From NCBI GenBank assembly GCA_017462755.1, contig JAFTQM010000076.1, positions 1-51,560 on the forward strand: DNA of 51,560 bases, in the 5' to 3' direction. Source of the stretch: Lachnospiraceae bacterium (lineage in GTDB: Bacteria > Bacillota > Clostridia > Lachnospirales > Lachnospiraceae). Made by a program: the position numbers and the translations under genes. This document shows, in pieces, positions 1 to 51,560 of the stretch. The notes under the pieces are model-generated. The model ran no database searches and had not been told where the DNA came from. It saw nothing but the letters and a program-made list of their open reading frames with translations. The number at the start of each line of letters is the position of its first letter. The stretch's first letter is position 1.

Positions 1-282
1 CTTGGTTTCATATTCAGTTTTGCTGGTGCCTTTCCCCACCAATTTTACCGTAACTGATTAAAAAGATATATTTGGACTAACCTCTGAAACGCCCTATTTA
101 TAAGGCTTTCTTAAGCTTGTCACTATTATATCTCAATCCCCGGACTCCCAATTAGACACCATTTCTTTTTTATCTAGTCTATCAAAAGACGTTTGAATCG
201 GCAATGTTTTCTTCAAGCAATGCTTGAATAGCATTCCACCACTTCGCTACCGCAGAACAATTACATCACTTTCAATTCATAT
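1..282. other. Unassigned, probably decayed sequence
   Basis: No complete gene is visible. On the minus strand a 27-codon open stretch near 185-265 (containing AVAKWWNAIQALLEEN) is bounded by stops on both sides, and a second short open stretch in another frame follows it (about 130-180, ending WESGD). This looks like an out-of-frame gene remnant, but I do not recognise the family. A short plus-strand open stretch from the left edge stops near 55. Together with the broken acetyltransferase next door, this suggests degraded DNA. Confidence 0.3.
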
Positions 283-541
283 TTAACCTAATTCCTTAAT
301 ATACACGTCATCCTTATTCTTTGCCCGGTAATTCGCATCCTTTTTGTAGCCTCTTTCTACATAAAACTTCTCCGCAGTATCCGTCGTTAAGATGGATTAA
401 TTTAAACTGAATAAAGCCAATCACTGCCTGATTTTCTGCAAACTGGACATATGCTAAATTATCTCCTTCTTGATTCATCTCGTGAAATAAGCCATCCCAA
501 TCCTTAACATTGATTCCCAGTTCAGCAAAATAGGCTTTCAA
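283..541 (-). pseudogene. GNAT acetyltransferase pseudogene, internally deleted and frameshifted
   Basis: The first about 53 codons (MKAYFAELGINVKDW to FKLIHLND) read as the N-terminal half of a GNAT-family N-acetyltransferase. The open frame then runs into nonsense and stops at 314. In the next frame the same DNA encodes a typical GNAT C-terminus, TAEKFYVERGYKKDANYRA continuing to KDDVYIKELG and a stop at 283. The middle of the domain, including the acetyl-CoA-binding RGxGxG/A segment, is missing. The simplest reading is one internal deletion of roughly 40-50 codons that also changed frame. The protein cannot be functional. Substrate is unknown. It has no evident link with the sigma-factor genes upstream of it. 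Confidence 0.75.
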
Positions 542-559
542 AGCACTCTCACAGGCACA

Positions 560-1774
560 TCATTCCGGTATCATAACCTCCCCATCGTAAATCGTTCCCT
601 TATCCAAAGAGTACGCTCCCGAAATGACATTCCCTGCTGCCACATCAATATCTCCTGTAAAGTAAACCACTACCACACTTCCGGTCTTGATTTTCAGATA
701 ATCAATGCTCCGGCTGACCCGCAAATCATCCGTAAGCACTTTGAAAATCATTCCCTCCTCCGGATTTTCGCACAAAACCGTATCATCCACCAGAATATAT
801 CCATCTCCGATTTCAACCAGCGTTCCGGCAATTGAAGCAGCATACGGCTCACGCTCTGCTTCTGTCGCATTCTCCGTCGCATAAGCAATGATTTCTCCTG
901 CCACCTCTGCTCCGATATCAAAGGTATACGCCCAATCAAAAATATTCGTCCGAATCAAACCGTTTTCTGCTACATAAAATACCCTCTTGTATACTCCGAG
1001 TGCCTCCGAGGTCGCCGTAAAGCTGATATACCTGCTATCCTTGCGGTTCCATACATCCTCTTCTACAAATCTTGCCTCACGGCAGGAGGATAACAGCTGC
1101 CAAAGAACCGCATCATCATTCAAAGAATAATATCCCTTTTCCTTTCCAGCTTCGTATACGCTAAACCGCTCAAACTCCAGTACTTCTGCCAGATTATAAT
1201 CCTCCAGCACTTCCCCGAAGCTTTCCGGTGGCAAATATTCACCATATGCAAAGGTATAATATGCTCCATCCAGATTTACCGCAATCAGCTTCTCCTCCGA
1301 GATTCCGGCAATCTGCCGCACTTCAACCGACATTCGCCGCTCCACTGGCTCCGTCGGATACTCATCATAGCCGATGGCTTCCCCGGTACCGATTGCCTCT
1401 CCAAGCATTGCTTCCTCAATTTCCATACCGATGGTCTTCGTCCGATATTCCTTTTCGTCAAACACAACCGTAGTGTACTGCTCAAAAATCGTCTGATACT
1501 CCCACGGCCATAGCACTGCCGATGTGCTTTCTGCTATGGTCATATCCTTATAGTTCCGTACCACTCCTCCGATGGTTACACCGTTCTCCGGAGCATCCGT
1601 CCGCAGCCGCCCTTTTATCAGTATTCCAAGCAATAAGACTGCACCAAGACACGCTGCTATCGCACCCCATTTTACCCACATGGACTTTCTTGATTTCGTC
1701 ACCTGCCGCTCACTTCGCTCCAAAATATCCTCATCCACTTCATTGATTGCATTGTACAAGTCCTTGTTATTCAT
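560..1774 (-). CDS. Putative membrane-anchored anti-sigma factor (pair 1)
   Basis: A 404-residue protein with a short cytoplasmic N-terminus (about residues 1-31), one membrane segment (about 33-55, WVKWGAIAACLGAVLLLGIL) and a large extracytoplasmic C-terminal region of unrecognised fold. Its start overlaps the end of the ECF sigma gene by 8 bp, so the two are translationally coupled. This single-pass protein encoded directly after an ECF sigma factor is the usual arrangement for an anti-sigma partner, and the N-terminus (AINEVDEDILERSER) resembles that of the second such protein at 2495-3553. The anti-sigma role is inferred from context; I see no canonical zinc-binding ZAS motif. It could instead be a sigma-linked sensor or lipid/peptide-binding protein. 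Confidence 0.6.
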   Translation of the reverse strand: MNNKDLYNAINEVDEDILERSERQVTKSRKSMWVKWGAIAACLGAVLLLGILIKGRLRTDAPENGVTIGGVVRNYKDMTIAESTSAVLWPWEYQTIFEQYTTVVFDEKEYRTKTIGMEIEEAMLGEAIGTGEAIGYDEYPTEPVERRMSVEVRQIAGISEEKLIAVNLDGAYYTFAYGEYLPPESFGEVLEDYNLAEVLEFERFSVYEAGKEKGYYSLNDDAVLWQLLSSCREARFVEEDVWNRKDSRYISFTATSEALGVYKRVFYVAENGLIRTNIFDWAYTFDIGAEVAGEIIAYATENATEAEREPYAASIAGTLVEIGDGYILVDDTVLCENPEEGMIFKVLTDDLRVSRSIDYLKIKTGSVVVVYFTGDIDVAAGNVISGAYSLDKGTIYDGEVMIPE

Positions 1775-2330
1775 TGAAATAGCCCTCCTTTGCCAAATGC
1801 GCTTTTACACGCTTGCGCGTCCGACTCAAAATCACCATGACATTGTTTTCTGACAGAGCATACCGTTTCGCAATCGCAGCCACCGACTCCGTAAAGAAAT
1901 AACGCCGCACGAAAACATTGCCCTCCCGCTCCGGCAACACCCAGACAAATGACCGAATGCTTTGTCCCAGCTCCTTCGCCTCATATGCTCCTTCCACATC
2001 TGCCTGTCCGGCAAGACACTCCGACAATTCTTCCAATACAAGCGCAATTTCACCACCACCACGTTTCTTTGCATTCCGGGCATTGAAACAGTTAAACGAC
2101 AGATTGCGCGTAATTTTAGCCAAAAACATACGAAGCCGTTTCGGTTTTTGCGGAGGAATGCCATTCCACGCATGCAGCCATGTGTCATTGACGCACTCCT
2201 CCGCATCCTCTTTATTGTCCAAAATATTATCTGCGATGTGAAAACAATAAGCTCCATACTTATTGTCCGTCTCTTTTATTGCCGCCTCATTTCTCTGCCA
2301 GTAGAGCTCTACAATCTGATTGTCTTCCAC
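1767..2330 (-). CDS. ECF-family RNA polymerase sigma factor (pair 1)
   Basis: A 187-residue sigma-70-family protein of extracytoplasmic-function size. Sigma region 2 lies at about residues 20-90 (NKEDAEECVNDTWLHAWN is the typical region 2.2/2.3 stretch) and region 4 at about 125-180, with the helix-turn-helix around ESVAAIAKRYALSENNVMV. It would direct RNA polymerase to a small regulon under control of the membrane protein encoded next. A strong housekeeping-type promoter lies at 2415-2443, so expression does not need to be purely autoregulated. It is a clear paralogue of the sigma factor at 3550-4110 (both begin M-D-QIV-LYW-R) with the same partner-gene layout. The inducing signal cannot be read from sequence. 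Confidence 0.9.
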   Translation of the reverse strand: MEDNQIVELYWQRNEAAIKETDNKYGAYCFHIADNILDNKEDAEECVNDTWLHAWNGIPPQKPKRLRMFLAKITRNLSFNCFNARNAKKRGGGEIALVLEELSECLAGQADVEGAYEAKELGQSIRSFVWVLPEREGNVFVRRYFFTESVAAIAKRYALSENNVMVILSRTRKRVKAHLAKEGYFNE

Positions 2331-2414
2331 TGCAATACCTCCTTCCTGTGTTCTAAAGGTCCCTTCACCTTATAAGACAGGAAATGGCACCAAAACCTTA
2401 CAGTGTTTTTTACT

Positions 2415-2443
2415 ATTATACCGCATATCTCTTCGTTTTCCAA
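2415..2443 (-). promoter_or_regulatory. Sigma-A-type promoter for ECF pair 1
   Basis: On the minus strand TTGGAA (2438-2443) and TATAAT (2415-2420) are separated by exactly 17 bp. It reads into the ECF sigma gene starting at 2330, leaving a leader of about 80 nt. Confidence 0.75.
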
Positions 2444-2447
2444 AGAG

Positions 2448-2481
2448 TTAAGCGCAGCTCCCTGCAAGAAGCTGCGCTTAA
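2448..2481 (-). terminator. Perfect 12-bp hairpin after anti-sigma gene 2
   Basis: TTAAGCGCAGCT (2448-2459) and AGCTGCGCTTAA (2470-2481) are perfect inverted repeats 14 bp downstream of the stop of the 2495-3553 gene. The T-rich tail is short (CTCTTTGG), so it may be a weak terminator. It abuts the -35 element of the pair 1 promoter. Confidence 0.55.
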
Positions 2482-2494
2482 ACCCGGCATTTCA

Positions 2495-3553
2495 CTATTT
2501 AATTCCGAAGATTGCATTTAAAGCAGATACTTCTTCCGCCTCCAGCGGCTCTGTAACAATTCCGCCATATTCAAAGAAAATTCCGTTCAAAGCCGAGTAC
2601 TTCCAACTGTCGATGGTAATTCCGTTTCGTAGTGTCACCGTAAGGCAACGATTTGCCCATGTTTCTTCTCCGCTCGTAAGCTTGTCAGCAGCATCCGTCG
2701 AAAAGCTATAGCTGTATTTATCGCGGTCACTGTAGACCTCTGCCCAATTTCCGGCACCCTTACAAACCGCATCAATGGTACAAGCATAAAACTGCTCAAC
2801 CACATCACGCTCCGGATAGGTATGCGTTCCGACTTCCTTTTGAATCTTTTTCCCAAGGTTCGTATTGTTGCTCGTGGATGGTGCCGCAGTAATACTAACA
2901 ATATCCTCCGCGCTTTCCACATGATAAATCATCCGATATACATCACCATATGTGTAAGGCGTGAAATTCGCATCCGGAAATAGAGTATAAAGCTCGTTCT
3001 TCACAAGCTCTGTCTCCTGCTCCTTTTCAGCTCCCCCGGGAATTACATAAAAGCTCCGATATTCCCACAGGCGAAGAATTCCGGTAATATCCTCACTGAT
3101 GAGATATTTGATTTCCTCCATTCCCTTAACACGATACCAACAATTATCCTCCTGCTGCCAATAAACCTCTCCGACAAACGGCGCCAGCTTTTCCGTACTA
3201 TCAGCAGATTCCGGTGTGTCCGTGACTGCAGCGCTTCCTACATAAATCTGCTCATAGACCGCTACTCGGTCTTCCACCGGAAGCATTCGCTCTATCAGAA
3301 TGGTGTCTACCGCAGCATTTTCCTCACCTTTTCTGATTGCCGTCAGAAGCTGTTCCTGTATGCTTTCCTGTCGGTTTTGCCGAGTGCTAAGGGCAATTAC
3401 GCAGCCTATCACCAAACACAAGCATGCTGCTATCGCACTCCACTTCCACCATGCCGGCTTCGGCTGCTTTCGCTTTTGCCGCAAACGCTCTACCTCTTGC
3501 ACCATATCATCGTCAATGTTTCCAATCGAATCTATCACCCGATTTATGCTCAT
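2495..3553 (-). CDS. Putative membrane-anchored anti-sigma factor (pair 2)
   Basis: A 352-residue protein with the same plan as the product of 560-1774: an acidic/basic N-terminus of about 35 residues (SIGNIDDDMVQEVERLRQKR), one membrane segment (about 38-57, WSAIAACLCLVIGCVIAL) and a large outside domain that I do not recognise. Its start codon overlaps the stop of the upstream ECF sigma gene by 4 bp (ATGA), indicating coupled translation. The role as an anti-sigma factor holding the sigma at the membrane is inferred from this pairing and the shared N-terminal pattern, not from a known zinc motif. The extracytoplasmic parts of the two proteins look only distantly alike, which would allow them to sense different cues. 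Confidence 0.6.
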   Translation of the reverse strand: MSINRVIDSIGNIDDDMVQEVERLRQKRKQPKPAWWKWSAIAACLCLVIGCVIALSTRQNRQESIQEQLLTAIRKGEENAAVDTILIERMLPVEDRVAVYEQIYVGSAAVTDTPESADSTEKLAPFVGEVYWQQEDNCWYRVKGMEEIKYLISEDITGILRLWEYRSFYVIPGGAEKEQETELVKNELYTLFPDANFTPYTYGDVYRMIYHVESAEDIVSITAAPSTSNNTNLGKKIQKEVGTHTYPERDVVEQFYACTIDAVCKGAGNWAEVYSDRDKYSYSFSTDAADKLTSGEETWANRCLTVTLRNGITIDSWKYSALNGIFFEYGGIVTEPLEAEEVSALNAIFGIK

Positions 3554-4110
3554 AACTCAAATCCCTCCTTTACAAGATACGCCTTCAACTTTTGACGGGT
3601 ACGATACAGCATGCTTTTGGCTTTTGCCTCACTCATGCCGCAGTACGCTGCTACATCCTTCAAGGAATCAAAAAAGTAATATCTTCCAAGAAAGGTGTGA
3701 CGTTCGTCATCCGGAAGTGCTCGCAGAAAGCGGTTAATCGTCTCATTCAACAGCTTCGCATCCAGCTCTCGCTCCGGCGTACTGTTGCCGAAAAGGCTAC
3801 CTTCCAGTTCTGAAAGGGAAATGGCATAGGTGGAAGCATATCTTTTGACACTATTCTTCTTTCGAAACACATCAATGGATAACTGCCGTGTAATCTTTCC
3901 AAGATAGGTCGAAAGAATACTTGGACGGTGTGTCGGCATCGAATTCCACGCCGCTAGATAGGTGTCATTGACACATTCCTCACTATCCTCTGAATCTGCC
4001 AGAATATTGTACGCGATTTTTGACAGATACGCTCCATACTTCCGTGATGTCTCGCAAATCGCATCCTCATCTCTTTTCCAGTATAAATCGACGATTTGCT
4101 CATCCTGCAT
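3550..4110 (-). CDS. ECF-family RNA polymerase sigma factor (pair 2)
   Basis: A 186-residue ECF sigma factor. Region 2 spans about residues 20-90 (SEDSEECVNDTYLAAWN) and region 4 about 125-182, with the helix-turn-helix DVAAYCGMSEAKAKSMLYR. It starts MQDEQIVDLYWKRDEDAI, closely parallel to the pair 1 sigma factor (MEDNQIVELYWQRNEAAI), so the two pairs probably arose by duplication. A good ribosome-binding site (GGAGAGGAGG) precedes the start. I do not see a clear housekeeping -35/-10 pair upstream (only a TATAGT-like hexamer near 4150), unlike pair 1, so its transcription may depend on an alternative sigma factor, possibly itself. Confidence 0.9.
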   Translation of the reverse strand: MQDEQIVDLYWKRDEDAICETSRKYGAYLSKIAYNILADSEDSEECVNDTYLAAWNSMPTHRPSILSTYLGKITRQLSIDVFRKKNSVKRYASTYAISLSELEGSLFGNSTPERELDAKLLNETINRFLRALPDDERHTFLGRYYFFDSLKDVAAYCGMSEAKAKSMLYRTRQKLKAYLVKEGFEL

Positions 4111-4194
4111 AAGCGCACCTCCTCTCCGATTTGTTACTGTAGGTACCTATACTATATATCCCGTAAAAAATCCGATTTGGTTTTATGCATTCTT

Positions 4195-5085
4195 CTATCT
4201 TTCTCTATACAGCAGCCGCAGCTTACTGATAAAATCCTCCAGAATATATCGCGAATCAATTGAGGTATATACACGAATCATCGGTCTGCCCGGTTCAAAC
4301 CGATATGAGGTGTCCGGATTAAAAATCGGTGCCTCCCGGTATACATACTGTCCGCAATTTGGCTTCAGCGCCACACCAACCGCCGGCGAATCGCCAAGCG
4401 CCCAGCTTTCTCCATCCGTCCAGCCGGCACATGGCTGCATATTGTAGTTGACCATATTTTCAAACAAATGCCTGCCAATCCTGCCGCAAGGAGCAATCCG
4501 GTCCTGAATTTCAGCCAATCCGATGCTCATAGAGCCATATACATTGTTCGGAATCTGCCAAAACTCTACGCCGCTGCTCACCACCAAATTGATTGCATCA
4601 ATGTCATTTCCCGCATTGAATTCTCGGTGTCCGACTACGAAATTGTCCGGATTCTGACCGCCAATCCAGATAACCGTCATCTTCGAAACAATCTCCGGAC
4701 AAGCCTGAATTGCAGACGCCACGTTCGTAATTGCTCCCAAACAAAGCACATACAGCGGCTTTTCGTCCACTCGAAGCGCTTCTTCCATCAAGAATTTAGC
4801 TGCCGGAGAGATTTCCTTCCCCTCTACCTGCGCAAGCGCCCCTTCCTCTCCCATGTAAACCGGTACGGACAGCTCCATTGCTTCCAACACAGTCACGATT
4901 TCATCATAGCTCGCCTTGGTACTTCCTTCTACTCCAAAATGCTCTGCCAAAATCGCCTTAACCTCAAGCTTTTTACTCATTAACGCATGTGCAATCGCAA
5001 ACGGATCATCTGCCTCACATGCCGCATCCGTATCCACAATCACACGCAACCTCTTGTACTCCGGTACCTCATACTGTAAACCCAT
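4195..5085 (-). CDS. Nucleoside hydrolase (IUNH family)
   Basis: A cytoplasmic enzyme of 296 residues expected to hydrolyse the N-glycosidic bond of ribonucleosides, releasing base and ribose for salvage. The N-terminal metal-binding signature is DTDAACEADDPFAIAHA (residues 18-34). It is a variant two residues longer than the classic DTDPGxDD motif, known from other Firmicutes members. A second conserved stretch is FNAGNDIDAINLVVSSG, matching the family's internal substrate-binding region. I chose the start at 5085 because GGAGG lies 5 nt before that ATG. A longer reading frame to 5244 adds 53 residues that run into a hairpin repeat and look non-coding. Substrate preference (purine or pyrimidine) is not evident. 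Confidence 0.85.
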   Translation of the reverse strand: MGLQYEVPEYKRLRVIVDTDAACEADDPFAIAHALMSKKLEVKAILAEHFGVEGSTKASYDEIVTVLEAMELSVPVYMGEEGALAQVEGKEISPAAKFLMEEALRVDEKPLYVLCLGAITNVASAIQACPEIVSKMTVIWIGGQNPDNFVVGHREFNAGNDIDAINLVVSSGVEFWQIPNNVYGSMSIGLAEIQDRIAPCGRIGRHLFENMVNYNMQPCAGWTDGESWALGDSPAVGVALKPNCGQYVYREAPIFNPDTSYRFEPGRPMIRVYTSIDSRYILEDFISKLRLLYRER

Positions 5086-5199
5086 ACTATCCTCCATTTC
5101 TGAGCGACTTGTCGCGAAGAGGCGACGCAAATCTATTTTTCTCTCCACCGATACTTGCGCTGTTTTGCTACTTGCGAAACTCACAGAAAATGATATATA

Positions 5200-5341
5200 A
5201 GTCTGACAAGCTAACAAAAACATACACAGGTACTCGAAACCCACCGGTACTTAGGTGCTGTATTTTAGCACCTTATGTACCGCTGTGAGGTTTCGGTAGC
5301 GAGAGCGTGCCTGTGATGTTTTTCGTTAGACTGGTCAGACT
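5200..5341. repeat. Long hairpin repeat element, copy 1
   Basis: The ends AGTCTGAC (5200-5207) and GTCAGACT (5334-5341) are inverted repeats. The whole interval folds back on itself, with an apical stem at 5246-5281 (GGTACTTAGGTGCT paired with AGCACCTTATGTACC). In reverse complement it aligns over more than 100 bp with 39520-39655, including the shared unpaired segment CAGGCACGCT-TCGCTAC. Differences between the copies fall as paired changes in the stems. It lies between the nucleoside hydrolase and HD genes. No open frame or transposase is inside. It may be a non-autonomous mobile hairpin or a structured RNA. Confidence 0.8.
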
Positions 5342-5377
5342 CCAGAACACAAATCTAAAGTTGTGCAAGCACCAAAA

Positions 5378-6049
5378 TCAGCACAGCTTATATCCGTTTG
5401 CCACCAGCTTGAACCGATACCCCAGCAGTTCCGCTGCCCTGCGGCACATAACCATGCGCTGCAGGAAAATTTCGAAATAATCCATCACGCTGCACATCGT
5501 ATCATCCAGTTCCAGATTCATCTGGATAACCTTCTTCTCCTCAATAATTTCCAGATTCGAGGACAATGCTGCATAATTTACACGGTCATGAATATCAAAC
5601 TGCTCATGCGACGTTGCCTGCACACGATTACGGCGCACATCCGTTTTATCCGCCAGAATCAAAGCCGCTGATACCGCATCTATCGCAGTTCCAGTCTTTT
5701 CGTCATGGTGTCCAATCGCTGTCACAATGGTCAGAATATCCTCCAGCGGCATTTCACGTTCCTTCAAAATCTGATACGCCAACAAGCCACCGTTGTGCGC
5801 ATGGTCGTGACGGTTAATCGCATTGCCGATGTCATGAATGTAACCTGCGATTTTTGCCAGCTCTACCTCATGCTCACTGTAGCCTAACTTGGTAAGCAAG
5901 CCTCCGGCGCACTCTGCCACCTTGGCTGCGTGTCGCTCCGAATGCTCGGTGTAACCCATAACCTTCATCACATCATTGCCTCTGCGAATTAACGCATTAA
6001 TTTCCACATCCTTCTTAATATCCTCGTAAGTAATCTTCGTTTCCTGCAT
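5378..6049 (-). CDS. HD-domain hydrolase
   Basis: A 223-residue soluble protein of the HD metal-dependent phosphohydrolase superfamily. Metal ligands are visible in order: H36/H40 in TEHSERH, H72-D73 in GYIHDIGN, the HDHAH cluster at 81-85, HH at 114-115 and D134 in ILADKTD. Such proteins cleave phosphodiesters or nucleotides. There is no GGDEF, EAL or RelA domain, so it is not a recognisable second-messenger enzyme, and the HD-GYP motif is absent. An AGGAGG site sits just upstream. The neighbouring nucleoside hydrolase makes a nucleotide-salvage role conceivable, but the genes are separated by a hairpin repeat and probably transcribed separately. Substrate unknown. Confidence 0.8.
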   Translation of the reverse strand: MQETKITYEDIKKDVEINALIRRGNDVMKVMGYTEHSERHAAKVAECAGGLLTKLGYSEHEVELAKIAGYIHDIGNAINRHDHAHNGGLLAYQILKEREMPLEDILTIVTAIGHHDEKTGTAIDAVSAALILADKTDVRRNRVQATSHEQFDIHDRVNYAALSSNLEIIEEKKVIQMNLELDDTMCSVMDYFEIFLQRMVMCRRAAELLGYRFKLVANGYKLC

Positions 6050-6091
6050 TCTTTCCTCCTGTCTCTTATCATTTTACTACTGCACTCAGAC

Positions 6092-8134
6092 TTACAGCTC
6101 CAGCTTACCCTCGATACCATCAAAATCAATCGTCCGCACCGTGCCATCCTTTAAGGTCACTACCACCGGACCATAACCGCCGCAGCGCTCCGGATCGGTA
6201 TATTCCACCGATGCAATCGGGAACAGTTCTTCCTCGGTAAAGTCCTCCAGAGCTTCCTTTGTGATTACCTGTGAAATCATAATATACGGTTCGTAGCCAT
6301 ACTGCTTTCTGCGTGTCGTCTTGGCATATACAATGATGGATTTCTCCGAATCCGGATTCGTACCGGTGCTTTCCTTTATCGCAAGCTCCTCCCAGCCGTC
6401 ATAAATCGTCATCGCAAGCTGCTTTTCCCGTCCGGTAAAGTCATGTCCCTTTAGGATAATCGCTTTTGCATTGCCGCATTCCTTTTGTAAAATCTCCGTT
6501 CCATTGTCCGGAAAACCGTAAGCGCCCAACGTCAGTTCAATCGGACGGCGGAACAGACGCATTTTGTCCACACGCACGATACCATATGGTACGACAAAAT
6601 CGGCCAGATTCAACATCTGCAGCCAGTGACACTCTGCTGAGTTATTGTAACCAAAGAATTGACGGCGGTAGAGTACATGGTCCTTCTCCCCATGCCAAAA
6701 GGTCACATTACATTTATCTATATAATCCTGCGTCAAATCATGCAGTACATACTGCTGCGATTCCAGTTCACACGTCGGCGCCGACTCCCACGGATATTTG
6801 CTGTTGTAAGACAGCTTGGAATAGTTCCACATACCATGGTCATCGCCCTGCGACTTTACAATCTTTCCGGTACGGAAAATCGTCTCTCCGTTGGCTCCAT
6901 GATTGGAAAAGCATAATGCCGGACCATCAAGTGTCGTTACCTTCGTTTCTTTTTCACCTAACTGCTCCCAAGTACCGTTCTCCTCCTTCGCTGTCCAGAA
7001 CGGATGCTCTGCCGGCAGATGCAGACAAAGAAATGCCTTGCCGAGCCAAAACGGCGATTCTGCACAAGAGTAGCCCTGCACGAGTGGCGTAAACTGTCCG
7101 TAAAAGCCCAAGGTCGGTACACCCTCATATAAGAAGTCCTCGCGTGTAAAAAACTGCAGCAGAGAACCGGATGCGATTCTTCGTGCCAGACCCGGATTGG
7201 CGGTCGCATTGCGCAAAAACAGATTGCCGTCAAAGGCACTGGTCGCCGCATTACGGTAGACATTGCTTCTGCCCCACATATTCGTGAAGCCGTCTCTATC
7301 AAAAAAGTCTGCGTAGGTTTCCATCAGCTTATTCGAATTTTCTTCGAATCGCTTTGCCAAATATGGTTCCTTTTCGTAGCCATACCACTGATTCCAGATT
7401 GGTGCGTACACCTGAAATGCCCAACAGGAGTAATAATCAAACGAATGCCCGTCGCGATACCAGCCATCTCCGGCATAATAGCTCAAGATTGCCTGTGCAT
7501 GCTCCCGCATGATATCCTCGTCGATTGAGTAACCCTCCATATGCAAAAATGCCAAATCCAGCATATTAAACAGACGCCAGTTCTGCGGTACGGTGTTGCC
7601 ATGACCATATCCCGACAAAAATGCCGCAATCCGGTCCTTTTCCTCCTGCGTGTAGGCTGCCCAGATTTCCTCCCTGCACATCCACAGGCAGATAACCAAT
7701 GCGCAGGTTTCTACCGTCTGCTGATGTGCCGCAAACGGATTTGGGTCCTCCGCACAAAGAGACTCCCAATCCATCACGAAATTCGCATCCCCTTTGGTAC
7801 ATGCCCGCAACACCTGCTGCTTGTAATAGTCTCTCACCTTAAAGCCACAAAGCTCTAACTCCGGCTCATTGTGAATGAGTGGTGCCGCAATAAAGAATGA
7901 GCGCGCCAGTCCTTCAAAAATTTCTGCACGCTTTCTGCGCTCCGGGTCATTCGGCTGCGGATAGGTTACCTTTGTTTCTTTTCGCGGCATAATAACCGGT
8001 GCATCCATCGACGGAATATTGTGAAACATTCCTTCCATCAGATATTTTGCAGCTTCAAGCCAGCTCTCTCTGGTCAGTCCCGTATAAGGGCTTAATTCAT
8101 AATCCAAGGTCTTTGGTTCAAATCGCATCGTCAT
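6092..8134 (-). CDS. DUF2264 family protein, likely polysaccharide-degrading enzyme
   Basis: A 680-residue protein without signal peptide, recognised as DUF2264 from its N-terminal stretch (SPYTGLTRESWLEAAKYLMEG) and the region GDGWYRDGHSFDYYSCWAFQ. The first about 400 residues are expected to form an (alpha/alpha) toroid like those of polysaccharide lyases and unsaturated glycuronyl hydrolases; the rest is beta-rich. The start at 8134 forms an ATGA overlap with the stop of the heparinase-like gene, with GGAG just upstream; an alternative ATG is at 8128. Coupling to that gene points to a shared cytoplasmic pathway for an acidic or modified glycan. The reaction has not been assigned from sequence, so the enzymatic role is inferred. 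Confidence 0.75.
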   Translation of the reverse strand: MTMRFEPKTLDYELSPYTGLTRESWLEAAKYLMEGMFHNIPSMDAPVIMPRKETKVTYPQPNDPERRKRAEIFEGLARSFFIAAPLIHNEPELELCGFKVRDYYKQQVLRACTKGDANFVMDWESLCAEDPNPFAAHQQTVETCALVICLWMCREEIWAAYTQEEKDRIAAFLSGYGHGNTVPQNWRLFNMLDLAFLHMEGYSIDEDIMREHAQAILSYYAGDGWYRDGHSFDYYSCWAFQVYAPIWNQWYGYEKEPYLAKRFEENSNKLMETYADFFDRDGFTNMWGRSNVYRNAATSAFDGNLFLRNATANPGLARRIASGSLLQFFTREDFLYEGVPTLGFYGQFTPLVQGYSCAESPFWLGKAFLCLHLPAEHPFWTAKEENGTWEQLGEKETKVTTLDGPALCFSNHGANGETIFRTGKIVKSQGDDHGMWNYSKLSYNSKYPWESAPTCELESQQYVLHDLTQDYIDKCNVTFWHGEKDHVLYRRQFFGYNNSAECHWLQMLNLADFVVPYGIVRVDKMRLFRRPIELTLGAYGFPDNGTEILQKECGNAKAIILKGHDFTGREKQLAMTIYDGWEELAIKESTGTNPDSEKSIIVYAKTTRRKQYGYEPYIMISQVITKEALEDFTEEELFPIASVEYTDPERCGGYGPVVVTLKDGTVRTIDFDGIEGKLEL

Positions 8135-9945
8135 ACCTCTCCTTTCGGTCTCATGCAAATCTCTATCCTACATTCCGATGTATTCTTTTCGACTACCGGC
8201 ACTTCCCACTGTATCAGATAAACCGTCGTTTTCGTACCATCGTGCAGAGCATGCTCCATCGGCACAACGCACAGCCCCTCTGCCTGCTGCCATTCCTCTT
8301 CTGACCAATGATACGCAATGTTGATTTTACACTCGGTCGGTGCCTGCAGCTCCACCTTTCCTGTCGCAGTTATCCGTGGCTCATACGGTGTAATCAAATT
8401 TTCTACAATTTTCTTGGTTTGTACAGACGGTACAAAGCAATCCAAAACCGTCATACGCAGTTCTTCCTTCGACAGCGACATCACCTGCTCTGCTTCGGTA
8501 TCTTTATCTGCTCGCAAGGCTTCCATCCAAATCCGACGCTCCAAGCGCTCCACACAACCACTTGGATATGCTTCGGCAAACGAAATGCTTAATTCCTTCT
8601 TTTCTTCGCTCCATTCAAAGGCTCCCGCACGATATTCCCCGCCTGCACACTGCTCACAATCATTGATAAGCGGCACAGAATGCCCTAGCGAACGATTGCA
8701 CAGAATTTCATACCGTCCGGCACCAAAATAATCTCTCGTATATTCTCCGGCACCCAAATCTGCCAGAAGCATGCTGCCGTCATATACACACAAAAAATGC
8801 CCGATGTCGTTGTGATTGTGGCTTTCTGCGTTATGCCCGCCCTTCGCTGCAAAGCCATTGCCATGCTTATCCTTGCAAATCATCCACTGTGCCGAAGGCA
8901 AATACGCCGCAGTTAATGTCTGTGCCTCCACCTTCGTCTGAGCATTTTCTTCTTTCGCATACTGCAACAGCCAGCGGATATTCCGTTCGTTCATAATCCA
9001 GCGATAGCAGGCATCATCTTCCAAAAAATGTGCCACCGAATAATCCGGTGTCTGCGTTGCCGGATAGCAATGCGCCAGATACGCCGTCAAGCCCGGCAAA
9101 AAGCTCTCCCTTGCACTTCCGTCCGAAAAGCTGACCGATACTCCCTTTCCAAAATAGCATTTCTCCTGAAAAGCGGCTATTTTCTCGCATTTCGGCTGCT
9201 CCATCAGCCGAATGTTCCCTTTCGTTTCTTCGTACAAAAGCTCTGCAAAAGCAGTATAATAACTCATTCCGTAATTATAATAGCCGAGTCCCTCCGTACA
9301 GGCACCGTCCTCCTCCATGCCCTCCAGATAACACTGCAGCGCAGCGCAAACACGTCGGATACAGGCTTCCTTCCATTCCTCCGAAAGTACTCCCTGCCGA
9401 TGCATATAAATCGCTGCCATGCCTACCGAGCCGGCACATACCGCAGACCAGTTGCAACGGTCTGTTTCCCAGCCGCTGTAAGGAAAGGTCGAACTGCAAA
9501 ACGGTATCAGTACACGACGCATAATCTCTCCCTGCACACGCTCGATTAGCTCTCTTGATAGTCTGTCCTTAAAAATTTCCAACATCTCTGCCAAGGTCTG
9601 TGCGGTTTCTGCTGCAAACAAATCAATGGTATCCTCATCTAAATGCGCAAAATTCACATGCGCCGGAAGCGCCCAGAAGCGTTCCTCACATACCTCTGCG
9701 AGAATCTCTTCTAATTTTTCCACGTCCTCTTGCTTTCCCCTAAATTCCGCTAAAATTCCAAACACCGTCAAAAATTTTCTTCGCCCAAAATAAGCCTTTT
9801 CGTATACCAGCCGATTGCCGGTTTCGTGAAAAAGAAAAAAGTCCTCTCTCGTCAGCTTCGGCAGCTCCTGCATTCGCAGCACTTCTCCCGTTTGCTCTAT
9901 CTCTGCCCAAAACTTTTTTAAATACTCTGTCTCCTGCTGTCTCAT
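8131..9945 (-). CDS. Heparinase II/III-like polysaccharide lyase
   Basis: A 604-residue protein with an N-terminal alpha-helical toroid (about residues 90-310, with CNWSAVCAGSVG and GLGYYNYGMSYY) and a C-terminal beta domain (about 350-560) carrying GGHNAESHNHNDIGHF at 369-384. The HNHND motif is the hallmark of the heparinase II/III-like C-terminal domain, and the YxxG tyrosine region matches the lyase active site. Such enzymes cleave uronic-acid-containing polysaccharides (heparin, alginate, oligo-uronates) by beta-elimination. There is no signal peptide, so it probably acts on imported oligosaccharides in the cytoplasm. It is the first gene of a two-gene unit with the DUF2264 gene (4-bp overlap). 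Substrate is unknown. Confidence 0.85.
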   Translation of the reverse strand: MRQQETEYLKKFWAEIEQTGEVLRMQELPKLTREDFFLFHETGNRLVYEKAYFGRRKFLTVFGILAEFRGKQEDVEKLEEILAEVCEERFWALPAHVNFAHLDEDTIDLFAAETAQTLAEMLEIFKDRLSRELIERVQGEIMRRVLIPFCSSTFPYSGWETDRCNWSAVCAGSVGMAAIYMHRQGVLSEEWKEACIRRVCAALQCYLEGMEEDGACTEGLGYYNYGMSYYTAFAELLYEETKGNIRLMEQPKCEKIAAFQEKCYFGKGVSVSFSDGSARESFLPGLTAYLAHCYPATQTPDYSVAHFLEDDACYRWIMNERNIRWLLQYAKEENAQTKVEAQTLTAAYLPSAQWMICKDKHGNGFAAKGGHNAESHNHNDIGHFLCVYDGSMLLADLGAGEYTRDYFGAGRYEILCNRSLGHSVPLINDCEQCAGGEYRAGAFEWSEEKKELSISFAEAYPSGCVERLERRIWMEALRADKDTEAEQVMSLSKEELRMTVLDCFVPSVQTKKIVENLITPYEPRITATGKVELQAPTECKINIAYHWSEEEWQQAEGLCVVPMEHALHDGTKTTVYLIQWEVPVVEKNTSECRIEICMRPKGEV

Positions 9946-9963
9946 ATTACCCCCTTATTCTAT

Positions 9964-9992
9964 AAAAACAGCCGACCGTTTCCGGTCGGCTG
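9964..9992 (-). terminator. Rho-independent terminator of cheW
   Basis: CAGCCGACCG (9969-9978) and CGGTCGGCTG (9983-9992) form a perfect 10-bp stem with a 4-nt loop. On the minus strand it is followed by TTTTTATAG. It lies 20 bp after the cheW stop codon. Confidence 0.9.
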
Positions 9993-10011
9993 CTTCCACA
10001 CTATCCTCTTT

Positions 10012-10479
10012 TTACTTCGAAGTCATGTCTGCACGAACCTGCTTTACTGCTTCGCTTTCGCTTACATTTAAGATGTTTTCACTGTCCAGTAACACAATCA
10101 AACGATCCTTCTTGTTTACTACACCCACCGCATAGCGGGTATCCACATTTTTTACAATCGTCGGAATTTCCTGAAATTCACTGTCTGCCACCTCAAGAAT
10201 CTCCGATACAGAATCCACCTTGTACGCTACTGCCATACCATCTTTTCTTGCAATGAGCAGCTGTGTGCTTTCGGTCGGACCAGTCTCCGGCATTCCAAAT
10301 TTCTTTCTCAGACTATATACCGGAATTACCTCACCTCTCAGATTTAAAATTCCTAAAATATAGGCCGGAGCATTTGGAATCGGCACTACCCCAGTATAGT
10401 TCTCAATCGCATTTACCAGTGTGATGTCCATACCGTATTCTTCCTCACCAAGCTTGAAAATTACCTGTTTTGTTGCCAT
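10012..10479 (-). CDS. cheW: CheW-like chemotaxis coupling protein
   Basis: A 155-residue protein that is a single CheW domain. Characteristic segments are FKLGEEEYGMDITLVNAIE at the start, NLRGEVIPVYSLRKKFGM in the middle and VDSVSEILEV with DRLIVLLDSENIL near the end. CheW links chemoreceptors to the histidine kinase CheA at the inner face of the membrane. The ribosome-binding site (GCGGAGG) is good. It stands alone, with its own terminator, between a polysaccharide operon and prfB; no cheA, cheB, cheR or receptor gene is nearby. It may be an accessory CheW or a receptor-specific coupler. Flagellar rod genes elsewhere in the window agree with a motile organism. Confidence 0.9.
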   Translation of the reverse strand: MATKQVIFKLGEEEYGMDITLVNAIENYTGVVPIPNAPAYILGILNLRGEVIPVYSLRKKFGMPETGPTESTQLLIARKDGMAVAYKVDSVSEILEVADSEFQEIPTIVKNVDTRYAVGVVNKKDRLIVLLDSENILNVSESEAVKQVRADMTSK

Positions 10480-10567
10480 ACTCGTACCTCCGCTTTTTTA
10501 TTATTTTAACCCCTGTGGGTCTTTTTCTTATTGTGTCTAAGAACGCACGAAATCGAGCAATGCTTTC

Positions 10568-11687
10568 TTATTCTTCCTCCGGTGTGGTGTTAATCCACTT
10601 GAGGTATGCATTGATAAACGGGTCAATGTTACCGTCCAGCACACCAGCTGCATTTGCAACCTCTGCATTCGTCCGATGATCCTTTACCATCGTGTACGGC
10701 TGCAGCACATAGGAACGAATCTGATTACCAAAATTAATGTCACGCACTTCTCCGCGGATACCGGATTCCTTTTCCTGATTCTCCTGCTGCTTTAACAGGT
10801 ACAGCTTTGCTTTCAGCATCTGCATTGCCTTGTCCTTGTTTTGGAACTGGGAACGCTCATTCTGACACTGTACTACTATACCGGTCGGTAAATGCGTAAT
10901 ACGAATTGCCGAGGAGGTTTTGTTGACGTGCTGTCCGCCGGCACCACTCGAACGATAGGTGTCGATACGCAAATCCTCTTCGTTAATCTCTACATCCAAA
11001 TCCTCTTCAATATCCGGCATAACATCACAGGATACAAACGAGGTCTGACGCTTTCCGGCTGCATTGAACGGCGAAATACGCACCAGCCGGTGTACTCCGC
11101 GTTCCGACTTCAAATGTCCGTAAGCATTCATACCATTAATCTGAATGGTAATGGACTTAATACCCGCTTCATCGCCGTCCAGAAAATCCAATATCTCGGT
11201 CGTATAGCCCTTGCGGTCCGCCCAACGCTGATACATACGGCTCAGCATGCTCGCCCAGTCACAGCTCTCGGTGCCGCCGGCTCCGGCATGCAGCGTCAAA
11301 ATCGCATTGTCCTTGTCATATTCTCCGGACAACAGCGTATTCAAACGCAATTCTTCAAATTCCTCCAGAAAGCTGTCTGCTTCCTTCTGAATCTCCGGAA
11401 TCATCGACGCATCGTTTTCCTCAACCGCCATATCAATCAACAAAAATACATCATCATATCGCTGCTTTAAGTCGTTATACTGTGCAATGGTATCCTTTAA
11501 TACCTTCAGCTCCTGCACATATGCCTGACTTTTCTCTAAGGAGTCCCAAAAGCCCGGCTCCTCCATGATACCTTCGATTTCTTCTACCCTAAGCTGCTTA
11601 TTCGCCAGGTCAAAGTGAATCCCCCACTTCGATTAAAGGCTTTGCATAGGTGCCAAGTGTATACTTGATCTGGTCTAATTCAACCAC
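10568..11687 (-). CDS. prfB: Peptide chain release factor 2, with programmed +1 frameshift
   Basis: RF2 (372 residues after frameshifting) recognises UGA and UAA and triggers peptide release on the ribosome. The GTG start at 11687 is preceded by GAAGGTGAG. The zero frame encodes 25 residues (ending IEVGDSL) and hits TGA at 11610-11612; a +1 shift at CTT-TGA-C continues as DLANKQLRVEEIEG. An internal Shine-Dalgarno-like GGGGG (11621-11625) sits just before the slip site, as known for prfB. The GGQ loop is in SSGAGGQHVNKTSSAIR. RF2 levels thus control their own synthesis: when RF2 is scarce, the UGA is read slowly and shifting rises. The gene lies directly downstream of secA, a common Firmicutes order. 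Confidence 0.97.
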
Positions 11688-11720
11688 TAATCTCACCTTC
11701 TTTCATTTCTTGCTGTTCTA

Positions 11721-11789
11721 TCAGAACGCATTTTGTGCGTTCTGACGAAGCAAAGCTTGGAATATCCTAGTCGGTGTCCTCTGCCGACT
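11721..11789 (-). terminator. Two hairpins between secA and prfB
   Basis: AGTCGG/CCGACT (11769-11789) and the stronger TCAGAACGCA/TGCGTTCTGA (11721-11745) follow the secA stop codon in that order. Neither has a good U-run on the minus strand, so termination may be partial and some prfB transcript may come from secA read-through. Confidence 0.45.
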
Positions 11790-11806
11790 TAGATTTTCTC
11801 TTCACA

Positions 11807-14374
11807 CTATTTACGTCCGCAGCAGAACTTATACTTCTGTCCGCTGCCGCACGGACACGGATCATTTGGCATAACCTTCTTGTTGCTGCGCTTTACCGGC
11901 TGCTTTGCAAGACTCTCGTCCTTGTTGGTGCCGGTTACCTTTGCCACCTGCTCACGCTCTACCTTCTGCTCAATACGCAGGTGCATCAGACCGCGTACCG
12001 TTTCCTCGGAAATCGCAGCTGTCATCGCATCAAACATATCATAACCCATGAACTTATACTCAGTTAACGGATTCTTCTGTCCCAATGCCTGCAAGCCAAT
12101 GCCCTGACGCAGCTGATCCATATCATCGATATGATCCATCCACTTACGGTCAATCACACGCAGTAAAATGACACGCTCTACCTCACGCAGCTGCTCCTTC
12201 TCCGGGAACTCTGCCTCCTTCGCCTCGTAGAAGCGTACTGCTTCCTCCTTCAGCTTCTGAATCAGCACATCCTTCTTGCCATGCTTCATCATCTCGTCAT
12301 CCAGTGTAATCGGCGGAATCGGAATCAATGGAAGCAGCAAGCTGTTTAACTCTGCCAAATCCCATTCCTCCGGAAGTGCATCCTCGCTGATACAACGATT
12401 CACTGCATTTTCCACACTGTCTGTAATCATCTTGAAAATCGAATCACGCATACTGTCGCCGTTCAATACCTTACGACGCTCTGCGTAAATGATTTCTCTC
12501 TGCTCGTTGTTTACCTGGTCGTACTCGAGCAGGTTCTTACGAATTGCAAAGTTGTTGTTCTCAATCTTCTTCTGTGCCTTCTCGATTGCATTGGACAGCA
12601 TCTTGTGCTCAATCTGCTCTCCATCCGGCAAGCCCAGAGAATTGAATACTGCCATCATACGGTCGGAACCGAACAGACGCATCAAATCGTCCTCTAGCGA
12701 AATATAGAAGCGGGACTCACCCGGGTCACCCTGACGTCCGGCACGACCACGCAGCTGGTTATCAATACGTCTAGACTCATGACGCTCGGTACCGATAATC
12801 TTGAGACCACCCAGCTCCTTTACGCCTTCGCCAAGCTTAATATCCGTACCACGACCTGCCATATTGGTAGCAATCGTAACCGCACCCATCTGACCTGCAT
12901 CTGCTACGATTTCTGCCTCCATCTCATGGAACTTTGCATTCAGCACCTTATGCGGAATGCCCTGCTTACGCAGCATCGCACTGATTTCCTCGGAAGCCTC
13001 GATGGTAATCGTACCTACCAGCACCGGCTGACCTACTGCATGTGCGTCTGCAATCTCTCTGACAACCGCCTCAAGCTTTTCTCTCTTGGTCTTATATACC
13101 GCATCATCCAAATCCTTACGCGCAATCGGACGGTTCGTCGGTACCTCGACTACGTCCATGCCGTAAATCTCACGGAACTCGTTCTCCTCGGTAAGTGCAG
13201 TACCGGTCATACCACACTTTCTGTTATATTTATTGAAGAAATTCTGGAAGGTAATGGTTGCTAACGTCTTGCTCTCACGCTTAACCTTTACGCGCTCCTT
13301 CGCCTCAATCGCCTGATGCAGACCGTCCGAATAACGTCTGCCCGGCATAATACGTCCGGTAAAGTCATCGACAATCAGAACCTCGTCATCCTTTACTACA
13401 TAATCCTTATCTCTTGCCATCAGGTTATGCGCACGCAATGCAAGGATTACGTTGTGCTGAATTTCCAGATTTTCCGGATCTGCCAGATTCTCGATGTGGA
13501 AGAAACGCTCTACCTTCGTCACACCTTCCTCGGTCAGATTTACATTCTTATCCTTCTCATTTACGATGAAGTCGCCGGTTTCCTGTGCGTCCTCACCCAT
13601 AATAACATCCATCTTCGAGAGCTCCTTCTCGGTACCTCTCTTTAACTGTCTTGCCAGAATGTCACATGCCTCATAGAGACTTGTGGACTTGCCGCTCTGA
13701 CCGGAAATAATCAATGGAGTACGCGCCTCGTCAATCAATACCGAGTCAACCTCATCGATAATTGCAAAATGCAGGTCGCGCATAACGAGCTGCTCCTTGT
13801 AAATTACCATGTTGTCACGCAGGTAATCAAAGCCGAACTCGTTGTTGGTACCATAGGTAATATCGCAGGCATATGCCACACGACGCTCATCATTGTTCAT
13901 GCTGTTTAAGATACAGCCGACCGTCAATCCGAGGAAACGATGAATCTGACCCATCTGCTCTGCATCACGGTTTGCCAGATAGTCGTTTACGGTAACGATA
14001 TGAACGCCCTTACCCTCCAGCGCATTCAGATACGCCGGGAACGCAGACACCAGAGTCTTACCTTCACCGGTCTTCATCTCCGCAATACGTCCCTGATGCA
14101 AAATAATACCACCGAGCAGCTGCACATGATATGCACGCTGTCCTAACACTCTCTTGGCAGCCTCACGAACAACCGCATATGCTTCTACCAAAAGGTCATC
14201 TAAGGTCTCGCCATTTGCCAGACGATTCTTAAATTCTTCTGTTTTTGCCTTCAGCTCTTCATCCGAGAGCTTTTCCATCTCCGGTTCCAGATTTTCTATT
14301 TGATCCGCCAACGGCGCAATCCTCTTAATTTCTCTTTCGCTGTGTGTACCAAAAATCTTTGTAATTAATCCCAT
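11807..14374 (-). CDS. secA: Protein translocase ATPase SecA
   Basis: The 855-residue motor that drives unfolded preproteins through the SecYEG channel. Visible parts are the Walker A segment EMKTGEGKT (about 99-107), the DEAD-type motif [21 protein letters not shown], the preprotein cross-linking domain, motif [33 protein letters not shown], and the C-terminal zinc-binding linker [16 protein letters not shown] (840-855), which binds SecB or ribosomes in other bacteria. Length and order match ordinary SecA1. It lies between the CoiA-like gene and prfB; hpf is further upstream, an order common in Firmicutes. Nothing indicates an accessory SecA2. Confidence 0.98.
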
Positions 14375-14538
14375 TTGTTAATCTCCTGAATTCCTTGCTC
14401 CGCTAACGGCGCAATGTATATCTATATTAAATCTTTGTGACTTATAGACTATTTTACCATTTTGAAGCATAGTATTCAACCTTTTTTTCCTTGCAGATAT
14501 GGGTTTTTCACAAATTTTATCGGGATTTTCAAATAAAT

Positions 14539-15657
14539 TTATATTCCTTGACGGGTATTCCTGCCCTCGGTGGCATCTTCCTTGCACTCATAGCACACTC
14601 CCAGATTGATGTGATTCTTCCCTCCGTAGGTGCAAAACTGAGCATCTGTATCGATCTTGCCACATATTTCGCAACAAACGAAGCGTCTTCCAGCAGAATC
14701 CCTCGCCGGAATTTCCTGCTGCTCCAGCTGCATGCAGATGCTCGCCCATTCTGCCTCCTCAGACTGTCCTTCCGCACTTCCTGTGTCCGGTCTGCTTTCT
14801 ACCGTTCTTTCTGGGTGCTGTACCGCAGTTCTCCACTCCTGCCGCTCGCGAATTCTTTCCTGTTCTTTCTCTATACGCCGCATCTCTATTTCAAATACCG
14901 CCTGCTTTTCCTCCTGCCATATCAGAAAGCGATTTTCAAAACCGCAAATCGTAAGCTCACCATTTTCATAACACAGCTTCTGTAGCGGCGCACTCTCCAT
15001 ATAAATAGCCGAATAACCTTCCGGCAGCCAAGACACACCATTTCTTACATACTGCTTTTCATCCCGCCGATATTGCGTCAGCCTGCTTCCATCCCAGCTG
15101 ACGACCAGCAGACTCTTACCGGCACTTTCATTCAAAAGATAACGTTTTAAAAAATAAGTCCGGTTCTCTCTCACCAGCGTATCCGTTTCATCTGCTACCA
15201 GCCACCGCAGCCGTGCATCTGCCTGCACACAGGCAAGCTGCAGCTTTTCCAGCTGTCGTATCGAAGTCTGCTGTGAACCGATTTCAATCACCGTTTTTCT
15301 GCCATTCTCCTCAGTAATCAGCAACGGAACATAATGATGTGGCAATGCCTTAACTTCCAGTTCCACCGGTACACCCTGCTCCTTTAAATGATCATACAGA
15401 TTTTTTCGGATTCCCCGCATGACCCCGCTATCTTTTTTATCAAAAAGAGCATAGTCACAATCCTCCTGCGTCCGGTGCGCAAAATAAGCTCCTCGGATCT
15501 CTCCGTGACAATATTTAATTGTCGGATTGCCGCACTCCGGGTCAGGACAACGCAATTCGCCTCTGCCACTCGCTCTCCGGATTTCTTTTTCTAATTCGTA
15601 CTGCGCAGCAATCTCCATTGCCAAAAACGGCTTTCCCTGCCAAATTCCATGCTCCAT
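14539..15657 (-). CDS. CoiA-like competence/nuclease-type protein
   Basis: A 372-residue cytoplasmic protein resembling competence protein CoiA. It has an N-terminal zinc-finger-like stretch (ELRCPDPECGNPTIKYCHGE, about residues 32-51) followed by FAHRTQEDCDYAL, then a restriction-endonuclease-like core (about 65-140; VPVELEVKALPHHYVP and KTVIEIGSQQTSIRQLEKL) as in CoiA. A second Cys cluster near the C-terminus (CCEICGKIDTDAQFC and CYEC) looks like a zinc ribbon. CoiA promotes recombination of incoming single-stranded DNA during transformation in streptococci; whether this one does so is unknown. The start at 15657 follows GGGAGAG by about 7 nt. comF elsewhere in the window is another competence-type gene. 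Confidence 0.65.
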   Translation of the reverse strand: MEHGIWQGKPFLAMEIAAQYELEKEIRRASGRGELRCPDPECGNPTIKYCHGEIRGAYFAHRTQEDCDYALFDKKDSGVMRGIRKNLYDHLKEQGVPVELEVKALPHHYVPLLITEENGRKTVIEIGSQQTSIRQLEKLQLACVQADARLRWLVADETDTLVRENRTYFLKRYLLNESAGKSLLVVSWDGSRLTQYRRDEKQYVRNGVSWLPEGYSAIYMESAPLQKLCYENGELTICGFENRFLIWQEEKQAVFEIEMRRIEKEQERIRERQEWRTAVQHPERTVESRPDTGSAEGQSEEAEWASICMQLEQQEIPARDSAGRRFVCCEICGKIDTDAQFCTYGGKNHINLGVCYECKEDATEGRNTRQGI

Positions 15658-15722
15658 TTTTTTCTCTCCCAACCATCGTCTTTTCGTTCATTGCTAATCG
15701 GTATATAGGAATCAAGAGTTTG

Positions 15723-15832
15723 CTCCGGCGTGTACATCCCCCGGAGGGTTTTGTGTTAAAGGAAATAGTCGTGAAACAACTACTTTCCTTTAACACAGTA
15801 AAATGCCGCCTCCAATCGGAGACGGCATTTTC
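15723..15832. terminator. Three tandem hairpins after hpf
   Basis: In minus-strand order from hpf: AAAATGCCG...CGGCATTTT (15800-15831), a stable stem with A/T flanks usable as a terminator; GTGTTAAAGGAAA paired with TTTCCTTTAACAC (15753-15796), a 13-bp stem; and CTCCGG/CCGGAG (15723-15746). The first is probably the hpf terminator. The other two have no evident role. Confidence 0.65.
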
Positions 15833-15858
15833 AGAAAGGAAAACTCTATGAAAAAAGA

Positions 15859-16386
15859 CTAAAACTCTGGTTCAATGATACCATAGGTACCGTTCTTTCT
15901 CTTATATACGACATTGATTTCGTCCGTCTCTGCATTACGGAATGCGAAAAATTCATGTCCGAGAAGTTCCATCTGTACACAAGCTTCTTCTGCATCCATC
16001 GGCTTCATCGGGAAGGTTTTTACCTTGCTGATAACGATTTCTTCTTCCTCGGTTTCCTCTTCTGCAATAAATGCCTGACTCAGACTCATTGCCGACTGCT
16101 TCTGATCTACCAGCTTGTTTTTATACTTTCTGAGCTGACGCTCGATGATTTCTTCAATCATGTCAATCGATGCATACATATCCGGACTAACCTGCTCTGC
16201 ACGAACAATATTGCCCTTCATCGGAATCGTAACCTCGACCTTCTGACGCTCCTTCTCTACACTAAAGGTTACATGAACCTCTGTCTCCGGTGTAAAATAA
16301 CGTTCCAGCTTACCAAGCTTCTCGTATATCGCACTCTTCAATCCCTCGGTAACGTCGATATTTCTTCCACTGATAATGTAACGCAT
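15859..16386 (-). CDS. hpf: Ribosome hibernation promoting factor, long form
   Basis: A 175-residue protein that binds the 30S decoding region and joins idle ribosomes into 100S dimers during slow growth. Residues 1-100 form the S30AE (RaiA-like) domain (MRYIISGRNIDVTEGLKSAI; HVTFSVEKERQKVEVTIP), and about 118-175 form the C-terminal dimerisation domain (KPMDAEEACVQMELLGHEFF ending NGTYGIIEPEF). The start at 16386 has AGGAG 8 nt upstream and follows a strong promoter; an upstream in-frame extension to 16515 would cover that promoter and is rejected. The gene starts next to a non-coding region carrying DnaA boxes. Confidence 0.96.
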   Translation of the reverse strand: MRYIISGRNIDVTEGLKSAIYEKLGKLERYFTPETEVHVTFSVEKERQKVEVTIPMKGNIVRAEQVSPDMYASIDMIEEIIERQLRKYKNKLVDQKQSAMSLSQAFIAEEETEEEEIVISKVKTFPMKPMDAEEACVQMELLGHEFFAFRNAETDEINVVYKRKNGTYGIIEPEF

Positions 16387-16419
16387 AAAACCAACTCCTT
16401 TTTCCTTTGACTTGTCTAA

Positions 16420-16448
16420 ATTATACCTCATTTCTTTGAAAATTGCAA
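16420..16448 (-). promoter_or_regulatory. Sigma-A-type promoter of hpf
   Basis: TTGCAA (16443-16448) and TATAAT (16420-16425) on the minus strand with a 17-bp spacer. It places the transcript start roughly 25-30 nt before the chosen hpf start codon. Confidence 0.75.
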
Positions 16449-16549
16449 GACAAATCAATTGAATTCCTCCAAAAAATTTCGAACGTTCTCGACAATACAA
16501 AACAATCAGCTCCAATTTACTGACGATTCCAGCCTTTTGTCTTCTATTC

Positions 16550-16768
16550 CTTTGACAATAATTTTGTCAATACTTTTTCCCTTTTTTTCGTCTTCAACCG
16601 CCAAATTTATCACAAGTAACAAAACAAACATTCGAACTTGACATTTTTCTGTTTTCCACTCTTCGCGAATAAAAATCGTGGATAATGTGGATAACTTTGT
16701 GTATAACTCAAAAATCTCGCAAATTACGGCATTTCGTTTTGTGGATAACTTTTGAGGCAGGTGGATAC
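16550..16768. promoter_or_regulatory. DnaA-box cluster beside an AT-rich stretch
   Basis: Within 92 bp there are four DnaA-type 9-mers in one orientation: CGTGGATAA (16677-16685), TGTGGATAA (16686-16694), TGTGTATAA (16698-16706) and TGTGGATAA (16740-16748), plus the weaker GGTGGATAC (16760-16768). The consensus TTATNCACA is matched exactly by three of them. Near-matches in the opposite direction (TTTTCCACT at 16652, TTTTCCACC at 16781) flank the cluster. An AT-rich tract (16550-16660) adjoins it and contains the inverted repeat TTGACAA/TTGTCAA near 16553-16570. The region is the 553-bp gap between the trxB stop and the hpf start; the remainder of it shows no gene. Confidence 0.7.
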
Positions 16769-16939
16769 TTTTTCATAGCGTTTTCCACCTGCCCCAACTT
16801 TTCACAAATCCTTTGTGCAATATATCCAATTTTTCCATTGTCAACTAGTAATTTTACCAGTATGCAAAATTTCTATTTTCAAATAAATCCCGAAATTATA
16901 GGAATATTCACACAGCAGCTTCTTCGCTTTTTGTACGAC

Positions 16940-17857
16940 TTAACGAAGCGAATTTAAATACTCTTCCACTGCTGTTACCGCGCAGGCACCATCTGCCGCA
17001 GCCGTAATTACCTGACGCAGCCGCTTTGTGCGCAAATCTCCTGCCGCAAACACACCCGGAATACTGGTCTTGGTATCTTCCCCTGCCACTACATATCCAC
17101 CGGCATCAACTGCAATTCCACTCTTTTTCCACACTTCACTGTTCGGCAGATTACCCACCGCAATAAATACTCCGTTTACCGCAAGCTGACGCTCTTCGCC
17201 GCTTTCTGTGCTGCATACCGTCACAGAAGCGACTCTGCCATCGCCCTGAATGTCCTTTACCGTATGCTTCATTACAAATTCCACATTCTCCATTGCTGCC
17301 AAACGGGAACACAGGGTCTTTGCGGCACGAAACTCGTCCCGTCTGTGGATAACATATACCTTCTCACAGATTCGCGCAAGAAAAATTGCATCCTCCACTG
17401 CCACATCGCCGCCACCAACAACTGCCACCGTCTTTTTGCGAAAAAATGCTCCGTCACAGGTTGCACAGTATGATACTCCTGCTCCGGTCAGCTCCTCTTC
17501 GCCCGGCACACCGAGCTTTCGATTGGCTGCTCCGGTCGCCAGAATTACCGTCTTTGCCTGCAGCTCACACTCGGACAGCCACAGCTTTTTTTCTGTTCCT
17601 GCAAGCTCTGCCTTCTCTATCTCACCCTCGATAAATTCAACTCCGAGCTTATCGCAATGCTCGCGAAATTTCATTGCAAGCTCAAAACCGGATACCCCCG
17701 GAAGTCCCGGATAGTTGTCCACCTCATAGGTATTTACAATCTGACCGCCACTCATCGGCGCCCGCTCTACTACTGCCACGGATAACTCTGCCCGCTTCGC
17801 ATAAATCGCCGCTGCCAGCCCCGCCGGACCGCTTCCTACTATAACTAAATCGTACAT
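16940..17857 (-). CDS. trxB: Thioredoxin-disulfide reductase
   Basis: An FAD- and NADPH-dependent flavoenzyme of 305 residues that reduces thioredoxin. It shows the FAD-binding GSGPAG near the N-terminus, the redox-active CATC (about residues 131-134, in YCATCDGAFF), the NADPH-binding GGGDVAVEDA, and the C-terminal FAD motif IPGVFAAGDLRTK. I start it at the second ATG (17857) because AGGAG lies 7 nt before it; the first ATG (17863) almost touches the ribosome-binding site. No thioredoxin gene is adjacent. The following 553 bp are non-coding. Confidence 0.93.
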   Translation of the reverse strand: MYDLVIVGSGPAGLAAAIYAKRAELSVAVVERAPMSGGQIVNTYEVDNYPGLPGVSGFELAMKFREHCDKLGVEFIEGEIEKAELAGTEKKLWLSECELQAKTVILATGAANRKLGVPGEEELTGAGVSYCATCDGAFFRKKTVAVVGGGDVAVEDAIFLARICEKVYVIHRRDEFRAAKTLCSRLAAMENVEFVMKHTVKDIQGDGRVASVTVCSTESGEERQLAVNGVFIAVGNLPNSEVWKKSGIAVDAGGYVVAGEDTKTSIPGVFAAGDLRTKRLRQVITAAADGACAVTAVEEYLNSLR

Positions 17858-17904
17858 ATGCATTCTCCTTGATTTCTTCTATCTGTTCCTACACAGGTCA
17901 TACA

Positions 17905-18594
17905 TTACTGACGCTCGAAATAATCCTTTCCATCGTCCGGCCAGAAGTAGGTACGCAGATACCCATCCTGTGACACCACAACAAACTCATTCGTTTCTTC
18001 CAGATAATATACATTGTCTCCGTCCTCGGCCTCCAGCTTATGCAGTACCTCTGCTGCTGTTATTACACTGTTTGCCGCCTCCACATACGCCTCCGGTGAC
18101 GCAAAGCCCATCTCTTCTCCATGCTTGTCATAATGCTCCAGCAAAAGCTGCTCCGTTCGGAAGACATATTCGCATTCCTCCTGTTGCTTCGGCGGCTCCG
18201 GCTGCTCATCATCCTTATTATTGCCCCCAAGCCATACAAATAATCCGCACACTGCCGCCGCAATCACTCCAAGCACGGTACGAACCACTTTATTTCCTTT
18301 TCCCTTCGCACTTGTCTGAACTTTATTAAAGGCTTCTGCCGCTGCCTCCAACGGCTTCTCTGCGCTCTTTTCGCTCTTTGGTGCAGTATCCGGTTTTTCT
18401 TCTGTCTTGTCGATGATTTTTCCATTATTTACAGCCGCTTCTGTCTTAACATTTTCCTTGTTCTGCTTGTTTGCCTCCCGGCATTCCTTACAGCGCTTCG
18501 GTAACGACAGCTTCTTTTCCTTATAAAACCGAATCTCCGAACCATTCAATTCAAACTCTTTTCCACACTGGATACATGTTCTTTTCATTGCCAC
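17905..18594 (-). CDS. Zinc-ribbon membrane protein of unknown function
   Basis: A 229-residue protein with a treble-clef/zinc-ribbon-type N-terminus (CIQCGKEFEL at about 6-15 and CKECREANKQNK at about 36-47), a charged low-complexity Lys/Glu/Ala linker (about 48-100), one membrane segment (about 104-124, VVRTVLGVIAAAVCGLFVWL) and a C-terminal region ending FWPDDGKDYFERQ. The N-terminal motif resembles the probable zinc-ribbon found at the front of many short Clostridia proteins. The GTG at 18594 lies 9 nt after GGAGG; an ATG two codons later is the alternative. It sits between trxB and a CPBP-family protease, about 20 bp from the latter. No function can be assigned. Confidence 0.65.
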   Translation of the reverse strand: MAMKRTCIQCGKEFELNGSEIRFYKEKKLSLPKRCKECREANKQNKENVKTEAAVNNGKIIDKTEEKPDTAPKSEKSAEKPLEAAAEAFNKVQTSAKGKGNKVVRTVLGVIAAAVCGLFVWLGGNNKDDEQPEPPKQQEECEYVFRTEQLLLEHYDKHGEEMGFASPEAYVEAANSVITAAEVLHKLEAEDGDNVYYLEETNEFVVVSQDGYLRTYFWPDDGKDYFERQ

Positions 18595-18617
18595 GTTACA
18601 TTTCCTCCATTCTCATC

Positions 18618-19694
18618 TTATACCGGCACAAACTCATATACAAACATCAATACTACACAAATCAGAATTCCTGCCAGAAGTGGTTTCGTTATCAATCGTA
18701 CCTCCGATGGTACAGTCTTTTCCTCTGCCAGCGTTTCTTCCACATCACTCTCCGGTACTGCTACCGTATTCTCCTTTGCATTCCTGCGAAACAGGCTCTT
18801 TACATAGGACAGCCTGCCTTCTCCCGCTGCCATTACCATATACACGACTACCGCAAATACGCCAAAAATCAATGCCGTCGGCAGATATGCCTTGATTATT
18901 TCTAACAGTGTTTCTGCCGTCGTCGTCTCTGTCAGCAGCTGATTCATCATATCCTCTCCGCTGCCTCCTTCTCCTACCAGTCCGGCAAGCATATTTACCG
19001 TTGCCGTATCGCCCGACTGCTGCGCCTGTACATACAGCTTCTGCGCATATTCCAACAGCTTCGGATAGAGCCAGAGCAGCGTAATCGAACTGCCATTGAT
19101 GAAAAAATGCATCAGCATGGATGCCAGAATCGAATCCGTTGCTTCAATAACCAGTGCAAAAATAATTCCCATAAAAAACGCATACGAAAACTGGTTCAAA
19201 TTCCCATGCATGATTCCGAACAAAAAGGCTGACAACAGCATTCCTTTGACCGGTGCCGCCTTGCGATATTCCTGATAAAACAGCCCTCGGTACACCGATT
19301 CCTCAAAAATCCCCGGAATCACCGCAACCAATAGCATACTTAACAGCCAGGAATTCTGCGTTGTGACACCGGACATCGTCACTACCGTACTATTTTCCAC
19401 AAAGAGCATGGACAGCGCATTCACAAAGCTCATTACCGGCATGACGCAGATGGTAAATAAAATCAACCAAAAAAAGGTCGAAAGCCGGATTTTTTTCAAA
19501 TGTACGGCTTTGGCATAATTTTGCCTGCCTGCAATCAGATAGACCGCTCCCGGCGCTGCCAGAATCACCTGTGAAAACACCAGACGTGCCGATGTGCTCG
19601 GAAACAATTTGCTGATTGGCAAAAAGGACGCCGCCAGCGAAACCAACACTGTAATCAGAAACATCTGATTCACTTTTTCTATTTTATAATTCAT
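18618..19694 (-). CDS. CPBP-family intramembrane metalloprotease
   Basis: A 358-residue polytopic membrane protein of the CPBP (CAAX protease and bacteriocin-processing) family. The glutamate motif EESVYRGLFYQEYR and the histidine motif FLFGIMHGNLNQF are both present, followed by FFINGSSITLLWLYP, so the intramembrane active site looks intact. Two hydrophobic segments precede the motifs, and two more occur near the C-terminus, the last forming the extreme end (LLAGILICVVLMFVYEFVPV). Family members are linked to bacteriocin immunity, protein sorting or quality control; no bacteriocin gene is adjacent here. Its start is close to the divergent cvfB promoter. Confidence 0.85.
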   Translation of the reverse strand: MNYKIEKVNQMFLITVLVSLAASFLPISKLFPSTSARLVFSQVILAAPGAVYLIAGRQNYAKAVHLKKIRLSTFFWLILFTICVMPVMSFVNALSMLFVENSTVVTMSGVTTQNSWLLSMLLVAVIPGIFEESVYRGLFYQEYRKAAPVKGMLLSAFLFGIMHGNLNQFSYAFFMGIIFALVIEATDSILASMLMHFFINGSSITLLWLYPKLLEYAQKLYVQAQQSGDTATVNMLAGLVGEGGSGEDMMNQLLTETTTAETLLEIIKAYLPTALIFGVFAVVVYMVMAAGEGRLSYVKSLFRRNAKENTVAVPESDVEETLAEEKTVPSEVRLITKPLLAGILICVVLMFVYEFVPV

Positions 19695-19720
19695 TTTTCT
19701 TTCCTCACAAAAAAAGCCCC

Positions 19721-19749
19721 TTGCAAATTCATGCCTTCCATATTATAGT
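19721..19749 (+). promoter_or_regulatory. Sigma-A-type promoter of cvfB
   Basis: TTGCAA (19721-19726) and TATAGT (19744-19749) with a 17-bp spacer, about 48 bp before the start codon. Confidence 0.7.
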
Positions 19750-19796
19750 AAGAGAAGATTGTTATGCGAAAACAACCATCTGAAACGGAGGAAAAC

Positions 19797-20705
19797 ATGA
19801 TACAGCTTGGTAAAATACAGGAACTTGAAATTGTCAAAACCACCGATAACGGTGTATATCTGGCAGAGCCTGCCGACAGTACGGCAACGGAGCCTTCTTC
19901 GGCAGATTTGCCGGTAGACCGGATTCTGCTTCCGCGCAATCAGTCACCAAAGCAGCCACGCCTCGGCATGCGCATCCGCGTCTTTGTCTATAAGGACTCC
20001 GAAGACCGTCCGATTGCTACAACAACCATCCCACCTCTGACGTTAGGTACTCTTGCAGTGCTTCCGGTCAAAGAGGTTTCCAAAATCGGTGCCTTCTTAA
20101 ACTGGGGACTGGCAAAGGATCTGCTGCTGCCATTCAAGGAACAGATCTCCCGCGTCAAAGAGGGCGATTCGGTTCTGGTCACTCTCTACATCGACAAAAG
20201 CAAACGTCTCTGCGCTACCACCAAGGTATATGACGCTCTGCAAACGGATTCCGACTACAAGGTAAACGACAAGGTAACCGGTATGGTTTATGAAATCATC
20301 GATTCCTTTGGTGCCTTTGTCGCCGTAGATAATCGTTATTCCGCACTGATTCCAAAGCGCGAGCTGTTCCGCAGCTTAAAGCCGGGAGATTTTATTGAAG
20401 CCCGCGTAAGCACCGTACACGAGGACGGCAAGCTCGACCTCTCCCTTAGAGAGCAGACCCACATTCAGCTCAATGTCGATGCAGACGCTGTTTACAAAAA
20501 GCTCTGTGCCGCAGGCGGCTTTCTGCCGTTCCACGACAAATCCGACCCGGAGCTGATTAAACAGGAATTTGCACTCAGCAAGAACGCATTCAAGCGCGCC
20601 ATCGGTCATCTGATGAAGGACGGCAAGATTACCATCTCCAATTCCGGCATCAAAGCAGTCGGCATGGACAGCTCTGCTGCAAACTACAATCGTCCACTTC
20701 GGTAA
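19797..20705 (+). CDS. cvfB: CvfB/YitL-type S1 RNA-binding protein
   Basis: A 302-residue cytoplasmic protein with tandem S1-like OB folds and a C-terminal winged-helix domain, as in CvfB. Recognisable stretches are IQLGKIQELEIVKTTDNGVY at the start, KEVSKIGAFLNWGLAKDLLL (second S1 unit), VTGMVYEIIDSFGAFVAVDN (third S1 unit) and the terminal FALSKNAFKRAIGHLMKDGK. CvfB binds RNA and affects virulence gene expression in Staphylococcus aureus; its task here is unknown. The start at 19797 follows ACGGAGG by 6 nt; an upstream ATG (19764) has no such site. It is transcribed from the plus strand, convergent with yvyF, with a shared terminator between them. Confidence 0.87.
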   Translation: MIQLGKIQELEIVKTTDNGVYLAEPADSTATEPSSADLPVDRILLPRNQSPKQPRLGMRIRVFVYKDSEDRPIATTTIPPLTLGTLAVLPVKEVSKIGAFLNWGLAKDLLLPFKEQISRVKEGDSVLVTLYIDKSKRLCATTKVYDALQTDSDYKVNDKVTGMVYEIIDSFGAFVAVDNRYSALIPKRELFRSLKPGDFIEARVSTVHEDGKLDLSLREQTHIQLNVDADAVYKKLCAAGGFLPFHDKSDPELIKQEFALSKNAFKRAIGHLMKDGKITISNSGIKAVGMDSSAANYNRPLR

Positions 20706-20739
20706 ATGCTTCACTGAAGTCCGCTTTCTGAGTTACACA

Positions 20740-20777
20740 AAAGCCCCTCGAAGTAAACTTAGGCTTCGAAGGGCTTT
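20740..20777. terminator. Bidirectional terminator between cvfB and yvyF
   Basis: AAAGCCCCTCGAAG and CTTCGAAGGGCTTT form a long stem flanked by A- and T-rich ends on both sides, ideal for the convergent genes on either side. Confidence 0.85.
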
Positions 20778-20792
20778 CTTATTCCCATATTG

Positions 20793-21194
20793 TTAGTTAT
20801 CCAAGAAACGCATTCTGCCGTTTGCATCCGAAGCCTTTTTACTACTTTCATTTACCGGCTTATATACGCTCTTTAAGGTTTCTGTCATCTTACCTTTGCA
20901 GTTAAGACAAAATCTTCCCGAACGAATCATCGCACCGCACTTCTCGCAGTTCAATCCAACCAAAGATGCCTCTGTAAATTCCAATCGCTCCTGACGTACC
21001 CAGGTACGCAGCTGACCAATCGAAACCTCCATCTCCTCGGATACCTGCTGAATGCTTGCCTGCGGATTGTCATAAATATACTGCTTTACGTCTGAAAACT
21101 TATCATCCAGCTTTCTCGTACACTCCGGGCAAAGCATATTTCCCCCAAGATAGTTAAACAATCTGCCGCAATCCTTACAATTTTTTACCTCCAT
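20793..21194 (-). CDS. yvyF: YvyF-like flagellar operon protein (zinc-binding)
   Basis: A 133-residue protein with two Cys4-type zinc sites: CKDCGRLF with CPECTRKL (residues 5-30) and CEKCGAMI with CLNCKGKM (about 83-105). A helix-turn-helix-like segment lies between them (SIQQVSEEMEVSIGQLRTWV). This matches YvyF, which B. subtilis encodes downstream of comFC and before flgM. Here too it follows comF (about 86 bp away), but the next gene is convergent cvfB, so the flgM-flgK part of the Bacillus order is absent. The second in-frame ATG is the better start: GGAGG abuts the first ATG directly and lies 6 nt before the second. Confidence 0.85.
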   Translation of the reverse strand: MEVKNCKDCGRLFNYLGGNMLCPECTRKLDDKFSDVKQYIYDNPQASIQQVSEEMEVSIGQLRTWVRQERLEFTEASLVGLNCEKCGAMIRSGRFCLNCKGKMTETLKSVYKPVNESSKKASDANGRMRFLDN

Positions 21195-21280
21195 ATACAT
21201 CCTCCTTCCGCATCCTGTTTTCCTGCATGAGTAAAAAATTCCTTTTTATCAATTCCTATACCGCCAAAGCACCACTCCGA

Positions 21281-21994
21281 CTACGAATTCGTACCGATAG
21301 CCATACACAAAAAGGTAACCTTCTCCACTCCCGACTCTAACAGCACCTGCGTTGATTTATCAATAGTACTTCCGGTTGTATAAATATCATCCACCAGCAT
21401 AACACTGCGGTAGCTCTTCCTTCGCTGCTCCTTCGGAACTGCAAAGGCTCCTGCCAATGCCGCTTCTCTTTCTCTTGCATTTAAATTTTTTAATGCTTCG
21501 GTCTTTTTGATTCGTCGCAAATACTCTGCATCCACCGGAATGCCTAACTGTCTGCCGATTCCCCGTGCAAGCAGCTCAGCCTGATTGAAGCCCCGCTCCC
21601 AATATCTCATCCGATAAATCGGTATCGGAATCAATACCTCCGGTGCCTCCAGTCGTATCCTTGCCGCATACAGCCGAACGGCCTCCGCCACATAAAAATC
21701 TGCAAATTCTTTTCTGGCATGATATTTAAAATCACCCAGCGACTGCCGCATTGCATCATCATACTGCCATATTGCATATCCTCTGTGATAATGATGCTTT
21801 TTCCGGACACATTCGCTGCAATACTCCTGCTCCTGCTGCTCCAGCTGTCTGCCACAGCGCATACAGGCAGGCTCCGTAATATAGTGTAGCTTTTCCCTGC
21901 AGGGTGCGCAAATCAGTGCGCCCCGCGGCACTACAATTCTCCTGCATACCGGACAGCGTCTCGGATATAGCAGTGAAATCAAACGTTTCGGCAT
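21281..21994 (-). CDS. comF: ComF-family phosphoribosyltransferase-like protein
   Basis: A 237-residue protein with an N-terminal double zinc finger (CPVCRRIVVPRGALICAPC and CMRCGRQLEQQEQEYCSEC, about residues 14-70) and a C-terminal PRT fold with the PRPP-binding loop VMLVDDIYTTGSTIDKS. ComFC/ComF takes part in uptake of transforming DNA, probably by handling incoming single strands at the ComFA motor. Many non-competent Firmicutes keep the gene. No comFA is next to it; the gene upstream is a nucleotidyltransferase whose stop lies 3 nt before this start, so translation is likely coupled. yvyF follows, as in Bacillus. Confidence 0.9.
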   Translation of the reverse strand: MPKRLISLLYPRRCPVCRRIVVPRGALICAPCREKLHYITEPACMRCGRQLEQQEQEYCSECVRKKHHYHRGYAIWQYDDAMRQSLGDFKYHARKEFADFYVAEAVRLYAARIRLEAPEVLIPIPIYRMRYWERGFNQAELLARGIGRQLGIPVDAEYLRRIKKTEALKNLNAREREAALAGAFAVPKEQRRKSYRSVMLVDDIYTTGSTIDKSTQVLLESGVEKVTFLCMAIGTNS

Positions 21995-21997
21995 GAA

Positions 21998-22918
21998 TTA
22001 ATCCTGAAACAGCTTTGCAGGATATACTCCCGCATCCACCAGTTCCTGCAGTGCCTGTACCACTGCCGCCTTATCTTCATGGTAGGTCACACCAAACCAC
22101 TTATCCTGCGTCTTTAACACCTTTACCGATGCTTTCTTGCCCTTCAGCATATTGCCTACCACCTGCGGAAGCAGATACTCTGCCTTGAGATCCTTTGCTG
22201 CACCTGCCGCCAGAAATTCCTCAAAGCCCGCCTTTAATTCCTCTAAGAAATCCGGTGTCAGACCCCACATATTCATGGAAACCGCGCAATCCAACGGCAT
22301 CTCTACCGGCTCATCCGCACCGTTCTTTCCAATCGCCTTATCACCCTGACGCTCAATGCCAAAGGTCTCCTCTACACTAAGCAGCTGCTGCTGTTCATCC
22401 ACCTTACATACACCTCTGGTTACTACGCCGTTGTCACTCAGCGTATTGCCAAGGATAAAGCCTGCCATGCAGTATTCGCCCTTCTTCGACAAATCCAGAT
22501 TTGCAAGAAAATCATGTACCTTTACAAAGGCTTCCTTGCCATAATAATCATCTGCATTGATTACGACAAACGGCTCCTTGACCACCCCATAGCACGCAAG
22601 CACTGCCTGACCGGTTCCCCACGGCTTGGTTCTGCCCTCCGGACAGGTAAAACCGCCCGGCAAATCATCCAACGCCTGAAATACATACTCTGTCTCAATC
22701 TGCTTCTCAATGCGATTTCCGATAATCTCTTTGAAATCCTTCTCTAAGTCCCTTCTGGTAATAAATACTACCTTATCGAAACCGGCTTCCATCGCATCAT
22801 AAATCGAATAATCCATGATAATCTCACCGGAAGGACCTACCTTTTCTAACTGCTTGATACCGCCGCCGTAACGACTTCCCATACCTGCAGCCATGATTAC
22901 AAGTGCTGTCTTATTCAT
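21998..22918 (-). CDS. Sugar-phosphate nucleotidyltransferase
   Basis: A 306-residue enzyme of the NTP-transferase family, which joins an NTP to a sugar 1-phosphate. The glycine-rich nucleotide loop is AAGMGSRYGGGIKQLEKVGP (residues 10-29), the metal-binding acidic pair is in VVINADDYYG, and WFGVTYHEDK lies near the C-terminus. The overall shape resembles UTP-glucose-1-phosphate uridylyltransferases, but the GGGIKQ spacing and C-terminus differ from GalU; the true sugar is uncertain. It is separated by about 130 bp from recD2 and coupled to comF downstream. Confidence 0.8.
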   Translation of the reverse strand: MNKTALVIMAAGMGSRYGGGIKQLEKVGPSGEIIMDYSIYDAMEAGFDKVVFITRRDLEKDFKEIIGNRIEKQIETEYVFQALDDLPGGFTCPEGRTKPWGTGQAVLACYGVVKEPFVVINADDYYGKEAFVKVHDFLANLDLSKKGEYCMAGFILGNTLSDNGVVTRGVCKVDEQQQLLSVEETFGIERQGDKAIGKNGADEPVEMPLDCAVSMNMWGLTPDFLEELKAGFEEFLAAGAAKDLKAEYLLPQVVGNMLKGKKASVKVLKTQDKWFGVTYHEDKAAVVQALQELVDAGVYPAKLFQD

Positions 22919-23052
22919 CCATTTCCCTCATTTCCAATTTTAGAATTTTAATTTGAACTTACTAATACTATCCCATTTCCTTTAGTATACTATATTTTCT
23001 CAATAAATGCACGTTATTTTTCTAGGGAAACATTGAATTAATCCGTGCTTCC

Positions 23053-25275
23053 TCATTTTTTCAACTCTTCAATGCAAATTGCCAAGCCGGAATACCGCTT
23101 CTGCTCATTTTCGTTTTCAATCATCGTCTGCACCATCTCCGCACTGCCGACAATCGTAACACAGGTTTTTGCACGCGTTACCGCGGTATAAAGCAGATTG
23201 CGGTTAAAGAGCATACGCGGACCGCTCAAAATCGGCAACAGCACTGCCGGATATTCGCTTCCCTGCGATTTATGTATAGTAATCGCATATGCCAGCTCCA
23301 GCTCCTCCAACTGTCCGAACGGATACTCTACAATGCGTCCCTCGTCAAATTCGATAATCATATGCTCCGCAAAGGTATTAATCTGCCGGATGATGCCGGT
23401 ATCTCCGTTGAATACTCCCTCGCCCGCATCCTGTGTAATTCCGTAGCGGCTTTTTACCTCCCATGCAAGCTGATAATTATTCTTGACCTGCATGACCTTG
23501 TCTCCCTCGCGGAACATCATCTGCCGGAATTCTTTTTCCTTCTTGCCCGGTGCCGGCGGATTCAAGTATTGCTGCAACACCGTATTCAGCCGCTCTACGC
23601 CCAGCTCACCCTTGCGCATCGGTGTCAGCACCTGTATATCAAAGGATTCCGCATTGACGTACTTAGGCAGCTTATCCCGAATCAACGCAATCAATACGCC
23701 GGTAATCACATTGGCATCGTTGCGCTTGAGCATAAAGAAATCCTTGCTCTTATTGTCCAGCACAATCTTCTCTCCCGCATTGATTTTATGCGCGTTTACA
23801 ATAATATCACTCTCGGTTGCCTGTCTAAAAATTTTGGTTAGCTTTACCACCGGAAATGCGCCCGAAGCAATCAAATCGTGCAGAACATTGCCCGGTCCGA
23901 CGCTCGGCAGCTGATTCACATCGCCCACCAGTATAACGCGCGTTCCTACGGTAACTGCCCGCAGCAGTGCATTCATCAGCGCAATATCTACCATCGACAT
24001 TTCATCAATAATCAATGCATCTGTTTCTAACGGATTCGCCTCGTTGCGTTCAAAACGCGCGACAGCACCGTCCTCAATTCCCTTCGACAGCTCCAGCAGC
24101 CGGTGAATCGTACTCGCCTCGTGTCCCGTCGTTTCCTTCATGCGCTTTGCCGCACGTCCGGTCGGTGCCGCCAGCAAAATCTCCCTTCCCTCTGCTTCAA
24201 AGAAATCAATAATCGCATTAATCGTTGTGGTCTTGCCGGTACCCGGTCCGCCCGTCAGGATAAACACACCGCTCTTTGCAGCCATCAGCACCGCCTCTGC
24301 CTGATGCGCTTCCAGCTCTATTCTAGAATTGCGCTGCAGCTGCTTCAAGCGATCCTCCAGCATTCGCTGCGGCAAATCATACGACACATTCAAATCCAGC
24401 AGCATTCGCGCCGTATTCAGCTCCAGATAATAATAATTCGCCGCATATACGGCTACTTCCTCTCCCATTTGGCGGTAAATAACCTTTCTTGCCAGTCGCA
24501 AATCATCCAACCGCTCCTCTACCAGCTCCGTTGCCACGCCCAGCGTAACCGAGGTCTGATACAACAGCTCCTGCAATGGCAGATACACATGACCATTGCC
24601 GCTCGCCTGCAGCAAAATGTACATAATACCTGCGCGTATCCGATAATCCGAATCCGTACCGATGCCTACCTTTGAAGCAATCTCATCGGCAATCTTGAAG
24701 CCGACTCCGTGGATGTCCTCTGCCAACTGATATGGATTCTCCTTGATGATTTCATGCATTCTCTCGCCATATCTCTGATAAATCTTCACTGCCAGCGCAT
24801 TGGTAATCCCATATTGCTGCAAAAACAGCATTGCATTGCGCATGCCGCGCTTTTCTTCAAACTGGATTGCAAAATCCCGCGCCATCTTTTCGCTGATACC
24901 TTTAATCTCCGCCAAACGCTCCGGCTCATCCTCCATAATACGAAAGGTATCCTCTTTGAATTTCTTCACAATGCGCGCAGCCAGTGCCGGTCCGATTCCC
25001 CGAATCGCTCCGGAGCTTAAATACCGCTCCATCGCCAGCATATCCTCCGGCTCCTTTACCTCAAAGGAACGCACCTGAAACTGCTCTCCATACACCGGAT
25101 GTGCCGTATAGCCGCCCTTCATACAAAGATATTCTCCCTCACTGACAAAGGTAAAGGTACCGACACAGGTAAGCTCCTCATCCGATTCCTTCGAGGTAAT
25201 CGTCATAACGGTATACCCGTTTTCCGCATTCCGATATACGATTTTTTCTACATATCCTTCGACGGTTTCTTCCAT
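23053..25275 (-). CDS. recD2: RecD2-type SF1B DNA helicase
   Basis: A 740-residue helicase of the RecD2 type (no RecB/RecC partners), which unwinds DNA 5'-3' in repair or fork processing. The N-terminal domain (about 1-320) has helix-hairpin-helix-like segments (GAIRGIGPALAARIVKKF; LAEIKGISEKMARDFA). Helicase motifs follow: Walker A GGPGTGKTT (342-350), Walker B ALIIDEMSMVD (420-430), GDVNQLPSVGPGNVL, and AYAITIHKSQGSEYPAV with YTAVTRAK near the end. Length and order are normal for Firmicutes RecD2. It stands apart from other repair genes in the window (pcrA, xthA, DNA-deoxyinosine glycosylase). Confidence 0.95.
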   Translation of the reverse strand: MEETVEGYVEKIVYRNAENGYTVMTITSKESDEELTCVGTFTFVSEGEYLCMKGGYTAHPVYGEQFQVRSFEVKEPEDMLAMERYLSSGAIRGIGPALAARIVKKFKEDTFRIMEDEPERLAEIKGISEKMARDFAIQFEEKRGMRNAMLFLQQYGITNALAVKIYQRYGERMHEIIKENPYQLAEDIHGVGFKIADEIASKVGIGTDSDYRIRAGIMYILLQASGNGHVYLPLQELLYQTSVTLGVATELVEERLDDLRLARKVIYRQMGEEVAVYAANYYYLELNTARMLLDLNVSYDLPQRMLEDRLKQLQRNSRIELEAHQAEAVLMAAKSGVFILTGGPGTGKTTTINAIIDFFEAEGREILLAAPTGRAAKRMKETTGHEASTIHRLLELSKGIEDGAVARFERNEANPLETDALIIDEMSMVDIALMNALLRAVTVGTRVILVGDVNQLPSVGPGNVLHDLIASGAFPVVKLTKIFRQATESDIIVNAHKINAGEKIVLDNKSKDFFMLKRNDANVITGVLIALIRDKLPKYVNAESFDIQVLTPMRKGELGVERLNTVLQQYLNPPAPGKKEKEFRQMMFREGDKVMQVKNNYQLAWEVKSRYGITQDAGEGVFNGDTGIIRQINTFAEHMIIEFDEGRIVEYPFGQLEELELAYAITIHKSQGSEYPAVLLPILSGPRMLFNRNLLYTAVTRAKTCVTIVGSAEMVQTMIENENEQKRYSGLAICIEELKK

Positions 25276-25394
25276 CTGTCTTGTCCTTTCCTTACTATAA
25301 TTTAGCCATACTTACAACCTATCACAGCTTTCCGGAAAAAGAATTCCGCTTGCGTCGCGCGGTCACGAAGCGATTACTTTCCTTTCACACGAAA

Positions 25395-25426
25395 TGTGCC
25401 GGAAACGCTTTCGCGCTCCCGGCACA
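25395..25426 (-). terminator. Hairpin after the flgJ-like gene
   Basis: TGTGCCGG (25395-25402) and CCGGCACA (25419-25426) form a GC-rich stem 42 bp past the stop of the rod-binding gene. On the minus strand it is followed by TTTCGTGTG, so termination may be incomplete. The rest of the gap up to recD2 holds no gene. Confidence 0.55.
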
Positions 25427-25467
25427 TGAATTTACCAGTATTGTCACTCTCTTTGCAAAAACACTGC

Positions 25468-25806
25468 TTAGTTTCTCTTCATTGATTCGTACAACTGCTG
25501 TGCCAGTCCCAGCTCTCCGTTTTCTGCAATTTGTTCTGCAACACTCGTATAGAGCATATCACCAAACTGAGTCAGATAATCGTTTTCCTCGTCCTCCTCA
25601 TCCTTTGGTATCGTCTTCTCCATACCCTTGAGCATCTGCTCTACCAGATAAGCCTCAAACGTCTGACATGCCTCTAACATCTCTGTGTCGGTCGCCTTTG
25701 ACATATCCGACGAGCTCAGTGTATTCGCCAGCGCTTCACTCTTCTTCGAGGATGCTGTGTTGGTCATTGTATTCAAATAATAATCCGAAATACCGGAAAT
25801 ACCCAT
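25468..25806 (-). CDS. FlgJ-like flagellar rod-binding protein
   Basis: A 112-residue protein consisting of the rod-binding domain alone, as in the N-terminal half of enteric FlgJ. The key stretch is EMLEACQTFEAYLVEQMLKG (about 44-63), followed by GDMLYTSVAEQIAENGELGLAQQLYESM. The muramidase half of FlgJ is absent, as usual in Firmicutes; peptidoglycan opening would need another enzyme. It is the last gene of the mbl-flhO-flhP-like cluster (66 bp after the preceding gene) and would help rod assembly across the cell wall. The GAGGTAGGA site precedes the start. Confidence 0.85.
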   Translation of the reverse strand: MGISGISDYYLNTMTNTASSKKSEALANTLSSSDMSKATDTEMLEACQTFEAYLVEQMLKGMEKTIPKDEEDEENDYLTQFGDMLYTSVAEQIAENGELGLAQQLYESMKRN

Positions 25807-25872
25807 ATCCTACCTCTTTTCTGCATGCTTCCGTTCTCTAAGCCTGTCCTCCGGACTCAAAGCTCATCCGCA

Positions 25873-26691
25873 TTAACCACGAAGATTGTTTGCCTGCTGC
25901 AGCATTTCATCCGAGGCGGTAATTACCTTGGAATTCATTTCGTATGCTCTTTGGGTTACAATCATATTTACAATTTCGTCTGCGGTCTGCACATTCGAGC
26001 CTTCCAGATACTTGGTCAGGATGCGGCTCTTTTGCAGCTCTGCGTCCTCATTCTCCAGACGTGCTTCACCGGATGCTGCGCTCTGCTGATATAAGCTTCC
26101 GGAAATCTTCAACAGACCTGCCGGATTGTTAAACTGCGCCAGACCGATGGTCTGTCCGGTCGGTACTACATCTCCCTGTGCATTTGGATAACAGAAATTG
26201 CCATGGTCATCAATAATCAGTTGTGAGGTATCCGTGGTCGCAGCAAAGGAAATCTTCTCACCTGCGGCATTCAGCAGCTGATAACCGTCCGAATTTGCTA
26301 TTGTAATCGTACCATCGGTATCCAATGCCAGACCGAAGGAACCGTTTCTGGTATATGCAGTCGTGCCATCCGGCATCTGCACCATGAAAAATCCCTCGCC
26401 GTCAATCGCCATATCATAAGGATTGCCTGTCTCATTCAGACCACCCTGCTCAAAATTCGATACAACCGAAGCCACCTTTACACCGGCACCTACCTGTCCA
26501 ATCACCGGCTTTGGATTGCCCTCATTGTCCGTTACCTTCGTCTGAAGCTTGGAATACAGTAAGGACTGGAAGGTTGTAGACTCCTTTTTGTAGCCTGCTG
26601 TATTTACATTGGACAGATTGTTTGCAATCGTGTCAAGGCTTGTCTGCTGTGCTATCATTCCGGACGCTCCCGTCCAAAGTGCTCTCATCAT
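25873..26691 (-). CDS. flgG: Flagellar basal-body rod protein, FlgG/FlhP-like
   Basis: A 272-residue rod protein. The N-terminus MMRALWTGASGMIAQQTSLD followed by TIANNLSNVNTAGYKK is the conserved rod/hook signature, and the C-terminus (ADEIVNMIVTQRAYEMNSKV) is the matching coiled-coil segment. The central region includes DMAIDGEGFFMVQMPDG. Rod proteins cross the cell wall between the MS ring and the hook. It is preceded by a FlgF-like gene and an MreB/Mbl gene, the same order as mbl-flhO-flhP in B. subtilis, so this corresponds to FlhP by position and to FlgG by sequence. Two start codons (ATGATG) follow GGAGG; I use the first. Confidence 0.88.
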   Translation of the reverse strand: MMRALWTGASGMIAQQTSLDTIANNLSNVNTAGYKKESTTFQSLLYSKLQTKVTDNEGNPKPVIGQVGAGVKVASVVSNFEQGGLNETGNPYDMAIDGEGFFMVQMPDGTTAYTRNGSFGLALDTDGTITIANSDGYQLLNAAGEKISFAATTDTSQLIIDDHGNFCYPNAQGDVVPTGQTIGLAQFNNPAGLLKISGSLYQQSAASGEARLENEDAELQKSRILTKYLEGSNVQTADEIVNMIVTQRAYEMNSKVITASDEMLQQANNLRG

Positions 26692-26712
26692 ATGCTATTC
26701 CTCCGTCATTTA

Positions 26713-27492
26713 TTACTGTACTCTACCAATCGAGTTCGCTGCCTGCTCTAAGGTACTGTCGATGCTCTGGATTACCTTCTGACCTGCTTCATAGGCTCTG
26801 GTAATCGTAATCATATTTACCATCTCGGATACTACATTTACATTGGACTGCTCAGTGTAGCCCTGACGAATCATTCCGGTCGCTTCCTTGGTCTGTGCTC
26901 CATCCACCGGATAACAGCGTGTCTCGCCGAATTTTTTCAGATAATCATAATCCTCAAAATCAGTAACTGCAATCGTATCAATATACTGGTCATCTGCAAT
27001 TACATTTCCGTTAATATCAATCACTACATTGACTGCATCCACCGGAACCTGCAGATAACTGCCGCCCTCTGCCAACAGGTGGTTGCCGTCTACATCTACA
27101 ATATAGCCTTCCTGATCCAGGGTAAACTGTCCGGCACGCGTATACTGTGTCGTCCGCTCTCCTGCCCCATTGACATACTCAATGGCAAAGAAGCCTTCTC
27201 CATCCAATGCCAAATCATAAGCGTTACCGGTCGGACGCAAAGAGCCCTGCGTATAATCCGTATATACCTCGCCGACCTTTGTACCAAGGCTCATGGAGCC
27301 AATTCTTTCTTTTCTCCAATCTGCCGAAGCATCCCGGATTTTCAATGTCAGCTGCTCATCAAAGGACTGGCTGGTAACGCCTTCCTTCTTGTAGCCTACC
27401 GTAGCAGAGTTTGCCAGATTGTTTGCAATTACATCCAACCGCTTCTGCTCATTTACCATACCGGTCCATGCCGAATACAATCCCCTAACCAA
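26713..27492 (-). CDS. flgF: Flagellar basal-body rod protein, FlgF/FlhO-like
   Basis: A 259-residue paralogue of the next gene. The N-terminus (VRGLYSAWTGMVNEQKRLDV, then IANNLANSATVGYKKEG) and the C-terminus (NVVSEMVNMITITRAYEAGQ) are the rod protein signatures; the centre has DLALDGEGFFAIEY. The predicted start is TTG at 27492, after an AAGGTGA site. It lies 40 bp downstream of the mreB-like gene and 21 bp before the FlgG-like gene, so the three are probably co-transcribed, matching the mbl-flhO-flhP order. In proximal-rod terms it would be FlgF. Expression together with a cell-shape gene hints at coordination of rod insertion with wall synthesis. Confidence 0.85.
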   Translation of the reverse strand: MVRGLYSAWTGMVNEQKRLDVIANNLANSATVGYKKEGVTSQSFDEQLTLKIRDASADWRKERIGSMSLGTKVGEVYTDYTQGSLRPTGNAYDLALDGEGFFAIEYVNGAGERTTQYTRAGQFTLDQEGYIVDVDGNHLLAEGGSYLQVPVDAVNVVIDINGNVIADDQYIDTIAVTDFEDYDYLKKFGETRCYPVDGAQTKEATGMIRQGYTEQSNVNVVSEMVNMITITRAYEAGQKVIQSIDSTLEQAANSIGRVQ

Positions 27493-27532
27493 GAAATCAC
27501 CTTCTCTTTCTAATCTTGTCTATCGTAATTCA

Positions 27533-28534
27533 TTATTTGCCGCTTAATGCCTTTGTGGTACCCAAAAATTCCACAAACTTTCCGGTTCCTACTGCTACCG
27601 CTGTCATCGGATCTTCCGCTGTCATCGTCGTAATACCGGTCTTTTCTTCAATCAACTCCTCCAGACCATACAACAGACAACCACCACCCGTCAGTACGAT
27701 ACCGCGGTCTGCAATATCCGCTGCCAATTCCGGTGGAGTCTTCTCGAGTACACTATGCACTGCTTCTACAATCTGGGAGGTCGTCTCGCGTAATGCCTCC
27801 TCAGTCTCCTCCGAAGTAACCGAAATCGTCTTTGGCAGACCGGTTACTAAGTTACGTCCGCGCACATCCATTGCTACCGTCTCCGGTCTGCGGTATGCGG
27901 AACCAATCTTTATCTTGATATCCTCTGCGGTACGCTCACCAATCAGAAGATTATGCTTCTTTCTCATATAACGCACGATTGCTTCATCAAAATCATCGCC
28001 CGCAATCTTAATCGAGGTACTTACTACCGTACCACCCAGAGAAATGACTGCAATATCCGTTGTACCACCGCCGATATCGACAATCATATTACCGCATGGT
28101 CTGGCAATATCAATACCTGCACCAATTGCTGCTGCAATCGGCTCCTCGATAATCGCTACCTCTCTGGCACCTGCCTGATAGGTCGCATCCTCTACTGCCT
28201 TCTTCTCTACCTCAGTTACACCACTCGGTACACATACACTGATAATCGGCTTACGGAAACGCTGCTTGCCGACTGCCTTCTGAATAAAATATTTTAACAT
28301 CTTCTCCGTTACGGTGTAGTCCGAAATAACACCCTGACGCAGCGGACGCACCGCTACGATATTGCCCGGAGTACGGCCAAGCATCAGTCTCGCCTCTTCT
28401 CCGATTGCCTTAATGCGGTTTGTATCACGGTCAAAAGCCACAACGGATGGCTCCTTTAATACAACACCCTTTCCCTTTATATAAACCAGCACACTTGCTG
28501 TTCCCAAATCGATTCCGATATCACTGCCACTCAT
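27533..28534 (-). CDS. mbl: MreB-family actin homologue, probably Mbl
   Basis: A 333-residue actin-like protein that forms membrane-associated filaments guiding cell-wall synthesis. Nucleotide-binding parts are seen: phosphate 1 [19 protein letters not shown] (5-23), phosphate 2 [19 protein letters not shown], and adenosine motif [18 protein letters not shown]. The length equals B. subtilis Mbl, and the downstream flhO/flhP-like pair supports Mbl rather than MreB or MreBH. No mreC/mreD is adjacent. The ATG at 28534 lies 7 nt after GGAG; the preceding GTG (28537) is too close. A strong promoter sits about 100 bp upstream. Confidence 0.9.
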
Positions 28535-28631
28535 CACTGCTCTCCTTTCAAAATCCTCTCATCTTATCACATATATGTTCAATGCCTTCAAAATTTATGC
28601 AATTATCCCAAGTCTAAACATATTCGATTCT

Positions 28632-28660
28632 ATTATAAACGCTATAGAGGAATTTTTCAA
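28632..28660 (-). promoter_or_regulatory. Sigma-A-type promoter of the mbl-flagellar cluster
   Basis: TTGAAA (28655-28660) and TATAAT (28632-28637) on the minus strand, 17-bp spacer, about 98 bp before the mbl start codon. Confidence 0.7.
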
Positions 28661-28817
28661 AGGAAATTTTCAAAAGTTTCTTATAAAATAGAGTTCTTAC
28701 ATGGTATTCCCGCCTTTTCTGACACATTACAACAAAAAAGTCCTTATTTTTTCGACCATAGTAGCATTCGGAAACGTATACTATATATCGGCACAAAGCT
28801 CCGTCTTCATAACCCCC

Positions 28818-28846
28818 TTGCCAGTTTTCCTGCAATTTGATATGAT
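28818..28846 (+). promoter_or_regulatory. Sigma-A-type promoter of the 28901 gene
   Basis: TTGCCA (28818-28823) and TATGAT (28841-28846) with a 17-bp spacer, 54 bp before the start codon. The 28538-28900 gap otherwise holds only this and the divergent mbl promoter. Confidence 0.55.
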
Positions 28847-28900
28847 AAATGATAGAAATGCTTTGATAAAATATTTTTTAGAAATGGTTATGGTAACACA

Positions 28901-29413
28901 ATGAATACTTTACTTCGATTTTTTACTCCCGATGCACCTACTGACACCGCAATCTCCATGGATGAGGAAATCCGTCTGGTCAGTCGGTTCCGCGCCTTGA
29001 TTTTGGGACGCATAATTGTCAGCCTTTCCCTTTTTCTCTACTTGCTTTGTACTATGGGCTATGGCTACCGTCCAACCTCACCGATTTACATCCTTGGCGT
29101 ACTCAATATTTTCTCTTGGCCGATAGAAGCACTGCTGGCACCCTATGTTAAAAAGCGCACCATCGTGCTGCCATACCTACGCAAGCACTATCGCTACAGC
29201 TCTCTGCGCTTTGCCTCTAATAATATTATTTCTTTTCTTACCTGCCTGCTGCTTTTGCTCTGGCAGATTTGTCAGGATACTACCCGATTACCTGTCGCAT
29301 GGTTTCGGTTCGTTCCTTTGACTCTGCTTGTGATTATGCTTTTATTTCGCACGATTGCACCATTTTTTCTTGCAAAACAAATCAGCCGCCGACTGCTTTC
29401 CGGAAAATATTAA
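28901..29413 (+). CDS. Small integral membrane protein of unknown function
   Basis: A 170-residue protein with four predicted membrane segments (about residues 35-55, 62-80, 105-127 and 137-156) and a basic C-terminus (KQISRRLLSGKY). The N-terminal about 30 residues are polar. No domain is recognised. The ribosome-binding site is poor, so the exact start is uncertain, but a plausible promoter lies directly upstream and no competing frame is better. It is transcribed on the plus strand, divergent from mbl, and followed by tRNA-Leu with its own promoter. It has no evident operon partner. Confidence 0.6.
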   Translation: MNTLLRFFTPDAPTDTAISMDEEIRLVSRFRALILGRIIVSLSLFLYLLCTMGYGYRPTSPIYILGVLNIFSWPIEALLAPYVKKRTIVLPYLRKHYRYSSLRFASNNIISFLTCLLLLLWQICQDTTRLPVAWFRFVPLTLLVIMLLFRTIAPFFLAKQISRRLLSGKY

Positions 29414-29477
29414 ACGAACTGTGTTTTGTATCTATTCGGATTTTTTCAAATTCTTTTGAATTTTTTCAAATTTACGC

Positions 29478-29505
29478 TTGACAGTTTCAAAATTCCGTGT
29501 ATAAT
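29478..29505 (+). promoter_or_regulatory. Promoter of tRNA-Leu
   Basis: Consensus TTGACA (29478-29483) and TATAAT (29500-29505) with a 16-bp spacer, ending 32 bp before the tRNA. Both hexamers match the sigma-A consensus perfectly. Confidence 0.85.
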
Positions 29506-29537
29506 ATAATTCGTGTCCGCGATACAGTGGATGACAT

Positions 29538-29620
29538 GCGGAAATGCTGGAATTGGCAGACAGGCATGACTAAGGATCATGTGGTCCCCGACCGTGAGGG
29601 TTCAAGTCCCTTTTTCCGCA
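29538..29620 (+). tRNA. tRNA-Leu, anticodon AAG
   Basis: An 83-nt class II tRNA. Acceptor arms GCGGAAA and TTTCCGC pair; D-stem CTG/CAG; anticodon stem CATGA/TCATG with loop CTAAGGA, giving anticodon AAG (codon CUU, and CUC/CUA if A34 becomes inosine); long variable arm GGTC-CCC-GACC; T-arm GAGGG-TTCAAGT-CCCTT. Discriminator A fits Leu. CCA is not encoded. It has its own strong promoter and terminator, so it is a single-gene unit. Confidence 0.95.
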
Positions 29621-29627
29621 TTTTAAA

Positions 29628-29660
29628 AAGGAAACCTTTAAATCAAGGTTTCCTTTTTTG
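29628..29660 (+). terminator. Terminator of tRNA-Leu
   Basis: AAGGAAACCTT (29628-29638) and AAGGTTTCCTT (29645-29655), an 11-bp perfect stem followed by a T-run (to 29659). Confidence 0.92.
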
Positions 29661-29699
29661 TTTTTACTCAAAACTACATTTTCTTCATTAGATTCCACA

Positions 29700-29728
29700 T
29701 TCCACACTCTTCTCATTTCCGTTATAAT
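29700..29728 (+). promoter_or_regulatory. Likely promoter of the GH9 gene
   Basis: TTCCAC (29700-29705) and TATAAT (29723-29728) with a 17-bp spacer, 58 bp before the GH9 start. The -35 element is imperfect. Confidence 0.5.
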
Positions 29729-29786
29729 TCGCTTAACAAACCAAAAAGCTTCATGTGCTTAACACAGCGCAGAAACGGAGGTCCAC

Positions 29787-31439
29787 ATGATTCACATCAA
29801 TCAAATCGGCTATCTGCCAAACGAAACCAAGGTTGCTATTCTGACCGAGCCATCCGATGTGTTTGAGCTCATTTACTCGGACAACCATCAAGTAGTATTT
29901 CAGGGAACACCGGTTGCCTTTTCCGAAGCAGCCACAGATGCTGCTTCCGGTGATTCTGTATGGCTTGCAGATTTTTCCGAGCTGACTACATCCGGCAGTT
30001 ACTGCATTCGTACTGCAAACGAAGTCTCTGCCTCCTTTGCGATTGGCGAGCAAATCTATAAATCACTCAAAAACGACCTGATTAAAAGCTATTACTACCA
30101 GCGTTGCGGCTGTGCATTGCTGCCACAGCATGCCGGACGTTTTTCCCACGGCTGCTGCCATACTGCCCTCGCTACCCTTGTCGGTGAGAGCCATGCTACT
30201 CTTGAGCTTTCCGGCGGCTGGCACGATGCCGGGGACTACGGACGCTATACCACCGCTGCCGCTACCGCACTAGCGCACCTGCTTTACGCTTTTGAGCTGT
30301 TTCCGGAGCGTTTCCAAGAAGCTTTGAATATCCCGGAGAGCGGCAATGGTGTGCCGGATTTGTTGAACGAATGCCGATATGAGCTGGAATGGTTATTAAA
30401 GATGCAGCTTCCGGACGGTAGTGTATTTCACAAGGTCTCCACTTGGCGGCACGCTGCCTTCGTAATGCCGGAGGAGGATACCGCCCCATTATATGCTTAT
30501 GCAGTATCTTCCATGGCTGTGGGAGATTTCGCTGCTGTCTGCGCACTCGCAGCACGCATTTACGCCGCTTATGATACGGATTTTTCTATGCGTCTGACCG
30601 CTGCTGCCATTCAGGCATATCGCTTTTTGCAGGCGCACCCGGACTTTATCCCATTCCGCAATCCGGAGGGCTCCGGTACCGGAGAATACGGCGACCGCTC
30701 CGACCGCGACGAACGTTTCTGGGCTGCTGCCGAGCTGTTTCGACTCACCGGCGAGCAATGCTACTGGGAGGACTTTGTACAGCTGTACGCCGAGGATTTT
30801 AGCAAAACACATTTGGGCTACGCATCCACCGGCGGCTTTGGTACTCTTTCCCTGCTCACGCACCCAAATTTTAGATTTGTTTCTGACTGCAGCCTGTCCA
30901 CTCATATGACCACAGAACAGCAAAACATTGCTGCAGCACTTTTTCGCAGCTGGTGTGATGAGGCAGATAACTATGTGACCTTCGCACGGGAAAGCGGCTA
31001 TCAGGTTGCCATGACTTCAAAGGATTTTCACTGGGGCAGCAATATGACCGTTATGAATCGCGGCATCACACTGATTGTTGCATACCTTTTGACCAAGAAT
31101 CCATGCTATCGCACCGCCGCCTGCAATCAGCTGCACTATCTGCTTGGCCGTAACGCAACCGGCTACAGCTACGTTACCGGTCATGGCACAAAATATATCC
31201 GTCACCCGCATATGCGTACCATTTTTGCAGACGGTATCGACGAACCGATTCCGGGCTTTGTTTCCGGCGGTCCGAATGCCCGTCCATGCGACCCGGCAGC
31301 ACCTTTGATTCCTGCAGATACCCCGCCAATGAAGTCCTTTGCAGACGTATATGAGGCATATTCCCTCAACGAGGTAACGATTTATTGGAATTCTCCGGCA
31401 GTCTTTGTCGCAGCATTTTTCGATTCCGCCGAAGCATAA
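29787..31439 (+). CDS. Glycoside hydrolase family 9 (cellulase/cellodextrinase-type)
   Basis: A 550-residue enzyme. Residues 1-88 form the N-terminal Ig-like domain of this subgroup (MIHINQIGYLPNETKVAIL), and the rest is the GH9 (alpha/alpha)6 barrel. The catalytic base region GGWHDAGDYGRYT gives D147 and D150; the general acid is E529 in YSLNEVTIYWNSPAVF near the end. Other family marks are ESGNGVPDLLNECRYELEWL and NQLHYLLGRNATGYSYVTG. GH9 enzymes cut beta-1,4-glucans or related beta-glucosides. There is no signal peptide, anchor or carbohydrate-binding module, so it probably trims imported cello-oligosaccharides inside the cell. It is monocistronic, with an ACGGAGG site. No transporter is adjacent. 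Confidence 0.93.
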   Translation: MIHINQIGYLPNETKVAILTEPSDVFELIYSDNHQVVFQGTPVAFSEAATDAASGDSVWLADFSELTTSGSYCIRTANEVSASFAIGEQIYKSLKNDLIKSYYYQRCGCALLPQHAGRFSHGCCHTALATLVGESHATLELSGGWHDAGDYGRYTTAAATALAHLLYAFELFPERFQEALNIPESGNGVPDLLNECRYELEWLLKMQLPDGSVFHKVSTWRHAAFVMPEEDTAPLYAYAVSSMAVGDFAAVCALAARIYAAYDTDFSMRLTAAAIQAYRFLQAHPDFIPFRNPEGSGTGEYGDRSDRDERFWAAAELFRLTGEQCYWEDFVQLYAEDFSKTHLGYASTGGFGTLSLLTHPNFRFVSDCSLSTHMTTEQQNIAAALFRSWCDEADNYVTFARESGYQVAMTSKDFHWGSNMTVMNRGITLIVAYLLTKNPCYRTAACNQLHYLLGRNATGYSYVTGHGTKYIRHPHMRTIFADGIDEPIPGFVSGGPNARPCDPAAPLIPADTPPMKSFADVYEAYSLNEVTIYWNSPAVFVAAFFDSAEA

Positions 31440-31558
31440 CCTCGTTTTTCAAAACTTTTTTCGTTTTGTATTCCCTATTTCACAAAAATATGGTATACTA
31501 TAAACCATAGTGCAGGCTCATACAGAGCCGACAAAATGTATTGGAATGGAGGGGTATC

Positions 31559-31693
31559 ATGAACGATTCTACCGGTTTGATTATTATCGCAATAATCATA
31601 CTGCTTTGTATTATTGTTGCTGTCGTTACTGTTGCAACTACAATTTCTACCGCATCCACCGCTATCGTGGAGGAAGAGGACGAGGACGAATAA
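31559..31693 (+). CDS. 44-residue single-pass membrane peptide with acidic tail
   Basis: A short gene: MNDSTG, then a long hydrophobic helix (about residues 7-30, LIIIAIIILLCIIVAVVTVA), a short polar stretch, and an acidic C-terminus (EEEDEDE). GGAGG lies 7 nt before the ATG, and a TATACT-like -10 occurs near 31493-31498. It ends at TAA just before a strong terminator. The gene is 120 bp after GH9 and has its own leader. The composition is that of a regulatory small membrane protein or a type I toxin-like peptide, but there is no antisense RNA evidence and the acidic tail is unusual for toxins. Function unknown. Confidence 0.6.
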   Translation: MNDSTGLIIIAIIILLCIIVAVVTVATTISTASTAIVEEEDEDE

Positions 31694-31724
31694 TCTTTGT
31701 ATATTTTCCCATAAGAACACAAAA

Positions 31725-31777
31725 TGCTGTTGTAAAAATAGATGCCTCTACACAGAAGCATCCATTTTACAACAGCA
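31725..31777. terminator. Bidirectional terminator
   Basis: TGCTGTTGTAAAA and TTTTACAACAGCA pair, with an inner GATGC/GCATC stem. T-rich DNA follows on the plus strand and A-rich DNA precedes it. It lies between the 44-aa gene and the convergent Ig-like gene. Confidence 0.9.
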
Positions 31778-31789
31778 CTTTTTCTTTTA

Positions 31790-33253
31790 TTAATCCAGAT
31801 AATCACTGTCCTCCTCGGACTCTTTTTCCTCTTCTGTTATCTCCGGCTCCTGATATGCAATGATATAGGTACCCGGGTGGAAAATTGTCAGCTCCATCTT
31901 ACGCAAACCAATCCGCTCCACATTCATACGGGCAATGACCGTTTTGCGATTCGGTGTGTAATAGACATTGGTATTTGCAATATCATAGCTGGACGGAATC
32001 GTAATGCGCACATTCAAAGGAAAAATATCATCTGCCGTCTCATCCGCCAAAATAACATCAAACGCAATATACTCCGCATCCTGTGCGTCTACCTTGCCCA
32101 AAACCTTCTTCACACGGTCCGGCTTTAAGGATCTGCCGGTCAGGGTATCGGTTACCATCTTCTTCGGCAATGCAACCTCTACCTTACCCTTCTTTGTTCC
32201 GTTGGTCACCGTAAATACCGAAGCATTGCTGTAATCCTCTACTATCTTCTCTACACCGATTACCTTAAATTCAGTAAAGAGATCCTTATACTCAACCGTT
32301 ACCATATTATTGCCCAGTAGCAGGATACGCTCCGGCGAAAGAATATAGTCTTCCAACTCCTCCGTCGAACCATCATTATAATGAGCAATTATCTTCAAAT
32401 TTTCCCTGTCCACATAATGACCCACTTCTACATAAGAGCCATCATATTCTGCCGAAATACGCTCCAGCGTCTTTACCACACACTCTACTTCCAGCTTCAC
32501 AGTCCTTCCCATATACGCTATCGTAACCGTGTTGGTACCGATATTGTTGAGCACCTGCGGGTCCAAAGTATAGTTATGGATACGCTCTGTCGAACCGCCC
32601 CAGTATACCGCCGTCACAATCAAATACTCCGGATTGAGCGAATTGCCCTGAATGACACTATCTTCCAGATACTCTACCGTCAGTGTTTCCGGTGTACGCG
32701 CAATACGTCCGAATACTCTGACACTGTCTGCCAGACCCTCATACAATACGAATACGGACTGATAACCGGCCTGATGGATGACCTCGCCCTCCAGCGTATA
32801 GTCCCTGATTTCTTCGATACTGCCGTCCGAAAAATATCCCAGCACTGTCAAATCAGACTTGCCGACACTATTACCGATACTGACCATATCGCCGTGATAG
32901 GTAACATAAATCGAAGTTACCTTCTTGCCGCTCACCTGAAACGTCGTTGTCTTACCCTTGTAAGAAATTACGATTTTATTATCTCCTGCCGCCTCAACCT
33001 CATCGGTCGAAATCTCAAAATCCGTCACATTCTCTGAGCTGCCGTCTGCATAATACGCAGTTACCACTAACTTCTCCAAATCAATCTTATCGCCCACCTT
33101 CAAGGTGTCTCCATAATATGTCGCATAGAGAAATTCCGGTGCCTCGGTCGGCTCTGCCGCATTTGCGCGCAGTCCCGGAACAAACGCAAGCATCAGACAC
33201 AAATAAAAGAAAAATCCGATTCCTTTGATTTTATTCCTCGCTCTCATTCTCAC
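31790..33253 (-). CDS. Secreted protein with four bacterial Ig-like domains
   Basis: A 487-residue protein with a signal peptide (about 1-33, FFFYLCLMLAFVPGLRANAA). At least four repeats of about 70-75 residues follow, each with the pattern Y-x-G-D/S-x-V-x-x-G followed by LxVxAxYxDGSxExxxDY (about 40-335). This is the Ig-like (group 3) repeat of secreted Clostridia proteins. A C-terminal region of about 150 residues of unknown fold ends in an acidic tail (EEEKESEEDSDYLD). No sortase motif, lipobox or transmembrane anchor is seen. It overlaps the end of the upstream Ig-like gene and is co-transcribed with it. The start is GTG (33253) or ATG (33247), both after GAGGG. Role probably structural or adhesive. 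Confidence 0.75.
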   Translation of the reverse strand: MRMRARNKIKGIGFFFYLCLMLAFVPGLRANAAEPTEAPEFLYATYYGDTLKVGDKIDLEKLVVTAYYADGSSENVTDFEISTDEVEAAGDNKIVISYKGKTTTFQVSGKKVTSIYVTYHGDMVSIGNSVGKSDLTVLGYFSDGSIEEIRDYTLEGEVIHQAGYQSVFVLYEGLADSVRVFGRIARTPETLTVEYLEDSVIQGNSLNPEYLIVTAVYWGGSTERIHNYTLDPQVLNNIGTNTVTIAYMGRTVKLEVECVVKTLERISAEYDGSYVEVGHYVDRENLKIIAHYNDGSTEELEDYILSPERILLLGNNMVTVEYKDLFTEFKVIGVEKIVEDYSNASVFTVTNGTKKGKVEVALPKKMVTDTLTGRSLKPDRVKKVLGKVDAQDAEYIAFDVILADETADDIFPLNVRITIPSSYDIANTNVYYTPNRKTVIARMNVERIGLRKMELTIFHPGTYIIAYQEPEITEEEKESEEDSDYLD

Positions 33254-34070
33254 TTGCCCTCTTTTCCTCGTAATAGTCCGTCATCTCCTGCATGGTAATG
33301 GATCTGCCCTTGGTAATCCGGTCCTGAATATCCGTCAGATATTCTATTCTCTGCACTTCCGCCTCTGACAGACCTTCGGTATCCTTCGGTGCCGTATATA
33401 CATATTCCTTATCCATCTTCGCCGTATCAATATAGACCTCTCCGAAATTTTCCTCCGTCCGCTCTACTACCTTCAACGTAAAGGAAACCGAAGTCCCACT
33501 GGTCTTATCCGTAACGGTAATCGTCGTCTTGCCTGCGCCTCTGGCATGAATCATACCGGTTTCCGCATCAATCTTCGCTACCAGCACATTCTTGGAGGAG
33601 TACTTCAGCTTCGGCTCAACCAGACCATACGGATTGGCAATCAGCTGAAAATCGCTGCCCTGCACCAGCTTCGTCGTTTTATTGGAAAGCCATACATACG
33701 GCTTCTTTACCGTAACTGCAATCTTACTGGTGTAAGTCTTCTTATTCTGCGTAATCTTTACGGTAATTGTCGTCTTACCCTTAGCTACCGCAGTAATCAC
33801 ACCCTTACTCGAAACCTTTGCAATCTTTTTGTCGGCAGTCGTATAGGTCACCTTCGCACTCTTAGCCAAATTCTTAAACCGAATCTGATAGGTCGCATTT
33901 TCATTTCCCAAATAAAGCGTCTTTTTCGATACCGTCGTCTTCGGTGTCTTTGCTGCTGCCTGCACCTCTGCCGATGCCATCGGCACCAAAAACGCCAATG
34001 CCAACAACAAAGAAGCCAGCACATACGCCAGCCGGCGCCCTGCTCTCTTTCGTTTATTATTTATCTCCAT
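33231..34070 (-). CDS. Secreted protein with two Big_2-type Ig-like domains
   Basis: A 279-residue protein with a signal peptide (about 1-38, basic KRKRAGRR then a hydrophobic core ending PMASA). Two Ig-like domains of the Big_2 type follow (about 42-120, with ITAVAKGKTTITVKI, and 122-205, with GAGKTTITVTDKTSG). The C-terminus is charged and helical (EAEVQRIEYLTDIQDRITKG) with no known anchor. The start at 34070 has GGAGG 5 nt upstream; a longer frame to 34106 has no such site. It is the first gene of a two-gene unit with the four-domain protein, overlapping by about 20 bp. Big_2 domains occur in surface adhesins and hydrolases; here there is no enzyme attached. Confidence 0.8.
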   Translation of the reverse strand: MEINNKRKRAGRRLAYVLASLLLALAFLVPMASAEVQAAAKTPKTTVSKKTLYLGNENATYQIRFKNLAKSAKVTYTTADKKIAKVSSKGVITAVAKGKTTITVKITQNKKTYTSKIAVTVKKPYVWLSNKTTKLVQGSDFQLIANPYGLVEPKLKYSSKNVLVAKIDAETGMIHARGAGKTTITVTDKTSGTSVSFTLKVVERTEENFGEVYIDTAKMDKEYVYTAPKDTEGLSEAEVQRIEYLTDIQDRITKGRSITMQEMTDYYEEKRASENESEE

Positions 34071-34175
34071 AACTACCTCCGCTTCTGTTTTGTCAATTTT
34101 ATCCACCCATGTGATATAGTACCACTATGATTATAACAGCTAATCTTGTCAAAATTGTTACATTTTCCGTTTTTT

Positions 34176-36185
34176 TTACGATTTCGCCTCTTCTAATATA
34201 TGATTTTGGATACAAAAGCTCAAATCCATGGTACGAATTCGATTTTCCCGCTCAAACTGAATCGAAATCTTCCCCTCTCTGCATTGCAGTATCGTTCCGA
34301 TACCATATACCCGGTGTCTTACTATAGCACCTTCCACAAATGCCTCCGGATTTGTTACCAGCTCTGGCACAAAGCGTGAAACCTCCTGCTTTTTGTTGTA
34401 TCGTTCCTTTGTATAAGATACAATCAGCTGTTGTTTCGCCCTGGTTACCGCCACATAAAACATCCGGCGTTCCTCTTCCATATCCTCCGGTACGACTGCC
34501 TTGTGATGCGGTGTAATGCCCTCGTTGGCATCCACAATGTAGACCCGTTCAAATTCCAGTCCCTTGGCCGCATGAAAGGTCATCAGAACCACTGCGTCCC
34601 GATCCGGCTGATTCTTCTGCTCGCTCTGCCGTTTCAATTCCTCTTTGTATTCCTCCATATGTGCAAACCACGAACCGAAATCCGGATACTCTCTTGCCGC
34701 CTCCTGCAGCTGTGCCAGCATATCAAACAGCTCCTCCTCGTTAATCCGGCGAAACTGCGCATACTCCCGCAAATAATCGTCATACCCGATGACACGACGG
34801 ATATAATTAATCGCTGCATACGGATTGGTCTTACGCAATAGCTTCAAATCGTATACCAGCTTATCTATCTTCTCTACCACATAGCCCTTGCCCTCACGCC
34901 AATAATACGCCTTGATTTTTTCCAAATCCACCTCCGCACTGTCAAACGCATCCCGCGACAGATACCGCTTCGGTCGGTTCATAATCTGCAAATACAACGC
35001 ACGCTCCGTATTTCCCAATGCCAGCTTGATATAGGCAATCAAATTTCTCGCAATCCAATGCTCGTAGATATTTGGCAGCGCATCCCGCATTTTGAACGGA
35101 ATATTATACTCCATCAGCTTCTCCACCAACGCGCCCGGCTGCGTATTCGTCCGGTACAAAATCGCAATGTCCCGGTACGCACCGCCCGCATTCCGATACT
35201 CCAAAAGTTCCCGTACAAGCGCCTCGTTCTGCGCCTTTACATCCTGATACTCTCTGGTAATTACCCGCTCTCCGGCCTCATGCACAGTACGGATATCCTT
35301 CGGAAAACGCTTGGCATTGTGCGATACCAGCCGTCCCGCCGCCTCGACAATATTTGCCTGCGAACGGTAATTAATGTCCAACAGCACGCGCTTACAATCC
35401 GGATAGTCCTTCTCAAAATTCAGCATAATCTCCGGCTTCGCACCGCGGAACCGATAGATGCTCTGATCATCATCTCCCACAATAAACAAATTGTCCTGCG
35501 GCTTTGCCAGCAGCCGGATAATATCATACTGCACCCGATTAATATCCTGAAACTCATCAATCAATATGTATTCATAACGCTGCTGCCACAGCTGCAATAT
35601 ATCCTGGCGCGCCACGAGCAGCTCGTAGCAAAGCAGCAGCATATCGTCAAAATCAATTTTATTTGTACTGCGGAGCATCTGCTCATATGCGCGGAAAATC
35701 TTCTTGAAATTCTCCTCCGAGCAATTCATCGAATAATAATGCTCCAAATCAACTCGTTCCCCTTTTACCAGACTGATTTCACTGCCAATCCCCTCTATGA
35801 AATCCTTTTCGTCCTCAATATCCAGCTCCAGCTTTCCGATTAAATCCCGAAAAAACTGATAGCGCTCCTCCTCCCTGATAATGCAGGACGCGTCATAATT
35901 ATATGCATATTTTAAAATCTTAAAATAGACCGCGTGGAACGTACCAAAATTTACATTCGCCCGGATACCGCCCATCAGCTTTTCAAAGCGCTCCTTCATC
36001 TCCTGCGCCGCCGCCTTGGTAAACGTAATTACCAGTATCCGCTCCGGCTTTACCCCGCACTCCTCAATCAGCCGCTTCGTCCGCTGCGTAATCACCGTCG
36101 TTTTTCCCGAACCCGGTCCCGCGAGAACCAGCATCGGCCCGTCCTTATGCTCAATTGCCTGCTTTTGTCCCTTATTTTCCTGCAT
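34176..36185 (-). CDS. pcrA: UvrD/PcrA-like SF1A DNA helicase
   Basis: A 669-residue 3'-5' helicase for repair and removal of blocked replication or recombination intermediates. It has Q-motif Q7KQAI, Walker A LAGPGSGKTT (21-30), DEXQ box LIDEFQDIN, motif DDQSIYRFRGAKPEI, DINYRSQANIV, MTFHAAKGLEFERVYI and YVAVTRAK. It is somewhat shorter than classic PcrA (about 730 residues), with a compact C-terminus that ends in a short Tudor-like segment (GAIVRHRVYGIGTILQCREG). I start at 36185 after GGAAGG; a longer frame (36269) lacks a site. Another UvrD-like helicase may exist in the genome, so pcrA is a family name rather than a proven orthologue. Confidence 0.87.
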   Translation of the reverse strand: MQENKGQKQAIEHKDGPMLVLAGPGSGKTTVITQRTKRLIEECGVKPERILVITFTKAAAQEMKERFEKLMGGIRANVNFGTFHAVYFKILKYAYNYDASCIIREEERYQFFRDLIGKLELDIEDEKDFIEGIGSEISLVKGERVDLEHYYSMNCSEENFKKIFRAYEQMLRSTNKIDFDDMLLLCYELLVARQDILQLWQQRYEYILIDEFQDINRVQYDIIRLLAKPQDNLFIVGDDDQSIYRFRGAKPEIMLNFEKDYPDCKRVLLDINYRSQANIVEAAGRLVSHNAKRFPKDIRTVHEAGERVITREYQDVKAQNEALVRELLEYRNAGGAYRDIAILYRTNTQPGALVEKLMEYNIPFKMRDALPNIYEHWIARNLIAYIKLALGNTERALYLQIMNRPKRYLSRDAFDSAEVDLEKIKAYYWREGKGYVVEKIDKLVYDLKLLRKTNPYAAINYIRRVIGYDDYLREYAQFRRINEEELFDMLAQLQEAAREYPDFGSWFAHMEEYKEELKRQSEQKNQPDRDAVVLMTFHAAKGLEFERVYIVDANEGITPHHKAVVPEDMEEERRMFYVAVTRAKQQLIVSYTKERYNKKQEVSRFVPELVTNPEAFVEGAIVRHRVYGIGTILQCREGKISIQFERENRIRTMDLSFCIQNHILEEAKS

Positions 36186-36269
36186 ACTACCTTCCATTCC
36201 CCACAAATCTAAACTCCAACTAAGATTCCTTCTTGCTCCTTTGCATCCCGCATCGGCATCAACTGACAA

Positions 36270-36302
36270 CAGGCCGCCACACGCGTTTCGTGCGGCAGCC
36301 TG
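36270..36302 (-). terminator. Hairpin after gltX
   Basis: CAGGC/GCCTG with further inner pairing (GCC/GGC, CACG/CGTG) lies 20 bp beyond the gltX stop. The tail (TTGTCAGTTG on the minus strand) is only weakly T-rich. Confidence 0.5.
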
Positions 36303-36321
36303 CTGCTTTATTCATCCTTCA

Positions 36322-37797
36322 TTAACCCGCAATGCTTGCACTCAGCTTTTCAATCGCAATACGGATTCTGCGCAAGCTCTCTTCCTTGCCCAGAATGCTC
36401 ATAATCTCATATGCACCACCCGGTGTCATCTGCTTACCGGACACTGCAGTACGAACCGGCCACAAGCCCTGTCCGTTCTTGATTTCCTTCTCTGCGATAT
36501 AATCCATCAGAAGCTTCTCAATCGCTGCTACACTGTAATCCTCCAGCACCTCAAAACGCGGAAGCACATCCTGAAGCACCTGCAGCGAATTCTCCGAGTT
36601 GGTCTTCATCTTCTTGTGCGTAAACATCTCCACATCGTACTCCGGCAGCTCCTCAAAGAAATCCACCAGACCTGCGATGTCGCAATAGGTCTCGATACGA
36701 GTCTTTACCAAATCTGCGATTGCCTTGCGGTCGCAGTCTCTCGTCACTGCCTTCTCGATATAAGGCATTGCCTCTGCATAATAGCGCTCATTGTCCATCT
36801 TCTTAATGTACTCAGAGTTCATCCAACGCAGCTTGTTCATATCAAACACCGCCGGAGACTTGCTGATGTGCGTATAATCAAATGCCTTTACCAGCTCCTC
36901 TAAGCTGAAAATCTCCTCGTTGCCCTCCGGACTCCAGCCAAGCAATGCGATAAAGTTTACGATTGCCTCCGTTACAAAGCCCTGCTCTAACAAATCCTCA
37001 AACGAAGAGTGTCCGCTTCTCTTGGACAGCTTCTTATGCTCCTCATTCGTAATCAACGGACAATGGATGTAAACCGGCTCCTCCCAGCCAAACGCCTGAT
37101 ACAGTCTGGTGTACTTCGGTGTGGAGGACAAATACTCATTTCCACGAACTACATGGGTAATATTCATCAAATGGTCATCGATAACGTTTGCGAAATTGTA
37201 GGTTGGGAATCCGTCGGACTTAATGAGAATCATATCGTCCAGCTCTGCATTTTCTACCGTAATCGAACCATAAATCGCATCGGTAAAGGTCGTTGTACCC
37301 TCCATCGGAGTATTCTGGCGGATAACGTATGGCTTACCTGCTGCCAGATTTGCCTCAATTTCCTCCTTGCTCAGATACAGACAATGCTTGTCGTACTTTA
37401 CGATTTCCTTTGCATCGCCGCCGTCCTCCGACACCACACTGCGCAGAGACTCCAAACGCTCCTTGTCACAGAAGCAATAATAAGCCTCTCCCTTCTCTAC
37501 CAGCTGCTTTGCGTACTCTAAATACACGCCGGTTGCCATACGCTCGCTCTGTACATACGGTCCAAAGCCCTTGTCCTTATCCGGACCCTCGTCATGAATC
37601 AGACCGGTCTTTTCCATCGTACGATAAATAATATCTACCGCACCCTCTACAAGACGTTCCTGATCGGTATCCTCTATTCTTAAAATGAAATCGCCGTCCT
37701 CATGCTTTGCAATGAGATACTCATATAATGCAGTTCTCAGATTGCCGACATGCATTCTGCCGGTCGGACTTGGTGCATATCTTGTTCTGACCTTCAT
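36322..37797 (-). CDS. gltX: Glutamyl-tRNA synthetase
   Basis: A 491-residue class I synthetase that charges tRNA-Glu (and tRNA-Gln in bacteria using the amidotransferase route). The HIGH-equivalent is HVGN (16-19, in [17 protein letters not shown]), the second signature is KLSKR (256-260), and [15 protein letters not shown] is the amino-acid/ATP pocket. The N-terminal Rossmann fold and C-terminal helical anticodon-binding region are both complete. It is monocistronic behind a strong promoter, with no riboswitch or T-box visible in the about 40-nt leader. Confidence 0.97.
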
Positions 37798-37835
37798 ATT
37801 ATTTCCTCCGTTTTCTTGAGATTTCGATAATTGTT

Positions 37836-37864
37836 ACTATAGCTCAATCATGCGCTCCTGTCAA
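37836..37864 (-). promoter_or_regulatory. Promoter of gltX
   Basis: Perfect TTGACA (37859-37864) and TATAGT (37836-37841) on the minus strand, 17-bp spacer, about 39 bp before the start codon. Confidence 0.85.
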
Positions 37865-37921
37865 GAATACCCGTAGTTGTATGCTTGATTTTTTTCAGTG
37901 CGCCTGCCTTCCTTTTATACC

Positions 37922-38572
37922 TTATCCTAAAATCCGCGCTGCGACTTCGTTCGTCGTCCGTGCAATCGTTTTCGCTCCGTAATTTCGCAAAAACTCCTCC
38001 GTACGGAAGCCCCAGGTTACGCTGATACAATCCAGTCCGGAATTCCTTGCTGTGTCAAAATCTACGTCCGAATCTCCGATATAGACCGCATCCACCTTGC
38101 TTACCTCCAGCTGCTTTAATACCTCGTACACCGCATCCGGTGCAGGCTTTTTTGCCATTCCTGCCCGCTCACCGATTGCAAAATCAAACAAGCCGTCAAA
38201 ATACTGCACACAAAGCTCCTGTACTGCCGCATCTGCCTTGTTCGATACCACTGCCGTCAGACAGCCTGCTGCCCGCAGGGTTTCTAACAGCTCCACAATG
38301 CCTTCATACGGCTTGGTTTTGTCCGCGCAATGCTCCTTATAATACTCCATAAAATCCGCATATACCGCATCAATCTGTTCCTTTGCTATCCCTTGCGGCA
38401 CCGCCCGCTCAATCAGCAGGCGGATACCGTTTCCGACAAAGCCGCGCACCGCATCCAGCGAATGCGTCGGATAATGGTATCGTTCCATCACATAATTCAC
38501 GCTATCCGTCAAATCCTCCAGCGTATCCAAAATCGTACCATCCATATCAAATACCGCTAATTTATAGTTCAT
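37922..38572 (-). CDS. HAD-family phosphatase, phosphoglycolate-phosphatase-like
   Basis: A 216-residue haloacid-dehalogenase hydrolase. Motif I is VFDMDGTILDTLEDLTDSV (D9 nucleophile, D11), motif II is AVVSNKAD, the lysine motif is in MAKKPAPDAVYEVL, and motif IV is YIGDSDVDFDTARN. A small helical cap lies between motifs I and II, as in Gph/PpaX proteins. Substrate could be phosphoglycolate, pyrophosphate or another small phosphate. It starts at 38572 (GGAGG 4 nt upstream), overlapping the last codons of the ZIP transporter frame by no more than a few bases, so the two are likely one operon. Confidence 0.87.
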   Translation of the reverse strand: MNYKLAVFDMDGTILDTLEDLTDSVNYVMERYHYPTHSLDAVRGFVGNGIRLLIERAVPQGIAKEQIDAVYADFMEYYKEHCADKTKPYEGIVELLETLRAAGCLTAVVSNKADAAVQELCVQYFDGLFDFAIGERAGMAKKPAPDAVYEVLKQLEVSKVDAVYIGDSDVDFDTARNSGLDCISVTWGFRTEEFLRNYGAKTIARTTNEVAARILG

Positions 38573-38583
38573 GCTTCCTCCAA

Positions 38584-39366
38584 TCATCCCAGTGCCACGT
38601 CCAGAATCATCATCACTGAAAATCCTGCTGCAAACATCAGCGTTCCCAGATTAGAATGCTTTCCCGCCGATGCCTCCGGAATCAACTCCTCGACTACCAC
38701 ATAAATCATCGCACCTGCCGCAAAGCTCAACAAATACGGCAATATCGGCACAATCAGACCGGCAAGTAAAATCGTAACCAACGCTGCCAACGGCTCTACC
38801 ACACCGGATATCACTCCGTAAAGAAATGATTTTTTCTTGCTTGCTCCCTCTGCCCGAAGCGGCATCGAGATAATCGCTCCCTCCGGAAAATTCTGAATTG
38901 CAATACCTATCGAAAGTGCCAATGCCGCACTTACCGTCATCTCAACGTCTCCGGACAGCCATGCCGCATATACCACACCGACCGCCATGCCCTCCGGAAT
39001 ATTGTGCAGAGCTACCGCCAGTACCAACATCGTCGTTCGCGAAAAATTGCTTTTCGGTCCCTCCGGTGCCGCAGCATTCAGATGCAAATGCGGCGTAATC
39101 AAATCCAACAGCCACAAAAACAAAATACCCAGCCAAAAGCCAACCACCGCCGGTACAAATGCCAGCTTACCCATATGCTCCGACTGATTCATCGCCGGTA
39201 TCAGAAGCGACCAAACCGATGCCGCCACCATGACACCTGCGGCAAAGCCCGTCAATCCGCGCCGCAGCATATCCTTCATCTGATTTTTTACCGCAAACAC
39301 ACATGCCGCACCCAGCGTCGTTCCCACAAACGGTATCATAATTCCTACAAAAGCTTCTATCGTCAT
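38584..39366 (-). CDS. ZIP-family divalent metal transporter
   Basis: A 260-residue polytopic membrane protein with about eight helices. The conserved metal pathway motifs are VALHNIPEGMAVGVVYA and IAIQNFPEGAIISMPLR, the histidine/glutamate pairs of TM4 and TM5 in ZupT-type ZIP proteins. A histidine-containing loop lies before TM4 (ITPHLHLNAAAPEG). It would import zinc and possibly iron or manganese. The start has AAGGAGG 8 nt upstream. No zinc regulator is adjacent. The HAD phosphatase follows 11 bp later. Upstream (39367-39808) lie a long hairpin repeat and the promoter region of a divergent flavoprotein. Confidence 0.9.
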   Translation of the reverse strand: MTIEAFVGIMIPFVGTTLGAACVFAVKNQMKDMLRRGLTGFAAGVMVAASVWSLLIPAMNQSEHMGKLAFVPAVVGFWLGILFLWLLDLITPHLHLNAAAPEGPKSNFSRTTMLVLAVALHNIPEGMAVGVVYAAWLSGDVEMTVSAALALSIGIAIQNFPEGAIISMPLRAEGASKKKSFLYGVISGVVEPLAALVTILLAGLIVPILPYLLSFAAGAMIYVVVEELIPEASAGKHSNLGTLMFAAGFSVMMILDVALG

Positions 39367-39488
39367 ACTTGTTTCCTCCTTGTGTTTTTAAGATGTATTT
39401 CAGCTGTTACACAGCTTTCCTTCTCGCGAACAGTTTACCACACTTTTTCGGTTTGTGATATACATTTTTTCGTTTTCGTATTATAATT

Positions 39489-39703
39489 AGATAGATGATA
39501 GTAAAACTCAATTAAGATTTCCTAACGCCTGGCAAGATGAACCAAAACATAACAGGCACGCTTTCGCTACTTCATCCTCGCAACGGTACATAAGACGCTT
39601 AAAGACAGCGTCTAAGTACCGGCGGGATTCAAGTGCCTGTTTATGTTTTGTTCATTTGCCATGGCTTTACCATATGTTTTTAAGAGTTTTACAATCATCT
39701 ATA
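39489..39703. repeat. Long hairpin repeat element, copy 2
   Basis: Outer arms TAGATGAT-x-GTAAAACTC (from about 39490) and GAGTTTTAC-x-ATCATCTA (to about 39702) are inverted repeats. Inside are CAGGCAC/GTGCCTG, AAAACAT/ATGTTTT and an apical stem near 39575-39615 (GGTACATAAGACGCT with AGCGTCTAAGTACC). The central about 130 bp match the reverse complement of 5200-5341. It has no coding frame and separates the divergent ZIP and flavoprotein genes. Confidence 0.8.
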
Positions 39704-39808
39704 TGATTCATATTTTCAAGTTCTAACATAATAAAAACCTCATAGAATCATAATCAGAGAAGCTATTTATTATTTTTCGACCAAATCACGAAGAAACGGA
39801 GAACAGCA

Positions 39809-40429
39809 ATGAAGGTATTATTATTAAACGGAAGTCCACACAAAAACGGCTGTACTTACACTGCCTTGTCCGAGGCAGCATCACAGCTCGCCAAACATAA
39901 CATCGAGACCGAAATCATCCAGATTGGAAGCGAAGCCATTCGCGGCTGTACTGCCTGCGGTGCCTGTCGTGGCAAAGGTCTCTGCGTGTATGATGATATT
40001 GTAAATGAAGTTATTGAAAAAGCCAAAACTGCCGACGGTTTTCTGGTTGGCAGCCCGGTATATTACGCTTCCCCAAACGGTACACTGATTTCCTTCCTCG
40101 ACCGCCTGTTTTTTGCTGGAAGCTACGCGCTTGCTTACAAGCCTGCTGCCTCTGTTGTTTCTGCCCGCCGCGGCGGTACAACCGCTTCCTTTGAGGTGCT
40201 CAACAAATATTTCATGATGACCAACATGCCTGTCGTTACCTCCCAGTATTGGAACATGGTACACGGCAGCTGCGCAGAGGATGTACAGAAGGATGAGGAA
40301 GGCTTGCAGACCATGCGCCGTCTCGCCGACAACATGGCATGGCTGTTAAAATGCATCGAAGCCGGCAAGGCACAGGGCATTACTCCTGCCGAACCGGAAC
40401 CGGTTGTTCGTACAAATTTTATACGCTAA
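39809..40429 (+). CDS. Iron-sulfur flavoprotein-like NAD(P)H-dependent reductase
   Basis: A 206-residue flavodoxin-fold protein. The FMN phosphate loop is LNGSPHKNGCTYTAL (6-20) and the isoalloxazine loop GSPVYYASPNGTL. Between them is the compact cysteine motif C47-x2-C50-x2-C53-x5-C59 (CTACGACRGKGLC), which in iron-sulfur flavoproteins binds a 4Fe-4S cluster. That suggests an electron-transfer or quinone/oxygen-detoxifying role rather than a simple NADPH:FMN reductase. The ribosome-binding site is CGGAG. The gene is alone, convergent with the LacI regulator, and preceded by the hairpin repeat. Confidence 0.85.
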   Translation: MKVLLLNGSPHKNGCTYTALSEAASQLAKHNIETEIIQIGSEAIRGCTACGACRGKGLCVYDDIVNEVIEKAKTADGFLVGSPVYYASPNGTLISFLDRLFFAGSYALAYKPAASVVSARRGGTTASFEVLNKYFMMTNMPVVTSQYWNMVHGSCAEDVQKDEEGLQTMRRLADNMAWLLKCIEAGKAQGITPAEPEPVVRTNFIR

Positions 40430-40435
40430 ATCAAA

Positions 40436-40473
40436 GCGGTGTAACTCCATTCGGAGCTACACCGCAGCTTTTT
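40436..40473. terminator. Bidirectional terminator, flavoprotein/LacI
   Basis: GCGGTGTA-CTCC and GGAG-TACACCGC (40436-40465) form a strong stem with a 4-nt loop and a T-run after it on the plus strand. The flavoprotein and LacI genes converge on it. Confidence 0.9.
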
Positions 40474-41490
40474 CTATGCATTCTTTATTTTTTTTACGCT
40501 CTTTCCTACCAGCACATGTCCTCCTACGACAATCCGCTCCACCAGCGCTGTCTTTGGTTTTTCGATTCGCTGAATCAGATGCATCGCCGCATTTCTTCCA
40601 AGCGCATCGGAGTCCTGCTCCAAAGTCGTTATCGGCGGCTCCGTTACCTTCGCATAGCTGATACCGTCGTAGCCTACTACCGAAATATCCTCCGGAATAC
40701 GCAGATTCTTCTGCTTGATGACATTAATACCGCCGATTGCGGTAAAATCATCCGGATACAAAATACAGGTCGGCGGCTCCTTCAAAGCCAACAAACGCTC
40801 CGTTTCTCTGGCAGCGGTTGCCAAATCACGATATGCGCACTCACTGACATATTCCTCCGGCACCGTAACACGCAGAGAATCCAGTGTGCGATAAAAGCTC
40901 GCCAAACGGTCTCTGGATACCGAGGAATCGGCACCATGAATAAAGGCAATCTTTCGATGTCCCATATCGTACACATACTGCACCAAATCCTGAATACCCT
41001 TCACATTGTCCGAAATGACTGAAGTCGTATTGTTAAATACATGGTCAATCGTTACCACCGGCACATCACTGTTTACCAGCTCCACCACCTGTGAATCATC
41101 GAAATCGATACAGGCAATCACTACTCCGTCCACTCCGCGATACCGGCAATGCTCGGTGTAGGTCATAGCTCTGCCACCAATCTGGTTGTTGATAAATGTA
41201 ATATCATAACCGCGTGACTCTGCTTCTTCTTTTACTCCCTGCAGCACTCTCGCATAATGCTCATGCGTCAAACCACTGTGCGCAGCGTCTACAAATAAAA
41301 TACCAATATTATAGGTACGATTCGTCTTTAGTGCAATTGCGGCAGAATTTGGGAAATAGCCCATTTCCTTGGCAACTTCTTTTATGTAATTCCGTTTCTC
41401 TTCGCTGATGTCCGTATAGCCATTCAGCGCCTTACTGACTGTCGCCACCGATACCCCGCATCGTGCAGCGATATCCTTTACCGATACCAT
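40474..41490 (-). CDS. LacI-family transcriptional regulator
   Basis: A 338-residue repressor. The N-terminal helix-turn-helix is VKDIAARCGVSVATVSKALN (3-22) with the hinge helix NSAAIALKTNRTYNIG; a periplasmic-binding-protein-like sugar domain follows (FVDAAHSGLTHEHYARVLQG, ending at the conserved ALGRNAAMHLIQRIE). The ligand is probably a sugar. No sugar transporter or hydrolase adjoins it, so its target may be distant or only itself. A LacI-type operator overlaps its own promoter region (41510-41523), suggesting autoregulation. It does not look like CcpA. Confidence 0.92.
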   Translation of the reverse strand: MVSVKDIAARCGVSVATVSKALNGYTDISEEKRNYIKEVAKEMGYFPNSAAIALKTNRTYNIGILFVDAAHSGLTHEHYARVLQGVKEEAESRGYDITFINNQIGGRAMTYTEHCRYRGVDGVVIACIDFDDSQVVELVNSDVPVVTIDHVFNNTTSVISDNVKGIQDLVQYVYDMGHRKIAFIHGADSSVSRDRLASFYRTLDSLRVTVPEEYVSECAYRDLATAARETERLLALKEPPTCILYPDDFTAIGGINVIKQKNLRIPEDISVVGYDGISYAKVTEPPITTLEQDSDALGRNAAMHLIQRIEKPKTALVERIVVGGHVLVGKSVKKIKNA

Positions 41491-41509
41491 AGCTACCCCC
41501 TTTTACACT

Positions 41510-41523
41510 AAATCGTTTTCGCA
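41510..41523 (-). promoter_or_regulatory. Probable LacI-family operator
   Basis: TGCGAAAACGATTT on the minus strand, a near-palindrome around the central CG as in LacI/GalR-family operators (AAACGNTT type). It lies just downstream of the -10 element and 20 bp before the regulator's start codon, a position expected to block transcription. Confidence 0.55.
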
Positions 41524-41528
41524 CTTTT

Positions 41529-41558
41529 ATTATAATATAACTTCAACAAAAAAATCAA
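41529..41558 (-). promoter_or_regulatory. Promoter of the LacI-family gene
   Basis: TTGATT (41553-41558) and TATAAT (41529-41534) on the minus strand, 18-bp spacer. Confidence 0.6.
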
Positions 41559-41624
41559 CCTTTTCTTTCATTTCTTTTGCATTTTCTACAAATATCACAC
41601 TTTTTAGGCGAATTTTACACACAA

Positions 41625-41656
41625 AAAAGAGGAGACACCCTCGCATCTCCTCTTTT
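41625..41656 (-). terminator. Terminator of the trigger-factor-like pair
   Basis: AAAAGAGGAGA and TCTCCTCTTTT form a stem with a loop of about 10 nt. On the minus strand it ends in a run of T, just after the 41673-42902 gene. Confidence 0.9.
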
Positions 41657-41672
41657 CCTCACTTATTTTCAC

Positions 41673-42902
41673 TTACTCGATTACCATAGCATCAACAATC
41701 ATGTTATATACCTTATCCAACAGCAATGCATCTTCGACTTCTTCCTTGCCTGCACTCTGCTCAAACTCTTCCGGAGTCTCATAGCCATACTCAGCCGCAT
41801 ATGCAGTCAAACCGTCCGTATATTCCTGGTCAGTCAGCTCTACCTTTTCCTTTTCCAGTACAGCAGCCAGAATCAGGTTCTGCTTTACAACATAATCGCC
41901 CTGCTCTTCCGCCATCTTAACGAAATCTTCATAAGTGCTTCCGGTAAACAGCATAACAAAGCTTTCCATATCCAAACCGTACATAGAGGCATAGCTCTCA
42001 TAGTAATTTACCAGCTCATCTACATACGACTGCACATCTGCCTCGTTTAATCCGGAAAACTCACAGTTTTCAATAATCTTCGTAAAACCATTTACAATCT
42101 GTTCGCTCTCTGCACTCTCTGTCTTCGAAGCATACAGCTCATCGTATACGCTCTGCTTGTATTCTTCTACCGTCGTATAATCTGTCGTCTCTGCTACCAG
42201 CTCATTCGTCAGTTCAGGAATTACTCTCTCCTGAATTGCGTTAATGGTAACCGTCCATACACCTTCCTTACCCAGATAATCCGGATAATTAACATCATCT
42301 ACGATTTCTGCGGTAAATTCCTGCGTAGTACCTGTCTCACAGCCAATCAACAGCTTTTCGATTTCCATAAATTCTTCGATACCAATCTCTGTCTCGCAAT
42401 CCTCATAAGACTCGATTTCTTCGCCGTCAATTACCAATGTGTAGTCCAGATTTACAATATCGCCGTCCTCAATCGTAGTACGGTCGGTAATCTCCTTGGT
42501 TTCTGCCTGATAGTACAGGAAATAATCAATCTCCTCCTGCACCTCTTCCTCTGTTACTTCTACCGCGATTTTATCTACAACAATGCCCATGTACTCGCCG
42601 AGTACTACCGTGCCTTCCGGCTCCCAGTAAGCACCCTCGGTGGTATCATCCGCAGCGGCTCCGCCGTTATTACCTTCATCCGTATCATTGTCGTCTTTAT
42701 TATTTTCATCCTTATTGTCGGTCTGTGAATCATCCTTATCGTCTGAGTCCTCGGTACCTGTGTTGCCGCCACCCAGCAAACCACCGGCATTCGACTCCTT
42801 CGCTTCCTCGGTCGGAGTAGGTGTCTCATCTCCGCTTTCGCCACTGCATGCAGTCAGTGCCATGCAACCGCACAACATCATTACCATCAGCTTCTTTTTC
42901 AT
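41673..42902 (-). CDS. Trigger-factor-like lipoprotein with degenerate FKBP domain
   Basis: A 409-residue lipoprotein: signal peptide with lipobox LTAC (residues about 16-19), an Asp/Asn/Thr-rich linker (about 20-90, including SDDKDDSQTDNKDENNKD), an FKBP-like domain (about 140-235), and a long helical C-terminal domain like the substrate-holding arms of trigger factor (about 240-405). In the FKBP part, GDIVNLDYTLVIDGEEIES keeps the fold, but the catalytic IPGFE stretch of the upstream paralogue is replaced by EFMEIEKL, so isomerase activity is doubtful. It probably acts as a surface chaperone. It begins 1 bp after the stop of the intact paralogue and shares its operon. Confidence 0.8.
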   Translation of the reverse strand: MKKKLMVMMLCGCMALTACSGESGDETPTPTEEAKESNAGGLLGGGNTGTEDSDDKDDSQTDNKDENNKDDNDTDEGNNGGAAADDTTEGAYWEPEGTVVLGEYMGIVVDKIAVEVTEEEVQEEIDYFLYYQAETKEITDRTTIEDGDIVNLDYTLVIDGEEIESYEDCETEIGIEEFMEIEKLLIGCETGTTQEFTAEIVDDVNYPDYLGKEGVWTVTINAIQERVIPELTNELVAETTDYTTVEEYKQSVYDELYASKTESAESEQIVNGFTKIIENCEFSGLNEADVQSYVDELVNYYESYASMYGLDMESFVMLFTGSTYEDFVKMAEEQGDYVVKQNLILAAVLEKEKVELTDQEYTDGLTAYAAEYGYETPEEFEQSAGKEEVEDALLLDKVYNMIVDAMVIE

Positions 42903-42903
42903 T

Positions 42904-43998
42904 TTACTTCTCCTCCATTGTTTCCACTTCTACCGCAGTATCATATACCAGCTGCTTTGCCTTTTCAATCAGAATCAAATCCCTTACCTGCGCCTTGTCT
43001 ACCTGCTCTTCAAACTCCTCTACGGTGATACCGTAATTAGAAGCATATTCTTTAATCGCCTCCTGATACTCCTCTTCTGATGCCGTAAGCTTCTCAGCGT
43101 CGATTACTTCATATAACACAAGCATCTTCTTTACTTCATACTCTGCGTTTTCCTTCAAAATCTCCTGATACTGCTCCTCTGTCGTACAACCAAAGAAGTA
43201 ACGGATAAAGGTATCAAAATCATATCCGTACATACTCTGATAAGCTGCTGCCAGCTCTTTATAGTAATTGTACTGGCTCTCATAGTACTCATCAATATCC
43301 GTCTGCTCAATTCCCTCAAAGGTCGCACTCTCTACAAGATTCTTCATAACTGCAGCCTCTTTGTAGCTAACCGCATAATTCTGACGCTGCGTACTCAGAT
43401 TAGACTTAATATACTCTCTGTATGCTTCGATGGTATCATAGTCCGTATTTTCTGCCACCAGTGCATCCGTCAGCTCCGGCTCCTTCATAATGTTGATGCT
43501 GTTAATCGTAACCGTAAAGGTTGCCGGCTTACCGGAAAAATCCGGATTGTTCTTGTATGGGTCCGGGAACGTAACCTCCACATCCACGGTAGTGCCCTTC
43601 TTGGCACCAATCAAACCATCCTCAAAGCCCGGAATAAACGCTCCGGAGCCAATGGTCAAATCATAACCGGTATCTGCACCGCCTTCAAATGCTTCTCCGT
43701 CCATATAACCGGTGTAATCAATGTTTACGGTATCTCCCGCCTGTACATCATCACGGTCAGTTACCTCCGTCTTTGTCGCCACACTGGAAAGAAAGCTCTG
43801 CACATAAGCGTCTACTTCCTCCTCCGTTACCTCTGTCGCATACTTTTCGTATTCTACACCACGATAGCTCTCTACCGTCGCACTTCCGCTTACACGGTCA
43901 CTGCTGCCATCGGTATTCTCTTCTTCCTTTTTGCCGCAACCGCCCAAAAGCAAGCTGACACTCAGCGCCAGCACTGCTGCCAAATATCCTTTTTTCAT
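42904..43998 (-). CDS. Trigger-factor-like FKBP-type lipoprotein foldase
   Basis: A 364-residue lipoprotein with a type II signal peptide (MKKGYLAAVLALSVSLLLGG followed by Cys; lipobox LGGC), an FKBP-type peptidyl-prolyl isomerase domain (about 85-175) and a trigger-factor-like helical C-terminal domain. FKBP signatures are VNIDYTGYMDGEAFEGGADT and GSGAFIPGFEDGLIGAKKGT, which look catalytically complete. It would fold secreted proteins outside the membrane, a role that PrsA fills in other Firmicutes. The ribosome-binding site is ACGGAGG. The degenerate paralogue follows in the same operon. The cytosolic, ribosome-binding trigger factor lacks a lipobox, so this is not the housekeeping tig product. 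Confidence 0.87.
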   Translation of the reverse strand: MKKGYLAAVLALSVSLLLGGCGKKEEENTDGSSDRVSGSATVESYRGVEYEKYATEVTEEEVDAYVQSFLSSVATKTEVTDRDDVQAGDTVNIDYTGYMDGEAFEGGADTGYDLTIGSGAFIPGFEDGLIGAKKGTTVDVEVTFPDPYKNNPDFSGKPATFTVTINSINIMKEPELTDALVAENTDYDTIEAYREYIKSNLSTQRQNYAVSYKEAAVMKNLVESATFEGIEQTDIDEYYESQYNYYKELAAAYQSMYGYDFDTFIRYFFGCTTEEQYQEILKENAEYEVKKMLVLYEVIDAEKLTASEEEYQEAIKEYASNYGITVEEFEEQVDKAQVRDLILIEKAKQLVYDTAVEVETMEEK

Positions 43999-44117
43999 AG
44001 TTTCCTCCGTCTAATCAGTTCTCCTTTGCGCAAATGTATGCGCCTACTCTTTATACCACGTTTTTCGTGAAAAAGAAAGTATTTTAACAAAATTCACATA
44101 TTTTTCAAACTTCCCGG

Positions 44118-45593
44118 CTACAGCGTAATCCCTTCAAAATCACACTTTTTCAATCTCGCCAGCAGCTCATAGTCCACATTCTTTTCCTGCACTACTCTCG
44201 CTGCCTGATTGGTTATCGCGTGCTCTAAGAAATTGCGAACATCTCTGGCATTTGCAAAATTCTCCGGCTTGTTTGCACAGCGGTTTACCAAAAATTCCTT
44301 CGCATAAGCCGCTGCCTCCTCCGAAAGCTTGTACTCCTGTCCCTTGCACATACTTTCCAAAATCTCAAACAATTCCTCCGGCGTATAATCCTCAAAATGC
44401 AGAAATCTTGAAAAACGCGAGCGAAGTCCCGGATTGGAGCTTAAAAACTGCTCCATCAAATCAGGATAGCCCGCTACGATAACCACTAACGAATCCCTGT
44501 TATCCTCCATCGCCTTGAGCAAGGTATCCACCGCTTCCTGTCCGAAATCACCTTCGCCCTTGCCCACCGTCAGCGCATACGCCTCGTCGATGAACAAAAT
44601 GCCGCCCAATGCCTCATCAATCACATCCATCGTCTTGGTCGCCGTCTGTCCGATATAGCCGCCGACCAGCCCGCCACGATCTACCTCTACCAGCTGACCG
44701 GTCTCCAAAATTCCGAGTGACTTATATATTTTTGCCAGCAAACGCGCCACCGTCGTCTTTCCGGTACCCGGATTTCCCGAAAATACCAAATGCTTTGACA
44801 CGCTCGGCTGCTTCATCTGATACTGCTCGCGCAGCTTCGATACCTGCACCAGATTTACCAGATGACCTACTTCTTTTTTCACAACTCCCAAACCGGTCAA
44901 CGCATTCAGCTCCGCAAGCATACTTTCCATCGTTTCCTCTTCCGGCTCCTCTGCCTGCTCTTTGCCATTTAACTCCGTCTTCTTTGATTGCCCGGCCCCG
45001 GTTGCATCCTTTTTATTGGCAGTTTTCTTCTCGTCTTTCTTGTCTTCTCTCCGATCAATTACCGGCAAAATCGGTCGAATATTCGCATTGCGCCGGAACA
45101 AGCCGTACTCCTTCAGAAAATCCTCCAGCAGCTTGACATAATCCGACAGCAGACGAATCTCCTTTTCGCTCGTCTTTTCATCCTGCGCAATGTACGTCTG
45201 TCCGAGCAATCGATAGGTCTCTACCAGCGTGATTGCTTTTTTGCGCCGATACACCGTATCCTCCATTTTGTTGCCCGCATCCGCCAGTACAAAATATTTC
45301 AATGCCTTCGGCACCACCGTACAATATTCTGCGGTTGCCGTCTTCTCCGCAAAACGAAACTGCAGCAGCTCCGCCTTATCAAAACGGTAACCGAGTGTCT
45401 GATTAATAAAATCCAACTCTACCTGCTGCAAATCCCCATTGGCATATGCCAGATAGGACAAAAATTTAAAAAATTCAAACCGCACCATTGCACGCAGAGT
45501 CATCTGCTCCCCGGTACCGATATCTGCTGCATTAATTACAGCCGCCATCCCATAACAGGTTTCAATCAATTGTTCTAATCTATTTTCCTTCAT
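44118..45593 (-). CDS. CbxX/CfxQ-type AAA+ ATPase with TerB-like N-terminus
   Basis: A 491-residue cytoplasmic protein. Residues about 25-165 are helical, with YANGDLQQVELDFINQTLGY resembling the acidic TerB-type motif; a charged Lys/Glu linker follows (about 180-222), then a single AAA+ domain of the CbxX/CfxQ/SpoVK type: Walker A GNPGTGKTT (273-281), Walker B GILFIDEAYAL (331-341), sensor SLVVIVAGYPDLM and arginine finger region NPGLRSRFSRFLHFEDY. Such ATPases remodel protein complexes (Rubisco activase CbbX, sporulation SpoVK). No CbbX substrate or sporulation gene is adjacent. It overlaps the upstream GH105 gene by 14 bp, so it is translated from the same mRNA. Confidence 0.85.
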   Translation of the reverse strand: MKENRLEQLIETCYGMAAVINAADIGTGEQMTLRAMVRFEFFKFLSYLAYANGDLQQVELDFINQTLGYRFDKAELLQFRFAEKTATAEYCTVVPKALKYFVLADAGNKMEDTVYRRKKAITLVETYRLLGQTYIAQDEKTSEKEIRLLSDYVKLLEDFLKEYGLFRRNANIRPILPVIDRREDKKDEKKTANKKDATGAGQSKKTELNGKEQAEEPEEETMESMLAELNALTGLGVVKKEVGHLVNLVQVSKLREQYQMKQPSVSKHLVFSGNPGTGKTTVARLLAKIYKSLGILETGQLVEVDRGGLVGGYIGQTATKTMDVIDEALGGILFIDEAYALTVGKGEGDFGQEAVDTLLKAMEDNRDSLVVIVAGYPDLMEQFLSSNPGLRSRFSRFLHFEDYTPEELFEILESMCKGQEYKLSEEAAAYAKEFLVNRCANKPENFANARDVRNFLEHAITNQAARVVQEKNVDYELLARLKKCDFEGITL

Positions 45594-46758
45594 ACAATAA
45601 TTCCGTATATGCCAGCAGGAACGGTCCTACTCCCTTCGCATCATCCTTTACAATCGGCTCCGACATATAATACTCAAAGGTGCCGTTGCGACGCTCGTCG
45701 GTGCCGCCGCCAAGACCTGCCACCAAACAGATGCCATCCAGATGCAGGGTACCATCCTCTGCTGTTAAATATCTCTTACAAATACCATCAAATGCCTTTC
45801 TTCCAAGCTCGGCATACTTTTCTTCCAACAGACCTAAGCGCACGCCCTTGAGCATCGCATACGCCATAATCGCACTACCGCTGGTTTCCAGATAATTCTC
45901 TGCGCGGTCACCCATATTGATTACCTGATACCACATACCGCTCTCATCCTGATATGCAGCTACCGCCTCCATCAGCTCATGGAACGCCTTTTTCAGCTGT
46001 TCAAAGCCTGCCTCCGCACCTGCTGCTGCCTGCTTTGCTTCCTTCAAATACTTTGGCGTATGGCTCTCCGACAGACAAGCCTCCATCGTATCCAACAGTG
46101 CCATCGCATACCAGCCCAATGCACGCAGCCAGAAATTCTTCGCCAAACCGGTCTCCTTGTCGCACCAGAACATCTGGCGGGACGAATCGTAGCCGTGGTA
46201 ATACAAGCCGGTCTTCTCATCGCGCATCAAATCATACACGTTTTTAAACTGGCTGAAAATATCCTGATAATTCGCACAATCATGGAATCTTGTCTCATAT
46301 TCCATATAAAATGGCTGTACCATATAGGTACCATCCAGCCACACCTGATACGGATAAATCTGCTTATGCCAGAAGTTGCCCTCCTTGGTACGTGGCTGTT
46401 CCTTTACCTGCTCGTAAATCCGCTCGATTGCCTTACGGTATTTTTCCTTACCGGTCAAATCATACAACGGAAACAATACCTTTCCTTCGTTGATATTGTC
46501 CAAATTGTAGGTCTCCTTCTGAAATCCCAGAATCGTACCATCCTCTGCAATTCGATAATCTATGTAATGGTCTGCAAACTCCAAATAACGCTGCTCGCCG
46601 GTAATCTCATACAATGCCAGCACCGCTTTCATCATGCAGCCGTCAATATAATCCCATTCTGCCTTTTTTCCCTGACGAATCTTTTCGATGTTCCACAACG
46701 GCGCCTCCGGGGTGCTTCCCTGCAACAACGCCTCCAAATACTGTCCAATACGATTCAT
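45580..46758 (-). CDS. GH105-type unsaturated rhamnogalacturonyl hydrolase
   Basis: A 392-residue (alpha/alpha)6-barrel enzyme, probably hydrolysing the unsaturated galacturonyl residue left by rhamnogalacturonan lyases. Recognisable parts are WDYIDGCMMKAVLALYEITG, the substrate region DNINEGKVLFPLYDLTGKEK, WLDGTYMVQPFYMEY (with the family's catalytic aspartate region) and LRALGWYAMALLDTM; the end has YYMSEPIVKDDAKGVGPFLL. No signal peptide, so it works on imported pectin fragments. The start at 46758 follows AGGAGG by 6 nt; a longer frame to 46824 would overlap the -35 element and is rejected. It is the promoter-proximal gene of a pair with the AAA+ ATPase. Confidence 0.92.
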   Translation of the reverse strand: MNRIGQYLEALLQGSTPEAPLWNIEKIRQGKKAEWDYIDGCMMKAVLALYEITGEQRYLEFADHYIDYRIAEDGTILGFQKETYNLDNINEGKVLFPLYDLTGKEKYRKAIERIYEQVKEQPRTKEGNFWHKQIYPYQVWLDGTYMVQPFYMEYETRFHDCANYQDIFSQFKNVYDLMRDEKTGLYYHGYDSSRQMFWCDKETGLAKNFWLRALGWYAMALLDTMEACLSESHTPKYLKEAKQAAAGAEAGFEQLKKAFHELMEAVAAYQDESGMWYQVINMGDRAENYLETSGSAIMAYAMLKGVRLGLLEEKYAELGRKAFDGICKRYLTAEDGTLHLDGICLVAGLGGGTDERRNGTFEYYMSEPIVKDDAKGVGPFLLAYTELLYEGK

Positions 46759-46795
46759 ATGCCGCCTCCTGCTTCTCGCTTTATCACATAGCTTC

Positions 46796-46824
46796 ATCTT
46801 ATCACATTCTGCGGGTTGTGACAA
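46796..46824 (-). promoter_or_regulatory. Promoter of the GH105-AAA operon
   Basis: TTGTCA (46819-46824) and TAAGAT (46796-46801) on the minus strand, 17-bp spacer, 38 bp before the GH105 start codon. The -10 is imperfect. Confidence 0.5.
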
Positions 46825-46871
46825 GTGAGGAGTATTTCTATAATCCCCATATTTCTTTATTTTTTTGATTT

Positions 46872-47390
46872 TTAAAGTATTTCACGCCAAGCTTCTATCA
46901 GCCGCTCCAGGGACATTGCCGCATTTGCCGGACTCGTCGATGGCAAATCCATGATTTCGCGCCCGGTTATCGGTTGTACCCATTTGCGATACAGCTGTCC
47001 CGCCGTTCTTCCATTTGCATAAATATGCTTTATCGGTGCCGCCGCCAGCACACGCGAAATATCCGCAGGTATTACGTTGCGGATGCTGCTGTCACTGGAA
47101 CCGCAAATATCACAGCTGTCGATTACATCCCAAATGGCAACGCGATGCGCCAACAGCATGTTTTTTTTCTCTTCAACACTAACCGGCTCCGCACAACCAA
47201 ACAACGCCGCCAAGACCTTCCAAAACCGATTGCGCGGATGACCGTAATAAAAGCCTTGCTCTCGGGATTTCACCGAGGGCAGGCTTCCTAAAATCAATAT
47301 TTCTGAATGTTCATCACAAACCGGCTCAAAGGTATGCTTAATATGCTGATAGGATTGCGTTTCCTTTGTTCCTCTTCTTTTCTCTTCCAT
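46872..47390 (-). CDS. DNA-deoxyinosine (hypoxanthine) glycosylase, UDG superfamily
   Basis: A 172-residue repair enzyme of the uracil-DNA-glycosylase superfamily. The N-terminal motif LILGSLPSVKSREQGFYYGH followed by PRNRFWKVLAALFG, and the C-terminal motif DLPSTSPANAAMSLERLIEAW, match the family 6 hypoxanthine-DNA glycosylases, which remove deaminated adenine from DNA. It is not a G/T-mismatch (MUG) or Ung protein. The start at 47390 has GGAG 6 nt upstream; the longer frame to 47435 lacks such a site. It lies beside exonuclease III, which would process the abasic site it leaves. Confidence 0.85.
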   Translation of the reverse strand: MEEKRRGTKETQSYQHIKHTFEPVCDEHSEILILGSLPSVKSREQGFYYGHPRNRFWKVLAALFGCAEPVSVEEKKNMLLAHRVAIWDVIDSCDICGSSDSSIRNVIPADISRVLAAAPIKHIYANGRTAGQLYRKWVQPITGREIMDLPSTSPANAAMSLERLIEAWREIL

Positions 47391-47520
47391 ACAATTCTCC
47401 GTCATTCTTGTGAAAGCTTCTCTGCCGGTATGCACAAGGCTGCCTACTTTGGTATCTCCAACGCATCAAAAGCATACACCACATCAACTCCGCTCGACTA
47501 TCATCACCCTATTACCGTTC

Positions 47521-48279
47521 TTAATCCACCAAATCCAGCTCTACCGGACAATGGTCCGAACCCATCACTTCTGCATGAATCTTCGCATCTGCCAGCCGCT
47601 CCTTTAGCTCCTTTGATGCAATAAAATAGTCAATACGCCATCCGACGTTCTTCTCTCTTGCATGAAACATATACGACCACCACGAATACGCTCCCTCCAA
47701 ATCTGGATAGAAGTAACGGAAGGTATCAACAAAGCCTGCCGCAAGCAGCTCCGTCATCTTGCCGCGCTCCTCATCCGTAAAGCCTGCATTTTTGCGATTG
47801 GTCTTTGGATTTTTTAAGTCAATTTCCTGATGCGCCACATTCAAATCTCCGGTCATAATCACCGGCTTTTTCTTATTTAACGTCAACAAATACGCACGAA
47901 ATGCATCCTCCCAAACCATACGGTAGTCAAGTCTGGTCAGCTCGCGCTGCGAGTTCGGTGTATAGCAGGTTACGAGATAAAAATCCGCAAATTCCAGCGT
48001 AATCACACGTCCCTCATGGTCATGCTCCTCCATGCCGATACCGTAGCTGACAGAAAGCGGCTCCTCCTTGGTAAATATCGCCGTACCGGAATAGCCCTTC
48101 TTCTCCGCATAATTCCAATAGCAGTAATAGCCCTCCGGCGCCCAGTCAAGCTGCCCTGCAGACAGCTTGGTCTCCTGCAGACAAAACATATCTGCATCCA
48201 TTTCCTTAAAAAAATCTTCAAAGCCCTTGTTCATACAAGCCCGCAAGCCGTTTACATTCCATGAAATCAGTTTTTTCAT
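47521..48279 (-). CDS. xthA: Exodeoxyribonuclease III
   Basis: A 252-residue AP endonuclease/3'-5' exonuclease. The conserved pieces are [13 protein letters not shown] (N7), CLQETKLS (catalytic Glu), [15 protein letters not shown] (Asp/Asn), [20 protein letters not shown] and the terminal [11 protein letters not shown] (catalytic His). It cuts DNA 5' of abasic sites in base excision repair. The start at 48279 has AAGGA about 11 nt upstream; the frame extends upstream to 48321 without support. The deoxyinosine glycosylase follows about 130 bp downstream on the same strand, so the two could act in sequence. The 47391-47520 gap shows no gene or clear terminator. Confidence 0.95.
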
Positions 48280-48353
48280 AACTACGTTTGTCCTTTCCTT
48301 CGTTTGGAGTTTCACAAGCATCTATTGTGATTATAAATGACATTTGCCTCAAG

Positions 48354-50627
48354 TCAATATGCAAATGGATGGATTCCTTCTACCTCCACCTGCCAGGTGC
48401 CATCGTCCGGAAACCCCGGACGCGCTCTGTCACACCCCGGATAGCCGACTGCCATCATCGGAATTGCCAACAGCAGCGAGCCGTTGCCCGGCAAATACAG
48501 CGGCAAATCGCTTCGCGATGCCTGCAGATTATGTCCATTGCTCATGTAACGATTTTTCTCCGTATCATACAACAAAATATCAACTGCACCTGCCGGGTTG
48601 CCAAGACGCGTTTCTGTCATGGCTAACATTGCAAAATCCCAGCCCCACATACTCTGAAAATCCCATGTTTCATAGATCTTTTGCAACGTCTTTCGCATTA
48701 CCTGCGGCTCGATTCGCTCCCCCGGCAAAAGTCCCAATGCCGCCACCATCGACGGATGGTCCTTTGCATACTCTGCATACGTCGTCGTGCATTGCTCATG
48801 CGCCAAGTATACGCCATCCTGTAGCACCGGCATTGCCATATGCTCTGCTACCTCCTGCCATTTTGCAGGATACGGCTCATCCAGCCGCTTTGCCCATTCG
48901 ATGGCAAGCAGTAATCCAAAACGCCAATATTCAACCTCATAAACCGGATTTTTGGTATCCTCCGGATGGTGCGATTCCTGCGCCGGAATCAGCGGTGCTA
49001 CCAGCTCGTAGACCTGTTTTTCCGGATTAAACTCTGCAAAATCAACCATGTATTCTGCGGATTCTCTAACCAAATCCCAGTACTCCCTAAGCACCTCCTG
49101 CCCGCCATCGGTCTGATACAAAAGCTCCAGCATATAAATCAAATGAGGCTGCTGCCAAACCAGCAGCGTCGCTATGACGGACGGACAATCTACGCCTTCC
49201 GGTCCGACCATCTTCGGCCACTTCGCTCCCTGGTAATCGTTGCGTTTTGCGTTTTTTACCGCTTTCGGCAGAATCTGCCGAAACCAGCCCAGACTTTTCT
49301 TTAGCAGGTCACTTCTGCCCCACAGCGGCAGATACGCCAAATGCCACAAATACATTTCCAAATGCGATTTCCCATACCAGCTGTTCACTGTCAAGCCGGT
49401 TTCCTGCGGCGGCATATGATTGCAGGAGTTAATCGCACTGACATAAAGAGATAAAATGATTCTCCGCTCCAGCTCCTGCGCTCTCGGGTCGGTCGAATGT
49501 TCAAAGGAAATCATTCCGCCCTGCTGCCAAAACTGCTTCCATTTGCAAATACTGCTTTGCTCACAGGCTGCAAAATCCGGAATGTCGACGGTAAACAACT
49601 CTTTCTCATCATTCTTTCCTGCAAGCATTTGCAAAGCAAGCTCTTCGTTCTCATATTTTACGCCTTCTTCCTTCGTTACCGTATTATCCGGTTCCAGCCC
49701 CACCGAAAACGCAAAGCACTCTCCTCCCGTCAGCCTGCATACATAGCTATGCTTCCCCAGCTGTTCAAACACAAGCACTCCGTTCTGCGAATCAGAAATT
49801 GACGCTATCCGCTGTTCCGAAGTCCCTTTCTTCAGCGTACACACACTTTCACTGCATACACTTATTCCTACCCGACTTTCGTCCATCGTATGCACTAATC
49901 GGAAGGTATGCTCATCCTTTAACCATGCTTTTGTTTCATGCCGTTCCTCTGCTTCCCAATTCGAACCGGTCATATCCGGACTCGCATAGGGCAGCTGTAA
50001 AGCAACCTGCAAATCACCGGTCCGACACAATGCAGAACGAATTTCAAAAGCTAAAACATCCTGCTCCTGATGACAAAGGGTCCGGATTTGCACAGGGATT
50101 GATTCTGGTGTCCTTTGCTCCTGCAAGTCCGTTCGCAAACCATTCGTTAATTCATCGTTTATACAAAGCTCAAAATTACTTATCAAAATACCGGTATACA
50201 AATCCAGACTCTGCCAAATCCCTGTAATCTGCTCTGCCCGAATTCTCTCGTTCTTGTAATATAATCCAATCCGAATCAGATTGTATCGGTGCGGATTTTC
50301 CCGCAGCCAATCATAAACCTCCTCATTGCCCGGCTGTTTTTCGACCGCATAACGCACCTTACCCTTGCGCTGATGCGCATATTCCGTCATCACAAGATCC
50401 CGCTCCAGTTCATACGTTCCGCCATTTGCCGCAGGCGTCATATGCCAGGCCCAATCCGCCATTGTGAGCAGCGGAAATCCTGCCTCCGCCTGTTCCTCAT
50501 ACAGTGTCTGCATCCCTGTAGCATCCGCCGTATAAGCAAGCCTGCCATTTCCCACGGTAAACGGTGATAGAAAATCCAATTCCTGTTTTCTCGGATTGTT
50601 TCTTGCAATAACTTTCTCCCGGTTCAT
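48354..50627 (-). CDS. Six-hairpin glycosidase (GH65/GH95-like), cytoplasmic
   Basis: A 757-residue enzyme without signal peptide. Residues 1-320 are beta-rich (PFTVGNGRLAYTADATGMQT near the start is the typical front of these enzymes), and about 330-720 form the (alpha/alpha)6 barrel, with VNSWYGKSHLEMYLWHLAYL, WGRSDLLKKSLGWF, KWPKMVGPEGVDCPSVIATL and VYEVEYWRFGLLLAIEWAKR. A short beta domain closes the chain. The pattern is closest to the GH65/GH95-type clan; whether it is a phosphorylase, a rhamnosidase-like or another hydrolase I cannot tell. The start at 50627 has GAGGGGA 8 nt upstream. It stands alone between xthA and a phosphatase gene. Confidence 0.7.
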   Translation of the reverse strand: MNREKVIARNNPRKQELDFLSPFTVGNGRLAYTADATGMQTLYEEQAEAGFPLLTMADWAWHMTPAANGGTYELERDLVMTEYAHQRKGKVRYAVEKQPGNEEVYDWLRENPHRYNLIRIGLYYKNERIRAEQITGIWQSLDLYTGILISNFELCINDELTNGLRTDLQEQRTPESIPVQIRTLCHQEQDVLAFEIRSALCRTGDLQVALQLPYASPDMTGSNWEAEERHETKAWLKDEHTFRLVHTMDESRVGISVCSESVCTLKKGTSEQRIASISDSQNGVLVFEQLGKHSYVCRLTGGECFAFSVGLEPDNTVTKEEGVKYENEELALQMLAGKNDEKELFTVDIPDFAACEQSSICKWKQFWQQGGMISFEHSTDPRAQELERRIILSLYVSAINSCNHMPPQETGLTVNSWYGKSHLEMYLWHLAYLPLWGRSDLLKKSLGWFRQILPKAVKNAKRNDYQGAKWPKMVGPEGVDCPSVIATLLVWQQPHLIYMLELLYQTDGGQEVLREYWDLVRESAEYMVDFAEFNPEKQVYELVAPLIPAQESHHPEDTKNPVYEVEYWRFGLLLAIEWAKRLDEPYPAKWQEVAEHMAMPVLQDGVYLAHEQCTTTYAEYAKDHPSMVAALGLLPGERIEPQVMRKTLQKIYETWDFQSMWGWDFAMLAMTETRLGNPAGAVDILLYDTEKNRYMSNGHNLQASRSDLPLYLPGNGSLLLAIPMMAVGYPGCDRARPGFPDDGTWQVEVEGIHPFAY

Positions 50628-50691
50628 TACCTGTTTCCCCTCTCGTATCAATTATTCTAAGGAATCATAGCTGAATGTGTTTCACACCGGA

Positions 50692-51168
50692 TTACTTATT
50701 CAAGTATTCCAACAAACCGTTACAACCATCCACAATGTCCCGATATGTCTTACCAAAATCTCCGGTATACCAAGGGTCCGCAATCGACGTCCCCGGCCGA
50801 TCCGTATAATCCAACAATAGACTCACCTTTTGCTCCGGATCAGAGCCAATAATACGGCTCAGATTTCGCAAATTATTCGTATCCATACAAATCAAATAAT
50901 CGTATTCCGCATAGTCCTGCTTCGTCACCTGCACCGCACGCTTCCCCTCGCAGGAAATCCCATGGCGCGCCAACTCCGCGCGCGCCGGCGGATACACCGG
51001 ATTCCCCACACCATTCCAAATTTCCTCCGTACTGGTCGCTGCAGAAGCAACAAAAAAACGTGAGGTAAGGTAACGCTTGTCTAGCATGTCTTTGAAAATG
51101 AATTCTGCCATAGGGGAACGACAAATATTGCCGTGGCAAATGAATAGCACTTTTATATGTTCTTTCAT
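50692..51168 (-). CDS. Low-molecular-weight protein-tyrosine phosphatase
   Basis: A 158-residue phosphatase. The P-loop is VLFICHGNICRSPMAEF with C13 and R19 of the C-x5-R motif, and the general-acid Asp is in IADPWYTGDFGKTY. It would remove phosphate from tyrosines of bacterial kinases or of exopolysaccharide-related proteins. GGAG lies 10 nt before the start. No tyrosine kinase is nearby. It is the last ordinary gene before the recombinase end of a likely mobile element (51169-51560). Confidence 0.92.
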   Translation of the reverse strand: MKEHIKVLFICHGNICRSPMAEFIFKDMLDKRYLTSRFFVASAATSTEEIWNGVGNPVYPPARAELARHGISCEGKRAVQVTKQDYAEYDYLICMDTNNLRNLSRIIGSDPEQKVSLLLDYTDRPGTSIADPWYTGDFGKTYRDIVDGCNGLLEYLNK

Positions 51169-51276
51169 AAGTTCTCAACTCCTTTCAAATGCCCGTAAAT
51201 ACTGGGTTTGTGGGGTTTTTCTCATTTTTGCTGTTTTCTCAATTTTTCTCAAAATAGGGCATATTTTCTCGGTCAA

Positions 51277-51450
51277 GTGGTATAAAAATTGGTATATTTT
51301 TTAAAATTTATACCAGTAAATTTCAGTGGTATAAATTTTCGCGAGGCCGCATAAACACTGGGGTTGCAAGGCATTCCATGGCATATTAACACACCAAAAA
51401 CGCTTATTTTTAAGCCCCAAAATCATGAATTTATACCACGATTTTACCAC
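51277..51450. repeat. GGTATAAA-type inverted repeats next to the recombinase
   Basis: The 12-mer GTGGTATAAATT (51326-51337) has its inverted copy AATTTATACCAC at 51428-51439. Partial copies are GTGGTATAAA (51277-51286), GGTATA (51291-51296), an inverted TTTATACCAG (51307-51316) and TTTACCAC (51443-51450). This density of one motif next to a tyrosine recombinase is what recombinase arm or core sites look like. The remaining sequence between 51169 and 51470 shows no gene. Confidence 0.6.
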
Positions 51451-51469
51451 ATATGGCAACTTGCTTTTT

Positions 51470-51560
51470 TCACGCTTCCTTTGTTTTCAAGTAATCAAGC
51501 CTCTCCATCTCTGCAATTGCATCCTCCGATTTGATATGCGTATAGGTATCAAGTGTCACA
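51470..51560 (-). CDS. Tyrosine recombinase/integrase, C-terminal end only
   Basis: The window cuts the gene. The last 30 codons read VTLDTYTHIKSEDAIAEMER followed by LDYLKTKEA and TGA at 51470-51472. The TLDTYTHI stretch is the typical end of the catalytic domain of phage and conjugative-element integrases, with the conserved Tyr nucleophile. The rest lies beyond 51560. It is oriented like its neighbours, with repeats just downstream of its stop. Confidence 0.75.
   Translation of the reverse strand, partial: VTLDTYTHIKSEDAIAEMERLDYLKTKEA

Follow-up and report, generated by a model that had tools for sequence, protein, structure and literature searches.

Two long hairpins lie in opposite orientations in the window, the whole stretch of 51,560 nucleotides analysed here, and where their stems differ in sequence the differences tend to fall as pairs. 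A sequence-only reading had taken this covariation between just two copies as a sign of selection on the structure, either as a structured RNA or as a mobile hairpin, and had named correction of one arm by the other through template switching as an alternative. The locus therefore raises two questions: what kind of element do these hairpins represent, and what keeps their arms complementary? Our answer to the first is that they are, very probably, two old members of a bacterial MITE family, whose non-autonomous insertion elements measure about 210 bp.

The two hairpins of the window

Copy 2 (39489-39703) has a minimum free energy of -90.3 kcal/mol, against -41.2 +/- 4.4 kcal/mol for its dinucleotide shuffles (z = -11.15), and copy 1 (5200-5341, minus strand) has one of -68.7 kcal/mol, against -32.7 +/- 3.6 kcal/mol (z = -9.95); for either copy, none of 200 shuffles folded as low. 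The earlier description of both as near-continuous hairpins is thus borne out. The paired differences that it listed are likewise seen in the sequence: going from copy 1 to copy 2, GTGCT/AGCAC becomes ACGCT/AGCGT, CAC/GTG becomes CGC/GCG, one A-T pair becomes T-A, and CTAAC/GTTAG becomes TGAAC/GTTCA. The segment said to be kept between the copies, CAGGCACGCTYTCGCTAC, occurs twice in the window with up to three mismatches, where 0.07 occurrences are expected. The view that no named family fits also holds for Rfam at the gathering threshold, since a tRNA was the sole match in the window and neither hairpin was matched; a permissive search with the hairpin returned four matches, all far under their gathering scores.

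Aligned with complete elements of 200-211 bp from another genome (G192, described below), copy 2 appears as a whole MITE-like element of 210 bp on the plus strand (39492-39701), which folds end to end at -88.1 kcal/mol. Its left terminal inverted repeat (39492-39509, plus strand) is TAGATGATAGTAAAACTC, a degenerate form of TAGRTAATTGCGAAACTY, and its right one (39684-39701, minus strand) reads TAGATGATTGTAAAACTC on the minus strand. The core hairpin (39526-39668, plus strand) matches our covariance model R1 at 149.4 bits, although copy 2 is itself in the alignment from which R1 was made. Within the core are a mini-hairpin, GC-GAAA-GC (39560-39567), which is GNRA-type on the minus strand and bulges from the long stem, and a conserved upper stem, GGTAC-ATA-AG...CT-AA-GTACC (39585-39620, plus strand), with an asymmetric internal loop and a 7-nt apical loop at 39600-39606.

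Alignment of copy 1 with copy 2 and one G192 element gives a MITE-like unit of 209 bp on the minus strand, 5166-5374; the span assigned to this copy earlier takes in the core alone. Its two terminal inverted repeats are both degenerate, TGCTACTTGCGAAACTC at 5166-5182 (plus strand) and TGGTGCTTGCACAACTT at 5358-5374 (minus strand). The core (5198-5341, minus strand) matches R1 at 146.1 bits, with copy 1, too, being in R1's source alignment, and its mini-hairpin, GC-GAGA-GC (5299-5306), lies on the plus strand, opposite to the element's reading. No target-site duplication is visible at either window copy. Because of this and of the degenerate ends, the limits of both units are inferred only, and both copies are probably old.

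Copy number and distribution

In the window's own assembly (G000), the CAGGCACGCTYTCGCTAC segment occurs 30 times with up to three mismatches, against 2 occurrences of a reversed control. Judged by eye, 29 of these matches fold into the same type of hairpin, L029 being the exception, and R1 was built from the 29. Run over this 2.73-Mb assembly, R1 gives 52 matches that represent 33 places, namely 31 full-length copies, one copy cut by a contig end and one remnant; the other 19 matches are the opposite strand of the same palindromes. In five congeners R1 found no match, two of those assemblies being only 67-68% complete.

A search of related genomes had been proposed in the sequence-only reading. 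Run on 200 sampled genomes of the same family, with up to 15 candidates scored per genome, it detected the hairpin at E<=1e-4 in 71. Judging by shared contigs, the sampled family would be Lachnospiraceae: L163, from genome G130, shares an identical run of 1900 bases with L094, which comes from a Lachnospiraceae MAG. When GTDB contigs were scanned with a DNA pattern, at least 108 stretches matched; among the matches listed are Roseburia porci, Coprococcus catus, Lachnospira, Blautia, Eubacterium and many other Lachnospiraceae. Plasmid and phage collections held no match to one G192 element. Related genomes appear to have a common copy at the same place in L063/L127 and in L097/L099, and some copies have thus been inherited between species. 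Several MAG records titled Bacteroidales or Muribaculaceae (JAMPFJ and JAMPHJ; L074, L098, L114; L057, L070) carry several element copies each; these titles are probably wrong.

Inverted ends and target-site duplications

Many copies are non-coding elements of about 210 bp with inverted ends, TAGRTAATTGCGAAACT. Matches to the end sequence are clearly more numerous than those to a reversed control in 9 of the 11 element-bearing genomes. They do not clearly exceed it in the hairpin-bearing genomes G030 (3 versus 6) and G195 (1 versus 0), and the hairpins there therefore have other or decayed ends.

Genome G192 contains 46 forward and 43 reverse end matches, and from these 89 we judge that it holds about 45 elements. 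When 32 stretches were fetched, a pair of terminal inverted repeats delimited an element in 31, with a length of 200-211 bp in 25 and of 263-266 bp in the other six. Target-site duplications of 9-14 bp flank 22 of the 31 elements, 14 of them perfectly, whereas only 1 of 930 swapped flank pairs gave one; eight are 12 bp long, seven 11 bp, four 13 bp, two 14 bp and one 9 bp. So large an excess over swapped flanks indicates insertion with target-site duplication. Among 116 copies from many genomes with enough flanking sequence, 24 have inverted ends with a flanking direct repeat, compared with 6, 9, 4, 6 and 2 in five flank swaps; the ends are recognisably of the TAGRTAATTGCGAAACT type in 15 of the 24 and doubtful in the remaining nine. 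No clean empty site was found, the orthologous loci L101/L126 and L071/L120 being too diverged for comparison.

These ends bear on whether the hairpins could be REP/REPIN-like elements, mobilised by a Y1 (RAYT) transposase that acts on single-stranded hairpins. The hairpin shape, the many intergenic copies and the convergent arrangement of 7 of the 8 close hairpin pairs among the matches listed would all suit such elements. However, REP/REPIN elements, whose partner is a Y1 (RAYT) transposase, are not known to make target-site duplications, and duplications together with terminal inverted repeats, both of which are present here, do not fit single-strand Y1 transposition. Given also that the insertion sequence with matching ends (below) encodes a DUF772/DDE transposase, we consider this explanation highly improbable.

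Element size varies beyond the common form. Elements of 263-348 bp occur at L297, L300, L378-L382 and L384, and two of these, L297 and L300, have additional hairpins nested in the apical loop or branching there, as though growth took place at the hairpin's tip. L296 (124 bp) and L298 (48 bp) have no core and keep both ends; the core may be dispensable for movement, or these may be deletions that followed insertion. In G192, a lone element end (L281, 203-219) lies beside a 263-aa ORF (318-1109), near a complete element at 4192-4455.

A candidate autonomous partner

If the hairpin is mobile, a transposase with matching ends should be sought, as was suggested earlier, and insertion sequences of about 1.75 kb with the same ends were indeed found. 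An IMG/VR scan for the exact end sequence gave nine contigs. In L313 and L317, inverted ends 1796 and 1767 bp apart enclose transposase frames of 485 and 507 aa, respectively. Both proteins match DUF772, and their DDE matches are weak (DDE_Tnp_1_6, below its cut-off, in L313; DDE_Tnp_1, just above its cut-off, in L317). The best NCBIfam model for both is IS1182 (NF033551); in this and in combining DUF772 with a weak DDE match the candidate partner resembles IS1182, yet the scores of 68-69 bits against a cut-off of 270 mark it as a distant relative and not a certified member. The same ends, with up to two mismatches to the left- or right-end form, occur 1745-1811 bp apart in L318, L319, L322, L324 and L347, while L320 has an IS-length end pair only if four mismatches per end are allowed. 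L322 has both ends exact and a 12-bp duplication, AATTCTATATTG, and L313 has a duplication of 10-11 bp, CATGAAAGAA; none was found at the other six of the eight IS-length end pairs (L317, L318, L319, L320, L324 and L347, of which L318 is without its left flank).

The hairpin core was found in none of 16 loci searched at E<=1, nine of which are IS loci. The hairpin element is therefore not a simple deletion derivative of the insertion sequence, with which it has only the ends in common. Relatives of the transposase are present in 18 of the 200 genomes (protein search, E<=1e-20), many as fragments or with stops, and the hairpin in 6 of these 18 (G012, G015, G030, G052, G092 and G130), no more than expected from its occurrence in 71 of 200 overall. 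DUF772 was present in 5 of 15 genomes searched and was not found in G000 (81.7% complete), G192 or G099; G192 has many copies with perfect duplications, yet no DUF772 was found in it. Our reading is that the elements outlive their transposase or use an undetected relative. DDE_Tnp_1 (PF01609) was also considered as the partner and rejected, only 3 of 8 element-bearing genomes having PF01609, and G192 none.

Taken together, the dispersal of the copies, their inverted ends and duplicated target sites, and the existence of an insertion sequence that shares these ends lead us to classify the family as a bacterial MITE, probably mobilised in trans; with the absence of R1 matches from the five congeners, they uphold the mobile-hairpin half of the sequence-only reading. 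Each unit is one long, near-continuous inverted repeat, consisting of TAGRTAATTGCGAAACTY ends, a short asymmetric linker, a long stem and the core, with the core made up of the bulged mini-hairpin, the asymmetric internal loop and the 7-nt apical loop. We think it likely that movement took place in trans, with an IS1182-like transposase or a relative acting on the ends of the elements, and that elements persisted where the transposase was lost. This classification explains a repeat present in 71 of 200 sampled genomes and ties its commonest end type to a transposase.

Covariation and mismatches in the stems

To the second question, that of the complementary arms, the covariation test proposed earlier was applied. 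Alignment A2 comprises 103 matches at E<=1e-8 from 96 sources, which are 63 of the 80 listed genome-contig loci, L163-L185 and 10 of the 29 G000 copies; left out were 17 loci (mostly cut by contig ends), L134-L161 and L186-L191. Further copies keep pairing: 93.0% of A2 cells pair, against 69.6% when shuffled, and 38 of 42 pairs have changed on both sides. Covariation scores 0.572, compared with 0.143 after shuffling and at most 0.084 when partners are slid by 1-3 columns, although A2 was fitted to the model and hence leans towards it. In an unfitted alignment from one genome (A1), 20 of the 42 pairs have changed on both sides.

One interpretation of such covariation is that the hairpin is a regulatory or trans-acting structured RNA whose fold is under selection and which has merely been duplicated. 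If selection acts on an RNA of one strand, G-U should be accepted there but the opposite mismatch should not, and a purine-riboswitch control from the same family behaves in this way, with 87.3% Watson-Crick, 5.4% G-T and 1.0% A-C cells (15 sequences, 20 pairs, 299 cells). No such one-strand wobble bias was seen in the hairpins. The A2 core has 95.8% Watson-Crick, 0.9% G-T and 1.5% A-C cells over 39 pairs (3960 cells), three poorly aligned pairs having been dropped after inspection, and 92.1%, 0.8% and 2.3%, respectively, over all 42 pairs (4266 cells). Whole G192 elements, including their outer arms, have 87.4%, 4.6% and 3.4% (25 copies, 79 pairs), and mismatches are thus not rare outside the core; for this count, the alignment took in the 25 elements of 195-215 bp but not the six of 263-266 bp, and the pairs were taken from the fold of one copy. 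In the RNA's favour, the core mismatches include a slight excess of those that are G-U on the minus strand (59 versus 36 cells, 16 versus 7 pair columns).

The orientation of copies relative to genes was also considered. Eighty of the 103 copies lie between two mechanically called ORFs (at least 100 aa, within 600 nt), and relative to the hairpin both flanking genes run forward in 34, both backward in 32, divergently in 10 and convergently in 4. This lack of bias argues against a strand-specific role in a host transcript and, together with the lack of wobble bias, leaves selection as a host RNA without support. The transposon ends and target-site duplications that copies carry and the lack of an Rfam family at the gathering threshold also speak against the RNA, which we regard as unlikely in spite of the one-strand features described in the next section. 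Thus, a structure-dependent constraint over 103 copies stands, as the sequence-only reading had supposed, but the structured RNA in which it might have consisted is little favoured. The family may serve as a warning against taking strong covariation by itself as proof of an RNA gene.

The alternative raised earlier, that the paired changes come solely from template-switch correction at the quasi-palindrome, without selection on structure, calls for the same data. Template switching at quasi-palindromes can produce both compensatory changes and loop inversions, according to a study that deals with RNA hairpins (PMC8794818). In the A2 core all four Watson-Crick pair types occur, with few intermediates at deep divergence, as such correction would have it. 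On the other hand, among six close G192 copies, chosen by eye, only 1 of 11 distinct stem variants is paired and 10 are not. Among G192 copies about 9-12% diverged, the distinct stem variants are 23 paired, 24 G-T, 24 A-C and 28 other. Paired states therefore seem to build up with time and not to arise at once.

Unpaired features and the folded strand

Correction between arms should also erase bulges, yet the bulged mini-hairpin and the internal loop are among the best-conserved parts of the core. The mini-hairpin, read on the strand opposite to that of the sequence-only reading, has a GNRA loop closed by GC/GC or by a covarying stem in 102 of 103 copies. The loops in A2 are GAGA (52), GAAA (23), GCAA (17), GGGA (7), GGAA (2) and GCGA (1), the exception being AAGA, and the third loop base is a purine in all 103. 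Outside A2, loops of AAGA occur in L019 and L026 (G000) and of GTAA in L375 and L383 (G192). Loops of the GNRA kind are characteristic of RNA, and DNA, too, can form stable loops of a similar sort.

Of the 99 copies with a 7-nt apical loop, 96 have it in the same orientation, one has it inverted and two are ambiguous; the remaining four of the 103 copies have longer loops. Correction by template switching should invert loops, and a single inversion in 99 speaks against it. This test is not a clean one, since published inversions, too, were found to be rare and linked to conserved loop sequences (PMC8794818). Considering the loop, the conserved mismatched features and the unpaired variants of close copies together, template-switch correction is unlikely to be the whole story, though it may help to match the arms; as the sole cause, we find it about as improbable as the structured RNA.

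The GNRA-type mini-hairpin and the fixed orientation of the apical loop do argue that a folded strand is recognised. They also count on the RNA's side, the GNRA rule holding on the strand opposite to the one first read. Within the mobile-element reading, the need for a folded strand would keep the arms complementary, with template-switch correction between the arms as an aid, and the mismatched features of the core would persist through recognition, perhaps by a protein acting on the folded strand. We put the chances of this account as roughly even. The family also constitutes an unusually clear natural experiment, since well over a hundred copies retain the bulge, internal loop and apical loop although the sequence of their stems turns over. 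With it one can ask what need a transposon has of a folded strand, and to what extent hairpins stay paired by correction between arms rather than by selection.

A probable second carrier of the core

Another end sequence, CTTGAGTTTCCGCATTTTW, is common in the window's genus, with 49 matches in G001, 31 in G005 and 14 in G004 against 0, 2 and 2 for the control. These three genomes contain high-copy palindromic elements (e.g. L261-L280) with CTTGAGTTTCCGCATTTTW ends and differing interiors, several with 8-bp duplications; no transposase was found for them. An end pair of this type was present in 23 of 26 loci tried. The 8-bp duplication is exact, with a one-base shift allowed, in five (L263, L264, L265 and L268 from G005, and L278 from G004) and matches at 7 of 8 positions in four (L262, L266, L267 and L019). 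Without shift, the mean match over the 23 loci is 4.26 of 8, versus 2.29 when flanks are swapped. Among G000 copies with second-type ends, only L019 reaches 7 of 8, the others having 2-6.

Five G005 elements (L261-L265) hold an apparent diverged core at E 0.0004-0.009 in an 18-kb search, with the mini-hairpin GCGAAAGC and with CTTAGTGTCCGCTGCG. The short G005 copies L266 and L268 are core-less, and the interior of L270, a G001 element, is of another kind. The G005 cores were not among the R1 matches when whole genomes were searched, and their homology to the hairpin core is therefore only probable. These sequence matches make it probable that a second type of element, which differs in its ends and has duplications of 8 bp, also carries a diverged form of the core. 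If the homology is right, two transposon systems carry the same structured core.

One idea considered was that in the longer G000 copies the core is nested in CTTGAGTTTC palindromes that were already there, as congeners carry such palindromes; it is weakened in that G005 elements with these ends themselves hold an apparent diverged core. A more speculative possibility, which we advance tentatively and think rather less likely than its negation, is that the core hairpin is a module functional in itself, recognised as a folded single strand (RNA or ssDNA) and handed on from one unrelated MITE family to another, the first having TAGRTAATTGCGAAACT ends and duplications of 9-14 bp, the second CTTGAGTTTCCGCATTTT ends and duplications of 8 bp. 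If so, the core would be a structure-coded passenger that helps small transposons to spread or be tolerated across Lachnospiraceae.

Relation to known elements

Bacterial MITEs such as ERIC, NEMIS/Correia, YPAL and QMITE are treated in two reviews (PMC2229807, PMC10969869). As described there, the present elements resemble them in a size of about 100-300 bp, short inverted repeats, target-site duplications, a mainly intergenic location and transcripts that would form long stem-loops. By the same descriptions, they differ in their ends, duplication length and core sequence; moreover, the folded core with its bulge, internal loop and apical loop is here kept across many genomes while the stems turn over, and a diverged core is probably found with a second kind of end as well. 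REP/REPIN elements with RAYTs (PMC3116915, PMC3733652 and PMC2817692) are similarly high-copy intergenic hairpins, sometimes in inverted pairs; unlike these, the hairpins described here are much longer, have target-site duplications and have a candidate DUF772/DDE partner. Literature on Lachnospiraceae MITEs, IS1182 MITEs, MITE structure and, narrowly, gut-genus MITEs, with subscription papers mostly outside its scope, gave no description of this hairpin family. The hairpin element thus belongs to a known kind of element, within which it makes up a new family whose structured core is unusual.

Neighbouring genes and hairpin pairs

Copy 2 is flanked in the window by a ZIP transporter gene (38584-39366, minus strand) and an FMN reductase gene (39809-40429, plus strand), and copy 1 by two minus-strand genes, one for an HD-domain protein and one for a nucleoside hydrolase. 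The 23 copies of A2 that do not lie between two ORFs comprise nine at contig edges, eight far from genes and six inside a mechanically called ORF. Clusters of ORFs adjoining copies account for 24, 9 and fewer of 134 loci, the 24-locus cluster being, at a guess, a common ABC-type gene.

Hairpins also occur in close pairs with a gap of less than 450 nt. Among the matches listed, there are eight such pairs (L178, L170, L183, L179, L092, L091, G111:C22:162093-162700 and L068), seven convergent and one, L068, in tandem with a weak second member. Two convergent hairpin pairs 5.9 kb apart in G000 have nothing in common but the hairpins. In G111, two close pairs form composite units, apparently with inverted ends of their own.
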